Shown: positions 1 to 64,000 of the stretch, piece by piece
Layout of the letters: every line of letters begins with the position of its first letter
Numbering within the stretch: position 1 is the first letter of the stretch
DNA from: Acidovorax sp. HDW3
GTDB lineage: Bacteria > Pseudomonadota > Gammaproteobacteria > Burkholderiales > Burkholderiaceae_C
Direction: 5' to 3'
Assembly: GCF_011303755.1 (NCBI RefSeq)
Contig: NZ_CP049885.1
Coordinates: 3,088,247 to 3,152,246 of the forward strand
DNA: 64,000 bases
Translations under genes and position numbers: made by a program
The notes under the pieces: model-generated
The model's database searches: none
The model's input: only the letters and a program-made list of their open reading frames with translations
Told to the model about the DNA's origin: nothing

Positions 1-108
<108 letters not shown>

Positions 109-123
109 GGCGCTGCCCTTGCC

Positions 124-159
124 CCATGAAAAAAGCGCCCGAGGGCGCTTTTTTCATGG
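124..159. terminator. Bidirectional rho-independent terminator
   Basis: A perfect 17-bp stem, CCATGAAAAAAGCGCCC paired with GGGCGCTTTTTTCATGG, encloses a GA dinucleotide. A-tracts on one side and T-tracts on the other let it terminate both gap (+) and the hpf-like gene (-), which converge here. Confidence 0.9.
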
Positions 160-179
160 GACCGCGCAGGGCGGGCGGT

Positions 180-527
180 TTATTGGTCGGCCGTGCGGAT
201 GGTGTCGCGGCTGTTTTTGTCCTTGAGCCGGCCCAGGTCGTTGTCGATCGCGCGGATGAGCTTGTCGATGGCGCCGGTGAAGGCATCGGCCACCTTGTCG
301 GCATCGGCAGTGACGGTGACGGGCTGGCGGCCCGCAGGGCGGGCTTCGAGGCGGCAGCGCTTGTCGTTGGCGCCCGACTTGCCCGCGTCTTCGTCGGTCA
401 GAAAGACCTCGATGCGGGTGACGTACTCGCGAAAGCGGGCCATGCGCTCCTGGGTTTCTGTTTGCACCCATTGCGCCAGAGATTCACCGCCTTGAATTTT
501 GTCGTCGGTATGGACTTGCACTTGCAT
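180..527 (-). CDS. HPF/RaiA (S30AE) family ribosome-associated protein
   Basis: A 115-residue protein of the sigma-54 modulation / S30AE family. Members bind the 30S subunit in stationary phase and inactivate or dimerise ribosomes. The alternating hydrophobic pattern (RIEVFLTDED, then VTVTADADKVADAF and a basic helix) fits the beta-alpha-beta fold. An ATG six bases upstream (533) is in frame, but an AGGAGG lies only 2 bases before it and 8 bases before the ATG at 527, so 527 is preferred. It is short, lacking the C-terminal dimerisation domain of long HPF. Which subtype it is (HPF or YfiA-like) is not resolved. Confidence 0.8.
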   Translation of the reverse strand: MQVQVHTDDKIQGGESLAQWVQTETQERMARFREYVTRIEVFLTDEDAGKSGANDKRCRLEARPAGRQPVTVTADADKVADAFTGAIDKLIRAIDNDLGRLKDKNSRDTIRTADQ

Positions 528-640
528 GGACATTTCCTCCTGTCAGGACCCCTGCGAATTGCCGGGGGACGCTGCCATCTTACCCCCGTGGCAGCGGGCT
601 TTTGGCAAGTCGGTCTATCTCTGTTTTTTGAGGCGAAAAA

Positions 641-690
641 ATAGCTGCAGCGCTTTCCAGTCAAGCGTCTGCAGCTATTTAATTGATAGC
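641..690. repeat. Dispersed palindromic repeat, copy 1
   Basis: ATAGCTGCAGCGCTTTCC faces AAGCGTCTGCAGCTAT, followed by TTGATAGC. It is a short-form member of the family described in the findings and lies immediately downstream of slyD. Confidence 0.8.
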
Positions 691-692
691 AA

Positions 693-1163
693 TCAGTGGT
701 GGTGGCCGTGGCCGCCGTGCACGTGGCGGTGGGCAATTTCCTCGGCGCTGGCGGGGCGCAGCTCGGTCACCTTGGCGCTAAAGCGCAGCGCCTGCCCAGC
801 CAGCGGGTGGTTGCCGTCCAGGTGCACTTCGGGGCCTTTGATTTTGACCACGCGATACGCCTGGGGCTCGCCGTCCGGGCCGGGGCCGCGCAACATGCCG
901 CCGACCTTGACGCCGGGCGGAAAGTCGACCTTGGCAATGGTCTGCACCAGGCGCGGGTCGTGCGCGCCAAAGGCGTCTTCCACCGCCAGCTCCAGCTGCA
1001 GCGCGTGGCCCAGGCCCTGGCCTTCGAGTGCGGCTTCCACCTTCGGGAAAATGCCGTCGTAGCCGCCGTGCAGATAGGCCAGGTGACCGCCATCGAGGCG
1101 CTTGCCCTGCAGATCGGTGATTTGGTAGCTCAGGGTGACGGCCATGTCTTTGCTGATGTTCAT
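693..1163 (-). CDS. slyD: FKBP-type peptidyl-prolyl isomerase, SlyD family
   Basis: A 156-residue SlyD-type cis-trans prolyl isomerase and folding helper. The N-terminal FKBP half (VTLSYQITDLQGKRLDG) is split by the insert-in-flap chaperone domain, and the tail ends in HVHGGHGHHH, a His-rich metal-binding stretch typical of SlyD, which can deliver nickel. The start is the ATG at 1163, which overlaps the pirin stop as ATGA, so the two genes are translationally coupled. Conserved VEDAFGAHDPRLVQ corresponds to the family's VGANDAYGQYDENLV-like segment. Its role in nickel handling is inferred from the tail only. Confidence 0.9.
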   Translation of the reverse strand: MNISKDMAVTLSYQITDLQGKRLDGGHLAYLHGGYDGIFPKVEAALEGQGLGHALQLELAVEDAFGAHDPRLVQTIAKVDFPPGVKVGGMLRGPGPDGEPQAYRVVKIKGPEVHLDGNHPLAGQALRFSAKVTELRPASAEEIAHRHVHGGHGHHH

Positions 1164-2254
1164 GCCTTGCTTTCTGGGGAAAAAACGGCCTGCATTGTCC
1201 CAGAAGGCGATGGCGCCGGCGGCGGTGGCAGCTCGTCGGCGTCGGCCCCCGGGTGGCGTGCAAAACGGCGTGCCAGGGGGCCGTGCACGGGCGCGGCGTC
1301 GGCCCAGGGCCAGCCGCCAAAGCCGCTGGCACGGTAGTCGGCAATGGCCTGCTGGACTTCGTGCGGCGCGTTCATGACGAAGGGGCCGTACTGCGCCACG
1401 GGCTCGCCAATGGGCCGGCCTTGCAGCAGCAGGCATTCGAGCGGTTCGGTGCCGCTGTTGTGCAGCGGCCAGTCGGTGTGGGCGTCAAGCTCGACGGCGG
1501 CGTGCGCCGTGAGCTGCTCGGGGCCGATGTGCAGCGCGTTGCCGGCAAAAAAGTACAACATGCGCCGGGTGTGCGCGCCGGCGGCGCGCGGCAGCGTCCA
1601 GCGGGCGCCGGGGGCGAGTTGCAGCGTCCAGATGGCCAGGTCGGCGTCGGCCTGGCTGGCCCAGGATTGGGGTGGCGGCGCCAGCGGTGCATCCGCCCCG
1701 GGCAGAGCGCCGGCAACGGCACGCACCAGGGTGCGGGCGCCGGCTGCATCGACTTGTTCCAGGCGTGGAATGCGCTCGTTCCAGAGCATGGTGAAGTGCG
1801 GCGCGGCCATTTTGTTGCGCGCTGGCAGGTTGAGCCAGACCTGGAACAGCTCGATGCGGTTGGGCGCGTCGGTGCGCAGCATGGGGAACATCTCGGCGTG
1901 CTGCAGGCCGGCGCCGGTGGTGATCCATTGCACGTCACCGCCGCCAAAGCGGGCGGCCGCGCCGAGCGAGTCGCTGTGGTCGATCAGCCCCTGGCGCACC
2001 AGGGTCACGGTTTCAAAACCCCGGTGCGGGTGCACCGGAAAGCCCGGCACATGCTGGCCGTGGTACATCGAAAAACCGTCCTGGCGGCTGAAGTCGCTGC
2101 CCAGGGCGCGCCCGCCCAGGGCCGAGCGCGCCAGGCCCAGGCGGCCATCGCCGGCGGGGTAATGGTCGTCGTGGTGGGCGCAGAACAAAAACGGATCGAG
2201 CGTGGGCCAGTGCATACCGAGTGGCTGGCGCGAGAGGATGGGGATGGCAGTCAT
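1160..2254 (-). CDS. Pirin family protein
   Basis: A 364-residue bicupin of the pirin family. The metal site is readable: HPHRGFETVTLV gives two His, and GLQHAEM gives the third His and the Glu. The C-terminal cupin (FFAGNALHIG...AVELDAHTDWPLHN) is present. Bacterial pirins are non-haem Fe proteins, some with quercetinase activity; the substrate here is unknown. It is longer than the ~290 residues of YhhW-like pirins, with a Pro/Ala-rich tail. The start is the ATG at 2254; in-frame sequence upstream is a GC-rich artefact. The stop overlaps the slyD start by 4 bases. Confidence 0.88.
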   Translation of the reverse strand: MTAIPILSRQPLGMHWPTLDPFLFCAHHDDHYPAGDGRLGLARSALGGRALGSDFSRQDGFSMYHGQHVPGFPVHPHRGFETVTLVRQGLIDHSDSLGAAARFGGGDVQWITTGAGLQHAEMFPMLRTDAPNRIELFQVWLNLPARNKMAAPHFTMLWNERIPRLEQVDAAGARTLVRAVAGALPGADAPLAPPPQSWASQADADLAIWTLQLAPGARWTLPRAAGAHTRRMLYFFAGNALHIGPEQLTAHAAVELDAHTDWPLHNSGTEPLECLLLQGRPIGEPVAQYGPFVMNAPHEVQQAIADYRASGFGGWPWADAAPVHGPLARRFARHPGADADELPPPPAPSPSGTMQAVFSPESKA

Positions 2255-2352
2255 GGCCTGAATATGGGCCCGGGCGCAGCGCTTGCCAAGCCCTGGCCGG
2301 CGCAACGCACTGACCCAGCCATGGAACGCTGCTGCGCTGCTGGGAGCGCTGC

Positions 2353-2904
2353 TTAAAACACCACTTCCAGCCCCTGGGCCGTGACGCGCAAGGCGCTGGG
2401 CGCGTGTGGCAGGCGCTGCAGCTTGTCTTGCTCGGCGGCGCTGAGCTGGTACAGCGCCACTTCGCCCCAGGACTGCAGCGCCGCCTGCGCCAGCAGCTGC
2501 TGCAGCAGCGCCGCTGCGCCGGCGGGCAGGCCGTCGAGCTGCACCTGTTCGAGCTGCAGATCGGTGGCGTACAGGCTGTGCTCGGCACTGGCGTAGCGCA
2601 GGCCAAAGCTGAGTGTGAATTGGCCGGCGCGCGGCTGGCGCAGCAAGGGGCCCGAGAGCTCCAGCGGGCACAGCGCGGCCAGGCGGTTGGCCTCTGGCCG
2701 CAGCTGCAGCTGCGGCGCTTGCAGCCACAGCTGCCAGCCGCCAGCGAGCGCCTGGCGGCGTGGAAAACGCGGCGCCAGCGCAGCTTGCATCTGCGCCAGC
2801 GACACGGTGTAGCTGCGCCCCCCAGGGCTGCAGGCGGCGAGCCAGGGCAGGGTCAGCAGGGCGGAGAGTGCAGAGAGTGTGGTGAGGGTGTGGCGGCGTT
2901 GCAT
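2353..2904 (-). CDS. DUF1439 lipoprotein
   Basis: A 183-residue predicted lipoprotein. The N-terminus MQRRHTLTTLSALSALLTLPW is a basic-hydrophobic signal ending in the lipobox LAAC, so Cys-25 would be acylated. The mature part (YTVSLAQMQAALAPRFP, LQLEQVQLDGLP) resembles DUF1439/YceB lipoproteins, whose function is unknown and whose fold suggests lipid binding. The start is the ATG at 2904, placing the signal peptide at the N-terminus; an earlier in-frame ATG would add a charged 22-residue extension. It is upstream of pirin on the same strand, about 100 bases away. Confidence 0.75.
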   Translation of the reverse strand: MQRRHTLTTLSALSALLTLPWLAACSPGGRSYTVSLAQMQAALAPRFPRRQALAGGWQLWLQAPQLQLRPEANRLAALCPLELSGPLLRQPRAGQFTLSFGLRYASAEHSLYATDLQLEQVQLDGLPAGAAALLQQLLAQAALQSWGEVALYQLSAAEQDKLQRLPHAPSALRVTAQGLEVVF

Positions 2905-2999
2905 AGTGGGCGAGTGCGGGCACAAGGCGGGGTTGGGGGAGCGCCTAGGGTGACCCCCTTTTTTGTGCATGACCGCGTTTTTGCAATTTGGTCAATGGA

Positions 3000-3038
3000 T
3001 GCAACAAGAGTGTCTATTTTGCTTTTGTGCTTGTTGCA
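3000..3038. promoter_or_regulatory. Perfect 9-bp inverted repeat in an upstream region
   Basis: TGCAACAAG (3000-3008) and CTTGTTGCA (3030-3038) are exact complements separated by 21 bases, about two helical turns. They lie 22 bases before the small gene at 3061 in an AT-richer stretch. This may be an operator or an mRNA hairpin; the cognate regulator is unknown. Confidence 0.5.
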
Positions 3039-3060
3039 CCTTTCATGAGGAATTTATACC

Positions 3061-3340
3061 GTGCACAACCTCAGCAGCGTGGCGCAGGCCAATGCGCGGC
3101 GCACCATCGAGGTTTTCTTTGCCGATGATGCCGCCCTGCGCGCGCAAAAGCGCAACGAAATGCTGGCCGAGGCCGCCAAGGAGATCAAGGCGCTGATTAC
3201 GGTGTCCGTCGATAAAGCCAGCACCGGTTGCTCCCAGGCTTGAGAAAGCCGGCCAGACGATGCAGGAGATCGCCGCCCAGTCCCTGGTGCGCGCCGTGGG
3301 CGTGTTCGAGCTGCCCACGCTGCTGCCGGCATTGCGTTAA
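3061..3340 (+). pseudogene. Small hypothetical gene with apparent single-base frameshift
   Basis: Frame 1 opens with GTG at 3061 after a GAGGAA ribosome site, reads 60 codons (NARRTIEVFFADDAALRAQK...) and stops at 3243. Frame 2 then carries a coding-like stretch with strong GC at third positions (EKAGQTMQEIAAQSLVRAVG...) ending with TAA at 3338-3340. Removing one T in GCTTGAG (about 3239) fuses the two into a single ~92-residue helical, charged protein. I do not recognise the family. It is either a broken gene, a sequence error, or two overlapping genes; the fusion is favoured because both halves look coding and abut. Confidence 0.5.
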
Positions 3341-3342
3341 TT

Positions 3343-3390
3343 GCTATCAAAATAGTAGCTGCTAGCGCTTGCTGGACGGGCGTTAGCAGC
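3343..3390. repeat. Dispersed palindromic repeat, copy 2
   Basis: GCTATCAAAATAGTAGCTGC precedes TAGCGCTTGCTGGACGGGCG and TTAGCAGC. It is a short form, lying between the small frameshifted gene and the 3' end of mnmA. Confidence 0.8.
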
Positions 3391-3394
3391 CGAT

Positions 3395-4498
3395 TTATGC
3401 CGCGCCAATCACCCCGCCGCCCAGGCAGACCTCGCCGTCGTAGAGCACGGCGCTCTGCCCCGGCGTCACGGCCCACTGCGGCCCGGTAAAGGCCAGCGCA
3501 AAGCCGCCCTCCTCGGGCGTGAAATGGCAGGCCGCGTCCTGCTGGCGGTAGCGGGTTTTGGCGGCGTAGGCGCCGGCGGCGGGCGCCTGGCCGGCGACCC
3601 AGCTTACGTCCTGCGCCTGCAGCTGGGGCGAGAGCAGCCAGGGGTGGTCGTGCCCCTGCACCACGACGAGGGTGTTTTTCTCCACCTCTTTGCGCGCCAC
3701 GAACCAGGGCGCGTGCTCGCCGGCGCCGCGCGCGGCGCCCTTTTCCTTCACGCCGCCAATGCCCAGGCCCTGGCGCTGGCCCAGGGTGTAGAACGACAGG
3801 CCGACGTGCTGGCCGAGCTTGCGCCCCCGGTCATCGCGGATCGGGCCGGGTTCCTTGGAGATGTAGCGGTTCAAAAACTCGCGAAACGGCCGCTCGCCGA
3901 TGAAGCAGATGCCGGTCGAGTCTTTTTTCTTCGCGTTCGGCAGGCCGATCTCGGCGGCGATGCGACGCACCTCGCTCTTGTGCAGCTCGCCCACGGGGAA
4001 CAGCGTTTTGGACAGCTGCGCCTGGTTCAGGCGGTGCAGAAAATAGCTCTGGTCCTTGGTGGGGTCTAGCCCCTTGAGCAGCTCGAACAGGCCGCTGGCC
4101 GGGTTCTGGCGCACGCGTGCGTAGTGGCCGGTGGCGATTTTTTCCGCGCCCAGGCGCATGGCGTGGTCCAGGAAGGATTTGAACTTGATCTCGGCGTTGC
4201 ACAGGATGTCGGGGTTGGGCGTGCGCCCGGCCTGGTACTCGCGCAAAAACTCGGCAAAGACGCGGTCCTTGTACTCGGCGGCGAAGTTGACGTGCTCGAT
4301 CTCTATGCCGAGCACGTCGGCCACGCTGGCGGCATCCAGAAAATCCTGGCGGCTGGAGCAAAACTCGCTGTCGTCGTCATCCTCCCAGTTTTTCATGAAG
4401 ATGGCGACCACCTCGTGGCCTTGCTGCTGGAGAAGATGGGCTGTGACGGCGGAGTCCACCCCACCCGACAGGCCGACGACGACGCGCTGTTTTTTCAT
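3395..4498 (-). CDS. mnmA: tRNA-specific 2-thiouridylase MnmA
   Basis: A 367-residue enzyme that 2-thiolates U34 of tRNA Lys, Glu and Gln using ATP and a sulfur-relay persulfide. The PP-loop GLSGGVDS lies at residues 9-16. The two catalytic cysteines are Cys-100 in [12 protein letters not shown] and Cys-198 in [16 protein letters not shown] and the C-terminal beta-barrel portion are present, and the length matches the family. It starts 24 bases after the nudJ-like gene, the same pairing seen in enterobacteria (ymfB-mnmA), which suggests an operon. A copy of the dispersed repeat sits right after its stop. Confidence 0.97.
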
Positions 4499-4522
4499 AG
4501 GGCAGGGATTATCCCCGCCGCC

Positions 4523-5026
4523 CTATGCCTTTGCCGCGCGCGGGGCCGGGGCCTGCAGCACGCTGGCGTCGGTGTGGATCAGCGCCAGCGGCGCGCGCTG
4601 GCCGGCCAGGTAGTCTTCGATGCACTGCAGCAGCAGCGGGCTGCGGTGGCGCTCGCGGCAGGCGCGCAGCTCGTCGAGCGTGAGCCAGAAGGCGCGCACG
4701 ATGCCGTCGTCGAGCGTGCGCCAGCCGTGGTGCGTGCCGACGCGGCCGCAAAAGGCAAAGCGCAGGTAGGTGATGTCGTCGCCGGTGCGCGTGCGCGTGA
4801 AGCGGTTGAGGTACATGCCCACCAGGCCCTGGGGCTCGAAGTCGTAGGCCGTTTCTTCGAGCACCTCGCGCACGCAGGCCTGCAGCGGCGATTCGCCCGG
4901 GTCGAGGTGCCCGGCGGGGTTGTTCAGGCGCAGGCCGTCGGCGGTTTCTTCTTCCACGATGAGAAAGCGCCCATCGTGCTCGACGATGGCGGCGACGGTG
5001 ACGTTGGGTTTCCAGCGGTTGGGCAT
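4523..5026 (-). CDS. nudJ: NUDIX hydrolase, NudJ-like
   Basis: A 167-residue Nudix hydrolase. The Nudix box runs from G39 to about Y61 (GHLDPGESPLQACVREVLEE), with the REVLEE metal-binding core intact. NudJ hydrolyses thiamine pyrophosphate precursor HMP-PP and nucleoside di/triphosphates in the cytoplasm. The MPNRWKPNVTVAA start and the position directly upstream of mnmA match NudJ (YmfB). An in-frame ATG at 5035 is possible, as is a longer form to 5077; 5026 is chosen because the family begins close to this point. No strong ribosome site is visible. The substrate is assigned by synteny, not proven. Confidence 0.85.
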   Translation of the reverse strand: MPNRWKPNVTVAAIVEHDGRFLIVEEETADGLRLNNPAGHLDPGESPLQACVREVLEETAYDFEPQGLVGMYLNRFTRTRTGDDITYLRFAFCGRVGTHHGWRTLDDGIVRAFWLTLDELRACRERHRSPLLLQCIEDYLAGQRAPLALIHTDASVLQAPAPRAAKA

Positions 5027-5082
5027 GGCGCGCATTATCGTGGCGCCGGCTGGCACGGCGATGACAGCCGGCGTCACTCTTG

Positions 5083-5176
5083 TTTTGATAGCTGGTTGCG
5101 TTTGCTAGCTAACGGTTTGGTGGTAATTTGTGCCTGAAAATGGCTCCAGGCAAGCGTCAGCAGCTATTGTTTTTAA
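5083..5176. repeat. Dispersed palindromic repeat, copy 3 (long form)
   Basis: GATAGCTGGTTGCGTTTGC opens it and CAAGCGTCAGCAGCTAT closes it. The central segment (GGTTTGGTGGTAATTTGTGC) resembles the centre of the copy before mnmE, defining a long form. It sits between nudJ and the 3' end of the RloB-like gene. Confidence 0.75.
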
Positions 5177-5203
5177 GCGGACACGGTCACTTACACGGCC
5201 GCT

Positions 5204-5713
5204 TTACTCCGTGGTGACGGCGGTGATAAGTGCTGCCAGCACTTGCACACGGGCCTGAGCGGCATCCAAGGTGGCGCGCGGAAAATATTTTTCGTAGTAG
5301 CGGCTGTCGGTAGGGTCGCCCGGGGCGCATTTTTGCAAGGCACTTTTGCATTTCTCGGTGGCATCGGACGCCGGCTTGCCCAGAATGGCCAACAAGGTGG
5401 CTTCCACTGCCGGGGTGGACACAATGGTTGCAATGCGCTGCCCCCGCAGCCACTTGGCTTCTTCTGCCGTCAGGGCAATATCGGCGTCCAGCACGGCAAT
5501 GCGCTGCTCAAAGTCGGCCATCCGAATGGCGGATTTGAGCTTGCTGATCACGCCTTGTGGCCCATGGCCATGGGCATTTTTGAGGCTGATCGACAGCCTC
5601 ATGCCACGGTGGTAGTACAGCCGCTTGAGGTGCTGGACAAAGGCCTCTTCGGTCTCTCCTTCGACCACGATCAACACCGTGCGGTTGGTTTTGCGCAACT
5701 GACGTGATGCCAT
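5204..5713 (-). CDS. RloB-like (TOPRIM-type) putative defence nuclease
   Basis: A 169-residue protein resembling the RloB family. VVEGETEE (residues 16-23) supplies the acidic motif of a TOPRIM-like fold, LDADIA carries the D76-x-D78 pair, and STPAVEATLLAI matches the family's conserved E-containing helix. In AbiL-type and related systems a protein of this kind is the effector activated by an ATPase partner. Here the partner gene ends 9 bases upstream, so both are surely co-transcribed. The base composition is visibly less GC-rich than the neighbours, a sign of transfer. It is slightly short for the family. Nuclease activity is inferred. Confidence 0.72.
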   Translation of the reverse strand: MASRQLRKTNRTVLIVVEGETEEAFVQHLKRLYYHRGMRLSISLKNAHGHGPQGVISKLKSAIRMADFEQRIAVLDADIALTAEEAKWLRGQRIATIVSTPAVEATLLAILGKPASDATEKCKSALQKCAPGDPTDSRYYEKYFPRATLDAAQARVQVLAALITAVTTE

Positions 5714-5722
5714 GTGCGCGCC

Positions 5723-6916
5723 TCACAGCATGGGAATGGCGCCGTAGGCGCCGGCCATGTATTTGGCATAAAAATTGTCGTCGGCACGCACGCCCTCCAT
5801 GTCCGACAGGCGCCAGGCTTCGCTGCGGCAATGCGCGTTTTTTTCGACCAGCATGATCTGCCCCTTTTGGAGCAGGTTCAGGATTTCTACCGAGTGGCAG
5901 GTAAAAATCAGCTGGGCGTTATGGGGGTTGGTTTTGGGGCTGAGGAACAAATTCAGAATCGGCTCCAGCATCAAGGGGTGCAGGTCAGCCTCCAATTCAT
6001 CGAACACCACTGTGCCACCTTGGGCCAGGATGGGCAGCAAACCAGCGAGCAGCACGAACGCCGCCTGCGTGCCGCTGGACTCGGCAAACATGGGCAGCTC
6101 CATTTCATTGGTGCCATCGCGGTGGATGCCAAAAGGCACCAAAACCTCCTCCTCCTGGCCATCTTTCATGGTGCGCAGGGTTTTCAGACGAATGTCCTGC
6201 AGACCGAAATCCCATTGGTTGAGCAAATGCACCATGCGGCTGTGGTGGGCCTGGCTACCCGCAAAAAATCGGGCTGCGCCCAGCACATCGGGGGCACCTT
6301 GAAATGCCTGCCGGCCCGTGGCGCCCACATTGCTGTAACGCTGGCCCAGGGTTTGCACGATGGTGTGCGCAGTCTCAATGCCAAATTGCGCCGCCATGGA
6401 GATCAGCGATGCCAGCGGCTTGACCTTTTCCGCCTGCTTCTGGGGCAGGCCGAAGTGGGGCTGCTTGATGCTTTCCGTGCCCGTTTGCGCATCCCATTCC
6501 CGCTGAAACAAGGTGCTGAACAAGCGGCTGGTCTTCAGGCGCAAAGACTCCGACAGAACGCGCTCCTGGTTCAGCGCCAGGGCGTAGCGGTAGAGCTTGC
6601 CTTGGGCTTCAAATTCCAGTTCAAAGCGGCTGACCGCATCGGCAGCCAAGGCGTGCGGCTGCACGGCGAGCCGGTGCTCGGGCTCCATGAAAAAAGACTT
6701 GCTGACAAACCAGCAGACGAAATCCAGCGCCTTGATGACATTGGTCTTGCCCGCACCATTGGCTCCCACCACTGCCAGCACATGGCTCAGGTGGCGGTCG
6801 GTGGCCGCCGATGCAAAGCTGCCATCAGTGCCGATGGCGCGAGCGCCCAACACAAAGGACACCTCCGCTTCCTCAGCAAAGGAGAAGAAATTAGAAAAAT
6901 GAAGAGAGTGAAGCAA
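5723..6916 (-). CDS. AAA15/RloA-like ATPase of a two-gene defence cassette
   Basis: A 397-residue ATP-binding protein of the SMC/ABC-like AAA_15/21 group. Walker A is GANGAGKT (51-58). The C-terminal part has Walker B VVFDELEADLHP followed by the H-loop TCHSVEIL, a layout shared by RloA, AbiLi, AriA and OLD-type ATPases. No nuclease domain is fused; that role would fall to the RloB-like product encoded 9 bases downstream. The first in-frame start after an upstream TGA is TTG at 6916, preceded by no clear ribosome site, in an AT-rich leader. Lower GC suggests horizontal acquisition. The exact system type (AbiL, PARIS-like or other) cannot be settled from sequence alone. Confidence 0.78.
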   Translation of the reverse strand: MLHSLHFSNFFSFAEEAEVSFVLGARAIGTDGSFASAATDRHLSHVLAVVGANGAGKTNVIKALDFVCWFVSKSFFMEPEHRLAVQPHALAADAVSRFELEFEAQGKLYRYALALNQERVLSESLRLKTSRLFSTLFQREWDAQTGTESIKQPHFGLPQKQAEKVKPLASLISMAAQFGIETAHTIVQTLGQRYSNVGATGRQAFQGAPDVLGAARFFAGSQAHHSRMVHLLNQWDFGLQDIRLKTLRTMKDGQEEEVLVPFGIHRDGTNEMELPMFAESSGTQAAFVLLAGLLPILAQGGTVVFDELEADLHPLMLEPILNLFLSPKTNPHNAQLIFTCHSVEILNLLQKGQIMLVEKNAHCRSEAWRLSDMEGVRADDNFYAKYMAGAYGAIPML

Positions 6917-6983
6917 AGTTGTTACTCAAGTGTCTTTAACAAAATTTTGTTCATTATGCTTGAGTGCTATGTATTTTTCTGTG

Positions 6984-7475
6984 TTATTCCCGCACCATAT
7001 ACACCGCCTGCGGCCCGTAGCCGGCCAGGTGCAGGCGCTGCGTGGGGCAGGCCAGCGCCCGTGGCTGGTAGCCGTGGCGTGCCCAGTAGCGCTGCGCGCC
7101 CTGCACTGCCACCAGGGCGCCGTAGCGCAGGCCCTGGGCCGGCAGTGCCGCCAGCAGGGCCGGGCCCAGGCCCTGGCCGGCGCATTCGGGCAACACCGCC
7201 ATGTCGTGCAGGTAGGCGGTGTCGGGCGTGGCCACGGTGTCGAAGTCGCCGTGCAGCGGCGTCACCTTGCCCTGCAGGCTGCGGTAGGCCGCGAGGTAGG
7301 CGAGTACGCGCCCGCCGGCGTCGGTGATGACTTGCGACAGGTTGGCCGGGCTTTGCAGGCGCCGGGCAAAGACGGCGTGGCCCTCCACGTACTGCGCGCC
7401 GTAGCAGGCGTGCTGCACCGCCAGCAGGCCCGGCAGATCCGCCAGCGCCAGGGCGCGCGCGGCCCACGCGCTCAT
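6984..7475 (-). CDS. GNAT family N-acetyltransferase
   Basis: A 163-residue GNAT-fold acyltransferase. Motif A is visible as AVLPECAGQGLGPALL, with the Q-x-x-G-x-G/A type pyrophosphate loop, and the C-terminal motif B region contains AQRYWARHGYQ. Acceptor substrate unknown. The ATG at 7475 overlaps the riboflavin synthase stop as ATGA, so it is translationally coupled to that gene; a role in flavin metabolism is not implied by anything else. Confidence 0.8.
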   Translation of the reverse strand: MSAWAARALALADLPGLLAVQHACYGAQYVEGHAVFARRLQSPANLSQVITDAGGRVLAYLAAYRSLQGKVTPLHGDFDTVATPDTAYLHDMAVLPECAGQGLGPALLAALPAQGLRYGALVAVQGAQRYWARHGYQPRALACPTQRLHLAGYGPQAVYMVRE

Positions 7476-8173
7476 GGCTGGGGCGGGGTGGGCAGGTAGT
7501 CGTCGAGCGACTGGCCTTTTTCTGCCAGCAGGGCTTGGAGCAGCGGCGCCAGGCGCCCCAGGCTCTCGTGCACCGCCTCGCGCACGGTATCGACCAGCAC
7601 CTGGGTGCTGCGTTCGATTTCCACGTTCAGCTGCGCGCCCACCTGCTGCTCCTCGAACACCGTGGCGCGGCGTGTTTCGGGGATGAGCCAGACCTCGAAC
7701 CAGCCCGCGTCGCGGTTGACCTCGGCCACCGTCAGGCTGGCGCCGTGGATGGCGATATAGCCCTTGGCAAACACATAGCGGCGGTGCGTCTCGGGCAGGG
7801 CCACGCGCCACACCAGGTTGTTCTCCAGTTCGCGCCGCTCGATCAAGGTGCCGGTGCAGTCCACATGGCCCGACAGCGGGTGGCCGCCGATCTCGGCGCC
7901 ATCCTTGGCCGCGCGCTCGACGTTCACGTGCTGGCCCTCGCGGTACTGGCCCAGGGTGGTGATGTTCAGGCTCTGCAGCATGACGTCAAACCGCGCCTGG
8001 GTGGGCGAGACAAGCTCGGTCACCGTCAGGCACACGCCGTCGGTGGCCACGCTGGCGCCAATCGCCAGATCCTGGCAAAAGCCCTCGGGAAATTCGAGTG
8101 TGAAGGTGCGCAAACCTGCGCGGTCGTGGATGGCGGCAATGCGCGCCGTGGCTTGGACGATGCCGGTGAACAT
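7472..8173 (-). CDS. ribE: Riboflavin synthase, alpha chain (E. coli RibC-type)
   Basis: A 233-residue riboflavin synthase that dismutates two lumazine molecules to riboflavin. It shows the duplicated lumazine-binding barrels: MFTGIVQ at the N-terminus, GASVATDGVCLTVTE with the catalytic Cys in repeat one, and AIHGASLTVAEV in repeat two. VNVERAAK and IPETRRATVF match the E. coli enzyme. It is about 20 residues longer at the C-terminus than E. coli RibC. The ATG at 8173 has no Shine-Dalgarno; a 12-bp GC-rich hairpin ends just upstream. It stands alone, outside a full rib operon. Confidence 0.92.
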   Translation of the reverse strand: MFTGIVQATARIAAIHDRAGLRTFTLEFPEGFCQDLAIGASVATDGVCLTVTELVSPTQARFDVMLQSLNITTLGQYREGQHVNVERAAKDGAEIGGHPLSGHVDCTGTLIERRELENNLVWRVALPETHRRYVFAKGYIAIHGASLTVAEVNRDAGWFEVWLIPETRRATVFEEQQVGAQLNVEIERSTQVLVDTVREAVHESLGRLAPLLQALLAEKGQSLDDYLPTPPQP

Positions 8174-8177
8174 GGGC

Positions 8178-8223
8178 GGGTGCGGGTGGGAGTGCAAAGC
8201 GCCCGATTTTGCCACCCGCACCC
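8178..8223 (-). promoter_or_regulatory. GC-rich perfect inverted repeat directly before ribE
   Basis: GGGTGCGGGTGG (8178-8189) and CCACCCGCACCC (8212-8223) pair perfectly over 12 bp with a 22-base loop. On the minus strand the 3' arm ends four bases before the ribE ATG, where a ribosome site would be expected. It lacks a T-tract, so it is more likely a translation-affecting or rho-type structure than an intrinsic terminator. Confidence 0.5.
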
Positions 8224-8238
8224 CTTGCCGCCTCCGGC

Positions 8239-9615
8239 TCAGCGCGCGCGCAGCAGCTGCGGCACGTGCAGCAGCACCAGCTCGTTGTCGTCGGCGCGCT
8301 GCGGGTCGCGGCTGCTGCTGAAGGGCAGGTTGTTGTCGTTGCCGACGACGATGTGCTCGCCATCGACCACGTCCACGTTCTCGATGGTGAAGAACGGCAA
8401 GGCCAGCACGCCGTCCGTGAGCGGCTTGCGCGCCAGGTGCTGCGGGTCCTGGATCTTCATCAGGTCGATGTAGGCGATCTTGCGCACCGCGCCGCCGGCG
8501 TTGGCGTCCGACAGCTGCACCTTGTAGATGCGTTTGAACTGGGCCAGGTCGTGAAAGCAGTCCGCGCGTTTTTCGCCCGCCGGACAGGCGCGGTCGGCCG
8601 TGCCCTCGCCGTTGTCGCGCTCGATGATGAGGCCGGTGTCGGCGTCGATCATGTTGAAGTCGCCAATGGCGTGGTGCGCCGCCTCCAGCGGGTACTTCCA
8701 GTGCCGGCCGGTCCATTTTTTGGCCGGCACGTCGAATTCGAGCACGCGCAGGTAGGGCTTGCCGTCGAGGTTTTCGTATGCCTGGGCCTGCTCGTCCCAC
8801 AGCGCGCCTTCGAGCAGCGCGTACAGCTTGCTGCCGTCCTGGCTTGCGGCCATGCCTTCAAAACCCTTGGAGCGCTTGGCCTGGAAGGAGGCCATCTTGG
8901 CGTCGGGCGCGCCGGGCGTGGTCAGGGCCGGGTGGTCGGGCGAGCGCACGGGCTTGCCGTCCACCAGGGTGTCGAACACGGCCAGCACCTTGCCGTTCAG
9001 GTCGGCCTGGATGAGGAAGGGGCCGAACTCGTCACCGACCCACAGCGAGCCGCCGGCGAACTGAAAGCTCTCGGGGTCGAAGTCGGCGCCCGTCAGGTAG
9101 CGCTGCGCGGTGCCTTCGTGGACGATGTGAAACGGTACTTTCTTGTCCGGGTCGTGCAGGAACACGGTCTGCAGGCGCTCGAATTTCCCGCTCTTGAAGT
9201 CCACTTGGTAGTGGTTCAGGTAGAGCATGAAATCGGGCGAGTTGGCCTTGGTGCCGGCGCCGTTGTCGGTCAGCACCCAGTAGCTGCCATCGGCCATGTG
9301 CTTGATGCCCGAATGGCCCTGCAGCGGCTGGCCGGCCAGCGGCAGGCCGATGCCGGTGGGGCGCCCGCCGGAGAGGCCGGGCACGCTGCCCAGGCGCTCG
9401 GCGCGTGCGCCGGTGGTGAACTTGCCGGCGTGGCGCAGATCGGCTGGGGCATCGGCGGGTGCGGCGATGAGGCTGAGCGCTGGCAGCACGGCGTGGCCGG
9501 CGAGGGTGGCGCGGTACTCGGTTTGGGCCGCAGCGGGCAGCGCCCAGACGGTGGCGGTGATGGCGAGAAGGGCGAGCACGCGTGGGCCGGCGTGCGAGAG
9601 GGAGAGCGGGTGCAT
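8239..9615 (-). CDS. Exported esterase-like / phytase-like domain protein
   Basis: A 458-residue protein with a Sec signal peptide (hydrophobic run VLALLAITATVWALPAAAQ). The mature part matches the 'esterase-like activity of phytase' family (Phytase-like domain): GHSGIKHMADGSYWVLTDNG, EGTAQRYLTGADFDPE, GDEFGPFL and FTIENVDVVDGEHIVVGNDNN are beta-propeller blade motifs. These proteins are periplasmic or secreted phosphoesterase-like enzymes of unproven substrate. It lies upstream of ribE on the same strand but is separated by the hairpin, so co-regulation is doubtful. The start at 9615 places the signal peptide correctly. Confidence 0.82.
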   Translation of the reverse strand: MHPLSLSHAGPRVLALLAITATVWALPAAAQTEYRATLAGHAVLPALSLIAAPADAPADLRHAGKFTTGARAERLGSVPGLSGGRPTGIGLPLAGQPLQGHSGIKHMADGSYWVLTDNGAGTKANSPDFMLYLNHYQVDFKSGKFERLQTVFLHDPDKKVPFHIVHEGTAQRYLTGADFDPESFQFAGGSLWVGDEFGPFLIQADLNGKVLAVFDTLVDGKPVRSPDHPALTTPGAPDAKMASFQAKRSKGFEGMAASQDGSKLYALLEGALWDEQAQAYENLDGKPYLRVLEFDVPAKKWTGRHWKYPLEAAHHAIGDFNMIDADTGLIIERDNGEGTADRACPAGEKRADCFHDLAQFKRIYKVQLSDANAGGAVRKIAYIDLMKIQDPQHLARKPLTDGVLALPFFTIENVDVVDGEHIVVGNDNNLPFSSSRDPQRADDNELVLLHVPQLLRAR

Positions 9616-9696
9616 GGAAGGTCAGGCAGATGCAGGAAACAAACCACGCAGCTTGCGACCTGGGTGTGACTGCGCCATGACAGCCCAGCCACGTTC

Positions 9697-11070
9697 TCAG
9701 GCCGCCGGCAGTACCAGCACCAGCCGCGCCCCGCCCAGGGGTGCATCCTGCACTTCGATGCTGCCGCCGTAGGCTTGCACCAGGTTGCGCACGATGTCCA
9801 GGCCCAGGCCGCTGCCGGGGCGTTCTTCGTCGAGCTGCACGCCGCGCGCGAACATGTGCTGGCGCTGCGCCGGGGCGATGCCGGGGCCGTCGTCGTCGAT
9901 GGTGAAATGCAGCTGCGCGCCCGTGGGCTGCACGTCGATTTGTACGTCGATCTGCACCTGGCGGCGCGCCCATTTGCCGGCGTTGTCCAGCAGATTGCCC
10001 AGCAGCTCGTACAGGTCCTGGCCCTCGCCGCGAAAGCGCCAGTCGCGGGCGCGCTCGGGCAGGCCCTCGGCCAGGGCAAAGTCGATGTGGCTGTGCAGCC
10101 GCGCCATGGTGCGCAGCAGCGCCTCGATGGGTTCGAGCACCGGCGTTGCCAGGCCGCTGGCGTGCACGGCGGCGGCGCGCGCGTGCGCCAGGTGCCAATC
10201 GACCTGGCGCTGCGCCAGCGCCACTTGTTCGTGCACCAGGGTGGGCAGGGGGCCGCTGTGCTGCGCGGCAGCGTTGGCCAAGATGGTCAGCGGCGTGTGC
10301 AGGGCGTGCGCCAGGTTGCCGGCCTGGGTGCGCGCGCGCTGCACCATGGCGGCGTTTTCTTGCAGCACGTGGTTGAGTTCGGCCACCAGCGGTTGCAGCT
10401 CTTGCGGGTACTGGCCTTTGAGCTGCTGCGCCTGGCCGCCGCGCAGTGCGGCCAGGCCCTGGCGCAACGGGCGCAGTGGGCGCAGCAAGAGCTGCAGTTG
10501 CAGCGCTGCCGCCAGCGCCAGGCTGACGGCGAGCAGCCCCAGGGTAATGAGCAGTTGGTGTGTAAAGCGCTGCAGCGGCTCGGTCAGCAACGCCTCGTCG
10601 CCGGCCACCACCAGGCGCAGCGGCGGGGCGCCATCGTCGGGCAATTGCAGGGTGCGCGCCACGGCCAGCAGTGCGTGGCCCTGGGCGTCTTGCAGCTGCA
10701 GGCGGCGGTAGCCCTGCGCCGGGTAGGGGCCGGGCAGGGGCGGCAGCGCCAGCGCCTCGTCCCACAGCGAGCGCGAGTGGGCCAGGGCCGTGGCGGGCGC
10801 GGTGGCGGTTTGGATTTGCCAGTACAGGCCCGACAGCGGCTCTTCAAAGCGCCCGTCGGTGCTGGTGTGCGCCACCTGCAGTCGGCCATCGGCCCAGTCG
10901 AGCGCGCCGCTGAGGTGGTCGAGCTGCACCCGCAGCTGCTCCTCGAGCTGCTGCGAGATATGGTCTCGAAACAGGGTGCGCAGACCCCAGCCGGTCAGTG
11001 CCAGCGACAACAGCAGCCACACCAGGGTGCCGCTGAGCAGGCGCAGGCGCAGGGAGGCGGGCGGCTTCAT
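9697..11070 (-). CDS. Sensor histidine kinase of a two-component system
   Basis: A 457-residue membrane kinase. The first membrane helix is about residues 12-30 and a second lies near 160-185, bracketing a ~130-residue periplasmic sensor. The catalytic core shows the H-box AHALHTPLTIL, N-box ELLGNLLDNAGKWA, G1 DDDGPGI and G2 GSGLGLDIV. The ATG at 11070 overlaps the response regulator stop (ATGA), so that start is preferred over the ATG at 11076. It groups with PhoQ/QseC-type kinases. The likely target is the divergent ferric reductase operon, an inference from gene order and the operator-like repeats at 12103-12142. Confidence 0.9.
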   Translation of the reverse strand: MKPPASLRLRLLSGTLVWLLLSLALTGWGLRTLFRDHISQQLEEQLRVQLDHLSGALDWADGRLQVAHTSTDGRFEEPLSGLYWQIQTATAPATALAHSRSLWDEALALPPLPGPYPAQGYRRLQLQDAQGHALLAVARTLQLPDDGAPPLRLVVAGDEALLTEPLQRFTHQLLITLGLLAVSLALAAALQLQLLLRPLRPLRQGLAALRGGQAQQLKGQYPQELQPLVAELNHVLQENAAMVQRARTQAGNLAHALHTPLTILANAAAQHSGPLPTLVHEQVALAQRQVDWHLAHARAAAVHASGLATPVLEPIEALLRTMARLHSHIDFALAEGLPERARDWRFRGEGQDLYELLGNLLDNAGKWARRQVQIDVQIDVQPTGAQLHFTIDDDGPGIAPAQRQHMFARGVQLDEERPGSGLGLDIVRNLVQAYGGSIEVQDAPLGGARLVLVLPAA

Positions 11071-11735
11071 GGGCATTGCGGCTCCATCAGCCGGTAGCCC
11101 AGGCCGCGCACGGTGTCGATGCAGCCCTCGGGCAGCTTCTTGCGCAGGCGGGCGATGAAGACTTCGATGGTGTTGGAGTCGCGCTCGCTGTCGTCGGGGT
11201 ACAGGTGCTCGGCCAGCGCCGTGCGCGAGAGCACCTCGCCCTTGCGCTGCATGAGGTGCGACAGCAGCTTGAATTCGTGGCTGGTGAGCGCCAGCGGCTG
11301 GCCGTCGAGCAGCGCCCGCGCCTGGCGCGTGTCGAGCACGATGGGGCCGCAGTGCCACTCGGCGCTGGCGTGCTCGGACAGGCGGCGCAGCAGTGCGCGT
11401 AGGCGCGCCAGCAGCTCTTCCATGTGAAACGGTTTGGCCAGGTAGTCGTCGGCGCCGGCGTCCATGCCGGCGACTTTTTCCTGCCAGCTGCTGCGCGCCG
11501 TCAGCACCAGCACCGGCATGGTGCGCCCGCCAGCGCGCCAGCGGCGCAGCACGCTCAGGCCGTCGAGCAGGGGCAGGCCCAGGTCGAGCACTACGGCGTC
11601 AAAGTCCTGCACTTCGCCCAGGTAGTGGCCCTCGCGGCCCTCACTGGCCTGCTCCACCGTGTGTCCGGCGTCGGCAATCGCCTGCACCAGCTGGGCGCGC
11701 AGGGTGGGCTCATCTTCCACCACCAGGATACGCAT
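11067..11735 (-). CDS. OmpR/PhoB-type response regulator
   Basis: A 222-residue regulator. The receiver domain has the acidic pocket VVEDEP (residues 5-10), phosphorylation site Asp-51 in VVLDLGLP, and the conserved Lys in YLAKPF. The C-terminal winged helix has LTSHEFKLLSHLM, RDSNTIEVFIARLRKKL and DTVRGLGYRL. An AAGGAAGG ribosome site lies just before the ATG at 11735, which is inside the end of the PepSY gene. It resembles the QseB/PmrA/PhoP group. Binding to the 11-bp-spaced CTGAAC repeats upstream of the PepSY gene would fit this class of regulator. Confidence 0.93.
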   Translation of the reverse strand: MRILVVEDEPTLRAQLVQAIADAGHTVEQASEGREGHYLGEVQDFDAVVLDLGLPLLDGLSVLRRWRAGGRTMPVLVLTARSSWQEKVAGMDAGADDYLAKPFHMEELLARLRALLRRLSEHASAEWHCGPIVLDTRQARALLDGQPLALTSHEFKLLSHLMQRKGEVLSRTALAEHLYPDDSERDSNTIEVFIARLRKKLPEGCIDTVRGLGYRLMEPQCP

Positions 11736-12078
11736 CGTCCTTCCTTTCTGCCCGGTTGGGCTTGCGCCGGATGTGCAGCACTTTGCCATCGACGGCATCG
11801 ACCCGGAGTTTGACCAGCTGGCCGTCGTTTTGCAGCAGGCGGATGTCGTAAACAAAACGGTCGTCGTCGCTTTCGAACTCGATCTTGAGCACCTGGCCGC
11901 CGTAGTCGCGCTCCACGCCATCGAGCACCTGGCGCAGCGGCAGTACGCGGCCTTGCTGCAGCGCCTGGCGCGCGCGCTCGTGGTCGTGGCGCGCTCCATG
12001 GTCGGCCCACGCGGGCAGGGTGAAAACGCTGGCAAGCAGGGCCAGGGCGGTGCGGCGGGGGGGGTGGGGGGCTGTCAT
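11710..12078 (-). CDS. Periplasmic PepSY domain protein
   Basis: A 122-residue protein with a signal peptide ([15 protein letters not shown]) and one PepSY domain: ARQALQQGRVLPLRQVLDGVE, then IEFESDDDRFVYDIRLLQNDGQLVKLRVDAVDGKVL. PepSY proteins often sit in front of PhoPQ/QseBC-like two-component genes and may modulate signalling or metal binding. Its 3' end overlaps the response regulator by 26 bases, so the three genes form one operon. HGARHDHERAR after the signal is His-rich and could bind metal. Confidence 0.85.
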   Translation of the reverse strand: MTAPHPPRRTALALLASVFTLPAWADHGARHDHERARQALQQGRVLPLRQVLDGVERDYGGQVLKIEFESDDDRFVYDIRLLQNDGQLVKLRVDAVDGKVLHIRRKPNRAERKDDAYPGGGR

Positions 12079-12102
12079 GGCAACGATTGCACACCGGGGC
12101 AG

Positions 12103-12142
12103 CTGAACCGGGGCTGAACGGCGCCTTCAGCATACGTTCAGC
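12103..12142. promoter_or_regulatory. Paired tandem operator half-sites between divergent operons
   Basis: CTGAAC occurs at 12103-12108 and 12114-12119, and TTCAGC at 12126-12131 and 12137-12142. Each pair is a direct repeat with an 11-base period, and the two pairs are mirror images. This is the arrangement expected for an OmpR/PmrA-family regulator controlling both the PepSY-regulator-kinase operon and the ferric reductase-like gene. Confidence 0.65.
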
Positions 12143-12188
12143 AAGGCGTGCCGACAATCGTGGCCACGACTTGAGAAGGAAGAGTTCC

Positions 12189-13571
12189 ATGCGGATCAAA
12201 CTTGCCCTGGCCCTGTGGCTGCTCGCCCTGAGCGCCGCCTGGTGGGCCACCCTGCCCCCGGACATGGCGCTGCTGCCGCTGATCGACGCCCAAGGCGCGG
12301 CCAGCGGCCTGTGGCGCCTGCGCGAGCAGGCCATCGTGCTCAGCGGCCTGTACAGCGTCGGGTTGATGAGCCTCATCATGCTGCTGGCGCTGCGCCTGCC
12401 CCTCATCGAGCGCCCGCTCGGCGGCATGGACCAGGTCTACCGCCTGCACAAATGGGCCGGCATCGGCGCCGGCCTCACGGCCGTGCTGCACTGGGGGCTC
12501 AAGGAAGGTGGCGGCCTCATCAAAACCCTGTGGGGCCGCGCCGGCAAGCCGCCGCATGAGGCCGTATTGCCCTGGCTGAGCGACGCGCGCGGCCTGGCCA
12601 AGGACCTGGGCGAATGGGGCTTTTACCTGCTGCTGGTGCTGCTGGCCGTGACCCTCATCCACCGCCTGCTGGCCTACCGCCCCTGGCGCGTGTCGCACCG
12701 CGCCATGGCCGTGCTGTACCTGGTGTTCGTGTTCCACACCCTGGCGCTGCTGCCGCTGCACTTCTGGGCCCCGCCCCTGGGCTGGCTCATGGGCGGCCTG
12801 CTGGCCCTGGGCAGCCTGGCGGCGCTGGCCTCCCTCGTGGGCGTGATCGGCCTGCGCCGGCGCCATGCGGCGCGCATCCACAGCGTGCAGCGCCTGGGTG
12901 CGGATGCGGATGCGGATGCGCCGCTGGAAGTGGTCTGCGCCCTGCCGCCCTCCTGGCCGGGGCACCGCGCCGGACAGTTTGCCTTCGTGCGCTTTGAGCG
13001 GGCCGAGGGCGCGCACCCCTTCACCATCGCCAGCGCCCCGGGCGCCCTGGGCTGCGACGCCGACGACGCGCCGCTGCTGCGCCTGGTCATCAAGCCGCTG
13101 GGCGACTACACCCAGGTGCTGCACCAGCGCCTGCGCGCTGGCCAGGCGCTGGACATCGAAGGCCCCTACGGCCACTTCGACGGCCAGGGCCAGGCCCAGC
13201 GCCAGCAGGTGTGGGTGGCTGCCGGCGTTGGCGTGACGCCCTTCATTGCCCTGCTCGAAGCGCGCCAACCCGGCGCCCCTGCCCCCATCGAGCCCGCGCA
13301 ACCCGTGCACATGCACTACTGCACGCGCAACGCCGCCCGCGATCCACTGTTGGATCGCCTGCGCACCCTGTGCGCCCAGGCCGAGCCGCCGGTGGCGCTG
13401 ACGGTGCACGACGACGCCCAGGGCCAGCGCCTGCGGCCCCAGGACCTGGAGCAGCAAGGGCAGGCCATCGACCTGTGGTTCTGCGGCCCGCAGGGCCTGG
13501 GCGATGCGCTCGCCGCCCACACCCGCCGCGCGCCCTGGCGCCTGCACCGGGAGTTGTTTGCGATGCGGTGA
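12189..13571 (+). CDS. Ferric reductase-like transmembrane oxidoreductase
   Basis: A 460-residue membrane flavocytochrome-like protein. About six helices in residues 1-230 include histidines suited to haem ligation (RLHKWAG, VLHWGL, SHRAMAV, VFHTLAL). Then come an FAD-binding barrel with HPFTIASAPG and an NAD(P)-binding half with VWVAAGVGVTPFIALL and WFCGPQGLGD. The family moves electrons from cytosolic NAD(P)H across the membrane, to ferric iron or another acceptor. An AAGGAAGA ribosome site sets the ATG at 12189. The divergent two-component operon and shared operator region suggest it is regulated by that system. A GCGGAT triplet repeat near 12901 encodes an Ala-Asp run. Confidence 0.88.
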   Translation: MRIKLALALWLLALSAAWWATLPPDMALLPLIDAQGAASGLWRLREQAIVLSGLYSVGLMSLIMLLALRLPLIERPLGGMDQVYRLHKWAGIGAGLTAVLHWGLKEGGGLIKTLWGRAGKPPHEAVLPWLSDARGLAKDLGEWGFYLLLVLLAVTLIHRLLAYRPWRVSHRAMAVLYLVFVFHTLALLPLHFWAPPLGWLMGGLLALGSLAALASLVGVIGLRRRHAARIHSVQRLGADADADAPLEVVCALPPSWPGHRAGQFAFVRFERAEGAHPFTIASAPGALGCDADDAPLLRLVIKPLGDYTQVLHQRLRAGQALDIEGPYGHFDGQGQAQRQQVWVAAGVGVTPFIALLEARQPGAPAPIEPAQPVHMHYCTRNAARDPLLDRLRTLCAQAEPPVALTVHDDAQGQRLRPQDLEQQGQAIDLWFCGPQGLGDALAAHTRRAPWRLHRELFAMR

Positions 13572-13674
13572 GGGGGCCAATCGGGGTATGGGACGGTTTT
13601 GCGTTATCGCAAAAAATACGTAGAAACGCGCACATACAATCGCAAACGCATTTTTTTACAACCAAGGAATTTTC

Positions 13675-14666
13675 ATGCGTTTGGTTCTGACTCTGGTGGC
13701 CTCGGCTGCAGTTTTGGCTGCCTGTGGTGGCGGTGGTGATAGCGGCAACAGCAACAATGCGGGGGTAATTCCTCTAACTCGATCGCGCCAGCCGTGGTTT
13801 TGACCAAGGACAACTATGTGGAAGTGGCGCAAGAGGGCCTGACGTCGCAAGCCTTTTTGCTGAAAAATTCTTCCCTGCCTATGGGTGGCGCAAACAATCA
13901 AACCGAACGCTTGGCGCAAATTGGGCAAGACTTCCTGCCCTCGGCGCAGACCCGGTTTGGCAAGGCATCGTCGATGGCTGTTAAGTCGGTGCAATCCGAG
14001 TCTATGCCTTGTGATGGCGGTGGCTCCATGACGATTACTGCCAATGACCGCAACGGCAACCAGCTGCTCGATAGTGGCGATGCTCTGACTTTTACTGCCA
14101 ACCAGTGCCGTGAAAACGGCGTACTCCTGAGTGGCAGTTTGGTCATTACTGTCCAGCGCTTGCAAGGGAACCTGGATAGTTACCCGTATGCCTTGGACGC
14201 CACTGTGAGCTACCAGCAGCTCACCGCCTCCTCGGGCCAGGAGCAGATCGTTGGCAACGGTGATGTGACGTTGAGCGTGGATGCGCGCAACTACAACATC
14301 CAGAACCTGTCCCTGAAGACTTCGCAGTTTTCTGCCGCTTACCGCCGTGGCACGCAGAGCTTTACGCAAACGCTGCAAAACTACGAAGCTTCTTTGAAGG
14401 AAACCAGCAGCACGGATACCACGGCGGTTAATGGCACCGTCACCAGCACCGGGTTTGGCACGCAATCGGTGAAGGTGCAGACGCTGACGCCGTTTGTCAG
14501 AAGCTCCGGCGCTTATCCCTCTTCTGGTCAGGCGCTGTTTACTGGCGCCAACAAAGCCACTGTGCGTGCTACAGCACTGGATTCGACCCGTGTGAAGATC
14601 GAACTCGACGCCGATGGTGACGGCGTGTACGAACTCAACACGACCAAGCTCTGGCGCGAGCTTTGA
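13675..14666 (+). pseudogene. Lipoprotein gene with frameshift at a G tract
   Basis: The ATG at 13675 follows CAAGGAA and starts a lipoprotein signal, MRLVLTLVASAAVLAAC with lipobox LAAC, then a Gly/Asn/Ser linker. The frame runs into GGGGG at 13761-13765 and stops early at a TGA about 40 bases on. Adding one G restores one frame through IAPAVVLTKDNYVEVAQ to the stop at 14666, giving about 330 residues. The main part is beta-rich and Thr/Ser/Asn-rich (NRNGNQLLDSGDALTFTANQC...; DADGDGVYELNTTKLW) with no family I recognise. The GC content is lower than that of its neighbours. This could be a mutation, a phase-variable tract, or a sequencing error. Confidence 0.7.
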
Positions 14667-14670
14667 TCCG

Positions 14671-15123
14671 TTAATCCGCCGCCGCCCCCCACACCTGTGC
14701 CTGCAGCGCCTGCGGCAGCTCCTGCGCCAGCGCCTGTTCCTCGCGCGCGTGGTGGTGTTCGAGCACGTGGCGCAGGGCGTGGGCGGCGTCGAGCAGCGTC
14801 AGCACCATCTCGCGGCGCGCTGGCTCATCGTGGGGCGGGGACTGTACGGCGGCCTGCAGGCGTGCCTGGTATTCCTCGGCCAGCAGCGTGATGCGCTCGT
14901 GTTCGAGCAAATAGACGCGCGCCGCCCAGCGCGCCTGCGCCGGCACGTGGGGCAGCAGGCGGGTGTTCTCGATCTCGATATGGGCGGCAATGCCGGCTTG
15001 CCAGGCGGCAAAGTGCTGCTGCGCGGCGGCAAAGTCGCCGCCCACCAGGTCGAGCAGGTGGGTGTGCAGCAGCGCGTCCAGGCGTGCGTGTTGCTGTTCA
15101 AAGTAGGGGGTGCAAGAAGACAT
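14671..15123 (-). CDS. Hemerythrin domain protein
   Basis: A 150-residue four-helix protein with the hemerythrin ligand pattern: His in FEQQHARLD and LLHTHL, HIEIENTRLLPHV giving His-x3-Glu, LLEHERITLL, and VLEHHHAREEQAL. Such proteins bind a di-iron centre and store or sense oxygen, or protect against oxidative and nitrosative stress. It lies 9 bases downstream of the FAD oxidoreductase stop region on the same strand, suggesting co-transcription. It has no signal peptide, so it is cytoplasmic. Confidence 0.85.
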   Translation of the reverse strand: MSSCTPYFEQQHARLDALLHTHLLDLVGGDFAAAQQHFAAWQAGIAAHIEIENTRLLPHVPAQARWAARVYLLEHERITLLAEEYQARLQAAVQSPPHDEPARREMVLTLLDAAHALRHVLEHHHAREEQALAQELPQALQAQVWGAAAD

Positions 15124-15132
15124 GGGTGCAGC

Positions 15133-16824
15133 TTATACCGCCGCCGCCCAGGCGCCGGCGCTGTGGCCGCGTGTGAAGGCTTCCTCGAACACCGAGTAGC
15201 CCGACCAGTCGGCGTGCGCAAACGCCAGACGGGCCGTGCGCGGCGTGGCAGCGGGCCGCACGCGCTCTCCATTTAATAGCGCGTAGCGCTTGCTGGATAA
15301 GCCCTGCAGCCCGATTTGGCTTAAAACCACCTGCGCCCCCGGCAGCGGGATGGCCATGGCGTGGCCGTAGCGTGTGAGCGCCATGCGCGTGGCGCGGGTG
15401 TGGATGTCGGGGTGCGGCCCGGCCAGGCTGGCGAGGATGGTTTTTTGCCAATGCGTCCAGGGCTGCTGCGCCAGCGCCTGGCGCCCCCCGGGCACATCGC
15501 CCAGCGCCTGGTAGTAGGTCAGCACCGTGGGGCCGGCCAGCTGCGCGCCCACGTTCAGGCGCTGGTGGCCGGCGTCCACATAGCCCAGGCCGCCGGGGTT
15601 GGCGTCCTGGTAGAGCACGTTGTCCCAGGCCGGGGCGGCGCCGGGGCGGTCTTGCAGCGGACGGTCGAGGTAGATGTTGGCCACCAGCCAGGGCGCCCAG
15701 TCCAGCTGCTGCGCCGCCTGGCGCACAAACGGGGGCAGCGGCTGCAGCAGCCGCGCCGCCACGAACAGCGGCAGGGCGACGATGGCGCGCGGCGCCTGCC
15801 AGCGCTCGACCTGCTGGCGCGCGTGCACGTAGCCGTCCACGACCACGCCGTGGCGTTCTTCGGCAATGCGCAGCACGCTCACGCCGGTGCACAGGCGCGC
15901 GCCCAGCGGCGCGGCCAGGCGCTGCGCCAGCCAGCCGTTGCCCTCGGGCCAGGTGAGCACGGCCTCGCGCACGGCGTCGGCGGCCGCTTCGTCCGGGGCG
16001 TGAAAGCCGTGGCGGCTGGCAAAGTAGTGGATGCCGGCCCAGGCCGAGACGCGCGCGCTGCCGGCGCCAAAGTCGTCGCGGCAGCAGTAGTCCAGGTACC
16101 AGCGCAGGTGGGCGTCGTCCAGCCCCTGCTGCTGTAGCCAATCATCAAAAATGAGAGCATCCAGCGCTTGATGGGCGGGCGCTAGCGGCTTGTTTGCCTG
16201 CCATCCGTGCAGCGTCGGCAGGGTGAACGGCGCGGCCTGCGCCAGGGTCTGCACCAGGCGCGCGAACTGGCGGTACTGGGCCCGGGTGCGTGCGCCCACG
16301 CCGTCAACGGGCAGCAGGCCCTCGTGCCAGGCGCCCTGCCAGTACAGGCGCTCTTGCGGGCTGTGGCACAGGTGGCGCTCGTCGTACTGCCAGCGCCCGG
16401 CCACGCGCTGGCGCAGGCCGAGTTCTTCGAGCAGGTCTTGCACCTCCAGCGCCGCCGCACCGGGCAGCGGCAGGTAATGCGCGCCGCGCGGGCAGGGCAG
16501 GCCGGCGAGCTGTGTGCCCCGGCTGTTGCCGCCGGCCTGGTCTTCGAGTTCGAGCAGGGCAAAGTCCTCCACCCCGGCCAGGCGCAGCGCGCGCGCCGCT
16601 GCCAGGCCGGCGACGCCGGCGCCGGCAATCAGCACGGCGCAGCGGTGCGTGCTGGCGGGCGCCGGCAGCAGCCCCCCCGCCAGCAGGTCGCGCGCTTGGT
16701 GGCCGCGTGCGATGTCGATGCCGGCAAAGCCGCCGGGCAGGGGCGGCGCGGGCGCCGGGCAGCCGCCCAGGGCCAGGGTGCTGGCGGCGGCGGCGCTGGT
16801 GTGCAGGAAGTGGCGGCGGTGCAT
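15133..16824 (-). CDS. Exported FAD-dependent oxidoreductase (flavin amine oxidase-like)
   Basis: A 563-residue flavoprotein. The N-terminus MHRRHFLHTSAAAASTLALGGC combines an RR twin-arginine-like start with a lipobox-like LGGC. The dinucleotide-binding motif is LIAGAGVAGLAAARALRLAG followed by an acidic strand end (LLELEDQAGG), typical of amine oxidase/phytoene desaturase-type enzymes; the C-terminal FAD motif region is less clear. The substrate is unknown. Two copies of the dispersed repeat lie in frame inside the gene (15272-15327 and 16144-16190), encoding parts such as SSKRYALLNG and KPLAPAHQALDALIF. It is upstream of hemerythrin with a 9-base gap. Confidence 0.78.
   Translation of the reverse strand: MHRRHFLHTSAAAASTLALGGCPAPAPPLPGGFAGIDIARGHQARDLLAGGLLPAPASTHRCAVLIAGAGVAGLAAARALRLAGVEDFALLELEDQAGGNSRGTQLAGLPCPRGAHYLPLPGAAALEVQDLLEELGLRQRVAGRWQYDERHLCHSPQERLYWQGAWHEGLLPVDGVGARTRAQYRQFARLVQTLAQAAPFTLPTLHGWQANKPLAPAHQALDALIFDDWLQQQGLDDAHLRWYLDYCCRDDFGAGSARVSAWAGIHYFASRHGFHAPDEAAADAVREAVLTWPEGNGWLAQRLAAPLGARLCTGVSVLRIAEERHGVVVDGYVHARQQVERWQAPRAIVALPLFVAARLLQPLPPFVRQAAQQLDWAPWLVANIYLDRPLQDRPGAAPAWDNVLYQDANPGGLGYVDAGHQRLNVGAQLAGPTVLTYYQALGDVPGGRQALAQQPWTHWQKTILASLAGPHPDIHTRATRMALTRYGHAMAIPLPGAQVVLSQIGLQGLSSKRYALLNGERVRPAATPRTARLAFAHADWSGYSVFEEAFTRGHSAGAWAAAV
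15272..15327. repeat. Dispersed palindromic repeat, copy 4 (inside a coding sequence)
   Basis: ATAGCGCGTAGCGCTTGCTG continues into GGATAAGCCC and GATTTGGCTTAAAACC, matching the first half of the long form. It is read in frame near the C-terminus of the FAD oxidoreductase. Confidence 0.7.
16144..16190. repeat. Dispersed palindromic repeat, copy 5 (inside a coding sequence)
   Basis: ATCAAAAATGAGAGCATCC, AGCGCTTGATGGGCGGGCGC and TAGCGGCT form a diverged short copy. It is read in frame in the N-terminal third of the FAD oxidoreductase. Confidence 0.6.
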
Positions 16825-16865
16825 GGCAGGGGCGTTTGTACCAGTGCCGCGCCTGGGGTGGGCGT

Positions 16866-18512
16866 TTATTCCGTGTAGTCCAGCGCGGGCCGCGCGGCGC
16901 TGGTGGTTTGGAGCTGTTCACGCCGCAGTTGCACGGCGTCGGTTTCGGCGTGGGTTTTGTCCTGGCTGGAGAGGCGGAACACCCGGATGTTGTCGCGCGC
17001 AGCTGCGGCCTGGGCATCCATGGACTGGGCCGATTGCGCCAGCTCCAGCACCAGGGCGGCGTTTTGCTGCGTGATGCTGTCCATGTGCTGCACGGCCTCG
17101 CTCACCTGGCGCACGCCCAGCGCCTGCTCGCGCGCGGCATGGTCGATCTGTTCGAGCACGCTGCCGACCTGCTGCACCGAGGCCATGGCCTCGTCCATGC
17201 GCTCGCGTGCTTCGCCGGCACGCGCGCCGCCGACGGCCACGCGCTGCTGCGACTCGGCGATCAGGTCGCGGATTTCCTTGGCCAGGGTGGTGGTGCGCTG
17301 CGCCAGGGCGCGCACCTCGGTGGCGACGACGGCAAAGCCGCGCCCCTGCTCGCCCGCGCGTGCCGCCTCCACGGCGGCGTTCAGCGCCAGGATGTTGGTC
17401 TGGAAGGCCACGCCCTCGATGTTTTGCGTGATGTCGCCGATGCGCCGCGACGACTCGGCTATCTCCTGCATGGTGCCGGCCATGCTGCGCACCGCCTCCT
17501 GGCTGCGCGCGGCGGTGTCTTGCGTGCTGCGCGCCAGCTGCACGCCGTTGGCGGCGAGCTCCGAGGTTTGTTGCACCGTGCCGTTGATCTGGTCCATGGC
17601 GGCGGCGGTCTGCTCCAGGCTGCTGGCCTGGGTCTCGGTCCGTGCCGCCATGTCCTGGCTGCTGTCGGCGATGCGGTGCGCCGTGGCCTGCAGGTACTGC
17701 AGGTCGTCGCGCACGTCGCCCATCACGGTGCGGATCGACAGGCCGAGCTGCGCGATCGGCAGCAGCAAGGTGCGCTCCATGCCGCGAGCGGGCACGTCGA
17801 TGAATTGCGACAGGTCGCCGCTGGCCAGCTGGCGCGCCTCTTGGGCCACGGTGTGTACGAGTTGCTGGCGCCGCCGGGCCAGCCAGGCACCGCTGGCCAG
17901 GGCGGCGGCGAGTGCCAGTGGTGCCACCTGCCAGGCTGGCTGCCCAGTGACTGCCAGCGCCAGCGGCAGGGCGCTGGCAGCGGCAATGGACAGCCCGTTG
18001 CGCAGCCACAGTGGCAAGCGCAGGGCCTGCTGCACGCGCCCCATGAGGTCACGGCGCAGGACGGTGCCGCGCTGCAGGACGTGCACCCGCCGCCCGGCCT
18101 CGGCCTCGTTGCGCATACGCTGGTAGAGCTGTTCGGCCTGGCGCACCTCGGCTTCGCTGGGGCGGGTGCGCACCGAGAGGTAGCCGACGATGCGCTCGCC
18201 GTTGCGCATCGGTGTGGCGTTGGCGCGCACCCAGTAGTGGTCGCCGTTTTGGCGCCGGTTTTTGATGATGCCGCTCCAGAGCTTGCCGTTTTGCACCGTG
18301 TCCCAGAAGTCGCGGAACGCTTCCTCGGGCATGTCAGGGTGGCGCAGCAGGTTGTGCGGCTGGCCCAGAAGTTCGTCCTGGGTGTAGCCCGAGACGTCGA
18401 TGAAATCGGTGTTGCAGTAGGTGATGCGGCCCTTGGTGTCGGTGATCGAGATCAGCGTCTGGTGGGCGGGAAAGTCGTAGTGACGCTGGGAAACAGGGAG
18501 ATTGCGGCGCAT
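16866..18512 (-). CDS. PAS-domain methyl-accepting chemotaxis protein (Aer-like)
   Basis: A 548-residue receptor. An N-terminal PAS domain (about 20-115; [28 protein letters not shown]...) is followed by two close membrane helices (about 170-210), a short HAMP-like region and a signalling domain. The hairpin tip [20 protein letters not shown] is canonical. This is the layout of E. coli Aer, which senses redox through FAD on the PAS domain, so energy taxis is the likely role. The start is [14 protein letters not shown] at 18512; upstream in-frame sequence is antisense shadow. No other chemotaxis genes are nearby. It ends with AALDYTE rather than a classic CheR pentapeptide. Confidence 0.9.
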
Positions 18513-18625
18513 GGTCAGGGCCTGGGATCCTCGGCCATCCTCCATGGGGAGGGCGGCGCTATGCAAGAAAGCGCCGGAGATTATGCGTTTTGCGATGGAC
18601 GTGCATTCCCTGCGGGTTTGCGGTT

Positions 18626-20149
18626 TCAGTGCAACCGCCCCCATTCGCGCTCGTAGGTGTAAACCAGAGTCTGGTTGGACAGGCGGTTGACCTCGGTGGG
18701 CACGCGCGCCATGTCGGGCGGAAAGTGCAGCAGCTGCGCCAGCGTGTCCGGGTCGAGAAAGCGCAGCCCCGGCGGCAGCTGTGCCGGCGGTTGCCAGGGG
18801 CGGTGGCTGGCGAGCACGAAGCCCCATTCGCCAAAGCTCGGTACGTGGGTGTGGTAGGGCGTGGTGCGCAGGCCCACGGCTTCCAGGGTGCTGACCACGG
18901 TCCAGAAGCTGCTGCGCGCGATCAGCGGCGAAGTGCTCTGGATGACGGCGTAGCCGCTGGCGGCCAGGTGCTCGTCGAGCAGGGCGTAGAAGCTGGTGGA
19001 GTAGAGCTTGCCGATGGCGAAGTTGGTCGGGTCGGGAAAATCGACCACGATGACGTCGAACACCTCGCGCGTCTCCTGCAGCCACTGGAAGGCGTCGGCG
19101 TTGTGGATGTGCAGCTTGGGGCTGCGCAGGGCGTCGGCGTTCAGGCGCCGCAGCGCCGGATCATTGGCAAAGAGCGCGGTCATGGCCGGGTCGAGCTCGA
19201 CCAGCGTCACCGATTCCACCGATGGGTATTTGAGGATTTCGCGCACCGCCATGCCGTCGCCGCCGCCGAGCACGGCGACTTTTTTCGGCGCTCCGTGCGC
19301 TGCCATGGCGGGGTGCACCAGGGCCTCGTGGTAGCGGTATTCGTCGCTTTCGGCAAACTGCAAATTGCCGTTGAGGTACAGCCGCAGCCCCTGGCGGCTC
19401 TGGGTGACGACGATGCGCTGGTAGGGCGTGCTGCGGGCGCTGACGATGGGGGTTTGGTAGAAGCGCTCCTCCGCCAGCTGCGTGATGTGGTCGGCCGCGC
19501 CCATGCCCGCGCCCAGCAGCAGCAGCACCAGGGCGCTGGCCAGCGCGTGCGCACGCCAGCGGCGCAGCTCATGGCGAAACAGCCACAGCGCCCAGACGGC
19601 GACGAGCGCGTTCAAGAGGCCAAACAGCAGCCCGGTGCGAATGAGCCCGAGCTGCGGCACCAGCAGCAGCGGAAACGCCAGCGAGACGGCGAGCGCGCCC
19701 AGGTAGTCGAAGGTCAGCACCTGGCTGACCAGGTCTTTGAGCTGGACGTTGCGCTTCAAGATGCGCATGACCAGCGGAATCTCCAGCCCGACGAGCGTGC
19801 CCACCAGCAGCACCAGGCCGTAGAGCAGCGGCCTGAAGACGCCCGGGGCGTAGGCGTTTGCTATAAAAAGCGTAGCTGGTAGCGCGCCCCCAATAAGGGC
19901 TACAAGCAGTTCTATGCGTAAAAAATGGGCCGCCAGCTGGCGCTCCAGGTAGCGCGAGAGCCACGAGCCTATGCCCATGGCGAACAGGTAGGTGCCGATG
20001 ACGGTGGAGAACTGCAGGATCGAGTCGCCCAGCAGGTACGAGGCCAGCGCCCCCGCCGCCAGCTCGTACAGCAGGCCGCAGGCGGCGATGACGAAGACGC
20101 TCGCGAGCAGCGCCAGGGCGTTGGCGGGGGGGCGGGGCGGGGCGCTCAT
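18626..20149 (-). CDS. Membrane-anchored spermidine synthase-like aminopropyltransferase
   Basis: A 507-residue protein with about seven N-terminal membrane helices (1-230) fused to a spermidine/spermine synthase-like Rossmann domain. The latter shows [35 protein letters not shown] and VVDFPDPTN, where the acidic residue after VD fits the catalytic Asp of aminopropyltransferases. Such TM fusions are commonly found with DUF350 and DUF4178 genes, as here, and may modify polyamines at the membrane. The DUF350 stop is 19 bases upstream, so they are one operon. A diverged dispersed repeat lies inside the membrane part (19860-19916). Confidence 0.88.
19860..19916. repeat. Dispersed palindromic repeat, copy 6 (inside a coding sequence, diverged)
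   Basis: On the minus strand it reads CTGCTTGTAGCCCTTATTGG then GCGCTACCAGCTACGC and TTTTTATAGC. It keeps the ends and spacing of the short form but has several changes, and encodes part of a membrane helix. Confidence 0.5.
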
Positions 20150-20168
20150 GGGTGCCGTAGCGCCCTCT

Positions 20169-20387
20169 TCAATGGATGGCTGCGGCAACGATGATGCTGA
20201 TGCCCAGGCACATGGCGGCGACGACCAGGGCCAGGGCCTGGTTTTGTTTTTCGACAATTTCGCGCCACAGGTCGTAGGGCGTGATTTTGTCCACGATGAT
20301 GAAGCACAGCCAGAACATCACTACGCCGATGAGGGCGTAGGCGATGGAGCCGAGGAAGGCGCTGGGTTCGAGCCATTCGAGTTTCAT
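20169..20387 (-). CDS. DUF350 small membrane protein
   Basis: A 72-residue protein with two membrane helices (about 14-32 and 50-70) around a polar loop DKITPYDLWREIVEKQNQ. This is the DUF350 pattern (YjfL-like), often found beside aminopropyltransferase, DUF4178 and SPFH genes. Its function is unknown; a role in membrane stress or polyamine handling is suggested by context only. It lies 25 bases after the DUF4178 gene and 19 before the aminopropyltransferase. Confidence 0.85.
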   Translation of the reverse strand: MKLEWLEPSAFLGSIAYALIGVVMFWLCFIIVDKITPYDLWREIVEKQNQALALVVAAMCLGISIIVAAAIH

Positions 20388-20412
20388 GGTGCTGCCCTTT
20401 CGAGTGCTGCAA

Positions 20413-21903
20413 TTATTTGTGGCTGCCGCCGCTGGAGTAACCGCCGAACGAGCCGCCGGAGCTGCGCGTGTAGTTGCTGCCCCCGCCCGAGCAGTCGCTC
20501 AGGAGGATGAGCAAGATGAGCAGGACAACGGCGATCAGGATGACGCTGGCGCAGCCCGTGCCTTTGCTGGCGATGAAGGGGCCGACGTCACCCCGGGCGA
20601 GCAGTTCTTTTTTCTGCTCCAGGCCAAAGGCGCGCGCCACGGTCTCGGCGCTGAGTTTGTCGCCGCAGGACCAGGTCAGCTCCTGCGGGCTTTGTTCGAG
20701 TGAGAGCAGGCCCTTGGCGTTGGCAAAGTCGCGGTTGGCGGTTTGCTGCCCGCGCGCCACGGGCCAGTAGAACTCGCCGAGCACGTAGGTGGTTTCGGCC
20801 TGGTAGCTGTATTGGAGTTGGTATTTTTGCCCCAGGTAGGTGGCGCTTTGGCCGTTGCTGGCGAGCTGCGGCGCGCCCGTGGTGGGGCGCACCAGGCTCC
20901 AGCCGTCTTCGGCGTCCACCAAGAAGGCAAAGCCGCGCTTTTGGTTGTAGAGCAGGTATTCGGACCAGCCGAAATGCTCGTCGTCGCCAGCGGCCACGCC
21001 CATGCGGTGCTGAAAGCCCACCACCTGCCAGTGCACGCCCTGCAGCTGGCCCTTGCTGCCCAGCGCAATGAGTGGCTGCACCGGCTCGTCCTGCACGGCG
21101 GCGCGCAGCTCGCCGCCTATGCCCTGGCTGAGGTCGATCAGGCTGTTGCACGACGGGCAGGTGCAGCTTTTGGTGCTCGCCAGCTCCAGCGTGACCGGGG
21201 CGCCGCAGTGCGGGCAGTTGAACTGGCGCCCGGCTTCGTCTTTGGCCGATTCGCTTTTCAGGCCCTGCAGCTGCAGGTCTTCAAGGCGCACGGCGCGTCC
21301 GCGCTCGACCTGTGGCGGCTGCTGGCCGTAGTCGATGCTGAGCACCTCGCCGCTGCTGCTGCGCAGCTCCACCAGGTCAAAAGGCTGGCCCAGGGGCGGC
21401 AGCTTGGGCAGCTCGCCCTGCGCCGCCAGCAGCTGCACCGGGCCGCTGAAGCTGACGCTGTACGGCTGGCCGTTGATGGCGGTGCTGCTGCCGACGCGAA
21501 AGCGCGCCGCCTCGGGCAGGGCGCGCCCGGGGTCGGAGGGGCGGGTGAAGACGTAGCTGCCGTTGTCCTCGCCCAGCGTGGCGCGGCTGCCGTCTTCAAG
21601 GTAGGCGACCCACTCCGTCCAGCGCCCGGCAGCGCTTTGGAACTGCAGGCGCCCGATCAGCGTGAAGGCCAGCGCCTTGCCGTCGAGCGCCATGCGCCCG
21701 CTGGCCATGAGCTGCAGCGGGCTGTGGTCGTCAAACAGCTCGGCCATCTTGCCGATGCGCGCGAGCACCTCGCCCTGGCGCACCACGGTGCTCTGGCAAT
21801 AGCTGCAAACGGCGTGCGTGGATTGCGCGCTGCAAAACTCCACCGGCGCGCCACAGCCTGGGCAGGGTGCGCGGTAGTGGCGCTGGGGGGCGCTGGGGGA
21901 CAT
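20413..21903 (-). CDS. DUF4178 zinc-ribbon membrane protein
   Basis: A 496-residue protein. It opens with a zinc ribbon (CPGCGAPVEFC...CSYC), has DUF4178-like beta-rich modules in residues ~40-190 and ~260-400, and a second ribbon (CPHCGAPVTLE...CTCPSC) between them. Near the end is one membrane helix (CASVILIAVVLLILLILLSD) followed by a Gly/Ser-rich tail. Function unknown; the combination of Zn ribbons, a C-terminal anchor and an SPFH neighbour suggests a membrane-associated scaffold. Same operon as SPFH, DUF350 and the aminopropyltransferase. Confidence 0.82.
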   Translation of the reverse strand: MSPSAPQRHYRAPCPGCGAPVEFCSAQSTHAVCSYCQSTVVRQGEVLARIGKMAELFDDHSPLQLMASGRMALDGKALAFTLIGRLQFQSAAGRWTEWVAYLEDGSRATLGEDNGSYVFTRPSDPGRALPEAARFRVGSSTAINGQPYSVSFSGPVQLLAAQGELPKLPPLGQPFDLVELRSSSGEVLSIDYGQQPPQVERGRAVRLEDLQLQGLKSESAKDEAGRQFNCPHCGAPVTLELASTKSCTCPSCNSLIDLSQGIGGELRAAVQDEPVQPLIALGSKGQLQGVHWQVVGFQHRMGVAAGDDEHFGWSEYLLYNQKRGFAFLVDAEDGWSLVRPTTGAPQLASNGQSATYLGQKYQLQYSYQAETTYVLGEFYWPVARGQQTANRDFANAKGLLSLEQSPQELTWSCGDKLSAETVARAFGLEQKKELLARGDVGPFIASKGTGCASVILIAVVLLILLILLSDCSGGGSNYTRSSGGSFGGYSSGGSHK

Positions 21904-21920
21904 TTTTTAAGGGTGTTTTT

Positions 21921-21970
21921 GGCCTCTGGCGCTTATTCAGTAAGCGCTAGCAGCTATCAAAATAATAGCT
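21921..21970. repeat. Dispersed palindromic repeat, copy 7
   Basis: TGGCGCTTATTCAGTAAGCG is followed by CTAGCAGCTATCAAAATAAT and AGCT. It is a short form between the SPFH and DUF4178 genes, inside the operon. Confidence 0.8.
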
Positions 21971-23025
21971 TACACCAGCTTCTTGAGCAGCTCGGCTTTC
22001 TTGGCGTCGAACTCCTCGGCGGTGAGGATGCCCTTGGCCTTGAGCTCGGCGAGCTTCTCCAGCGTGGCCATCACCTCTTCGGGCTTGACGCCCACCGGCG
22101 CTGCGGGCGCAGCTGCCTGCGCGGGCGCGGCGCCCGGGGCCACGCCCTGCAGCCCGGCTTGCAGGTTTTGCGCCAGCACCTGGCCCATGGCCAGGCCCGC
22201 GCCCAGGCCCATGGCGTCGCCGGCAATGCCGCCGCCGCCCTGGCCTACGCCGGCAGCCATTTGCGGGATGGCCTGCGCCGTCTGGTACTGCATGAATTTG
22301 CCCATGTCGCCGCCGACCATGCCCATGCCGATTTTTTGGTCGAGGATTTTTTGCAGCTCCTCGGGCAGCGACAGGTTTTGCAGCGTCAAGGCTTCGAGCT
22401 GCAGGCCGATCTTGGCAAAGGCGGGCTGCAGCTCTTTGTTGAGCGCGTCGGCAAACATCTGCTGGTTGGCCGCCAGGTCGAGGAAGGCGACGCCGCTGCC
22501 GGCAATGGCGTTGCTGATGTTTTGCAGCACCAGGCCGCGCAGCTGGCCGTCGAGGTCGGACGCGGGGTAGCTCTCGCGCGTGCCCGAGATCTCGGTGTGG
22601 AACAGCTTGGGGTCGGCCACGCGGTAGGCGTAGTTGCCAAAGGCGCGCAGGCGCACGGCGCCGAAGTCGGCGTCGCGGATGGTGATGGGCTGGGGCGTGC
22701 CCCACTTCTGGTCGATCTGCTGGCGCGTGCTGAAGAAATACACGTCGCTCTTGAAGGGCGACTGGAACAGCTTGTCCCAGTTCTTCAGGTAGGTCAGCAC
22801 CGGCAGCGTCTGCGTGGTCAGCTTGTAGGTGCCGGGGCCGAAGACGTCGGCCACCTGGCCCTCGTTGACGAACACCGCCATCTGCGAGGCGCGCACCACC
22901 AGCTGGCCGCCGTTCTGGATTTCCATGTCCCGCATGGGGTAGCGCCAGGCGAGGGTGCCGTCGCCCTCCTCCGTCCATTCGAGGATGTCGATGAACTGCT
23001 TCTTGATGAAATCCATCAGGGCCAT
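21970..23025 (-). CDS. SPFH/Band 7 protein with C-terminal SHOCT domain
   Basis: A 351-residue protein. It begins MALMDFIKKQFIDILEW, continues with an SPFH domain (about 40-240: LVVRASQMAVFVNEGQVADVFGPGTYKL, ALTLQNLSLPEELQKI), then a Gly/Met-rich linker and a SHOCT motif at the very end (LEKLAELKAKGILTAEEFDAKKAELLKKL). Proteins of this type are often labelled 'virion core protein'. They are thought to act as membrane scaffolds. AGGAGCG before the ATG at 23025 sets the start. It is the first gene of the DUF4178-DUF350-aminopropyltransferase operon. Confidence 0.88.
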   Translation of the reverse strand: MALMDFIKKQFIDILEWTEEGDGTLAWRYPMRDMEIQNGGQLVVRASQMAVFVNEGQVADVFGPGTYKLTTQTLPVLTYLKNWDKLFQSPFKSDVYFFSTRQQIDQKWGTPQPITIRDADFGAVRLRAFGNYAYRVADPKLFHTEISGTRESYPASDLDGQLRGLVLQNISNAIAGSGVAFLDLAANQQMFADALNKELQPAFAKIGLQLEALTLQNLSLPEELQKILDQKIGMGMVGGDMGKFMQYQTAQAIPQMAAGVGQGGGGIAGDAMGLGAGLAMGQVLAQNLQAGLQGVAPGAAPAQAAAPAAPVGVKPEEVMATLEKLAELKAKGILTAEEFDAKKAELLKKLV

Positions 23026-23139
23026 GGTCGCGCTCCTAGGAGGGGAGGAAAAGGAAGGTGCCATCATAGCGGCGCCGTTTTGCGCGTCTGGCGTCGCACC
23101 TATCGGGGTGGTAGAAACAATGAATGGGTCGAATCAAAC

Positions 23140-23158
23140 AAGAATGATTATCATTTGC
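23140..23158. promoter_or_regulatory. Fur-box-like site
   Basis: AAGAATGATTATCATTTGC matches 14 of 19 positions of the Fur consensus and keeps the core AATGATTATCATT. It lies 28 bases before the DUF2061 gene and between it and the divergent SPFH operon. Confidence 0.7.
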
Positions 23159-23185
23159 TGCATCAACCACGCCCCGGAGACTGCC

Positions 23186-23422
23186 ATGACTGCCCTGCGC
23201 ACCGCCGCCCGCCAGAACGTGCACACGCTGATGAAAACCGGCAGCTACTACGTCATCCACGTCTGCGTTGCCGCTTTGGTGGCCTACGCCGTCACTGGCA
23301 ACCTGGTGGCCTCTCTCACACTGAGCCTGCTGGAGCCTACGGTGCAGGCTGTGGCCTTTTTTTTCCATGAGAAGGCCTGGGAGCGTTCAGGCGTGCAAGT
23401 CCAGCAAACTGCCGAGCATTGA
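23186..23422 (+). CDS. DUF2061 small membrane protein
   Basis: A 78-residue protein of the DUF2061 family: a basic N-terminus RTAARQNVHTLMKTGSYYVIH, a membrane segment VCVAALVAYAVTGNLVASLTL, then EPTVQAVAFFFHEKAWERSG, the family's characteristic ending. Function unknown. A strong Fur-box-like site directly upstream predicts iron-repressed expression. Its last 36 bases overlap the convergent flagellar rod-like gene, an unusual 3' overlap. Confidence 0.85.
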   Translation: MTALRTAARQNVHTLMKTGSYYVIHVCVAALVAYAVTGNLVASLTLSLLEPTVQAVAFFFHEKAWERSGVQVQQTAEH

Positions 23423-23689
23423 CTGCGTGCTGCGCAGCACCAGCGCATTGGCCTTGAAGGCGTAGCTGGCGGCGATCTGCTCGACCGCCTCGCCTTCGAG
23501 CGCCACCCCGGCCTGCGGGGCCTGCGCGATGTGTGCCTGCACGCCCCCGGGTGCAGCAGCGGCCTGTTGCTGCACCTGCTGGCGGTGAAAGCCGGGCGTG
23601 TTCAGATTGGCGGTGTTGTGCGCGCTGCTCTCCAGGCGCAGCTGGGCGGCGTGCATTCCAGAGGCGGCGATGGCGAGGACGGAGGACAT
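23387..23689 (-). CDS. Short flagellar basal-body rod-like protein
   Basis: A 100-residue protein with the N-terminal rod/hook signature (MSSVLAIAASGMHAAQLRLESSAHNTANLNTPGF) and a C-terminal rod-like ending (FKANALVLRSTQSMLGSLLDL). This is the FlgB/FlgC/FlgE end-motif pair without the intervening domain; typical FlgC is about 135 residues. No other flagellar genes are nearby. It may be a stand-alone FlgC-like protein or a relic. The start at 23689 has the motif at residue 3 as in real family members. Confidence 0.72.
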   Translation of the reverse strand: MSSVLAIAASGMHAAQLRLESSAHNTANLNTPGFHRQQVQQQAAAAPGGVQAHIAQAPQAGVALEGEAVEQIAASYAFKANALVLRSTQSMLGSLLDLHA

Positions 23690-23849
23690 GCGCCATGGTA
23701 GCGCTGGGGTCGTCCGGCTTCAAGCCGGCCAGCCCCATCTGGCGAAGGATGATTTTGTGATGTGAAAACAAATTTCACCGCTTTGCGCCACAATGGCAGG
23801 CTCGCGATACTGCCCGATACAGTCTTTTGGCCGCGTGGAGACTTGCACC

Positions 23850-26162
23850 ATGACGAACACCCCTACCCCCCCCGCCCAACCCGACAAGCGCGCCTTGCTG
23901 CGCCAGGCCGCGCTCGAATACCACGAGTTTCCCAAGCCCGGAAAGGTCGCCATTGCCGCCACCAAGCAGATGGTGAACCAGCACGACCTGGCGCTGGCCT
24001 ACTCGCCCGGCGTGGCCGCGCCCTGCGAGGAAATCGTCAAAGACCCGGCAGCGGCCTTCAAGTACACCGCGCGCGGCAACCTGGTGGGCGTCGTCACCAA
24101 CGGCACGGCGGTGCTCGGCCTGGGCGACATCGGCCCCCTGGCGGGCAAGCCGGTGATGGAGGGCAAGGGCGTGCTGTTCAAGAAGTTCTCCGGCATCGAC
24201 GTCTTCGACATCGAGATCGACGAGAAAGACCCGGACAAGCTGGTTGAGATCATCGCCAGCCTGGAGCCGACCTTTGGCGGCATCAACCTCGAAGACATCA
24301 AGGCGCCGGACTGCTTCTACATCGAACGCAAGCTGCGCGAGCGCATGAAGATTCCGGTCTTCCACGACGACCAGCACGGCACGGCCATCGTCGTCGGCGC
24401 GGCCATTTTGAACGGCCTGAAGGTGGCGGGCAAAGATATTCAAACCGTCAAGCTCGTGGCCTCGGGCGCGGGTGCGGCGGCGCTGGCCTGCCTGGGGCTT
24501 CTGGTCAAGCTCGGGATGCCGCGCGAGAACATCTGGGTGACCGACATCGCTGGCGTGGTGTATGAAGGCCGCGCCGAGTTGATGGACGCGGACAAGGCAT
24601 TTTTTGCCCAAACGACTGAATTGCGCACGCTCTCGCAGGTGATTGCCGGCGCCGACGTGTTCCTGGGCCTGTCCGCCGGCGGCGTGCTGAAAAAAGACAT
24701 GGTGGCGCAGATGGCGCCGCGCCCGCTGATCTTCGCCCTGGCCAACCCCAACCCCGAGATCCAGCCCGAAGACGTGAAAGCGGTGCGCGGCGATGCCATC
24801 ATCGCCACCGGGCGCACGGACTACCCGAACCAGGTGAACAACGTCCTGTGCTTCCCGTACATCTTCCGGGGCGCGCTCGACTGCGGCGCCACCACCATCA
24901 CCACCGAGATGGAAATCGCCTCGGTGCACGCCATTGCCGCGCTGGCGCAGGCCGAGCAGAGCGAGGTCGTGGCCAAGGCCTATGTGGGCGAGCAGCTCTC
25001 CTTCGGGCCTGAGTACCTGATCCCCAAGCCCTTCGATCCGCGCCTGATGATGAAAATCGCCCCGGCCGTGGCGCAGGCGGCGGCGGACAGCGGCGTGGCG
25101 CAGCGCCCGATTGCCGACATGGACGCCTACCGCGACCACCTGCAGACCTTCGTCTACGCCTCGGGCACGACCATGAAGCCCATCTTCATGATGGCCAAAA
25201 AGGCGGCGAAAAAGCGCGTCGCCTACGCCGAGGGCGAGGAGGAGCGCGTGCTGCGCGCGGCGCAGATCGTGGTCGATGAAAAAATTGCCCGGCCCACCTT
25301 GATTGGCCGCCCGGAGGTGATTTCCCAGCGCTGCGAAAAATTCGGCCTGCGCCTGCAAGAGGGGCGCGACTACGACGTGGTGAACGTGGAGAACGACCAC
25401 CGCTACCGCGATTTCTGGCAAACCTACCACCGCATGACCGAGCGCAAGGGCATCACCCAGGCCATTGCCAAGATCGAATGCCGCCGCCGCCTGACGCTCA
25501 TCGGCAGCCTGCTGCTGCACAAGGGCGAGGTCGATGGCCTGATCGTCGGCACCTGGGGCCACACCGCGCACCACCTGCAGTACATCGACCAGGTCATTGG
25601 CAAGCGTGCCGGCGTGCAGACCTACGCCTGCATGAACGGCCTGATGCTGCCCGAACGCCAGGTGTTCGTGGTCGATACCCACGTCAACTACGACCCCAGC
25701 GCCGAGCAGCTGGCCGAGATCACCCTCATGGCCGCCGAGGAAATGCTGCGCTTTGGCTTCACGCCCAAGGCGGCGCTGCTCTCGCACTCCAATTTCGGCA
25801 GCAGCAACCAGCCCAGCGCCGTGAAAATGCGCCAGACGCTGGAGCTCTTGCGCGTGCAGGCGCCCTGGCTGGAGGTCGATGGCGAGATGCACGGCGACAT
25901 CGCGCTCGACGGCAAGGCGCGCGCCGCCCTCATGCCCCACGGCACCCTGGCGGGCGACGCCAACTTGCTGGTCATGCCCAACATCGACGCCGCCAACATC
26001 TCCTACAACCTGCTCAAGACGGCGGCGGGCGGCAACATCGCCATCGGCCCGGTGCTGCTGGGCGCGGCGCAGCCGGTGCACATCCTCACGGCCAGCACCA
26101 CGGTGCGGCGCATCGTCAACATGACGGCGCTCACCGTGGCCGACGCCAACGCTGCGCGCTGA
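23850..26162 (+). CDS. maeB: NADP-dependent malic enzyme with phosphotransacetylase-like domain
   Basis: A 770-residue MaeB that decarboxylates malate to pyruvate, supplying NADPH. The malic domain (about 1-430) shows [46 protein letters not shown] and [13 protein letters not shown] for NADP binding. The C-terminal third (about 440-770) is a phosphotransacetylase-like regulatory domain ([45 protein letters not shown]). GGAG eight bases before the ATG at 23850 sets the start, as do [26 protein letters not shown] homologues. A 13-bp stem terminator follows. It is monocistronic. Confidence 0.96.
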
Positions 26163-26194
26163 AACCAACGCCCGCGCCAGCGCGGGAAAGTCGT

Positions 26195-26229
26195 AGGCCG
26201 TGCCTAAAACTTAGGCACGGCCTTGCTTT
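26195..26229 (+). terminator. Rho-independent terminator of maeB
   Basis: AGGCCGTGCCTAA (26195-26207) pairs perfectly with TTAGGCACGGCCT (26211-26223) around AAC, followed by TGCTTTTT. It lies 32 bases after the maeB stop. Confidence 0.92.
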
Positions 26230-26297
26230 TTAGGGGTATTTCAGCGACACTAGCGGGCTCAGTTTCGGGGGTAAACCCCTACCGAAAGGTGTCGTTC

Positions 26298-26705
26298 ATG
26301 CTCCAGGCTGTAGCCACCCACAAGCTGCGCACCGCTGTTGCCTGTGCCCTGGCTGCGCTGTCCTTGCTGGCACCGTTGCCAGCCCCGGCGCGAGGCCCTG
26401 GGCCTGCCGAGGCGCCCGTATCCAGTGTCGCCTTGGCCGACTTGCCATCCCAGGGGCGTGAAACCTACGCGCTGATCCGCGCCGGTGGCCCTTTCCCGTT
26501 CGAGAAAGACGGGGTGGTGTTTTTCAACCGCGAACGCCTGCTGCCAAAACAACCCCGGGGCTATTGGCGCGAGTACACCGTCAAAACCCCTGGTGTACGC
26601 CATCGGGGCGCGCGGCGCATCGTCTGCGGCGGTGTGCCGCGTACGCCAGACACCTGCTACTACAGCAACGACCATTACGCCAGCTTCAAGGAAATTCAGC
26701 CATGA
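26298..26705 (+). CDS. Secreted ribonuclease of the barnase/N1-T1 family
   Basis: A 135-residue protein with a signal peptide (KLRTAVACALAALSLLAPLPAPARG) and a ribonuclease N1/T1 domain. Recognisable elements are LPSQGRETYALIRAGGPFPFEKDGVVFFNRE and YWREYTVKTPGVRHRGARRIVCGG, in which the Glu of REYTV and the following Arg and His of the last strand are the expected catalytic residues. These enzymes cut RNA after guanine. Its stop overlaps the barstar start (ATGA), so toxin and inhibitor are made together. AAAGG before the ATG at 26298 sets the start. Confidence 0.88.
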   Translation: MLQAVATHKLRTAVACALAALSLLAPLPAPARGPGPAEAPVSSVALADLPSQGRETYALIRAGGPFPFEKDGVVFFNRERLLPKQPRGYWREYTVKTPGVRHRGARRIVCGGVPRTPDTCYYSNDHYASFKEIQP

Positions 26706-27223
26706 CACTGGACAAGAGCACCAACGACCTGCATCCTGCACTCGATTGTTTTCTGGCCCCGCCCATGGGCCGCATCGACCAAGAAAGAACCACGGAGATG
26801 CCTTCGCCACTTCGTTCTGCCAGCGAGCACCCCATGCGCGGGGTGCGCAGCAACATCGTGCAGTCCATTCGTGCTTACCGCACCGAGGAACTGATGGCCG
26901 CCGCCCACCACCTGGGCCAGCATTTTTTGTACGCCAACCTGGCGCACGCGCTCACCAAACAAGATGTGCTGGAGCTCATTGCCACCCAGTTCTTGTTCCC
27001 GGCACATTTCGGCAAAAATTTTGATGCGCTCTACGACTGCCTGACCGACCCGCTGCACCGCGCCGGCCCGCAGCCGGGGTTCATCGTCGTGCTCGACCAG
27101 ATTCCGGCCACCGTCAAGTTCGACAAGGAAGCGCGCGAGCAGCTGCTCGACATCTTCCGCGACGCGGCCGACTACTGGGCCGAGCGCAAGATCGCGTTTC
27201 GCTGCTTCTATTCTTTTCTGTAG
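26702..27223 (+). CDS. Barstar family ribonuclease inhibitor
   Basis: A 173-residue protein. The last ~110 residues are barstar: DVLELIATQFLFPAHFGKNFDALYDCLTDPL and FIVVLDQIPATVKFDKEAREQLLDIFRDAADYWAERKIAFRCFYSF, with the Asp-rich inhibitory helix region. The first ~65 residues are an extension absent from classic 90-residue barstars. Translation is coupled to the RNase by ATGA. It has no signal peptide, so it protects the cytoplasm. A coding-like stretch in another frame continues to 27384 (see findings), so the real C-terminus may be longer. Confidence 0.88.
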   Translation: MTLDKSTNDLHPALDCFLAPPMGRIDQERTTEMPSPLRSASEHPMRGVRSNIVQSIRAYRTEELMAAAHHLGQHFLYANLAHALTKQDVLELIATQFLFPAHFGKNFDALYDCLTDPLHRAGPQPGFIVVLDQIPATVKFDKEAREQLLDIFRDAADYWAERKIAFRCFYSFL

Positions 27224-27372
27224 CCCGTTCTGCATCCGCTGGCCAAGCGGAGCGGGCTGCCCCGGCTGTGCGTGCCGCCACCGCTGCGGTGGCCGCCCCG
27301 TCCGACATTTCTGCTGATATCTCTGCCGTGGCGCTGGGCCTGAGCAGCCCCTTCAACGCCAGTTATTGGCTC

Positions 27373-28167
27373 TCAGCCGCCTGATGGGGCAGGCGTGCTT
27401 GGCGCCGGCCCCAGGGCTTGCGCCAATGCCACGTACTCGGTCACCGGCACTTCTTCGGCGCGCCGCTGCAGGTCAAACGCGCCGCCAAAGCCCTGCGTTT
27501 CAAGCCAGCGTCCAAGGCTGTGGCGCAGCAGCTTGCGCCGCTGGCTGAAGGCCACCTGCACCATCTCTTCGAGCCGACGCACGTCCAGCGGCGCCGGCGC
27601 TGCGTGCGGCACCATGCGCACCACGGCGCTATCGACGCGCGGCGGCGGGTCAAAGCTCTCTGGCGGCACGAACAGCACGTTCTCCATGGCGTAGCGCCAC
27701 TGCAGCATCACCGACAGGCGGCCATAGTCGCTCGTGGCGGGCTGCGCCACCATGCGGTCGATGACCTCTTTTTGCAGCATGAAGTGCTGGTCCTGCACCC
27801 AGTCCACGTACGGCAGCAGGTGGAACAGGATGGGCGTGGAGATGTTGTACGGCAGGTTTCCAGCTACTCTTATTTTTGTAGCGCCTAGCGCTTGTGCCAG
27901 CTGCGCAAAATCGACTTTGAGCACATCGGATTCGACGACGTTGAGCTGGCCGTGCAGGCGCAGACGCAGCGCCAGGTCGCGGTCGAGTTCGATCACCGTC
28001 AGGCGCCCCAGGCGCTCGACCAGGGGTTGGGTCAGGGCGGCCAGGCCGGGGCCGATCTCGACCATGGGCTCGCCCGCCTGCGGGGCGATGGCGTGCACGA
28101 TGGCATCGATGATGCCGCCGTCGCTCAGAAAATGCTGGCCGAAGCGCTTGCGTGGGATGTGCTTCAT
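27373..28167 (-). CDS. ksgA: 16S rRNA dimethyladenosine transferase KsgA (RsmA)
   Basis: A 264-residue SAM-dependent enzyme that dimethylates A1518 and A1519 of 16S rRNA. Motif I is [12 protein letters not shown], preceded by [10 protein letters not shown]. The active-site motif is NLPYNIST. The basic C-terminal region is [17 protein letters not shown]. The ATG overlaps the surA stop as ATGA. Half a dispersed repeat (27862-27900) is read in frame just before the NLPYN motif, encoding [10 protein letters not shown]. The order lptD-surA-ksgA lacks the pdxA seen in enterobacteria. Confidence 0.96.
27862..27900. repeat. Dispersed palindromic repeat, copy 8 (half copy inside ksgA)
   Basis: On the minus strand, CAAGCGCTAGGCGCTACAAA is followed by AATAAGAGTAGC, matching the 3' half of the consensus with about four changes. 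It is in frame, in front of the catalytic NLPYN segment. Confidence 0.6.
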
Positions 28168-29597
28168 TGCGGCGGCTCGCGGTATTCGACGTAGGCGCGC
28201 GCGCGCTGCTCCTGCGTCCAGGTGCTGTAGGCGTCGTCGAGCTTTTTCTCGCGCACCGCATCGCGGGCGATTTCGCGCTGCTCGCGGGCCGTGAGCGGTA
28301 CCTCGCGGCGCTCGACCAGCTCGATCAGGTGCACACCAAAGCGCGAGACCACGGGCGCGCTCACCTGCCCCGGCTGCAGTGCGGCCACGGCCTGCTCGAA
28401 CTCGGGCACGTAGCGCCCGGGCGTGGCCCAGCCCAGGTCACCGCCCTGGGCGGCGCTGCCGTCTTGCGAATGCTCGCGCGCCAGGGCCTCGAAGGTGGCC
28501 TGGCCGGCTTCGAGGCGGCGGCGGTAGTCGGCCAGCTGCTTGGCGGCGGCGGCTTCGTTCAGATTGGCGCTGGTGCGCAGCAGGATGTGGCGCACATGGT
28601 TTTGCGTCACCATGGCCGGCATCCCGGCGCTGCTGCGCTCTATCACCTTGAGCACGTGAAAGCCCGCGCCCGAGCGCAGCGGGCCGACGATGCCGCCCAC
28701 CGGCACTTTGCGCAGCGCGTCGATGAACAGCTCGGGGTAGCGGTCGGTGGGGCGCAGGCCCAGGCTGCCGCCGTTTTTACCCTCGGGGGCGTCAGAGAAC
28801 TCGCGCGCCAGGGCGGCAAAGTCGGCACCGGGCCGGCGGGCTTTTTCCAGCGCCTCTTGCGCCCGCGCCTGCGCGGCATCGACCTGCGCGGCGCTGGGGT
28901 TGTCCGGCAGCGCCACCAGGATGTGGCCCAGGTTGATGGCCAGCTGCGCGGGCGCGGCGTCCTGGCCTTGCTGCTCGCGCAGGTATTGCTCGACTTCGAC
29001 CTCGCTCACGCGCACGCGCGCTTCGAGTTCGCGCTCGCGCAGGCGCTGCACCAGCATCTGGTTGCGCAGCTCGTCGCGAAAGCGCTTGGGGTCCATGCCT
29101 TCGGCGCGCATACGCTGGTGCATCTGCGCCACGCTGAGCTGGTTTTGCCGCGCCACGCTTTGCTCGGCCTGATCGACGGCGTAGTCATCGACGCGCACGC
29201 CGGTTTCCACGGCCTGTTGCTGCAGGATTTTTTCCAGGATCAGGCGTTCGAGCACCTCACGCACGAGCAGGTCTTGTGCCGGCAGGGGCTGGCCCTGGCT
29301 GCTCAAGGTTTGTGCCACGCGGGCGACGCGGGCCTTGACCTCGTTGTTGGTCAGGGGCTCGGAGTTGACGATGGCGACGATGTAGTCGGCCTGGCGGATG
29401 CCGGGCACGGCGGCTGCGGCTTCGGCGGCCTGGGTGGCGGCCGGGCTGATGTTTGGCTGGCTGCGCGTGAGCGACGGGCCGGCGCTGGCGCCGCTGGTGT
29501 TGCCCAGGCGCATTTTTTGCGCGTGGGCGAGGGGGCTGGCCAGGCCGCCGGCAAGGCCCAGGCAGACAAGGCCCAGGGCAAGGGCTCGTTGGTTCAT
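28164..29597 (-). CDS. surA: Periplasmic chaperone/peptidyl-prolyl isomerase SurA
   Basis: A 477-residue chaperone escorting outer-membrane proteins. It has a signal peptide ([26 protein letters not shown]), a chaperone N-terminal domain ([24 protein letters not shown]...) and two parvulin domains ([11 protein letters not shown]..., [12 protein letters not shown]...), the second with the usual [18 protein letters not shown], and a C-terminal helix. AGGATG six bases before the ATG at 29597 selects that start over ATGs at 29606 and TTG/ATG further up. It follows lptD, and SurA is needed to fold LptD, so the pairing makes sense. Its stop overlaps ksgA. Confidence 0.95.
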
Positions 29598-29619
29598 GGT
29601 GTGCATCCTGTGATGGACC

Positions 29620-32061
29620 TTAGTCGTATTGGCCAAAACGGCTCGGGCTGCTGACCTGCTGGCGCAGGTACTGGTAGCGGGGAATGTTCTGCTGCAGCGT
29701 GGACAGGGGGTTGGAGCCCAGACTCACGCGCGTGAAGCCGACGAATTCGAGCTGCAGCAGCAGCCGCGTGTTGGTCTGGGTAAAGCCGCTTTGCAGGCGT
29801 TCGACCACGACGCGGCCGATCCAGCAGCAGCTGTCGTATTCCAAACCGACGATGCCGTCCACCAGTTTTTTATCGCGCGTGCTGTAGTTCAGGCGACCGA
29901 CGCTGTACCAGCGCCCACCGCCCTGGCCCCGGCCCGCGCCCAGGTCTCGGCCCCGGTCGCCCCAGAGGTCGTTGAGCGGCCATTGCCAGCCCACGTCCAC
30001 CTGCTCGCTGACGTCGCGCTGCAGGCGGTAGGCGGCGCTGATGGTGCGGTAGTTGCTCGGGCTGTAGCGCGCGCCCACGGTCGAGCGGATGGACTGCCCC
30101 TCTTTGGGGCTGTACTGCACGGTGCTGTCCAGGCTCCAGCTGCGCGTCCAGTTGATGCCCGCGCCCAGCAGCAGGTCCGACAGGCGCTCGTCGCGCGGCA
30201 GCTGGCCCGGCAGGGTCACGCGCTGGTCGGAAAAGCGCACGCGCTGGGCGATGCCCAGGCGCAGCACTTCGGCGCCGTCGGCCTCATCGAGCAGGCGCGA
30301 GGTCAGGCCCAGCGTCAGCAGGTTGTTGTCCGCCAGGCGGTCGTGGCCGGTGAAGGAGTTTTCGGTGAAGACGGTGGCAAAGTTGAAGTCGTTGGCCGCC
30401 GTGTCGTACAGCGGCAGCATCGACTGGTCGCGGTACGGCGTATAGGTGTAGAAGGCGCGCGGCTCCAGCGTCTGGATGAAGCTGCGCCCGAGGTAGCTGG
30501 CGTCGCGCTCAAAAAACAGGCCGCTGTCGAGGCTGAAAGTGGGCAGCACGCGGCTGACGTTGCGCTGCCCGCCCAGGGCCAGGTCCTGGTCGAATTCGTA
30601 CTGCGCGGCGTGCAGCTGCGCACGCGGCGTGACGTAGCCCCAGGGGGCCAGAAAGGGCCGGCTGACCTGCGCCTGGGCGTAGCTGCGCTGGGCGTTGGGC
30701 TGGTGGGTGAGCAGGCGGTCGGCCTGAAAGCGGGTGGTGTCGAGCTCGACGCTGGTGTCCACGCTGCTGCCCAGGCTCCAGGGCTGCCAGCGCCAGGTCA
30801 GCTGTGGCAAACGGTCGTAGGGCGGGACGATGGGTGCGGCCACGTCCTGCAGCGTCTGCCAGCGCAGCGAGCGCGCCAGCACCGAGACGTCGCCGCGCGC
30901 CCAGCCGAGGGTGACGTCGTTGGGCAGCAGGCGCTGCGTCAGCTGGGTATCGACGGCGCCGAACACGCCCCGGCGCGGGAAGTCGCGCCAGTAGTCGTCG
31001 TCACTCACGCGGTTGAGGTTCACGCCCAGGCCGAGGCCGCCAATGGGGCTGTCCAGGAGGGCGTTGTGCTGTGCGGCGTAGCTCCAGCGGTTGCTGCCAG
31101 CGAGTTTGTCGCTCGGCAGCACGCTGGCGCTGAGTTTGCCGCTGTAGCTCGGTTCGAGGTAACGGAACTCGCCGCCCAGGTTCAGCCCCCGGCGCGCCAT
31201 CCACATCGGCGTGATGGTGGCGTCGCGGTTGGGGGCGATGTCCCAGTAGTAAGGCAGCGCCAGGGTTGGGCCGTTGCGGCTGTCCACGGGCACGATGGTG
31301 GGTGGCAGCAGACCGGATTTGCGCCGGTCCGACAGCGGAAAGCTCAGGCGCGGGATGGGCGGCAGGCTCAGGCCCATGAACTGCACGCGCGCGTATTCGG
31401 CCACGCCGATGTCGGCCTCGGTATCGAGGTGGATGCGCTCGGCGCGGATCTGCCAGTCGGGCGTCCAGTTGGCCTCGTCGCCCTTTTGGCAGGTGGTGTA
31501 GGTGCCGTTGTGCACCAGGGTGCGGTCGGGGTCGAGAAAATCGGCGCGCGTCGATTGGCCGTGGCCCTGGGTGGCCAGGAACTGGTAGCTGGCAGCGTCG
31601 AACTCGCCGGTGAAAGCCTCGACGCGCAGATCGAGCTGCGTGCCTTCGTAGATGTTGCCGGCGCGGTTGAGGCGCACATGGCCGCGCGCCTTGGCCAGGT
31701 CGTCGGCCGACCAGTATTCGAGCCGGTCGGCGCGGATGACGGTATCGCCCCGGCGCAGTTCGGCGTCACCCTCCACGCTGGTTTGCACGTCCACCTGGCC
31801 CTCGATGCGCTCGCCGCGCACGAACACTGGCAGCTGTGGGCGCACGGTGGGGGCGATTTTTTCTTGCAGCAGCGGGCTCGGGCGCAGCGCCGGTGCACCC
31901 TCGGCCAGCTGCGCCCCGGCGGGCAGCGCCCAGGCCGCAGCCAGCGCCAGCAGCAGGGCGCGGGGCGTGAACCGGGGGCAGGATGGGGGTGGCAGACAGG
32001 CGGGCACGGTGGCAAACAGGCGGGGCGGGGTCGGCAACACAGAGGGCGGCTGCCGGTGCAA
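29620..32061 (-). CDS. lptD: LPS-assembly outer-membrane protein LptD
   Basis: An ~813-residue outer-membrane barrel that, with LptE, inserts LPS in the outer leaflet. After a signal (ALLLALAAAWALPAGAQL) comes the OstA-like jellyroll (about 70-270: IRADRLEYWSADDLAKARGHVRLNRAGNIYEG) and a long beta-barrel to the C-terminus (LEPRAFYTYTPYRDQSMLPLYDTA; QNIPRYQYLRQQ). Cysteines for the periplasmic disulfides are present (TCQKGDE; DSCCWIG). The frame begins with TTG at 32061; GTG codons at 32040 and 32007 are other candidate starts, and the true start is unclear. It is divergent from the amgK-like gene. Confidence 0.94.
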   Translation of the reverse strand: MHRQPPSVLPTPPRLFATVPACLPPPSCPRFTPRALLLALAAAWALPAGAQLAEGAPALRPSPLLQEKIAPTVRPQLPVFVRGERIEGQVDVQTSVEGDAELRRGDTVIRADRLEYWSADDLAKARGHVRLNRAGNIYEGTQLDLRVEAFTGEFDAASYQFLATQGHGQSTRADFLDPDRTLVHNGTYTTCQKGDEANWTPDWQIRAERIHLDTEADIGVAEYARVQFMGLSLPPIPRLSFPLSDRRKSGLLPPTIVPVDSRNGPTLALPYYWDIAPNRDATITPMWMARRGLNLGGEFRYLEPSYSGKLSASVLPSDKLAGSNRWSYAAQHNALLDSPIGGLGLGVNLNRVSDDDYWRDFPRRGVFGAVDTQLTQRLLPNDVTLGWARGDVSVLARSLRWQTLQDVAAPIVPPYDRLPQLTWRWQPWSLGSSVDTSVELDTTRFQADRLLTHQPNAQRSYAQAQVSRPFLAPWGYVTPRAQLHAAQYEFDQDLALGGQRNVSRVLPTFSLDSGLFFERDASYLGRSFIQTLEPRAFYTYTPYRDQSMLPLYDTAANDFNFATVFTENSFTGHDRLADNNLLTLGLTSRLLDEADGAEVLRLGIAQRVRFSDQRVTLPGQLPRDERLSDLLLGAGINWTRSWSLDSTVQYSPKEGQSIRSTVGARYSPSNYRTISAAYRLQRDVSEQVDVGWQWPLNDLWGDRGRDLGAGRGQGGGRWYSVGRLNYSTRDKKLVDGIVGLEYDSCCWIGRVVVERLQSGFTQTNTRLLLQLEFVGFTRVSLGSNPLSTLQQNIPRYQYLRQQVSSPSRFGQYD

Positions 32062-32103
32062 GCAGCCAGCAGCAGGGGCGATTTGTAGAATCCCGGATTA
32101 TCC

Positions 32104-33207
32104 ATGAGTACCTTGAGCCCCCAAGCCCCCACCGCCAGCGCCCTGACCTGGCCCACCCCCGAACGCGCCGCCGCCTGCGCCCAGTGGCTCGCCACCCTGG
32201 TCCCCGCGCATGGCCTGCGCCCCGAAACCCTGCGCCTGGCCAGCGCCGACGCCAGCTTTCGCCGCTACCTGCGCCTCGATACCCAGGAGGGGCGCACGCT
32301 GATCGTCATGGACGCGCCGCCGGCGCAAGAAAACTGCCGCCCCTTCGTGCAGGTGCAGGCGCTGCTGCAGGCCGCCGGCCTGCCGGTGCCCGCCATCCTG
32401 GCCTGGGACGAGGCGCAGGGCTTCATGCTGCTGTCCGACCTGGGCGCGCACACGGCCATCAGCGCGCTGCAGCCCGAGCGCCCGCAAGAGGCCGCGCCGC
32501 TGTACCGCCAGGCCAGCGACCTGCTGCTGCAGCTGCAGCAGCGCGCCTGCGCCGACAGCCTGCCGGCTTACGACGAGGCCCTGCTGCGGCGCGAGCTGCA
32601 GCTGTTTCCCGACTGGTACGTGGCGCAGCACCGCCAGGTGCGCCTGGACGAGGCGCAGCAAGCGAGCCTGGCGCAGGTCTACAGCCAGATCGTGGCGCAC
32701 AACCTGGCCGTGCCCAGCGTCTTCGTGCACCGCGACTTCATGCTGCGTAACCTCATGCTCGGCACGCCGGATGTGCCCCTGGGCCTGCTCGATTTTCAGG
32801 ACGCGGTGCGCGGCCCCATCACCTACGACATTGCCAGCTTGCTGCGTGACGCCTTCATCAGCTGGGAAGAAGATTTCATCATCGACATCGCCGTGCGCTA
32901 CTGGGAAAAAGCGCGCAAGGCCGGCCTGCTGGGTGCGACCAGCAGCAGTGGCTGGGGCGCTGACTTTGGCGAGTTCTACCGCGCCGTCGAATGGATGGGG
33001 CTGCAGCGCCACCTGAAAGTGGCCGGCATTTTTGCCCGCCTGACGCTGCGCGACGGCAAGCCCAAATACCTGGCGGATGCGCCGCGCTTCATCGCCTACA
33101 TCCGCGCCACCTGCGCGCGCTACCGCGAGCTGGCGCCGCTCTTGCGCCTGGTCGATCAGATCGAAGGCAACAGCGCCCCCATGGGCTATGCCTTTGGCCG
33201 GATGTGA
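32104..33207 (+). CDS. amgK: AmgK-like sugar kinase (aminoglycoside phosphotransferase fold)
   Basis: A 367-residue kinase-fold protein. The catalytic loop is VFVHRDFMLRNLM (H-x-D-x4-N) followed by the DFG-like LLDFQDAVRG, and the N-lobe has SFRRYLRL and LIVMDAPP. It matches AmgK, which phosphorylates N-acetylmuramate or GlcNAc at C1 in peptidoglycan recycling and is typically divergent from lptD, as here. In pseudomonads murU follows; here the next gene is rsmE and no murU is in the window, so the recycling role is likely but not secured. The ATG at 32104 sits 42 bases from the lptD frame. Confidence 0.85.
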   Translation: MSTLSPQAPTASALTWPTPERAAACAQWLATLVPAHGLRPETLRLASADASFRRYLRLDTQEGRTLIVMDAPPAQENCRPFVQVQALLQAAGLPVPAILAWDEAQGFMLLSDLGAHTAISALQPERPQEAAPLYRQASDLLLQLQQRACADSLPAYDEALLRRELQLFPDWYVAQHRQVRLDEAQQASLAQVYSQIVAHNLAVPSVFVHRDFMLRNLMLGTPDVPLGLLDFQDAVRGPITYDIASLLRDAFISWEEDFIIDIAVRYWEKARKAGLLGATSSSGWGADFGEFYRAVEWMGLQRHLKVAGIFARLTLRDGKPKYLADAPRFIAYIRATCARYRELAPLLRLVDQIEGNSAPMGYAFGRM

Positions 33208-33230
33208 CGAAAAGCGAGCGGTATCTTTAA

Positions 33231-33287
33231 GCAAAAACAGCCTGTAGCGCTTGCCAGGAAAGCGCAAGCAGCTATCAATACAATAGC
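33231..33287. repeat. Dispersed palindromic repeat, copy 9
   Basis: AAACAGCCTGTAGCGCTTGCC, AGGAAAGCGCAAGCAGCTAT and CAATACAATAGC make a short form in the gap between amgK and rsmE, ending just before the rsmE start. Confidence 0.75.
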
Positions 33288-33288
33288 A

Positions 33289-34020
33289 ATGCCGCGTTTT
33301 TACTGCCCCCTGCCGCTGGCCAGCGGCGCTGAACTGGAGCTGCCCGAGGGCGCCGCGCGCCACGTGCAGGTGCTGCGCCTGCAACCGGGCGCGGCCATCA
33401 CCTTGTTTGACGGCCAGGGCGACGAATGGCCGGCCCAGGTGCTGCACATGGGCCGCAGCAGCGTGCGCGTGCAGCTCGGCGCGCCCGAGCGCGTGGCGCG
33501 CGAGGCGGCGCGCCCCATTCACCTGCTCGCCGGCATTACGGCGGGCGAGCGCATGGAGTGGCTGATCGAAAAAGCCACCGAGCTGGGCGCCGCCAGCCTC
33601 ACCCCCATCGCCGCCGAGCGCAGCGTGCTCAAGCTCAAGGGCGAGCGTGCCGACAAAAAACAGGCCCACTGGCAGGCCATCGCCATTGCCGCCTGCGAGC
33701 AATGCGGGCGCAACCGCGTGCCCACCATCCACCCCGCCGCCACGCTGGCCCAGGCCCTGGCGGCGCTGCCTGCGGTTGAGCCGGCGCAGCCGGGCCAGCG
33801 CCTGCTGCTGTCGCTGCAGGCCGATAGCAAGCCGCTGCGCCAGGCGGCGGCGCCGGGCAGCGGCGCGCTGTGGTTCCTCTCCGGCCCCGAAGGCGGCCTG
33901 GCGCCGGCCGAAGAAGCCCAGGCCCTGGCCGCTGGCTTTGCCGCCGTCACCCTGGGCCCGCGCGTGTTGCGCGCAGAAACCGCGCCGCTGGCGGCGCTGG
34001 CGGGCTTGTTGCTCGACTGA
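33289..34020 (+). CDS. rsmE: 16S rRNA m3U1498 methyltransferase RsmE
   Basis: A 243-residue SPOUT-class methyltransferase. The N-terminal PUA-like part has AARHVQVLRLQPG and ITLFDGQGDEW. The SPOUT domain has GERMEWLIEKATELGAASLTPIAAERSV, IAACEQCGRNRVP, and the knot SGPEGGLAPAEEAQA followed by LGPRVLRAETAPLAAL. It uses SAM to methylate the 30S subunit. A copy of the repeat ends one base before the ATG, so any promoter or ribosome site lies within the repeat, which is worth noting. It converges on the YkgJ gene. Confidence 0.95.
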   Translation: MPRFYCPLPLASGAELELPEGAARHVQVLRLQPGAAITLFDGQGDEWPAQVLHMGRSSVRVQLGAPERVAREAARPIHLLAGITAGERMEWLIEKATELGAASLTPIAAERSVLKLKGERADKKQAHWQAIAIAACEQCGRNRVPTIHPAATLAQALAALPAVEPAQPGQRLLLSLQADSKPLRQAAAPGSGALWFLSGPEGGLAPAEEAQALAAGFAAVTLGPRVLRAETAPLAALAGLLLD

Positions 34021-34043
34021 TGCAGCGCGGAGTGAGCGCTTGA

Positions 34044-34454
34044 TCAGCGCTTGGCCAGCGCCTGCGGTCCGTAGGCGCACCAGCCCGGGCGCGGGCTCTT
34101 GGTTTGCGGGTGCAGGCGGCAGGTGTCGGGGCGCTGCGCGTACACGGTGCAGCGGCGCGTGGCGGCGTCGAGCAGCTGGCAGTCGCCGCTGGCGCGCCGC
34201 GCCAGGGTGAAGAGGGCGTGCTTGTGGCTGAAGTGCGCGATCAGCCGCGCTTTTTCCAGCCGCTTGGCAATGCGGCGGATGTCCTCGTGCTCGGCCTCGA
34301 AGGCATCGACCCAGCCCAGGCGCACCAGGTCGGGCAGCCGCACCTCCAGCGGCATGGTGCAACAGTTGGCCGCGCAACTGTCGCACAGCCCGGCGCGGTA
34401 GCGCGTCCAGGTGTCGGGGCGGTCAACGTCAACGATGGCGATGTGGGTGCGCAT
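34044..34454 (-). CDS. YkgJ family cysteine-cluster protein
   Basis: A 136-residue protein of the YkgJ/CxxCxxxCC family, predicted to bind zinc or an Fe-S cluster. The cysteines are CDSCAANCC, CQLL, CTVY, CRLH and WCAYG. Function unknown. It lies 61 bases downstream of jetD on the same strand and converges with rsmE. The ATG at 34454 (MRTHIAIVD) is chosen because the upstream in-frame extension is GC-rich and low complexity. Confidence 0.85.
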   Translation of the reverse strand: MRTHIAIVDVDRPDTWTRYRAGLCDSCAANCCTMPLEVRLPDLVRLGWVDAFEAEHEDIRRIAKRLEKARLIAHFSHKHALFTLARRASGDCQLLDAATRRCTVYAQRPDTCRLHPQTKSPRPGWCAYGPQALAKR

Positions 34455-34515
34455 GGGGTGGGCGGCGGTGGGCGGGCGCGCATTGTGCCCCGGGGGCAAA
34501 AACCAGATGGGCCGC

Positions 34516-35694
34516 TCAGCTGCCGCCGTGCCAACCGTGCAGTGCCCGCGCCACGGCAGCGGGGGCGATGAATTCCTGCTCCAACCGGCCCGCCGCCAGG
34601 CTGCGCAGGTGGGCATCGAGCGCCATCTCTTGCGCCTGCAGCCCCAGGGCAGGATGGGCGCGCACCGGCTCGGCCACGGCCTGGCCCTGGTGGGCGTCGA
34701 AGGTGGCCCTGTCCATCAACAGGGCCGTGAGCTGCGGCAGGTGCTGGCGTGCCTGGGCCAGCATCTGCAGGCCCCAGGTGTCGATGTCGCCCCAGTAGGC
34801 CACGCGGCGCTCTTGCAGCCAGGGCGCGGCCAGCCAGCCCAGGTTCAGCCCCGCGCCCAGGATGGCGATGCTGCCCGCCAACGGCTGGGGCAGCAGGTGC
34901 AGGCAGCGTTCGTTTTCCAGCAGCAGGAGGTGGCTGGCGGGCAGGGGCGTGGCCATCAACTCGCTCGCTGGCACGCGCTGGCGCGCAAAGGGCAGCAGGC
35001 CGGGCGCCAGCGGGGCGACGAGCAGCCAGTGCTCGCCCTCGGGCTGCGCGGCCAAAAAAGCGGTCAGCCCCTGGCGACTGGCTTCGCCCTCAAAACGCTC
35101 GTCCAGCAGCGCGGTGAGCAGGGCGGCGTGGCGCTCGAAGAATTTGCTGTCGTTGCCCGCCATGGGCAATGCGCGCAGTGGCCGGCCCTGGGCGCAGCCG
35201 GGCGTGAGCTGCAGGGCGATGCGGGCGGCGCTGGCGACCTGGCCCAGCGGCGTGCCCTGCCATAGCGCCAGGCGGCGCAACAGCAGGCGGTGAAAGCCCG
35301 CATCCACCTGCGCCAGCAGTTCGGCCAGCGCCTGCTGGCTGGCGGCAGCCTGCGCGCCCACGCTGCCGCCGTGCCGGGCCATGGCCGCCGCGCAGTCCGA
35401 GGGGCGCGCGAGCAGCCAGTGCGTAGGCACGGCCAGGGGCGTGCTGGCGCTGCGGTAGCGGCGCTCGCTGTAGAGCACGCTGCCGGGGTCTTGTTCGGCC
35501 ACGGTGCGCCACTGCTGCAAATGCTGGCGCAGCGCGGCGCTGTCGTCATTGAACTGGCCCGCGTCCGGCGTGCCGATGGCCAGGCGCAGCGGCCAGGCAG
35601 CGCCATCGCGGGCGTTGAGCAAATACCGCTCGCGCCAGTCGGCCCGCTGCCATTGGCGCGCGAGCTGCTGTGCGAGGTGGGCGGGGGATTTCAT
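34516..35694 (-). CDS. jetD: Wadjet anti-plasmid system subunit JetD (nuclease)
   Basis: A 392-residue JetD. The N-terminal half fits DUF3322 (PAHLAQQLARQWQR, WPLRLAIG). The C-terminal half is DUF2220, a TOPRIM-like domain related to topoisomerase VI: LLLLENERCLHLLP and VAYWGDIDTWGLQMLAQAR contain the acidic metal-binding residues. In Wadjet, JetD cleaves small circular DNA after JetABC extrudes it. The gene follows jetC on the same strand but 340 bases away, across a palindrome cluster, so it may have its own promoter or read-through. Confidence 0.93.
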   Translation of the reverse strand: MKSPAHLAQQLARQWQRADWRERYLLNARDGAAWPLRLAIGTPDAGQFNDDSAALRQHLQQWRTVAEQDPGSVLYSERRYRSASTPLAVPTHWLLARPSDCAAAMARHGGSVGAQAAASQQALAELLAQVDAGFHRLLLRRLALWQGTPLGQVASAARIALQLTPGCAQGRPLRALPMAGNDSKFFERHAALLTALLDERFEGEASRQGLTAFLAAQPEGEHWLLVAPLAPGLLPFARQRVPASELMATPLPASHLLLLENERCLHLLPQPLAGSIAILGAGLNLGWLAAPWLQERRVAYWGDIDTWGLQMLAQARQHLPQLTALLMDRATFDAHQGQAVAEPVRAHPALGLQAQEMALDAHLRSLAAGRLEQEFIAPAAVARALHGWHGGS

Positions 35695-35750
35695 GGGGTT
35701 TCAAAAAGGGGGATTGTCGGCGCTTGTCTTGCTCCCCCGGCGGTCTCACT

Positions 35751-35962
35751 CCCTCTCCCCTTGCGGGAGAGGGCTGGGGAGAGGGGGGTGAACAGGCATG
35801 GTGCGTCAAGCCAGCATCCCCCTCTCCCCCCACCCCTCCCCCGCGAGGGGGGAGGGGAGTTACAGCTGGCACGCTGATTGGGGGCCAGCGGCGTCGGTGC
35901 ACATCAAGCGCCAATCATGTGCCAGCCGGCCCCCATCCCGGCCTTCCCCCAGCGGGGGAAGG
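35751..35962. repeat. REP-like palindrome cluster between jetC and jetD
   Basis: Three purine/pyrimidine palindromes occur: CCCTCTCCC/GGGAGAGGG (35751-35773), CCCCTCCCCC/GGGGGGAGGGG (35833-35857) and CCTTCCCCC/GGGGGAAGG (35942-35962). Between the last two, GCTGGCAC-gct-GATTGG (35865-35881) pairs with CCAATC-at-GTGCCAGC (35911-35926). No gene is seen in the 340-base gap 35695-36034. Confidence 0.75.
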
Positions 35963-35997
35963 AGAAAATCCACCCCTTGATGTAGGGTTGGGAATAA

Positions 35998-36034
35998 TCA
36001 AAATTGATAGCTACTCGCGCTTGCTGTATCAGCG
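35998..36034. repeat. Dispersed palindromic repeat, copy 10
   Basis: ATCAAAATTGATAGCTACTC and GCGCTTGCTGTATCAGCG form a partial, short-form copy directly downstream of jetC. Confidence 0.65.
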
Positions 36035-39000
36035 TTAAGGCAGAATTTTATTGCCATCTTGCAGCGCCTGCGCCTGCTGCGCCAACTCCTCCCACGTCAG
36101 CGACGCCAGCACCGCCTGCCGCCCGCGCCGGTGCACCAGCACGGCGCTGCGGGTGTGTTGGCGCAAGAGCCGCATTTCCTTGTTGGGCGTGACGAACAGT
36201 GCGTGCAGGCTGAATTCGCGCAGCGCCTGGATGATGCGCGCGGCCACGGCCTGGGAGCTTTTGGAGAAGGCCTCGTCGAGCACGATGGTGGCAAACAGCG
36301 GCTGGCTGCGCCCCTGCGGGCACAGCGCGTAGCTGAGCGACGCAGTCAGCACGTAGCTGGCGATGATTTCCTTCTCGCCGCCGCTGCCGCCTTGCGAGCC
36401 GGTGCGCCGCTCCAGCACGGCGCCGCTGTCGCGGTCGAGCACGTGCACGGCGAACTGCAGGCGGTAGCGCGCGTCCAGCAGCGCCTGCGCGGCCTTGGTG
36501 CGGCGGTTGCTGGCGTGCTCGCGCAGCAGCTCCACCATGGCCTGCAGCGCCTGGTAATGCGACTGGCCGCCGTCGCCCTGCAGGCGCTCGCTGCGCAGGT
36601 GCGCCATGGCCTTGTGCAGGGCCTGCAGGCTGGGGTGGATGACGGGCTGCGGCGCCAGTTGCAGGTAGCGCCCGCTTTGAAAGTCCACACGCGCCAGGGT
36701 TTCGTTCAGATCGGCAATGCGCTCGGTGATCTCGGTCACCTGCGCCTCGATGCCCGAGAGCAGCGTGCTCACGCCCTGGTCGGAGGCGCTGTTGAGGTAG
36801 TCCTGAAAGCGCTGGCGCTTTTCCGGCAGGGCTTCCTCCTCCAGCACGCGCAGGCGCTCCAGGTAGGGGGCGAGGGCCTCCACCTCCTGCGGCTGGTCGG
36901 CCAGCGCGCCCCGGTCTTCCTTGTGTGCGCGGCCCATCTGGCGGATCAGCTCCTGGCGCAGGGTGTTGAGCTGGGCGGCTTGCTTGTCCACCTGCGCGCT
37001 GGCCTGGGCCTGGGCCTGGCGCTCCTGGGCGTCCAGGCGCTCGCAGCTGGGCGGCTCGGCCAGCAGGGCGGCGATGGCGGCGTGGTGCGCGCTGGCGTCA
37101 GTGCCGCCCGCCGACAGGCGCTGGGCGTATTCGGCCTGGCGTGCCTGGGCGTTGTCGCGCCGGGTTTGCGTGGCGGCCTGTGCGGTTTGGTGCTGCAAGA
37201 GGGCCGCAGCGGCCGCCTGGGCCTGGGCGTGGGCGGCCTCCCAGCGGGCCTTGGCCTGGGCGGCGTCGGATTGCGGGTTGAGCAAATCGGCCAGCCGCTG
37301 CTGCAACTGCTGCAGTTGCGTGTGGACGCTGGCGCTGTCGATGGCGTCCCAGTGCAGCGCCTGCAGTTGCTGCCAGATTTGCTGCTTTTGTGCCGCCAGC
37401 GCTTGTGCAGACTGCGCGAGCAGCTTCTGTTTTTGTAGCGCATTCCACTGCTGCTCGGCAGCCGTGAGCTGCTGCGCCAGGTGCGCCAGGCGGTCGCGGT
37501 TGTCAAAGCCGGTCATCCAGTCCTGGTCGATGCGGCGCTGGTCCTGCTTGTCGAAATGCTGGGCGCGGCCAGACATCAGCCCCTCGCGCGTCATGGCGTG
37601 GGCGGTGGCGCGCAGGGCCTCGGGGCTGTCCACGCAGTGGCGGTCTTGCTCGGCGAGCAATTGGCGCAGCGTGGCCTCGTAAGCGTGGGGCTTGAGGTTG
37701 AGCTTGCGCGCGAAACCGTCTTCCATGAAACGAGCGGACGCAGCCTGCGCGCCCACCTCCAGCAGCCGCACATGCAGGCGGTTGTGCCGCTGGTTGACCC
37801 AGGCGAGTGCCGCGTCCATGGCCGCCTGCGGCACGAGGATGCGCAGGCGCTGGCTGCCCAAGGCGCGCTCGATGGCGCCGCGCCAGGCTTGCTGGTTTTT
37901 TTGCACCTCGACCAGCTCGGCGACAAAAGGCAGGTCGGGCGCATCGAGCTGCAGCTGCGCGGCCAGGTCGGCGCGGAACTGGGTGAAGTCGGGCGGCAGG
38001 TTGGAGCCAGGGCGCTGGCGCACGGCCTGCTGCTCCTGGTTCAAGGCTTGCAGTTCGGCGTGGGCGTTGCGCTCGGCGGCCACGGCCTGCTCGGCGGCGG
38101 CTTGCAGGTCGCGCTGTTCGCCTTCCAGCGCCTGCAGCGCCGGGGCGGCCTGCTGCTGGTGCGTGGCCAGGGTGTCGGCGCTCAGGGTTTCGGGGCAGGC
38201 CAGGCCCAGTTGCTGCGCCAGGCGGCGGTACTGGGCGCTGCTCTGCTGGCGCTGGGCCAGCGTGGCCTGGTGGGTGCGGATGCTGTCTTCAAGCAGCTTT
38301 ACGTCGCCCCCGCCGCAGCGCAGATAGGTCTCCAGCAGGGTTTGCGCGGCCTGGTCTGCCGTGTGCTGCGCGCTGCGGGCGCTGTCGATCTGGCGCTGGC
38401 CGGCTTGCAATGCGGCGTCCAGCTCCGCCAGGCGCTCGGCCCACAGGCGCTGGCCTTGGGCGGCAAACCACTGCGGCAGCGCGGCGTGCAGCCCGCGCAA
38501 CTCCTGCAGGCGCTGGTGCGCGGCCTCTTCCTGCGCGGCCAGTTCGCGCAGCGGCAGCAGGGCCAGGTACTGGCGGTTGGCCAGCTCCAGCTCGGCGTGG
38601 ATGGCGGCGAGTTCGTCGAAGCTGGTCGCCACCTGCAGCGCGTCGTCAAACGCGCTGTGGTCGTCGAGCACCAGCTCGCGGAAGATGTCGTCGATGCTGT
38701 TGAGCTGTTTCAAGCCCGCCGCGCGGTTGAGCAGGGTGAAGGCGTTGGGGCCGACTTCAAAAAAGCGCTGCACGCGCGCCAGGTAGGCCGATTTGCTGGT
38801 GAAAAACTGCAGGCCGTCGCTGGCCAACTTTCCCAGGGCGCGCGCGCCGCCGGCGTGGTGTTCTTCGAGCCACAGATCCAGCCCATGGCCGGGGCCGCGC
38901 GCAAAGCACCAGCGCCGGCCCAGGTCGGCCACGCTGGAGCTGCTGCCGTCCAACCACAGGATGGCGCCCAGCCAGACTTCGTCCGCCGCTGCCGCCGCCG

Positions 39001-39340
39001 CCGATTCACCATCGCGCACCAGCCGTGCGGCAATGCCCGTCACGCAGCGGCCCGTGCGCGCCAGGTGCTCGCCGCTGTCGCTGCCCGGGCCCGCGCCGGG
39101 GCCGGTGGCGCCGCGCACGTAGGACACCAGATCGCGGTCGCTCTCGTGCCCGCCGGTCGATGCCAGGTTGTAGCGCGGGTTGGCGCACAGCAGCGTCATC
39201 AGCGCATCGACCAGCGTGGTCTTGCCGCTGCCCGTGGGGCCGATGATGGCGGTGTTGGCCGCGTCCACGCTGGCCTGGTGGCGGCCCGCGAACGCGCCCC
39301 AGTTGTACAGGTGCAGCTCGTGCAGGCGGTAGCCGCTCAT
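36035..39340 (-). CDS. jetC: Wadjet SMC-like ATPase JetC
   Basis: A 1101-residue SMC/MukB-like ATPase. Walker A is GPTGSGKTT at residues 34-42. Two long coiled-coil arms flank a hinge near 480-560. The ABC signature GGSGGEKEIIASY is near residue 984 and Walker B TIVLDEAF near 1018, giving the half-head split typical of SMC proteins. It pairs with the JetA kleisin and JetB KITE subunits and extrudes DNA loops. Its ATG overlaps the jetB stop by 4 bases. Ala/Gln-rich arms are in keeping with the host's composition, so this is not an obviously recent import. Confidence 0.95.
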   Translation of the reverse strand: MSGYRLHELHLYNWGAFAGRHQASVDAANTAIIGPTGSGKTTLVDALMTLLCANPRYNLASTGGHESDRDLVSYVRGATGPGAGPGSDSGEHLARTGRCVTGIAARLVRDGESAAAAAADEVWLGAILWLDGSSSSVADLGRRWCFARGPGHGLDLWLEEHHAGGARALGKLASDGLQFFTSKSAYLARVQRFFEVGPNAFTLLNRAAGLKQLNSIDDIFRELVLDDHSAFDDALQVATSFDELAAIHAELELANRQYLALLPLRELAAQEEAAHQRLQELRGLHAALPQWFAAQGQRLWAERLAELDAALQAGQRQIDSARSAQHTADQAAQTLLETYLRCGGGDVKLLEDSIRTHQATLAQRQQSSAQYRRLAQQLGLACPETLSADTLATHQQQAAPALQALEGEQRDLQAAAEQAVAAERNAHAELQALNQEQQAVRQRPGSNLPPDFTQFRADLAAQLQLDAPDLPFVAELVEVQKNQQAWRGAIERALGSQRLRILVPQAAMDAALAWVNQRHNRLHVRLLEVGAQAASARFMEDGFARKLNLKPHAYEATLRQLLAEQDRHCVDSPEALRATAHAMTREGLMSGRAQHFDKQDQRRIDQDWMTGFDNRDRLAHLAQQLTAAEQQWNALQKQKLLAQSAQALAAQKQQIWQQLQALHWDAIDSASVHTQLQQLQQRLADLLNPQSDAAQAKARWEAAHAQAQAAAAALLQHQTAQAATQTRRDNAQARQAEYAQRLSAGGTDASAHHAAIAALLAEPPSCERLDAQERQAQAQASAQVDKQAAQLNTLRQELIRQMGRAHKEDRGALADQPQEVEALAPYLERLRVLEEEALPEKRQRFQDYLNSASDQGVSTLLSGIEAQVTEITERIADLNETLARVDFQSGRYLQLAPQPVIHPSLQALHKAMAHLRSERLQGDGGQSHYQALQAMVELLREHASNRRTKAAQALLDARYRLQFAVHVLDRDSGAVLERRTGSQGGSGGEKEIIASYVLTASLSYALCPQGRSQPLFATIVLDEAFSKSSQAVAARIIQALREFSLHALFVTPNKEMRLLRQHTRSAVLVHRRGRQAVLASLTWEELAQQAQALQDGNKILP

Positions 39341-40110
39341 GCGCCGCCCTCGGGGTTGCTGGCGAGTTCGCGCAGGCGCTGCAGCAGCGCCTGCAGGTTC
39401 TCGGGGTTGGCCAGGTGCACGATCATGGGGCGGATGGTGATGCGCTCTTGCGCGTCCACGTCCGACACCACGCCGTGCCCGCGCAGGTGCTCCAGCAGGG
39501 TCAAAAGGCGCTTGCGCTCCTGCATGTCGCTGCCGGTGTGGCCCAGGTAGATGCCCAGCTGCGGCAGCAGGCTGTCGATGGCCAGTTGCACCGGCACGCC
39601 CAGGCCGCCTTCTTGCTCGCGCTGCAAAAACTCGCGCCGCAAAATCGCCAGCAGCAGCGACTGCTCCAGCGTCAGCCGCTGGCGGCGCACCAGCGGGTGC
39701 GTCCAGTCGTCCTCGTCCTCGCCGGTGTTCTCGCTCTGGTAGCTGGCGGCCACGGCCACATAGGCCAGGCCCCGGTGGTCGTCCACCAACACCCGCAAAT
39801 CCAGCGGCTCCAGCAGCGCATTGGCGCGTGCGGTGTCGGTGGCAATCTGGCGGAACAGGTGGGGCTTGGCAGACAGCTCCAGCAGGCCGTTTTTCAGCAG
39901 CTCCTGCAGGGCGCGGCGCACGATGGCGGGGGTGGCGGGGCCGTGTTCTGGCGCGGGGCTGGCGGCGGGGGCCTCTTCGCCCGTGGGGCCATCAGGGGCC
40001 GTCACTGGGGCCGTGGCGGGGGCGGCGCTGGCCCATTGGTCGAAGAGGTTGGGGGGCATGGTGTTGGGTGTGTTTTTGGATGTTTTTGGCTGCTGGCCCT
40101 TACTGGTCAA
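39337..40110 (-). CDS. jetB: Wadjet KITE subunit JetB (DUF4194)
   Basis: A 257-residue DUF4194 protein. After a Pro/Ala-rich N-terminus (to ~60) come winged-helix segments: IVRRALQELLKNGLLELSAKPHLFRQ, ILRREFLQREQEGGLGVPVQLAIDSLLPQLGIYLG and LLTLEHLRGHGVVSDVDAQERITIRPMIVHL. It is the MukE/KITE-like partner in the JetABC complex. Its stop overlaps the jetC start. A dispersed repeat separates it from jetA. Confidence 0.92.
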   Translation of the reverse strand: MTSKGQQPKTSKNTPNTMPPNLFDQWASAAPATAPVTAPDGPTGEEAPAASPAPEHGPATPAIVRRALQELLKNGLLELSAKPHLFRQIATDTARANALLEPLDLRVLVDDHRGLAYVAVAASYQSENTGEDEDDWTHPLVRRQRLTLEQSLLLAILRREFLQREQEGGLGVPVQLAIDSLLPQLGIYLGHTGSDMQERKRLLTLLEHLRGHGVVSDVDAQERITIRPMIVHLANPENLQALLQRLRELASNPEGGA

Positions 40111-40135
40111 GCGCGAGCAGCTATGGTTTTTGTAG
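40083..40135. repeat. Dispersed palindromic repeat, copy 11
   Basis: TTTTTGGCTGCTGGCCCTTA faces CTGGTCAAGCGCGAGCAGCT and ATGGTTTTTGTAG. It spans the start of jetB in the short gap between jetA and jetB, inside the Wadjet operon. Confidence 0.7.
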
Positions 40136-40155
40136 TTTGAAATGGCGGTTGCATG

Positions 40156-41655
40156 TCACCAATCCGCATCGACCGCCCCCACCGCCTGCGCCGACAGCAG
40201 CACACGCGGCACCGTAAAGCGCCAATCCTGGCCCTGAAAGCGGGTGGTGATCTGCTCCGTCGCCCCGGCCTCGAAGGTGGCGCCGCTTTCCTGCGCCAGC
40301 GCCAGCCACAGGGCCAGGGTTTCCAGGTCGTGTTCGCCGGGCGGCAGCACTTCAGCCAGCGCGGCCAGGGTCAGGGGCTGGTCGCTGTGCTGTAGCGCCT
40401 GCAGGGTCTGGCGCAGCAGGGCTTCGCGGTCCAGGCCCTCGAAGGCTTGCCAGAACTCGGCGTCCATCTGCGCCAGGTCGGCGTATTGCGTGGCCAGCAG
40501 TAATTCGGATTCACCGCCGCCGCCTTGCGACTTGGTGCGCAGGCGCTCGATCAGCGGCAGGTTGGCCAGCGCCACGCCCAGGGGCGGCAGCGGCGCGGCC
40601 TGGCGGCGCACGGCCTGGCGCTGCCAATCGACTTCCAGCGCCTGCTGCAGGATGTCGCCCAGCAGCTGGCCGACGCGCTGGTTTTCCACCGCCTGGCCGG
40701 TTTTCATGAACTGGCTGACTTCGCGCTCGCTGCGTGCGCGCACGGCCTGCACCACCTTGGCCTCGGCAATGAGCTGCTGCACCAGCAGGCGCAGTTCGCT
40801 GCGCTGCAGGTCGTCGAGCGCCTGGCCGCTGGCCGGGTGCGCGACGATGGCGCGGATGCGCACGCGCATCTCGGCCAGCTCGCCCTGGTGGTCGAGCTGC
40901 TGCTGAAAGCTCTCGAACACGCGGCCTTCCTGGGTATTGAGCAGCGCGGCGTGGCCGCCCAGGAGCCGCTCCATGACCGCGCCCCGGTGGTGCTGGGCGC
41001 TCAAAATCGCCTGGCGCAGCGCGCGGTCGGCCTCGCGCCACGAATCCTCCACGCGGCGAAAGTCGGCGCGCAGGCTGGTGGCCAGGGCATAGACCTCGCG
41101 GATGCCCTCCACCGCCTGCGCCTCGGTGAGCAGCGGCAGGCGCCCGGCCTGCACGTCTTCGAGCTGCTGCTGCAGGTCCTTGATGCGCCGCTGCAGGTGC
41201 TCGGCGCGGCTGTGCGGGTTGGGGTCGAGCGCGGCGGCCAGGTTGTCGATCTCGCGCTGCACCACCGCCAGACGCGAGGCGGTGGAGGTCATCATGCGCT
41301 GGTCGAGCTGCGCCACGAAGCGCATCGCGGTCTTGAGCGCATCCGTCTCGTGCACGCGGCCCTCGCGCTCGGTGACCAGGCCGCGCCTGATCCACTCGCG
41401 CAGCTCGCGCCGCGCCTGGGCCAGCAGGTCGGCGGGCTCGATCTCGTACTCGGGCTGGTTGGCGTGCGCGCCCAGCAGATCGGCCAGCGCCTGCACGGCG
41501 GTATCAAAGGCCACGCCGCCGGGCTGGTGCTCAAACAGGGCTTCGAGCCCGCTCAACATCAGCGGTGCCCGGCGCGAGGCCAACAGCAGCCAGGCCGGGT
41601 GCTGCTGGCGCGCGGCGATGTATTTTTGCGTGCGCTGCTGGGGGAGGGTGGGCAT
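40156..41655 (-). CDS. jetA: Wadjet kleisin-like subunit JetA (DUF3375)
   Basis: A 499-residue DUF3375 protein. The N-terminus KYIAARQQHPAWLLLASRRAPLMLSGLEALFE begins a winged-helix region with REWIRRGLVTEREGRVHETDALKTAMRFV, then coiled coil (to ~330) and a C-terminal part (KSQGGGGESELLLATQYADLAQMDAEFW). JetA is the MukF-like kleisin that closes the JetC ring. It is the first of the four jet genes. The start at 41655 (MPTLPQQRTQKYI) is chosen over an ATG at 41682. The RhuM gene ends 36 bases upstream. Confidence 0.93.
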   Translation of the reverse strand: MPTLPQQRTQKYIAARQQHPAWLLLASRRAPLMLSGLEALFEHQPGGVAFDTAVQALADLLGAHANQPEYEIEPADLLAQARRELREWIRRGLVTEREGRVHETDALKTAMRFVAQLDQRMMTSTASRLAVVQREIDNLAAALDPNPHSRAEHLQRRIKDLQQQLEDVQAGRLPLLTEAQAVEGIREVYALATSLRADFRRVEDSWREADRALRQAILSAQHHRGAVMERLLGGHAALLNTQEGRVFESFQQQLDHQGELAEMRVRIRAIVAHPASGQALDDLQRSELRLLVQQLIAEAKVVQAVRARSEREVSQFMKTGQAVENQRVGQLLGDILQQALEVDWQRQAVRRQAAPLPPLGVALANLPLIERLRTKSQGGGGESELLLATQYADLAQMDAEFWQAFEGLDREALLRQTLQALQHSDQPLTLAALAEVLPPGEHDLETLALWLALAQESGATFEAGATEQITTRFQGQDWRFTVPRVLLSAQAVGAVDADW

Positions 41656-41691
41656 GGGCGGGGAGACCAACCGAGGGGGCAAAAAGTGGCG

Positions 41692-42708
41692 TCAGGTTTT
41701 TTTCTTGCTGCTGATTTTCTTTTGTGCTGTTTTGATGGTCTCTAGATAAACCGTTTCTACCTCAGAGGGTTGGTCGGCCAGCCGGGCACGAAACTTGTCG
41801 TATTCGGTTTCTGCGTGCGCCACCGCTTGCTGGTGGCCCACCGTGCCAGCACCTTGCAAGGATTTGCCTCCCATGGCGGCGATCATTTGTTCCAGGTGTG
41901 CGAGCCAATCCTTCATGCAGGTGGGTTCGTGGTTCATGGCACGGAATTCGGCAGCGTCGAAATAGGCCGAGACCAGCGTATTCAGGCGCTTGAGTTCATT
42001 GGCATCCAGGTAATTTTTGGCGTTGCTCACCTCGGCTTTGGTGGGCTGTGGCCCGCTGAATGAGAGCAGGCCCATGAAGGGTTTCCCGGCATCGGCACGC
42101 TGTCTAATGACTTCTGCCGCCGTTTGGCCGTGGGCGGCATAGTGCAATTTGTTCTGCACAGTTTTGAAGAACACGATGCTGGCTTGCGCTTTCGGGTCGT
42201 AATCGATGCTGGTCGCGTAGAGGTCAAGAACCTGGCGGTAGAGCACCTTTTCGCTGGAACGAATGTCGCGGATGCGATCGAGCAGCTCTTTCCAGTAGCT
42301 GCCTGCGCCCAGGTTTTTCAGGCGGGCATCGTCCATGGTGAAGCCCTTGACCAGGTATTCACGTAGGCGTTCGGTGGCCCAGATGCGAAAGCGGGTAGCG
42401 ATTTGCGAGCGAACCCGATAACCCAGCGAAATGATCAGATCCAGGTTGTAAAAGGGCAGCGTGCGGCTGACTTGGCGACTGCCCTCGGTGCGAACCTGTC
42501 GGAATTCCCGACAGGTTGCCTCCGGGCTTAATTCGGCTTCGGCGTAGATGTTGGCAATGTGTTCTACAACATTCGTACGCGATGTTTGAAACAGATCGGC
42601 CAGTTGTTGTTGACTTAGCCAAACGGTGTCGCCATCGAGGCGCACGTCGATAGCGGGAGCATCACCCCGTAGGTACAGGACGATTTCGCCGTCAGGCTGT
42701 TCGCTCAT
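41692..42708 (-). CDS. RhuM family protein
   Basis: A 338-residue protein of the virulence RhuM family: LYLRGDAPAIDVRLDGDTVWLSQQQLADLFQTSRTNVVEHI at the N-terminus (helix-turn-helix-like), LPFYNLDLIISLGYRVRSQIATRFRIWATERLREYLVKGFTMDDARL, then a fic-like helical region and a Lys-rich tail. RhuM genes are widespread, often in defence and restriction islands; molecular function is unproven, with DNA binding plausible. Its lower GC than surrounding genes suggests transfer. It lies between gyrB and jetA, same strand, 36 bases upstream of jetA. Confidence 0.85.
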   Translation of the reverse strand: MSEQPDGEIVLYLRGDAPAIDVRLDGDTVWLSQQQLADLFQTSRTNVVEHIANIYAEAELSPEATCREFRQVRTEGSRQVSRTLPFYNLDLIISLGYRVRSQIATRFRIWATERLREYLVKGFTMDDARLKNLGAGSYWKELLDRIRDIRSSEKVLYRQVLDLYATSIDYDPKAQASIVFFKTVQNKLHYAAHGQTAAEVIRQRADAGKPFMGLLSFSGPQPTKAEVSNAKNYLDANELKRLNTLVSAYFDAAEFRAMNHEPTCMKDWLAHLEQMIAAMGGKSLQGAGTVGHQQAVAHAETEYDKFRARLADQPSEVETVYLETIKTAQKKISSKKKT

Positions 42709-42762
42709 GTTGATTGCCTTTCCATCAGAGATGGGCCAACACGTTCAGGTGACAAAGCCAAT

Positions 42763-45390
<2,628 letters not shown>

Positions 45391-45446
45391 TCAAATACGC
45401 TGCTAGCGCTTATGTATCAAGCGCTAGCAGCTATAAAAATAATAGC
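45391..45446. repeat. Dispersed palindromic repeat, copy 12
   Basis: TCAAATACGCTGCTAGCGCT, TATGTATCAAGCGCTAGCAG and CTATAAAAATAATAGC form the best-preserved short copy, in the gyrB-dnaN gap. Confidence 0.85.
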
Positions 45447-45452
45447 AAATCG

Positions 45453-46559
45453 TCAGATCCGCATGGGCATGACGACGTACTTGAAGCTCTGCTGCTCGGG
45501 GATGGTGAAGAGCACCGAGCTGTTGCCGTCCTGCAGCGCCAGCTGCACCATGTCCTGGCCCATGTTGGCCAGCACGTCGATGAGGTAGGTGACGTTGAAG
45601 CCAATCTCTATGCTCTCGCCGCCGTAGTCGATGTCGAGTTCGTCCTGCGCCTCTTCCTGCTCGGCGTTGGTGCTGGCCACGCGCAGGCTGCCCGGTTCGA
45701 TGTTCAGGCGCACGCCCTTGAACTTGTCGCTGGTCATGATGGCCGTGCGCTGCAGGCAGGCCAGCAGCGGCGCGCGCCCGAGGGTGATGGTGTTGTGGTG
45801 GTTGCGCGGGATGACGCGGTTGTAGTCGGGGAATTTGCCCTCGACCAATTTGGTCACGAACTCCATGCCGCCAAAGCTGAACTTGGCCTGGTTGTTGGCA
45901 AACTGCATTTCGATCGCGCCGTCGGCGTCGGAGAGCAGGCGCTGCAGCTCCAGCACCGTCTTGCGCGGCAGGATGACCTCTTGCTTGGGCACTTCGGCAT
46001 CGAGCTCGGCGCTGGCAAAGGCCAGGCGGTGGCCATCGGTGGCGACCAGGGACAGGGTTTTGCCCTCGGCGACGAACAAAATGCCGTTGAGGTAAAAGCG
46101 GATGTCCTGGATCGCCATGGCGAACGAGACTTGGCCCAGCAAGCGCTTGAGCGTCTTTTGCGGCACGCTGAACGCGGGGCCAAAGGCGGGCGACTCTTGC
46201 ACCAGCGGAAAGTCCTCGGCCGCCAGGGTTTGCAGCGTGAAGCGGCTTTTCCCGCCCTTCAAGATCAGCTTGGACTGGCTGCTCTCCAGGCTCACCGTCT
46301 GGTCGCTGGGCATGGTTTTCAGAATGTCGATCAGCTTGCGCGCGCCGACGGTGGTGCTGAAGTCGCCCACATCGCCGCCGAGCTCGGCCGTGGTGCGAAT
46401 CTGGATCTCCAGGTCGCTGGTGGTGAGCTGCAGCGCGTTGCCGGTCTTCTTGATCAGCACGTTGGCCAGGATCGGCATGGTGTGGCGGCGCTCGACGATG
46501 CCGCAGACGGCTTGCAGTACGGCAAGCACCTTGTCTTGGGTGGCCTTCAGGACAATCAT
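45453..46559 (-). CDS. dnaN: DNA polymerase III beta (sliding clamp)
   Basis: A 368-residue sliding clamp that encircles DNA and tethers polymerase III. All three clamp domains are present: MIVLKATQDKVLAVLQAVCGIVERRHTMPILANVL at the start, ILKGGKSRFTLQTLAAEDFP in domain I/II, and the C-terminus YVVMPMRI, whose MPMRI ending supports client-peptide binding. The position between dnaA and gyrB is the classic order. Confidence 0.98.
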   Translation of the reverse strand: MIVLKATQDKVLAVLQAVCGIVERRHTMPILANVLIKKTGNALQLTTSDLEIQIRTTAELGGDVGDFSTTVGARKLIDILKTMPSDQTVSLESSQSKLILKGGKSRFTLQTLAAEDFPLVQESPAFGPAFSVPQKTLKRLLGQVSFAMAIQDIRFYLNGILFVAEGKTLSLVATDGHRLAFASAELDAEVPKQEVILPRKTVLELQRLLSDADGAIEMQFANNQAKFSFGGMEFVTKLVEGKFPDYNRVIPRNHHNTITLGRAPLLACLQRTAIMTSDKFKGVRLNIEPGSLRVASTNAEQEEAQDELDIDYGGESIEIGFNVTYLIDVLANMGQDMVQLALQDGNSSVLFTIPEQQSFKYVVMPMRI

Positions 46560-46672
46560 GTCAACCTCTTGGATAGGGGGCAGTGGACGGGCGCTTGTAT
46601 TTTGATAGCAAGGCCGAAATGCTCAGCGTGCCATTGTGCCCGTTTGGTAGGAGATTTTGCCAACCCGGCGGG

Positions 46673-48106
46673 TCAGCCTTTGAGGGTTTGTTCCAGCACA
46701 TGCAGCTGCTGGTTCAGTTCGGTGTTGGTCTGGCGCTCGCCGGCCATCTTGCGCACCGCATGCAGCACCGTGGTGTGGTCGCGGCCGCCAAACAGCTCGC
46801 CGATCTCGGGCAGGCTTTTTTGCGTCAGCTCCTTGGCCAGGTACATGGCAATCTGGCGCGGGCGCGCAATGCTCGCCGGGCGCTTCTTGCTGTACATGTC
46901 GGCGACCTTGATCTTGTAGTAATCGGCCACCGTTTTCTGGATGTTTTCCACGCTGATCTGGCGGTTTTGGATACTGAGCAGGTCGCGCAGCGCCTCGCGC
47001 GCCAGCTGGATGGAGACTTCCTTCTGGTTGAAGCGCGAATAGGCCAGGATTTTGCGCAGCGCACCCTCTAACTCGCGCACGTTCGAGCGCACGTTCTTGG
47101 CGACGAAAAACGCCACCTCCTCGGGCATCTCGGCCTTTTCGGCGCGCGCCTTGTTGATCAGGATGGCCACGCGCATCTCCAGCTCGGGCGGCTCGATGGC
47201 CACCGTCAGCCCCGAGTCAAAGCGCGAGACCAGGCGCTCGTGGATGTTCGTCAGGCCCTTGGGGTAGGTGTCGGACGTCATCACGATGTGGCTCTTTTTG
47301 GCCAGCAGGGCCTCGAAGGCGTTGAAGAACTCTTCTTGCGTGCGGTCTTTGTTGGCAAAGAACTGCACATCGTCGATGAGCAGCAGATCGAGCGAGTGGT
47401 AGCGCGCCTTGAATTCGTCAAAAGTGCGCCTTTGGTACGACTTGACCACATCCGAGACGAACTGCTCGGCGTGGATGTAGAGAACCTTGGCGTCGGGGCG
47501 GTCGGCCAGCAGCTGGTTGCCAATGGCGTTCATCAAGTGCGTCTTGCCCAGGCCGACGCCGCCGTAGATGAACAACGGGTTGTACATATGGCCGGGCGAG
47601 CCCGCCACGTGCATCGCAGCCGAGCGTGCCATGCGGTTGGCCGAGCCCTCGACCAGGGTGTCGAAGGTCAGCGCTGTGTTCAGGCGCGGGCGTGGTGTGG
47701 TGGGGGCGGCTTCTTCGCTCACCGGGGTGGGGATCGGGTGGCTGGGGCCGTTGTCGTTCTCGCTCGTGGCCGAGGGTGGCTGGGGGCGCACCTGAGTACG
47801 CACCACGCTGGCGCGCTGAGCAATCGCTAACTCCACCACCACCGGTTGGCCGTACAGGCCCTCCAGCACGGCGGCGATGCGCTTGGCGTATTGGGTGCGA
47901 ATCCAGTCGAGCTTGAAACGGTTGGCCACCTGCAGCGTGACGCGGCTGAGGTCGGGCGCCACCTGCGCTGCCAGCGGCTTGATCCAGGTGTTGAACTGCT
48001 GCTCGGGCAGCTCTTGCGCCAGCTGCTCGACGCAGGCCAGCCACAGGCCCATGGCGGCGTCGCCATCATCGGGCAGGGGGGCGGGGGAGAGGGGTTCCTC
48101 GGTCAT
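46673..48106 (-). CDS. dnaA: Chromosomal replication initiator DnaA
   Basis: A 477-residue DnaA. Domain I is [25 protein letters not shown]; domain II is a Pro/Thr-rich linker; domain III has Walker [17 protein letters not shown] and Walker [14 protein letters not shown]; domain IV has the DNA-binding signature [15 protein letters not shown]. It melts oriC and regulates itself. A perfect DnaA box and a near match lie upstream of the ATG. The gene begins the dnaA-dnaN-gyrB cluster. Confidence 0.98.
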
Positions 48107-48414
48107 GGCAAGGGTGTTTTTATTGTGGATAGGAGGAACAGAAAGGGCTGCGGATTTTAGCTTTTCAAGAGCTTATCCACAAGCGCGCCAGCAGGGCAGC
48201 GGGCGGGCGGGGGGCTATTGTCGTATCCTTATTGATCCCTGGGGGTATTGCAATGCACAATTGTCGGTGCGAGAATCGCAGGTTTCCCTGAATGTGTTCA
48301 GGGTGATATGACCCGGCTGATCGTTTGCTGCGTGGCAACACGCGGAGCGCAACCACACCGCCAGGGCGGCGCCGGGGCCGGCCAGCAACGACTGAACCCT
48401 CAAGGAACGACACC
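48107..48414. other. dnaA-rpmH intergenic region, candidate oriC
   Basis: A 308-base non-coding gap between the divergent dnaA and rpmH genes, the usual oriC location in proteobacteria. It holds one perfect DnaA box TTATCCACA (48173-48181) and CTATCCACA on the other strand (48124-48132). That is few for an origin, so it may be only the dnaA promoter. Confidence 0.55.
48173..48181 (+). promoter_or_regulatory. Perfect DnaA box
   Basis: TTATCCACA is the strong DnaA consensus, about 65 bases upstream of the dnaA start. Confidence 0.85.
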
Positions 48415-48549
48415 ATGAAACGTACTTACCAACCCTCCAAGACGCGCCGCGCCCGTACCCACGGTTTCCTGGTGCGCATGAAGACCAAGGGCGGCCGCGC
48501 CGTCATCAACGCACGCCGCGCCAAGGGCCGCAAGCGCCTGGCCGTCTAA
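48415..48549 (+). CDS. rpmH: 50S ribosomal protein L34
   Basis: A 44-residue, very basic ribosomal protein with the invariant pattern [49 protein letters not shown] before the ATG is the ribosome site. It is the first gene of the rpmH-rnpA-yidD-yidC operon. Confidence 0.98.
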
Positions 48550-48605
48550 TGGCCGCGCAGCCCGGTGGCCAGCCACCGGGTGTGCTGCCCGTGCAAGCTG
48601 CTGCC

Positions 48606-49028
48606 ATGCACAGGCTGAAAACGCGTGCACAGTTCCAGGCCGCCATGGCCGGGGGTGTGGTTTCCCGCACCGCGCATTTCGCCTTGCACCGCCTGGTATT
48701 GCCCGTGACAGAGCCCGGTTCCCTGCCTGATGCGCAGGGGCCGCAGGCTCTGTTTGGCGTTGCAGGTAGTGCCGGTGATCTGGGCGGTGTTTGGATGGGC
48801 GCCATGGCGCCCAAGCGCTGGGCGCGCCGCGCCGTCACGCGCAACGCCATCAAGCGCCAGGTCTATGCCCTGGCGGCTGAGCTGGCACCAGGGCAGCCGC
48901 CAGCGGCCTTCGTCGTGCGCCTGCGCCTGGCCTTTGACCGCAAGCAATACCCCAGCGCCTGGTCCGAGCCGCTGCGCCTGGCGGTGCGCGCCGAGCTGCA
49001 GCAACTGTGGGCGCGGGCCAAGCCATGA
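48606..49028 (+). CDS. rnpA: Ribonuclease P protein component
   Basis: A 140-residue RnpA, the protein partner of the RNase P ribozyme in tRNA 5' processing. MHRLKTRAQFQAAM and the RNR motif ARRAVTRNAIKRQ are clear. An in-frame ATG at 48549 overlaps the rpmH stop (TAATG) and would add 19 residues; I choose 48606, where family members begin. A moderate insert lies between VVSRTAHFALHR and GVWMGAM. The 3' end overlaps yidD. Confidence 0.9.
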   Translation: MHRLKTRAQFQAAMAGGVVSRTAHFALHRLVLPVTEPGSLPDAQGPQALFGVAGSAGDLGGVWMGAMAPKRWARRAVTRNAIKRQVYALAAELAPGQPPAAFVVRLRLAFDRKQYPSAWSEPLRLAVRAELQQLWARAKP

Positions 49029-49318
49029 TGCAGCGCCTGCTCATCACCCTGGTGCGCGGCTATCGGTTGCTGCTCAGCCCCTGGCTGGGCAGTGCCTGCC
49101 GCTTTGAGCCCACCTGTTCACAATACGCCCTGCAGGCGCTGGAGCAGCACGGCGCCGGCGCCGGCAGCTACCTGACCGCAGCGCGCCTGGCGCGCTGCCA
49201 TCCCTGGTGCGCGGGCGGGCTCGATCCCGTGCCGGCCACTGCGCCCCGGCTGTTCTCGCGCCTTGTTGGCCGGGGTCAGGCCGACTCTCAACCACCGTCC
49301 GCAAAGAAATCTTCATGA
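49025..49318 (+). CDS. yidD: Membrane protein insertion efficiency factor YidD
   Basis: A 97-residue YidD. LVRGYRLLLSPWLGSACRFEPTCSQYALQALEQHG and ARLARCHPWCAGGLDPVP are the family's core, with its conserved cysteines. It helps membrane-protein insertion by YidC. The ATG at 49025 overlaps the rnpA stop and the 3' end overlaps yidC by ATGA. Confidence 0.95.
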   Translation: MMQRLLITLVRGYRLLLSPWLGSACRFEPTCSQYALQALEQHGAGAGSYLTAARLARCHPWCAGGLDPVPATAPRLFSRLVGRGQADSQPPSAKKSS

Positions 49319-50991
49319 ACGATATTCGCCGAACCATCCTGTGGGTGATTTTTGGCTTTTCCATGGTTTTGCTGTGGGACAAATGGCAGGTGCACAACGG
49401 CCGCCATGCCACCTTCTTCCCTTCGCAGTCGGCCAGCCAGACCGCAGCGGGTCAGGCGCCAGCGACCACGGCCAATGACCTGCCCAGCGCTGCGTCCGCC
49501 CCGGCGGCTGGGCTGCCGACCCAAGCCCCTGCAGCCCCCGAGGCGCCGCGCGAGATCGTCAGCGTCAGCACCGACGTGCTGCGCCTGGGCTTTGACAGCC
49601 AGGGCGCCACGCTGGTGCACGCCGAGATGCTCAAGGAGCGCGACATGGCCGACAAGTCGCAGCCCTTCGTGTTGTTTGACGAAAACGGCCAGCACACCTA
49701 CCTGGCGCAGACCGGCCTGATCGGTGGTGCCTACCCGACGCACAAGACGCCGATGACGCTGCAGCCCGGCGCGCGCGCGCTCGCCGAGGGCGAGAACGAG
49801 CTGGCGCTGCGCTTTGAGTCGCCCGATCTGGGCGGCCTCAAGCTGGTGAAGGTGTTCACCCTGACGCGCGGTTCGTACGCCATTGGCGTGCGCCACGAGA
49901 TCGTCAACACCGGCAGCAGCCCGGTGAGCCCGCAGCTGTACCTGCAGCTGGTGCGTGATGGCAACAAGCCGGAGGGCGAATCCTCGTTCTACTCCACCTT
50001 TACCGGGCCGGCGGTCTATACCGAGGCCAAGAAGTACCAGAAGGTCGAGTTCAAGGCGATTGAAGAAGGCAAGGCCGACTTCGAGAAAAGCGCCAGCAAC
50101 GGCTACGTCGCCATGGTTCAGCATTACTTTGCCAGCGCCTGGCTGCTCGCCGATGGCGTGCAGCGCGAGCTGTTCATGCGCAAGGTTGATCAGAACCTGT
50201 ACGCCGTCGGCATGATCACCAGCGTGGGCGAAATCGCCCCCGGCCAGAGCAAGAACCTGGACGCGCGCCTGTTCGCCGGCCCGCAGGTGGAGAAAACGCT
50301 CGAAGCCCTGACCCCCGGCCTGGAGCTGGTCAAGGACTACGGCATGTTCACCATCCTGGCCAAGCCGCTGTACTGGCTGCTCGACAAAATTCACGGCGTG
50401 CTCGGCAACTGGGGCTGGTCCATCATCGGCCTGGTGCTGCTGCTCAAGATCGCCTTCTACTGGCTCAACGCCAAGGCCTACGCCAGCATGGCCAAGATGA
50501 AGGCCATCAACCCGCGCATCCAGGAGATGCGCGAGCGCCTCAAGGACAAGCCCCAGCAGATGCAGCAGGAGATGATGCGCATCTACCGCGAGGAAAAGGT
50601 CAACCCCATGGGCGGCTGCCTGCCCATCGTGATCCAGATCCCGGTGTTTATCGCCCTGTACTGGGTGCTGCTGTCCTCGGTCGAAATCCGCAACGCCCCC
50701 TGGATCGGCTGGGTGCAGGATCTGTCGGTGAAAGACCCGTACTTCATCCTGCCGCTCTTGATGACGCTGTCCTCGCTGCTGCAGACCGCGCTCAACCCCG
50801 CGCCGCCCGACCCGATGCAGGCCAAGATGATGTGGATCATGCCGCTGATGTTCAGCGTGATGTTCTTCTTCTTCCCCGCCGGCCTGGTGCTGTACTGGCT
50901 GACAAACAACATCCTGTCCATCGCCCAGCAGTGGCTCATCAACACCCGCATGGGCGTGCCGCCGCAGTTCAACCTGCCCAAGTTCCGCTAA
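49315..50991 (+). CDS. yidC: Membrane protein insertase YidC
   Basis: A 558-residue insertase. An N-terminal helix (MNDIRRTILWVIFGFSMVLLWDKW), a large periplasmic domain (to ~350), and the five-helix core with WGWSIIGLVLLLKIAFYWLNAKAY, MGGCLPIVIQIPVFIALYWVL and ILSIAQQWLIN. The basic residue of the core groove, Lys in LLLKIAFY, is expected to be functional. It inserts membrane proteins alone or with Sec. Translational coupling with yidD. Confidence 0.97.
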   Translation: MNDIRRTILWVIFGFSMVLLWDKWQVHNGRHATFFPSQSASQTAAGQAPATTANDLPSAASAPAAGLPTQAPAAPEAPREIVSVSTDVLRLGFDSQGATLVHAEMLKERDMADKSQPFVLFDENGQHTYLAQTGLIGGAYPTHKTPMTLQPGARALAEGENELALRFESPDLGGLKLVKVFTLTRGSYAIGVRHEIVNTGSSPVSPQLYLQLVRDGNKPEGESSFYSTFTGPAVYTEAKKYQKVEFKAIEEGKADFEKSASNGYVAMVQHYFASAWLLADGVQRELFMRKVDQNLYAVGMITSVGEIAPGQSKNLDARLFAGPQVEKTLEALTPGLELVKDYGMFTILAKPLYWLLDKIHGVLGNWGWSIIGLVLLLKIAFYWLNAKAYASMAKMKAINPRIQEMRERLKDKPQQMQQEMMRIYREEKVNPMGGCLPIVIQIPVFIALYWVLLSSVEIRNAPWIGWVQDLSVKDPYFILPLLMTLSSLLQTALNPAPPDPMQAKMMWIMPLMFSVMFFFFPAGLVLYWLTNNILSIAQQWLINTRMGVPPQFNLPKFR

Positions 50992-51010
50992 AAGCCTGGG
51001 GTAGCCCCGC

Positions 51011-51045
51011 CACAACGGCCACGCAAGTGGCCGTTGTGCTTTGTA
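51011..51045 (+). terminator. Hairpin terminator after yidC
   Basis: CACAACGGCCAC (51011-51022) pairs perfectly with GTGGCCGTTGTG (51027-51038) around a GCAA tetraloop, followed by CTTTGT. The T-tract is weak, so termination may be partial. Confidence 0.75.
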
Positions 51046-51050
51046 AGCAG

Positions 51051-51149
51051 CAAAAACCATAGCTGCTTGCGCTTGCCAGACAAGGGTTTGAGGTGGTTTT
51101 ATGCCTCAAACCATTGCTGAGCAAGCGCGAGCAGCTATCAAACTTGAAG
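51051..51149. repeat. Dispersed palindromic repeat, copy 13 (long form, overlaps open frame of mnmE)
   Basis: AAAAACCATAGCTGCTTGCG, centre GGGTTTGAGGTGGTTTTATG and CAAGCGCGAGCAGCTATC close it. Its centre matches copy 3, and its second half is in frame with mnmE. Confidence 0.8.
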
Positions 51150-51160
51150 ACATCGCCGCC

Positions 51161-52531
51161 ATGCTGACGCAGCACCAAGACCCCATCGCCGCCATCGCCA
51201 CCGCCCCCGGGCGCGGCGCCGTTGGCATCGTGCGCCTGTCCGGGCGCGGCCTGGCGCCGCTGGCGCAGGCGCTGTGCGGGCGGGCGCTGCAGCCGCGCCA
51301 GGCGCATTACCTGCCGTTTACCGACGCCCAGGGCCAGGCCATCGACCAGGGGCTGGCGCTGTTCTTTCCGGCGCCGCACAGCTACACCGGCGAAGACGTG
51401 CTCGAACTGCAGGCCCACGGCGGCCCGGTCGTGCTGCAGCTCTTGCTCGCGCGCTGCCTGGAGCTGGCGCCGGCGCTGCTGCCGCCGCTGCGCCTGGCGC
51501 AGCCGGGCGAATTCACGCAGCGCGCCTTTCTCAACGGCAAGATCGACCTGGCCCAGGCCGAGGCCATTGCCGACCTGATCGACGCCAGCACCAGCGCCGC
51601 TGCGCGCAGCGCCGCGCGCTCGCTCGGCGGCGCGTTCTCGCAGGAGATCGAGGGCCTGCGCGCCGCGCTCGTGCACCTGCGCATGTTGGTCGAGGCGACG
51701 CTGGACTTTCCCGAGGAGGACATCGACTTCCTGCGCCAGGCCGACGCGCGCGGCCAGCTCGCGCAGCTGCAAAGCCGCCTGGCCCAGGTGCTGCAGCACG
51801 CGCGCCAGGGGGCGCTGCTGCGCGAAGGCATCAAGGTGGTGATCGCCGGCCAGCCCAACGCCGGCAAAAGCTCGCTGCTCAACGCCCTGGCCGGCGCCGA
51901 GCTGGCCATCGTCACGCCCATTGCCGGCACCACGCGCGACAAGGTGCAGCAAACCATCCAGATCGAAGGCGTGCCGCTGCACGTGATTGACACCGCCGGC
52001 CTGCGCGAGAGCAGCGACGCGGTCGAGCAAATCGGCATCGAGCGCGCCTGGGACGCCATTGCCAGCGCCGACGCCGTGCTCTTTCTGCACGACCTCACGC
52101 GCACCCAGGCGCCCGACTACGCCGCTGCCGACGCCGCCATCGCCCAGCGCCTGCCCGCTGGCGTGCCCGTGATCGACTGCTGGAACAAAGCCGACGCTGC
52201 CGGCGTATCGGCGCTGGTAGCCGGGCTGGCGCTGTCAGCGCGCACCGGCGCCGGGCTCGATGCGCTGCGCCAGGAACTGCTGCGCCTGGCCGGCTGGCAA
52301 AACACGGCCGAGGGTTTGTACATCGCGCGCGCGCGCCACCTGCAGGCGCTGCAGGGCGTGGCCGCGCACCTGACACAGGCCGAGGCCGAGCTCGCCAGCA
52401 GCAGCCCGGCGCTGGACCTGCTGGCCGAGGAGCTGCGCCTGGCGCACAACCAGCTGTGCAGCATCACCGGTGAATTCAGCAGCGACGACCTGCTGGGCGA
52501 GATTTTTTCCAGCTTCTGCATTGGCAAATAG
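51161..52531 (+). CDS. mnmE: tRNA modification GTPase MnmE
   Basis: A 456-residue GTPase that, with MnmG, adds the 5-carboxymethylaminomethyl group to U34 of tRNA. The N-terminal tetrahydrofolate domain ([21 protein letters not shown]) leads to the G domain with [22 protein letters not shown] and NKAD, and the C-terminal FCIGK carries the conserved Cys. An in-frame ATG at 51101 would add 20 residues encoded by a dispersed repeat, so the ATG at 51161 ([12 protein letters not shown]) is preferred. Confidence 0.95.
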
Positions 52532-52555
52532 CCGCAGCGCTGCGCAAGGCCGGAC

Positions 52556-53089
52556 TTAGCGCAGGGTGTAGTTAATCTGCGCCATCAACCCGGCATTGCC
52601 CAAAATATTGAGCTGCGCGCTCCAGTGGGGCGTGATCTGGTAGCCAATGGCGGGAATCGCCGTCAGTCCCCAGCCGCTTTTGTGATTGAACGGGATTTTC
52701 TTGTGGTACGGCTCTTTGTAGCCGTGAATCACGCCCGCCGTCACCTTGGCGTACAGGCCCGGCAGACTGTCCAGAGGCTGAAATTGCCAGCCGTAATAGG
52801 CATATTGGGTAAATTGCCCGAACGAATTGCTAAACAGTGCCAGGCCGGCAATATGGCGCGCGTCCAGGCGTTTTTCGGCCTGCACCAGCCAGACGTACGA
52901 ATGCTTCTCGTCGTCGGGCTCCCATTCGTTCTCTTTTTTGGCGTCCGAATAATGCAGGGTGTAGGGCGATAGGCCAAAAGTCCAGCCAGCCCAGTCCGAG
53001 GTGGAATTGTTGTTTTGGGCCGACGCAGCCGTGCCGAGCAGCAGCGCGCCCAAGACCAGGGCGTGGCGTGCAGAAAAAGGGTGGGACAT
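52556..53089 (-). CDS. PagP-like outer-membrane beta-barrel protein
   Basis: A 177-residue protein with a signal peptide (ALVLGALLLGTAASAQ) and the alternating pattern of a small outer-membrane barrel. WTFGLSPYTLHYSDAKKENEWEPDDEKHSYVWLVQAEKR, FSNSFGQFTQYAYYGWQFQP and GYQITPHWSAQLNILGNAGLMAQINYTLR end with a terminal aromatic-like barrel. It resembles proteobacterial proteins with PagP-like folds (lipid A palmitoyltransferase), but the catalytic His/Asp/Ser cannot be assigned confidently. Converges with mnmE. Confidence 0.6.
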   Translation of the reverse strand: MSHPFSARHALVLGALLLGTAASAQNNNSTSDWAGWTFGLSPYTLHYSDAKKENEWEPDDEKHSYVWLVQAEKRLDARHIAGLALFSNSFGQFTQYAYYGWQFQPLDSLPGLYAKVTAGVIHGYKEPYHKKIPFNHKSGWGLTAIPAIGYQITPHWSAQLNILGNAGLMAQINYTLR

Positions 53090-53216
53090 ATGAATTTGTC
53101 AAACAAAGCAAAGCAAAACGCCGCGCATTGTGCCTGCAATGCGTGACGGAGCAAGGTGTAATGGCTGGTAAGTCAGGCTTGTGTCAGCTGCATAACCCGG
53201 GTAGCTTTGGGTCACT

Positions 53217-53711
53217 ATGCTCGCTACCGCCCATTCCGCCCCCCAATACGATTTGCAGGGCCTGATCAAGGCCATTGCCGAGGCCAGCGCTGAAGACAGC
53301 CTCAATCCCAATATGCTCGCGCTCGCGCAGTGGGAGTTGCTCGCGCCCTATCTGCAGCCTTGCGTGCTCGCGCCCAGCCAGGTGCTGTTCACCCAGGGCA
53401 GCGCCGACCGCACCCTGTACCTGATCGAAAGCGGCAGCCTGAGCGTGCACTACGAGGACGAAAAAGCGCGCCTGCGCCTGGCCCTGGTGGCCGCTGGCTC
53501 GGTGGTGGGCGAGGGCGCATTCTTCTCGCACCGCCCGCGCAGCGCCACCGTGCAGGCCACGGCCGCGAGCAAGCTCTGGAGCCTGTCGGCACTGCGCATG
53601 GGCGAGCTCTCCAACCGCCAGCCGGCGATTGCCCTGGGCATTGCCATGGCTGCCGGCGCCGTGCTCGCCAAACGCTTGGGCAATCGGCGCCGGCGCATCG
53701 CGGCCACCTGA
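53217..53711 (+). CDS. Cyclic nucleotide-binding domain protein
   Basis: A 164-residue protein with a single cNMP-binding fold (about 35-140): VLFTQGSADRTLYLIESGSLSVHYEDEKARLRLALVAAGSVVGEGAFFSHRPRSATVQA. The GEGAFF segment corresponds to the phosphate-binding cassette (GE...R-S/A). It lacks a helix-turn-helix, so it is not a Crp-type regulator; it ends in basic GNRRRRIAAT. Role unknown, perhaps a sensor that partners with another protein. Confidence 0.82.
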   Translation: MLATAHSAPQYDLQGLIKAIAEASAEDSLNPNMLALAQWELLAPYLQPCVLAPSQVLFTQGSADRTLYLIESGSLSVHYEDEKARLRLALVAAGSVVGEGAFFSHRPRSATVQATAASKLWSLSALRMGELSNRQPAIALGIAMAAGAVLAKRLGNRRRRIAAT

Positions 53712-53775
53712 AACGCCGAAGGGGGCCACGGTACACTCGGGCGCAATTCGTTCGCGTTTCCGCTGAAAGCTAGGC

Positions 53776-54636
53776 ATGTCACTGTTCAGTTGGTTTTCCC
53801 GCAAGCCCGCGCCGCCCCCCGCGCGCCAGGCACCGCCCCAGCCCGTCCTTGGCGCCGACGCCACCGTCCCCCTGGCCCCAGGGCGCAGCGTGCCCCCGCC
53901 CGACCCGGCGGCCAACCGCAAAAATGAACGCATCGAACGCCGCGAACTGCTGTACCTGGTGGTGCGCGACGCCATGGTGCGCGCCAGCGTGCTCTCGAGC
54001 AGCTACAAATTCAAGGTGCTCTCACTGGACCAGCAGGGGCGCCAGTTCCTCATCATGATCGACCTGGCGCGCGAATACGGTGGCGACACCGCACGCCTGT
54101 CCGAGATCGAGGCCCTGGTGGCGCAAACCGCCAAGGCGCGTTTTGACATCCTCGTCACCGCCGTCTATTGGCGCATCAACGAACATGTGGCCGTGGGCCA
54201 GCCGCCGCGCAACGCCGGCGCCGGCAGTGCGCCCGCAGCCACGCCACACCTTATGCCCCGAGCGCAGCGCCCGGTGCGCCCGCCGCCGGCGCCCTTGGTG
54301 CCACCGGCACCACCGCCCGAACCCATGCTGCCGGTGCTGGGCGCACAGCCGAGTGCGCCGGCGCCGCTGGAGCCGGCATCGCTGCTGGCGCCGCGCAGCG
54401 GCGGGCGCTTTGACCCGATCGAGGCCGATGAGGTGGCCGCCTTCAAGCGCGCACTCTCGGCCAGCACGGCAGCCGCCCCGGCGGTGGCGCCGGCGCCCGG
54501 TGTGCCCGTGCGCTCCGGCCCGCGCTTTCCCAGCCCCCCACCGGCGGCAGCCACGGGGTTTGAAGACACCGAGCTGCCCGACGAGCAGCGCCACGACTCC
54601 GACCTGGGCCGCACCCAGTACGGCGAGTTGCAGTAA
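53776..54636 (+). CDS. Hypothetical protein with conserved N-terminal domain and Pro/Ala-rich linker
   Basis: A 286-residue protein I do not recognise. After MSLFSWFSRKPAPPPA (low complexity) comes a compact region (about 50-140) RIERRELLYLVVRDAMVRASVLSSSYKFKVLSLDQQGRQFLIMIDLAREYGGDTARLSEIEALVAQTAKARFDILVTAVYWRINEHVA that looks folded. The remainder is Pro/Ala-rich, and a C-terminal FEDTELPDEQRHDSDLGRTQYGELQ is acidic. The gene ends convergent to apt with an 8-bp stem between them. Confidence 0.65.
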   Translation: MSLFSWFSRKPAPPPARQAPPQPVLGADATVPLAPGRSVPPPDPAANRKNERIERRELLYLVVRDAMVRASVLSSSYKFKVLSLDQQGRQFLIMIDLAREYGGDTARLSEIEALVAQTAKARFDILVTAVYWRINEHVAVGQPPRNAGAGSAPAATPHLMPRAQRPVRPPPAPLVPPAPPPEPMLPVLGAQPSAPAPLEPASLLAPRSGGRFDPIEADEVAAFKRALSASTAAAPAVAPAPGVPVRSGPRFPSPPPAAATGFEDTELPDEQRHDSDLGRTQYGELQ

Positions 54637-54645
54637 TGGCGGGAG

Positions 54646-54673
54646 CGCCGGGCGCAGCGTTCAGTGCCCGGCG
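54646..54673. terminator. Convergent inverted repeat, possible terminator
   Basis: CGCCGGGC (54646-54653) pairs with GCCCGGCG (54666-54673) between the convergent ends of the hypothetical gene and apt, overlapping the apt stop. No T-tract, so its role is uncertain. Confidence 0.4.
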
Positions 54674-55215
54674 AAATCGACCAAGGTGAACAGCGGCAGG
54701 CCGCTGCTGCGCAGGCGCTGGGAGCCGCCGAGCTCGGGCAAATCGACAATCGCCGCGCCCTCGGTCACGCTGGCGCCGAGCTTTTCCAGCAGCTTCTTGC
54801 CCGCCATCATGGTGCCGCCGGTGGCGATCAGGTCGTCGATCAGCAGCACGCGGTCGCCGGCCTTGACGGCATCGGTGTGCAGCTCGACGGTGGCGCTGCC
54901 GTACTCCAGCTCGTAGGTTTCCTGCACCGTGGTGAACGGCAGCTTGCCCTTCTTGCGGATCGGCACAAACCCCAGGCCCAGCTCATAGGCCACGACCGAG
55001 CCGAGGATGAAGCCGCGCGCATCGAGCCCGGCCACCACGTCCGGGCGCAGCGCAGGCGTCATGTAACGGTGTACGAACGCATCGATCAGCACACGAAACA
55101 CCCTGGGGTCTTGCAGCAGCGGCGTGATGTCGCGGAACTGCACCCCCGGGGCGGGCCAGTCGGGCACGGTGCGGATGTGTTGGCGCAGATAGTCGGAGAC
55201 GCTCAGGGATAGCAT
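54661..55215 (-). CDS. apt: Adenine phosphoribosyltransferase
   Basis: A 184-residue phosphoribosyltransferase that salvages adenine to AMP with [37 protein letters not shown] is the family start; [10 protein letters not shown] and the PRPP loop [14 protein letters not shown] are intact. The ATG at 55215 is used, as the longer frame to 55239 adds only a hydrophobic tail. Confidence 0.95.
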
Positions 55216-55293
55216 GGTGAGGAAAACAAGGGAGGGCAAAAACGCCGACCAGTGTAATCACCCGTATGCTGCAGGGCGAGTGCTCTGCCCATA

Positions 55294-57807
55294 ATGGTTG
55301 CCATGCCTGTTTCTGTTTTGCTCATCGACGCCGACGCGGTGCACGCCCAGGCGCTGGTGCGGGCCTTCGGTCAAGAGCCGCTGGGCTGGCACATCGCGCA
55401 CGTGGTGGGCCCGGTGCAGGCCCGGGCGCTGCTTGCGGCCACGCCTGCTGCGTGCGATGCCGCGTTGGTGGTGGCGCCAGCGCAGGGCTGGGAGCCCGCC
55501 GCCTGGGTGGCTGCCCTGCAGGGCGTGCCGGCCATTGTCTTGTTGCCCGCTGGACAAGAGGTGCAGGCGGCGCAGGCGCTGCGCCAGGGCTTTGGCGACT
55601 ATGCCCTGTGCGATGCGGACGGCGCCTATCTGCAGCAGCTGCCGGCGCAGATCGAAGATTTGCTGGTGCGCACCGTGGGCGAGCGTGCGCGGCGCGACAT
55701 CGAGGCCGAGCTCGACCGCACTAGCGCCCTATTGGCGCAAAAAACGCGCGAGCTTGAAATTACCCTGGCCAGCGTCTCGCAGGCCATCATGAAGGTCGAT
55801 GCCCAGGGCCGCATCTGTGTGTACAACCAGCGCCTGCTGCAGCTGCTGGATTTGCCCGAGGCATTGCTGCAGGGCCAGCCCCTGCTCTCTGACGTCATCT
55901 CTTTCCAACAGACGCGTGGCGACTTCGGCCCCAATCTGAGCCTGGTCGATCCCGTGGGGCAGGTGTATATCGCTGGGCAATCGGTGACCCAGAATCTGTC
56001 GGTCGCACCTGAACGCTACTTGCGCCGCACCCCTGCAGGGCGCCACCTCGAAGTGCGCACCCACCTGCTGGCCGAGGGCGGCCATGTGCGCACCTTCACC
56101 GACGTGACCGACTACTTGGCGATGCAGGAGGCGCTGCGCGCCAGCGAGGTGCGCTGGCGCAGTCTGACGGCGCTGTCCTCGGACTGGTACTGGGAGCAGG
56201 ATGCGCAGTTTCGCTTTGTGCGCTTTGATGGCACGCCTGACCATCGTCACGGCGGCGACGATACCGCCTTGCTCGGCAAATGCCGCTGGGAACTGCCCTG
56301 CGAGGGTGTGACGCCAGAGCAATGGGCGGCGCACCGCGCCCAGCTCGAAGCGCACGAGGTGTTTTTGGACTTTGAGCTGCAGCGCACCTTGGTCGATGGC
56401 ACGCGGCTATGGGCCTCGGTCAGTGGCGAACCGGTGTTTGACGGCACCGGTATTTTTACGGGTTACCGTGGCGTGGCGCGTGACATTACGGAGCGCAAGC
56501 GTGCCCAGGCCGAGATCGCCCGCCTGGCCTTCTACGACGAACTCACCGGCCTGCCCAACCGGCGCCTGCTGCAAGACCGGCTGGAGCAGGCGCTGCACCA
56601 GAGTGGACGTGATGGTCGCCAGGGGGCGCTGTTGTTTCTGGACATGGACAACTTCAAAACCGTGAACGACAGCATGGGCCACGAGGTGGGCGATGCGCTG
56701 CTGCAGCAGGTGGCGCAGCGTCTGTCGGGCTGTGTGCGCGCCAGTGACACCGTGGCGCGCCTGGGGGGTGATGAATTCATCATCGTGCTGCCCAGCCTGC
56801 ACGGCGAGGTGGTACGCGCCGCCGCCATGGCCGAGGTCGTGGCGTTGAAAATTCTGGGCGCCCTGGGCCAGCCCTATCCCATCGGCAGCGGCTTGCAGCA
56901 CAGCACGCCCAGCATCGGCATTGCCTTGTTCCAGGGCCAGGCGCAGGCCGTCAGTGCGCTGCTGCAGCAGGCCGATCTGGCCATGTACCAGGCCAAGTCC
57001 AGCGGGCGCAATACCTTTTGCTTTTTTGACACCGCCATGCAGGCCCAGGCCAGCGCCCGTGCGGCGCTGGAAGCTGATCTGCGCCTGGGGCTTGAGCGTG
57101 GCGAGTTTTTGTTGCATTACCAACGCGTCGTCAATGCCCAGGGCCAGGTGCTTGGCGCCGAGGCCCTGGTGCGCTGGCAACACCCGCAGCGTGGCCTGGT
57201 GTTGCCGGGCGAGTTCATCACTCTGGCCGAGCAGACCGGGTTGATTTTGCCGCTGGGTCAGCAGGTGCTGCGCCAGGCGTGCGAGCAGCTGGCGCGCTGG
57301 CAGCAGCAACCCGCCAGCTGCGACTGGGTGCTGGCGGTGAACGTGAGTGCGCAGGAATTTCGCCACCCAGGCTTCGTTCCGCAGGTGCAGACCACGTTGG
57401 CGCAGACGGGGGTGGATGCGACGCGCCTGAAGCTCGAACTCACCGAAAGCCTGCTGCTGCATGACGTTGAGGGCAGCATCGCCAAGATGCAGGCCCTGCG
57501 CGCCTGCGGCCTGCGCTTTGCGCTCGATGATTTTGGTACGGGCTACTCTTCGCTGGCGTACTTGAAGCGCCTGCCGCTCGATCAGCTCAAGATCGACCAG
57601 AGCTTTGTGCGCGATCTGCTCACCGACGCCAACGACGCCGCCATCGCCTGCACCGTCCTCGGCCTGGGACGCAGCCTGGGGCTGGAGGTTTTGGCCGAGG
57701 GGGTGGAAACCCCGAGTCAGCGCAAATTCCTGCTGCGCCACGGCTGCCAGCGTTTTCAGGGCTACCTGTTTGGCCGCCCCGGGCCGGCGGCGGCGCTGCT
57801 GGACTGA
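55294..57807 (+). CDS. GGDEF-EAL protein with PAS domains
   Basis: An 837-residue c-di-GMP signalling protein. The N-terminal ~130 residues (VSVLLIDADAVHAQALVRAFGQ...) look like a degenerate receiver. Two PAS segments follow (about 160-400: ITLASVSQAIMKVDAQGRICVYNQRLL; WEQDAQFRFVRFDGT). The cyclase domain has an intact RLGGDEFIIVLP and DELTGLPNRRLLQDRL. The EAL domain has AEALVRWQHPQRGLVLP, KLELTESLL, FALDDFGTGYSSLAYLK and LAEGVET, with the key Glu and Asp residues present. Both activities are thus possible. An ATG at 55303 could be the start. Confidence 0.92.
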   Translation: MVAMPVSVLLIDADAVHAQALVRAFGQEPLGWHIAHVVGPVQARALLAATPAACDAALVVAPAQGWEPAAWVAALQGVPAIVLLPAGQEVQAAQALRQGFGDYALCDADGAYLQQLPAQIEDLLVRTVGERARRDIEAELDRTSALLAQKTRELEITLASVSQAIMKVDAQGRICVYNQRLLQLLDLPEALLQGQPLLSDVISFQQTRGDFGPNLSLVDPVGQVYIAGQSVTQNLSVAPERYLRRTPAGRHLEVRTHLLAEGGHVRTFTDVTDYLAMQEALRASEVRWRSLTALSSDWYWEQDAQFRFVRFDGTPDHRHGGDDTALLGKCRWELPCEGVTPEQWAAHRAQLEAHEVFLDFELQRTLVDGTRLWASVSGEPVFDGTGIFTGYRGVARDITERKRAQAEIARLAFYDELTGLPNRRLLQDRLEQALHQSGRDGRQGALLFLDMDNFKTVNDSMGHEVGDALLQQVAQRLSGCVRASDTVARLGGDEFIIVLPSLHGEVVRAAAMAEVVALKILGALGQPYPIGSGLQHSTPSIGIALFQGQAQAVSALLQQADLAMYQAKSSGRNTFCFFDTAMQAQASARAALEADLRLGLERGEFLLHYQRVVNAQGQVLGAEALVRWQHPQRGLVLPGEFITLAEQTGLILPLGQQVLRQACEQLARWQQQPASCDWVLAVNVSAQEFRHPGFVPQVQTTLAQTGVDATRLKLELTESLLLHDVEGSIAKMQALRACGLRFALDDFGTGYSSLAYLKRLPLDQLKIDQSFVRDLLTDANDAAIACTVLGLGRSLGLEVLAEGVETPSQRKFLLRHGCQRFQGYLFGRPGPAAALLD

Positions 57808-59796
57808 TCAGGCGCCGCGCAATAGTTTGTCTTCCGCCAGGGCCAGCGCTGTGGGATGGCCCGAGAGCACCAGGGTGTCCCCCGCTGCCAGCAGGCGGCT
57901 CTCGTCCACGGCGCCGCTGTGGCCACCGTGCTGGCGCAGGTTGACCACGCGCACGCCGATGGCGTGCAGCGCCAGCGCCGCCAGAGGCTGGCCCAGGCAG
58001 CCGGCCTCGGGCGGCAGCGTGATGCTCGACAGGCGTGCCTGCTCGCGCCCGCTGGCGACGTCGTCGTCGGCACCGTGGAAATAGCCGCGCAGCAGGCCGT
58101 AGCGTGCCTCGCGCTGGTCCTGCACGGTGCGAATCACGCGCCGCATGGGCACGCCCACCAGTGCCAGCAGGTGGCCGGCGAGCATCAGCGAGCCCTCGAT
58201 GGCCTCGGGCACGACCTCGGTGGCGCCGGCGGCCTGCAGGCGGTCGAGGTGCAGGTCGTCTTGCGTGCGCACCACCACCGGCACCTGCGGCGCGTGCGCG
58301 CGTGCGTTCGCCAGCACCTTCAGGCTCGACGCCACATCCAGGTAGGTGATGGCGACCGCGCTGGCGCGCACCAGGCCGGCGGCCATCAGCGCCTGCAGGC
58401 GCGAGGCGTCGCCAAAGACCACCGAGTCGCCAGCAGCTGCGGCCTGGCGCACGCGATCAGGGTCCAGGTCCAGCGCCATGTAGGCAATGCCCTCGCGCTC
58501 CAACATGCGCGCCAGGTTCTGGCCGCAGCGCCCATAGCCGCAGATGATGACGTGGCCGCTGGTGTTGATGGCTTTGCGTGCAATCTGCGTCATCTGCAGC
58601 GACTGCTGCAGCCAGTCGCTGGCGACGAGCTTCATGACGATGGCGTTGCTGTACTGGATCAGGAACGGCGTCGCCAGCATCGACAGCACCATGGCCGCCA
58701 GGATGGGGTTCATCAGCGCCGGCTGCAGCAGGCCGTGCGCCTGGGTCAGCGTCAGCAGCACGAAGCCGAATTCGCCCGCCTGCGCCAGATACAGCCCGGT
58801 GCGCAGCGCCACCCCGGTGCTGGCGCCGGTGGCGCGCGCCAGCAGCAGGATGACGCCGACTTTGAGCAGCATCGGCAGCAGCAGCAAAAGCAGCACCAGG
58901 GCCCAGCGCTCGAGCAGGATGTGCCAGTCGAGCATCATGCCGACGGTGATGAAGAACAGCCCCAGCAGCACGTCGTGAAAGGGCCGGATGTCGGTGCCCA
59001 CCTGGTGGCGGTATTCGGTCTCGGACACCAGCACGCCGGCGATGAAGGCGCCCAGCGCCAGGCTCAGGCCGGCGAGCTCGGTCAGCCAGGCCAGGCCCAG
59101 GGTGATGAGCAGCAGGTTGAGCATGAACAGCTCGTCGCTTTTCTTGCGCGCCACCAGGGTCAGCCACCAGCGCATGAATTTTTGCCCGCCCCACAGCAGC
59201 AGCGCCACCACCACCATGGCCTTGAGCAGGGCCAGGCCAAGGGCGACAAAAAGCTGCTCGGGCGCGCTGCCCAGGGCCGGGATCAGAATCAGCAGCGGCA
59301 CCACCGCCAGATCCTGGAACAGCAAAATGCCGAGCACGCGCCGGCCATGCTCGCTTTCGAGTTCGGCGCGCTCGGCCATCAGCTTGACGACGATGGCCGT
59401 GCTGCTCATGGCCATGGTGCCGCCCAGGGCCAGCGCCGTCTGCCAGCCCATGTCCCAGGCGCCGCCGAGCCAGCGCGCCAGCAGCAGCGCCCCGCCCAGG
59501 CCCAGAGCCATGCTCAGCAGCACCTGCAGCAGCCCCAGGCCAAACACCAGGCGGCGCATGGCGCGCAGCTTGCCCAGGCTGAATTCGAGGCCGATGGCAA
59601 ACATCAAAAACACCACGCCGAACTCGCCCAGGTGGCGCACGCCCTCGGAGTTTTGCGCCAGTGCCAGGGCGTGCGGGCCAATCAAAATGCCGGCGCTGAG
59701 GTAGCCCAGCATGGGCGGCAGTTTCAGACTGCGGCAGGCAACCACGCCGAGGACGGCGGCCAGGAGGTAAAGCAGCGTAAGGGCGAGCGAAGACAT
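57808..59796 (-). CDS. Kef-type potassium/proton antiporter (YbaL-like)
   Basis: A 662-residue monovalent cation:proton antiporter-2 protein. About 12 membrane helices in the first ~380 residues contain FGVVFLMFAIGLEFSLGKL and ALAQAGEFGFVLLTL. The cytoplasmic part has a TrkA-N Rossmann domain (VIICGYGRCGQNLARMLEREG) and a TrkA-C-like tail (LPPEAGCLGQPLAALAL). It resembles YbaL/KefB. Divergent from kdsD by 48 bases. Confidence 0.9.
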   Translation of the reverse strand: MSSLALTLLYLLAAVLGVVACRSLKLPPMLGYLSAGILIGPHALALAQNSEGVRHLGEFGVVFLMFAIGLEFSLGKLRAMRRLVFGLGLLQVLLSMALGLGGALLLARWLGGAWDMGWQTALALGGTMAMSSTAIVVKLMAERAELESEHGRRVLGILLFQDLAVVPLLILIPALGSAPEQLFVALGLALLKAMVVVALLLWGGQKFMRWWLTLVARKKSDELFMLNLLLITLGLAWLTELAGLSLALGAFIAGVLVSETEYRHQVGTDIRPFHDVLLGLFFITVGMMLDWHILLERWALVLLLLLLPMLLKVGVILLLARATGASTGVALRTGLYLAQAGEFGFVLLTLTQAHGLLQPALMNPILAAMVLSMLATPFLIQYSNAIVMKLVASDWLQQSLQMTQIARKAINTSGHVIICGYGRCGQNLARMLEREGIAYMALDLDPDRVRQAAAAGDSVVFGDASRLQALMAAGLVRASAVAITYLDVASSLKVLANARAHAPQVPVVVRTQDDLHLDRLQAAGATEVVPEAIEGSLMLAGHLLALVGVPMRRVIRTVQDQREARYGLLRGYFHGADDDVASGREQARLSSITLPPEAGCLGQPLAALALHAIGVRVVNLRQHGGHSGAVDESRLLAAGDTLVLSGHPTALALAEDKLLRGA

Positions 59797-59844
59797 CCGC
59801 CCTATCCTATCCCCGGCCATGGGGCGCGCCGATAAAATCGCCCC

Positions 59845-60837
59845 ATGCTTTCTGCTTTGCGCCCCTTCGACGCCGACCAGGCCCTGCGCCTGGCCCGCGA
59901 AACTTGTGACATCGAGGCCGCCGCCCTGCAGGCGCTGGGCCAGCGCCTGGATGTGCGCTTCACCCAGGCCGTGCAGCGCGTGCTGGCCATTCGCGGGCGC
60001 GTGGTGGTCATGGGCATAGGCAAAAGCGGCCACGTCGGGCGCAAGATTGCCGCCACCCTGGCCTCCACCGGCACGCCGGCGTTCTTCGTGCACCCGGCCG
60101 AGGCCAGCCACGGCGACCTGGGCATGGTCACGGCCGAGGACCTGGTGCTGGCCATCTCCAACAGCGGCGAGAGCAGCGAGCTCACCGCCATTCTGCCCAT
60201 GCTGCGCCGCCTGGGCGTGCCCCTGGTGGCCATGACCGGCGGCCTGCAATCGAGCCTGGCGCGCCACGCCGACGAGTTGCTCGACAGCAGCGTCGCGCGC
60301 GAAGCCTGCCCATTGAATCTGGCGCCCACCACCAGCACCACGGTGCAGCTGGCGCTGGGTGATGCGCTGGCGGTGGCGCTGCTCGACGCGCGCGGCTTTC
60401 GCGCCGAGGATTTCGCGCGCTCGCACCCTGGCGGCGCGCTTGGGCGCAAGCTGCTCACGCACGTGGCCGACGTTATGCGCCAGGGCGACGAGCTGCCCGT
60501 GGTCGCGCCCGAGGCGCCGTTTGGCGCCCTCATGCGCGCCATGAGCGCCAAGGGCCTGGGCTGCGCGGCCATCGCCGATGCCCAGGGCCGGCTGCTGGGC
60601 ATCTTCACCGACGGCGACCTGCGCCGGCGCATTGAAACCGGCGCCGACCTGCGCAGCGCCTGCGCCGCTGCCGTCATGCACGCCAACCCGCGCACCATTG
60701 CCGCCAGCGCCCTGGCGGCCGACGCTGCGGCCATGATGGAGCAGCACGGCATCACCAGCGTGCTGGTGACCGATGGCGCCGGTCAGCTCCAGGGCCTGGT
60801 ACATATCCGCGACCTGATGCGCGCCAAGGTGATCTGA
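59845..60837 (+). CDS. kdsD: Arabinose-5-phosphate isomerase KdsD
   Basis: A 330-residue enzyme converting ribulose-5-phosphate to arabinose-5-phosphate, first step of KDO synthesis. The SIS domain shows VVMGIGKSGHVGRKIAATLASTGTPAFFVHPAEASHGDLGM and ISNSGESSEL, followed by two CBS domains (VADVMRQGDELPVV; AVMHANPRTIAASA). The kdsC start overlaps its stop by one base. Confidence 0.96.
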   Translation: MLSALRPFDADQALRLARETCDIEAAALQALGQRLDVRFTQAVQRVLAIRGRVVVMGIGKSGHVGRKIAATLASTGTPAFFVHPAEASHGDLGMVTAEDLVLAISNSGESSELTAILPMLRRLGVPLVAMTGGLQSSLARHADELLDSSVAREACPLNLAPTTSTTVQLALGDALAVALLDARGFRAEDFARSHPGGALGRKLLTHVADVMRQGDELPVVAPEAPFGALMRAMSAKGLGCAAIADAQGRLLGIFTDGDLRRRIETGADLRSACAAAVMHANPRTIAASALAADAAAMMEQHGITSVLVTDGAGQLQGLVHIRDLMRAKVI

Positions 60838-61397
60838 TGAGCCTCTCCCCCCTGCCCCCCGCCCTGCACATTGGGCCCGAACTGCTGCTGCGCGCCCAGG
60901 CCGTGCGCGTGGTGTTTTTTGACGTGGACGGCGTTTTGACTGACGGCGGCCTGTATTTTTCCGACGCCGGCGAGAGCCTCAAGCGCTTTCACACCCTGGA
61001 CGGCCACGGCATCAAGCTGCTGCAGCAGGCCGGCATCACCCCGGCAGTGGTCACCGGGCGCGACGCACCGGCGCTGCGCCTGCGCCTGGCGGCCCTGGGC
61101 GTGCGCCACGCCCGCTTTGGCACCGAGGACAAGCGCCCGGCGGCCGAGGCCATCCTGGCCGAGCTGGGGCTCGACTGGGCCCAGGCCGCAGCCATGGGCG
61201 ACGACTGGCCCGACCTGCCGATGCTGCGCCGCGCTGCCCTGGCCTGCGCCCCGGCCAACGCCCATATCGAAGCCCGCGCCGTCGCCCATGTGCTCACCCA
61301 GGCGCGCGGCGGTGATGGCGCCGTGCGCGAGCTGTGCGACCTGCTGCTGGTGGCCAGCGGCCTCTATGCCAGCTTGCTGGCGCAGGCGGCGGCATGA
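60837..61397 (+). CDS. kdsC: KDO-8-phosphate phosphatase KdsC
   Basis: A 186-residue HAD phosphatase removing phosphate from KDO-8-P. Motif I is FFDVDGVLTDGGLYF, then KRFHTLDGHGIKLL, VVTGRDAPALRLRL (motif II) and MGDDWPDLPML (motif IV). All nucleophile and Mg ligands are intact. Starts within the kdsD stop (TGATGA) and overlaps lptC by 4 bases. Confidence 0.96.
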   Translation: MSLSPLPPALHIGPELLLRAQAVRVVFFDVDGVLTDGGLYFSDAGESLKRFHTLDGHGIKLLQQAGITPAVVTGRDAPALRLRLAALGVRHARFGTEDKRPAAEAILAELGLDWAQAAAMGDDWPDLPMLRRAALACAPANAHIEARAVAHVLTQARGGDGAVRELCDLLLVASGLYASLLAQAAA

Positions 61398-62017
61398 GCA
61401 GCGCCCTGCGCCGCAGCTGGGACAGGCTCTCGCTGTACCTGCCGGTACTGCTCATGGGGCTGCTGGCCATGGGCACCTGGTGGCTGGTGCGCAGCGCGCC
61501 GCGCCCCCCCCGGCCTGACGTGGCAACCGTGCTGCGCCACGAGCCCGACTATTCCCTGCGCGATTTTTCCGTCAAAACCTTTGGCGCCAACGGCCAGTTG
61601 CAAAGCGAGCTCCAAGGCCAGATTGGCCACCATTACCCCGACACCGATACGCTGGAGATCGAGCAGGTGCAGATGCGCTCGATCTCGCCCGAAGGCCGCG
61701 TCACCACGGCGCACGCCCGGCGCGGCCTGAGCAATGCCGACGGCAGCGAGGTACAGCTCTTCGGCGACGCCGTCGTCACCCGCGCCGCGCAGCAGCTGCC
61801 CGATGGCCGCGTGCTGCCGCGCCTGCAGTTCGAGGGCGAATTCCTGCACGCCTGGACACAGGACGAGCGCGTGCGTTCGCACCTGCCGGTGACGCTGCAG
61901 CGCGGCACCGACCGCTTCACCGCCGATCGCATGGATTACGACAACATGGCGCAGCAAATGCAGCTGCAAGGGCGCGTGCACGGCGTGCTGCAGCCCACCT
62001 CCCCGGCCCGGCCATGA
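61394..62017 (+). CDS. lptC: LPS export ABC transporter periplasmic protein LptC
   Basis: A 207-residue LptC, single membrane helix (LYLPVLLMGLLAMGTWWLV) plus a periplasmic jellyroll (PDYSLRDFSVKTFGANGQLQSELQGQIGHHYPDTDTLEIEQV). It links LptBFG to LptA in LPS transport. Translationally coupled to kdsC and the following SDR gene. lptA and lptB, usually next, are not here. Confidence 0.93.
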   Translation: MSSALRRSWDRLSLYLPVLLMGLLAMGTWWLVRSAPRPPRPDVATVLRHEPDYSLRDFSVKTFGANGQLQSELQGQIGHHYPDTDTLEIEQVQMRSISPEGRVTTAHARRGLSNADGSEVQLFGDAVVTRAAQQLPDGRVLPRLQFEGEFLHAWTQDERVRSHLPVTLQRGTDRFTADRMDYDNMAQQMQLQGRVHGVLQPTSPARP

Positions 62018-62796
62018 GCGCGGCGCCGCCCCTGGTTTTCATCACCGGCGCCTCCAGCGGCATCGGCCAGGCGCTGGCGGCGCAGTACCACCAGGCCGGC
62101 TGGCGCCTGGCCCTAGTGGCGCGCCGCACCGATGTGATAAAAAATTGGGCTGAAGCCCGTGGGTACAGCGCGAGCAGCTATGAAATTTATAGCGCAGACG
62201 TATCCCAACCCGACAGCATCATGGCCGCTGGCCGCGCCTGCATCGCGCGCCAGGGGCTGCCCGAGGTGGTGATTGCCAACGCCGGCATCAGCATCGGCAT
62301 GGACAGCCGCGAGCCGGACGACATCGCCGTCATGGCGCAGGTTTACGCCACCAACAACGTCGGCCTGGCGGCCTCCTTCCAGCCCTTCATCGCCCCCATG
62401 GTGGCGCGCGGCAGCGGCCGTTTGGTGGGCATAGGCAGCGTGGCCGGCATCCGGGGCCTGCCCGGCCACGGCGCTTACTGCAGCAGCAAGGCCGCCGTCA
62501 TCAGCTACTGCGAGAGCCTGCGCGGCGAGCTGCGCGCCAGCGGCGTGCGCGTCATCACCGTCAACCCCGGCTACATCGACACGCCGCTGACGCAGCGCAA
62601 CCGCTACCGGATGCCGTTCCTGCTCGCACCCGAAGAATTTGCGCGCCGCGCCCAGCGCGCCATTGCCGCCGGTGGCAGCTATTGCGTCATTCCCTGGCAA
62701 ATGGCCATTGCCACCCGCCTCATGCGCCTACTGCCCGATGCCTTGTTCGACCGCCTGGCCGCCGGGCGCCCGCGCAAACGCCGCCAGGGCGAGTAG
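62014..62796 (+). CDS. Short-chain dehydrogenase/reductase
   Basis: A 260-residue SDR. The cofactor motif is ITGASSGIGQALA and the catalytic set includes Ser in GSVAGIRG and Tyr-x3-Lys in AYCSSKAAV. The fold is classical with NAD(P) use. The substrate is unknown. A repeat copy is read in frame (about residues 41-60: VIKNWAEARGYSASSYEIYSADV), replacing normal sequence between the second helix and strand. ATGA overlap with lptC places it in the kds-lpt operon. Confidence 0.88.
   Translation: MSAAPPLVFITGASSGIGQALAAQYHQAGWRLALVARRTDVIKNWAEARGYSASSYEIYSADVSQPDSIMAAGRACIARQGLPEVVIANAGISIGMDSREPDDIAVMAQVYATNNVGLAASFQPFIAPMVARGSGRLVGIGSVAGIRGLPGHGAYCSSKAAVISYCESLRGELRASGVRVITVNPGYIDTPLTQRNRYRMPFLLAPEEFARRAQRAIAAGGSYCVIPWQMAIATRLMRLLPDALFDRLAAGRPRKRRQGE
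62134..62193. repeat. Dispersed palindromic repeat, copy 14 (inside the SDR gene)
   Basis: TGGGCTGAAGCCCGTGGGTA, CAGCGCGAGCAGCTATGAAA and TTTATAGC match the second half of the long form and are read in frame. Confidence 0.7.
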
Positions 62797-62817
62797 CGAA
62801 CAAACCCAAAGCGCATG

Positions 62818-62840
62818 AAAAAAGGCCCCGCAGGGCCTTT
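62818..62840 (-). terminator. Terminator between SDR and RRM genes
   Basis: AAAGGCCC (62821-62828) pairs with GGGCCTTT (62833-62840) around CGCA; A-residues before it give a U-run on the minus strand. It ends the RRM gene at 62868 and faces the SDR gene. Confidence 0.85.
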
Positions 62841-62867
62841 GTGTTGTGTGCTGGGTGCAGCGAGGGC

Positions 62868-63365
62868 TCAATAGCCGCCGTCACGGCCACCGCCGTAGCC
62901 ACCACCACCGTAGCCGCCACGGCCACCGCCGTTGCCGCCACCGTTACCGCGCGGGCCAGTGCCGTAGGGGCTGCGGAAACCGCCTTCGCGGCTACCGCCG
63001 CCGCCGCCACCACCGTAGCCGCCTTCACGGCCACCGCCGTAGCCGCCACCACCACCGCCGAAACCACCGCCACGCGGGCCGCCGAAGCCGCCGCCACCGC
63101 TGCGCGGGGGGCGCGGCTCCATGGGGCGCGCCTCGTTGACGACAATGCCGCGTCCGCCCAGGGGCTGGCCGTTCATGCCGTTGATGGCAGCCTGCGCCTC
63201 AGCGTCGCTGCCCATTTCCACAAAGCCAAAGCCCTTGGAACGCCCTGTGTCGCGTTCCATCATGACCTTGGCACTGGTGACTGCGCCAAAAGCACTGAAA
63301 GCTTGTTCCAGATCGTTGTCGCGCACCGAGTAAGGCAGGTTGCCGACGTACAGTTTGTTGCCCAT
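62868..63365 (-). CDS. Glycine-rich RRM RNA-binding protein, larger paralogue
   Basis: A 165-residue protein. One RRM spans about residues 1-80: RNP2 KLYVGNLPY and RNP1 GRSKGFGFVEM are intact. The rest is a Gly/Arg/Tyr-rich tail with GGGGGYGGGREGGYGG-type repeats. Such proteins act as cold-induced RNA chaperones in some bacteria; this is inferred. An AGGAG lies 8 bases before the ATG at 63365 and falls in the 3' arm of a leader hairpin. It is one of a tandem pair with the next gene. Confidence 0.9.
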   Translation of the reverse strand: MGNKLYVGNLPYSVRDNDLEQAFSAFGAVTSAKVMMERDTGRSKGFGFVEMGSDAEAQAAINGMNGQPLGGRGIVVNEARPMEPRPPRSGGGGFGGPRGGGFGGGGGGYGGGREGGYGGGGGGGSREGGFRSPYGTGPRGNGGGNGGGRGGYGGGGYGGGRDGGY

Positions 63366-63368
63366 CAA

Positions 63369-63411
63369 GGGACTCCTAAAAAACCAAAAAAGCGAAAAGT
63401 GACGGAGTCCC
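63369..63411 (-). promoter_or_regulatory. Leader hairpin sequestering the ribosome site of the first RRM gene
   Basis: GGGACTCC (63369-63376) and GGAGTCCC (63404-63411) are complementary with a 27-base U-rich loop (TTTTTT twice on the minus strand). The 3' arm on the minus strand includes the AGGAG ribosome site. The second RRM gene has the same structure. Confidence 0.7.
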
Positions 63412-63495
63412 GAAAACGCCGCCAGCGGATCTTGCGGACATGCTTTGTGCGAAAGGGTCGGACCACCGCGAACTTGCGGAAAAATCCGCGAAAGC

Positions 63496-63526
63496 ATTAT
63501 CCTGCACAAAAGCAAAATAAAAGCAA
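63496..63526 (-). promoter_or_regulatory. Candidate promoter of the first RRM gene
   Basis: On the minus strand TTGCTT (63526-63521) and GATAAT (63501-63496) are 19 bases apart, a looser spacing than ideal. They would give a leader of about 125 bases, as in cold-shock genes. The rest of the 244-base gap holds only the hairpin and terminator. Confidence 0.35.
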
Positions 63527-63565
63527 GGGGACGTATCGTCTGTGGCGCAATTGCTGCAGCACATG

Positions 63566-63595
63566 AAAAAAGGCCCCTGGATAGGAGCCTTTCAT
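63566..63595 (-). terminator. Terminator of the second RRM gene
   Basis: AAAAAAGGCCCC and GGAGCCTTT pair around TGGATA with one mismatch. The A-tract gives a U-run on the minus strand, ending the gene at 63610. Confidence 0.75.
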
Positions 63596-63609
63596 CATCT
63601 TGTCAGGGC

Positions 63610-63945
63610 TTAGTAAGCGCCACGGCCACCGCCGTAACCGCCTTCACGGCCACCGCCGTAGCCGCCGCCGAAGCCGCCGGAGCGCGGCGGGCGCGGCTCC
63701 ATCGGGCGGGCGACGTTGACCACCAAGTCGCGGCCACCGAAGTTCTTGCCGTGCACGCCCTGGATGGCGGCCTGGGCTTCGGCATCGCTGCCCATTTCAA
63801 CGAAGCCAAAGCCCTTGGAGCGGCCGGTGTCGCGCTCCATCATGACCTTGGCGCTTTGCACGGCGCCGAATTCGCTGAAGGTTTGTTCGAGATCGCCGTC
63901 GCGGAAGGAATAGGGCAGGTTGCCCACGTACAGTTTGTTGCCCAT
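63610..63945 (-). CDS. Glycine-rich RRM RNA-binding protein, smaller paralogue
   Basis: A 111-residue paralogue of the neighbouring gene. The RRM (about 1-80) has KLYVGNLPY and GRSKGFGFVEM, identical to its neighbour in both RNP motifs; the Gly-rich tail is much shorter (GGFGGGYGGGREGGYGG). The near-identity of the RRM and flanking terminators suggests tandem duplication. The ribosome site is in the leader hairpin at 63948-63984. Confidence 0.9.
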   Translation of the reverse strand: MGNKLYVGNLPYSFRDGDLEQTFSEFGAVQSAKVMMERDTGRSKGFGFVEMGSDAEAQAAIQGVHGKNFGGRDLVVNVARPMEPRPPRSGGFGGGYGGGREGGYGGGRGAY

Positions 63946-63947
63946 GA

Positions 63948-63984
63948 GGGACTCCGGAAAAAAGAAAAAAACGCGATGGAGTCC
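63948..63984 (-). promoter_or_regulatory. Leader hairpin sequestering the ribosome site of the second RRM gene
   Basis: GGGACTCC (63948-63955) and GGAGTCC (63978-63984) pair over 7 bp around a 22-base purine/U-rich loop. The 3' arm on the minus strand contains GGAG, 6 bases before the ATG at 63945. Confidence 0.7.
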
Positions 63985-64000
63985 GACGCCAGAGACACTG

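Follow-up and report, generated by a model that had tools for sequence, protein, structure and literature searches.

The Wadjet systems of solved structure (PDB 8dk1-8dk3, 7til, 8as8, 8bfn and 8q72), those of Pseudomonas aeruginosa PA14 and E. coli GF4-3, are of type I and comprise the same four genes, jetA, jetB, jetC and jetD, as the operon described here. By analogy, JetABC of this operon would draw in plasmids and other small DNA circles through loop extrusion, and JetD would then cut the DNA so captured; this cutting activity is predicted from solved and tested relatives. It should be noted that the gene set alone is no proof of activity, because deletion of the type III Wadjet of Cupriavidus necator H16 affected neither transformation nor plasmid stability under the tested conditions (PMC12645576).

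Here, a window of 64,000 nt from Acidovorax sp. HDW3 (NZ_CP049885.1, positions 3,088,247-3,152,246) was analyzed, and all coordinates are window positions. The main reading, to which a probability of roughly 0.8 is assigned, is that a complete type I Wadjet operon sits in the gap between gyrB and a gene for a CxxCxxCC (YkgJ-like) protein, a gap where relatives have other predicted defence genes, remnants of a Wadjet, or no insert at all. The genes and motifs of the operon and the state of the gap in each relative described were obtained by computation in this analysis.

Identity and layout of the Wadjet operon

The four jet genes are adjacent on the minus strand in the order A-B-C-D and span 34516-41655 (Table 1). 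An earlier note on this DNA had named them in this order and suggested profile searches with the four Jet families; all four match, and the assignments hold for Pfam, for the PADLOC type I models, and for solved Wadjet chains in a PDB sequence search. JetA matches PF11855 (DUF3375; E 1.8e-98, 330.9 bits against a cut-off of 28.6), PADLOC model PDLC00452 (E 1.1e-207), and the PDB chains (3.6e-159). For JetB the corresponding matches are PF13835 (DUF4194; E 1.6e-25, above the Pfam cut-off), PDLC00480 (E 1.4e-85, the weakest of the four), and the chains at 1.6e-61. JetC matches AAA_29 (E 9.6e-19) and SbcC_Walker_B (E 8.2e-18), both above cut-off, along with PDLC00511 (E 0, 1369 bits) and the chains (0), while JetD matches JetD_C (E 2.1e-39) and DUF3322 (E 3.1e-33), again above cut-off, the type I model (E 3.3e-143), and the chains (3e-99). 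The Walker A (GPTGSGKTT, from residue 34), signature (GGSGGEKE, from residue 984), and Walker B (IVLDEAF, from residue 1019) motifs of JetC are intact, as claimed earlier. The TOPRIM-like acidic residues claimed for JetD are also present (Table 1); they were aligned to 7til and 8q72, and the catalytic glutamate aligns with the residue mutated in 8q72.

Table 1. Features of the Wadjet locus and its flanks (window positions)
Feature	Position	Strand	Evidence or remark
rsmE, 16S rRNA methyltransferase family	33289-34020	+	PF04452; conserved right flank
CxxCxxCC (YkgJ-like) gene	34044-34454	-	PF03692 E 2.4e-13; right anchor of variable site
jetD, nuclease subunit	34516-35694	-	Pfam, PADLOC, PDB; residues E260, D303, D305
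jetC-jetD spacer, dispersed repeat, 340 bp	35695-36034	-	repeat search of own genome
jetC, MukB-like SMC ATPase	36035-39340	-	Pfam, PADLOC, PDB, motifs
jetB (DUF4194)	39337-40059	-	alternative TTG start possible at 40110; Pfam, PADLOC, PDB
jetA (DUF3375)	40156-41655	-	Pfam, PADLOC, PDB sequence matches
RhuM-family gene, 338 aa	41692-42708	-	PF13310 E 7.8e-103; PADLOC PDC-S05 E 2.2e-138
gyrB	42763-45339	-	Pfam DNA_gyraseB, Toprim, GyrB_insert; left anchor of variable site
dnaN	45453-46559	-	Pfam DNA_pol3_beta domains; conserved upstream flank
dnaA	46673-48106	-	Pfam Bac_DnaA; conserved upstream flank

The Jet proteins match solved type I Wadjet over nearly their full length, the N-terminus of JetB excepted. 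Identities to Pseudomonas Wadjet loci are 54-57% for JetA and ~50% for JetC, values that come from the survey of JetA loci since the PDB match tables carry no identities. MksBEFG gives a weak match to JetD (MksG, PDB 8b7f, E 2.5e-9), whereas the models and chains matched by JetA-C are those of type I Wadjet, with no Mks chain among their listed matches. Judged by its sequence, the operon is an ordinary member of the known type I Wadjet family.

The placement beside gyrB, dnaN, and dnaA given in the earlier note is right as to neighbourhood, but gyrB is not the direct neighbour of jetA because a full-length RhuM-family gene intervenes. This gene and the dispersed repeat at the jetC-jetD joint had been overlooked. 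On the right, jetD is followed by the CxxCxxCC (YkgJ-like) gene and then rsmE. GC content is 70-73% in jetA-D, against 65% in gyrB and 55.8% in the RhuM gene.

Occupants of the gap downstream of gyrB

The same flanks enclose different defence cargo, or none, in relatives. The four genomes of the genus in the set of relatives compared display four states: RhuM plus Wadjet in the window, SspBCD-like genes (G001), LeoABC-like genes (G002), and an empty gap (G003). In G003, a draft assembly that is 87% complete in 570 contigs, the RhuM-jetABCD block (34459-42755) is absent and gyrB is directly followed by the YkgJ-like gene; window segments 43066-42756 and 34458-26001 align to it at 92.9%. The gap is likewise empty, with gyrB then YkgJ, in a one-contig genome of another genus (G006). 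In G001 it contains a 110-bp scar of the jetA 5' end, matches to SspB, SspC, and SspD, and jetD scars, with an intact Wadjet ~215 kb away from gyrB, and in G002 it contains matches to LeoA and LeoBC; the right flank of both genomes is unlike that of the window. Genes of relatives were called with a purpose-written gene finder. Where relatives have cargo that separates jetA from gyrB, it includes a type I methyltransferase and restriction endonuclease, PtuA, an AbiEii-like gene, and PDC-S01. In G286, a CRISPR array and cas genes (type I-C) lie between jetC and jetD, with jetD intact and a YkgJ-like gene still next. The comparison of gyrB-rsmE neighbourhoods proposed in the earlier note thus reveals an insertion that varies by lineage. 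A functional reason for a topology sensor in a block of topology genes, also raised there, is unsupported, because restriction, Ssp-, Leo-, and Septu-like genes and CRISPR-Cas share the same spot.

Of the 14 family genomes with a close JetA, 6 have it no more than 10 kb from gyrB, against a random-position expectation of 0.035 that, like the other expected value given here, assumes uniform placement over the genome. These six cases stem from four genera, and the count rises to seven with G401, in which gyrB is split across two contigs. Among 76 JetA loci, gyrB or its end falls within the fetched flank of 12, all of them among the 23 loci with JetA identity of at least 59%; the remaining 11 of these closest loci comprise 8 that lack gyrB in the 10 kb upstream and 3 with a shortened flank. 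At least 12 of 182 HsdM_N matches (summed over 149 genomes) fall in the 10 kb that follow gyrB, where ~0.5 would be expected. Defence genes beside gyrB are enriched over uniform placement, a baseline other than matched core loci, and Poisson figures overstate the significance since related genomes are not independent. Some Wadjets are distant from gyrB (~156 kb in G437; 16 kb and opposed in G359; far in G018 and G358), and in an order-wide sample of 46 genomes only 3 carry a JetA in the 20 kb that follow gyrB, with JetA and gyrB on separate contigs in 38 of the 46. A divergent type I JetA lies near gyrB in two other families, at 144 bp in G144 and at 11.5 kb in G704, where it sits behind a type I R-M system.

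The varied states within one genus, the excess of JetA and HsdM by gyrB, and the CRISPR-Cas locus within a Wadjet indicate that the location likely matters as a defence hotspot. Here, gyrB and the downstream housekeeping genes would serve as conserved anchors, between which defence cassettes would be gained, lost, and swapped, probably through recombination in the anchors. A mobile element was rejected as carrier of the block: no tRNA was found in the 64,000-nt window, and a profile scan of neighbouring genes detected no integrase. A plasmid origin was also rejected, since the searched collection contains no close plasmid donor: the best JetC relative in 14 plasmid records is 51.5% identical; JetC coverage reaches at least 80% in 1 of the 14.

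Inheritance, operon integrity and the RhuM-family gene

In the family, Wadjet has likely occupied the gyrB-side site for a long time, with turnover, because part of its divergence is in line with that of gyrB and part shows replacement in place. Plain inheritance, by which one ancestral insertion in the family was passed on vertically at a site that is not special, would fit the dS of jetA-D between the window and G001 (0.34-0.45), which is in line with that of gyrB (0.35), and the succession of jetD or a jetD scar and the YkgJ-like gene in several lineages. It would also fit the correlation of Jet and gyrB distances (r 0.69 with 63 of 126 quartets agreeing in nine hand-chosen loci; r 0.64 with 201 of 495 agreeing in 12 loci, a set that adds G437, G412, and G359, the only other three with both alignments). 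This explanation is nonetheless rather unlikely, given that the same flank also houses cargo of unrelated kinds (type I R-M, Ssp, Leo, CRISPR, Septu) and, in two other families, a divergent type I JetA, that jetA of G203 has been exchanged (dS 0.125 vs. 0.407 for gyrB), and that the L020 Wadjet is ~33% different although its gyrB is close to those of L033 and G353. Strict vertical inheritance was rejected, as the two sets of distances agree only in part. A strong mismatch was noted in G412, with gyrB near that of G001 and Jet near that of L029; this is possibly a mixed assembly. The earlier suggestion that the operon may be old here agrees with the dS values for the window and G001, but not with the swaps seen at the locus in G203 and in L020, whose Wadjet does not track its gyrB in divergence.

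Counting the copy used as query, the jetC-jetD repeat has 117 matches across its genome, and it might uncouple jetD. That the operon is decaying or silent, with the repeat cutting jetD off, would be in keeping with a 340-bp spacer where jetC and jetD of many relatives abut or lie no more than ~50 bp apart, and with dN/dS of 0.20-0.58 for jetB-D, mostly above that of gyrB (0.19-0.24). Decay is nevertheless improbable: all four reading frames are intact, dN/dS is below 0.6 in every jet comparison made, and G286 keeps jetD intact despite its interposed CRISPR-Cas locus.

A conserved promoter before jetA was rejected, as the 70 bp upstream share nothing in 19 sequences judged by eye, with likeness only in pairs that have the same cargo (L022/L023, L028/L033, L032/L035, and partly L021/L030). 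A sigma-70 scan of the region returned one site, on the other strand, as many as in shuffles, and a terminator search found none on the minus strand in the gyrB-jetA interval of the window. Clear terminators follow gyrB in L022, L023, L103, L190, and L120, which argues against general read-through from gyrB. It is, in our estimate, quite unlikely that the 3' flank of gyrB acts as a Burkholderiales defence dock on the origin side, with Wadjet as its frame and with jet expression borrowed from gyrB read-through, rising when DNA relaxes. In such a dock, the Wadjet cassette would start at its own start codon without a conserved promoter, and other systems would insert into the frame (CRISPR-Cas I-C, HEC-01, toxin-antitoxin) or replace it (Ssp); if true, anti-plasmid defence would be wired to gyrase homeostasis.

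The RhuM domain is full-length (PF13310 over 64-309; PDC-S05, a PADLOC candidate family, over 5-334). Although the gene shares the jet strand and lies 54 bp after gyrB and 36 bp before the jetA ATG, a role as a fifth working part of Wadjet (regulator or helper) is hardly credible and was rejected on its rarity at JetA loci (tblastn matches at E 1e-8 in only 2 of 76, one on the opposite strand and one partial) and on a GC 15 points below that of jetA, and in G036 RhuM adjoins an HsdM-like gene. Its 56% GC and the lack of a constant link to Wadjet suggest that it probably entered the gyrB-jetA gap later.

The site in relation to described systems

The operon adds one more Wadjet; the useful part is the site, a fixed address by dnaA-dnaN-gyrB for comparing defence systems, where an empty-site pair lets gain and loss be measured and where cases of one system inserted inside, or exchanged for, another are on offer. 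If it is a general origin-side hotspot, surveys could read it directly for new defence genes, its uncharacterised cargo would be a good candidate list, and why origin-side core genes tolerate such turnover would become testable. In the literature passages searched, a coverage that leaves out most subscription journals, neither a Wadjet beside gyrB nor the gyrB flank as a Burkholderiales hotspot was found described.

The C. necator H16 genome begins at dnaA-dnaN-gyrB. Its type I R (RS00030), type IV (RS00040/45), and Wadjet (RS00090-00105) genes are among the first locus tags of that genome; its Wadjet differs in being of type III and further from the start, and the passages available do not comment on where it lies (PMC12645576). 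In Helicobacter, the PabI R-M pair likewise places defence genes directly after gyrB and is retained across species, in another phylum and as an R-M pair with no Wadjet; the PabI passages do not treat the gyrB-side site as a general hotspot (PMC4615327). Unlike the solved type I systems, the Wadjet of the window combines a gyrB-side location with a repeat between jetC and jetD and a RhuM gene in front.

The site behind gyrB and its states in the genus

The earlier note had remarked that Wadjet lies beside gyrB, dnaN and dnaA, a topology-sensing defence system in a block of topology genes. That position was worth pursuing, but what emerges is a site where several defence systems turn over, rather than a tie of Wadjet to the topology genes. 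Four genomes, every one marked as own or same genus among 149 relatives, carry different contents there: the RhuM-family gene with Wadjet (the window's genome, G000), a Wadjet remnant with Ssp matches (G001), LeoA and LeoBC matches (G002), and nothing (G003).

Features of the gyrB-rsmE region, in minus-strand order
Feature	Position	Strand	Remarks
gyrB	45339-42763	minus	first in order
RhuM-family gene	42708-41692	minus	between gyrB and jetA; PDC-S05
jetA	41655-40156	minus	Pfam, PADLOC type I Wadjet model, PDB chains
jetB	40059-39337	minus	Pfam, PADLOC type I Wadjet model, PDB chains
jetC	39340-36035	minus	Pfam, PADLOC type I Wadjet model, PDB chains
jetC-jetD spacer	35695-36034		340 bp
jetD	35694-34516	minus	Pfam, PADLOC type I Wadjet model, PDB chains
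CxxCxxCC (YkgJ-like) gene	34454-34044	minus	after jetD
rsmE		plus	beyond YkgJ-like gene

In G003, a draft genome that is 87% complete, window positions 43066-42756 (the gyrB end) and 34458-26001 align to one contig at 92.9%, and 42755-34459 is absent, with 129 bp in its place. The second aligned stretch runs from 4 bp before the ATG of the YkgJ-like gene, through rsmE, to a ksgA-like gene; the frames between the latter two are presumably lptD and surA. The YkgJ-like gene directly follows gyrB in G006 too, a genome from another genus assembled as one contig. Because jetA-D divergence between the window and G001 (dS 0.34-0.45) equals that of gyrB (0.35), while G003 is nearer to the window than G001 is, loss of the block from G003 is the simpler reading of these sequences; the block may instead have been gained late in the window's lineage.

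Behind gyrB in G001 (L106:8216-17378) lie 110 bp of the jetA start, then SspB, SspC and SspD matches, then jetD pieces. The SspBCD-like genes are flanked by a 5' scar of jetA and scars of jetD, which looks like the replacement of one defence system by another. An intact Wadjet is also present in this genome, ~215 kb from the gyrB site. Farther right, the genes of G001 and G002 are unlike those of the window.

Defence cargo at the site

The interval between gyrB and jetA holds a type I methyltransferase and restriction endonuclease in one fetched locus (L022), PtuA in L029, PDC-S01 in L028 and L032, DUF3800 in L027 and an AbiEii-like gene in L103 (genome G353). Directly before the last is a gene whose 340-aa product matched no PADLOC family (L103:7162-8184), possibly its partner. 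Some 70 bp before jetA in L023, the sequence resembles by eye the hsdR end of L022, which suggests that a type I restriction-modification (R-M) system was lost in the L023 lineage. Between jetA and jetB, L020 carries the candidate defence pair HEC-01A and HEC-01B (L020:11595-13483), and L036 and L100 an NYN gene together with small genes that we read as toxin-antitoxin-like. A type I-C CRISPR-Cas system is nested between jetC and jetD in G286 (L100:1-2740 and L202:3320-16289): jetC is followed by an array with a 37-nt repeat, matches to Cas3c, Cas8c, Cas7c, Cas1c and Cas2c, an intact jetD, and GNAT-like and YkgJ-like genes (named by reading the sequence). In G203, jetA is retained, jetB and jetC are gone and the jetD end remains; the orphan jetA (L021:10001-11731 / L104) keeps an open frame with 94% DNA identity to the window.

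The window's jetC-jetD spacer has 117 matches in its own genome (its own place included), mostly in its second half, and therefore carries a dispersed repeat; this is the same joint that holds CRISPR-Cas in G286.

HsdM_N was matched in 95 of the 149 relatives (182 matches), and at least 12 matches fall within 10 kb downstream of gyrB on either strand, against ~0.5 expected (G016, G033, G036, G052, G056, G063, G076, G078, G079, G080, G113 and G121); by eye, the 10 kb on the opposite side of gyrB hold none of the matches listed. Defence genes have been reported after gyrB in Helicobacter (PMC4615327) and near the start of the locus tags in C. necator H16 (PMC12645576); the portions of the literature searched yielded no account of the gyrB-side site as a hotspot.

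Proximity and inheritance across lineages

When gyrB was sought in the fetched flank of each of 76 JetA loci, it or its end was found in 12 (L020-L024, L027-L030, L032, L033 and L036), all of which belong to the 23 loci whose JetA is at least 59% identical (L020-L040, L076 and L092). In eight of the 23, no gyrB lies in the 10 kb upstream (L025, L026, L034, L038-L040, L076 and L092), and three end too short to judge (L031, L035 and L037); a partial 52% gyrB hit at the edge of L047 was left out of the count. Close JetA occurs in 14 of 399 family genomes, and the gyrB search placed it less than 10 kb from gyrB in six (G000, G179, G203, G271, G286 and G353), against ~0.035 expected under random placement, a figure to be taken as a guide only as the six come from four genera. 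In G359 the two genes are opposed, with 16 kb between them; the distance is ~156 kb in G437, ~215 kb in G001 and large in G018 and G358, while that search put the genes on separate contigs in G249, G401 and G412. The jetA contig of G401 does, however, include the end of gyrB, 9.6 kb ahead of jetA, and counting it would give 7 of 14.

In an order-wide sample, 51 of 399 genomes passed the DUF3375 cut-off; 49 were taken to the gyrB search (omitting the genome that contains the window, and G639, whose match is a fragment at the cut-off) and 46 yielded gyrB, eight with jetA on the same contig. There jetA lies downstream of gyrB by 144 bp (G144), 11.5 kb (G704) or 18.9 kb (G475), 45 kb upstream (G124), or at least 200 kb away (G118, G545, G612 and G641). 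G144 and G704 belong to families other than the window's, with type I model matches for JetA, JetC and JetD and for JetA, respectively. The gyrB-jetA interval holds a type I R-M system in G704 and, by reading the sequence, no recognisable defence gene in G475.

Jet and gyrB distances are correlated over nine loci (r 0.69, P 0.0018; only 63 of 126 quartets agreeing) and over all 12 loci with both (r 0.64, P 0.0009), where the 201 of 495 agreeing quartets are close to the one third expected by chance. The gyrB of L020 is 0.06 from those of L033 and G353, its Wadjet 0.33-0.34 from theirs. Between G203 and the window, jetA is 93.8% identical in DNA (dS 0.125) versus 81.6% for the dnaA-gyrB stretch (dS 0.407 for gyrB). 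Together these results indicate that the site is a mix of long residence and replacement in place.

Expression and identity of the window's Wadjet

Read-through from gyrB into the Wadjet genes is possible in the window, judging from its sequence: between gyrB and jetA the gyrB strand showed no terminator-like site, the region's sole promoter-like site is on the opposite strand, and the DNA immediately 5' of the jetA start, by eye, varies with nearly every locus. In several relatives, however, gyrB is followed by clear terminators, and in the window dnaN and gyrB are separated by a strong terminator-like hairpin (45431-45399), so that gyrB may be transcribed separately from dnaA-dnaN. That Wadjet expression is coupled to gyrase homeostasis through gyrB read-through is improbable.

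The window's locus is a real, complete type I Wadjet. Each of the four Jet proteins matches Pfam, a PADLOC model for type I Wadjet and Wadjet chains of known structure in the PDB. Walker A, signature and Walker B motifs are retained in JetC, as are E260, D303 and D305 in JetD; E260 aligns with the residue altered in the JetD(E248A) chain of 8q72. The DUF3375 gene is the only one in its genome, a single contig of 3,152,246 bases of which the window is the final 64 kb. Against six loci, dN/dS is 0.15-0.58 for jet genes or scars and 0.19-0.24 for gyrB. In type I Wadjet, the SMC motor JetABC extrudes loops of DNA; a small circle wholly reeled in is presented to JetD, which cuts it. With its complete gene set, order, motifs and dN/dS, the window's copy is compatible with this mechanism: its JetABC would extrude loops, reel in small circles and pass them to JetD for cutting. 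It belongs to an already known family, to which it adds one more member.
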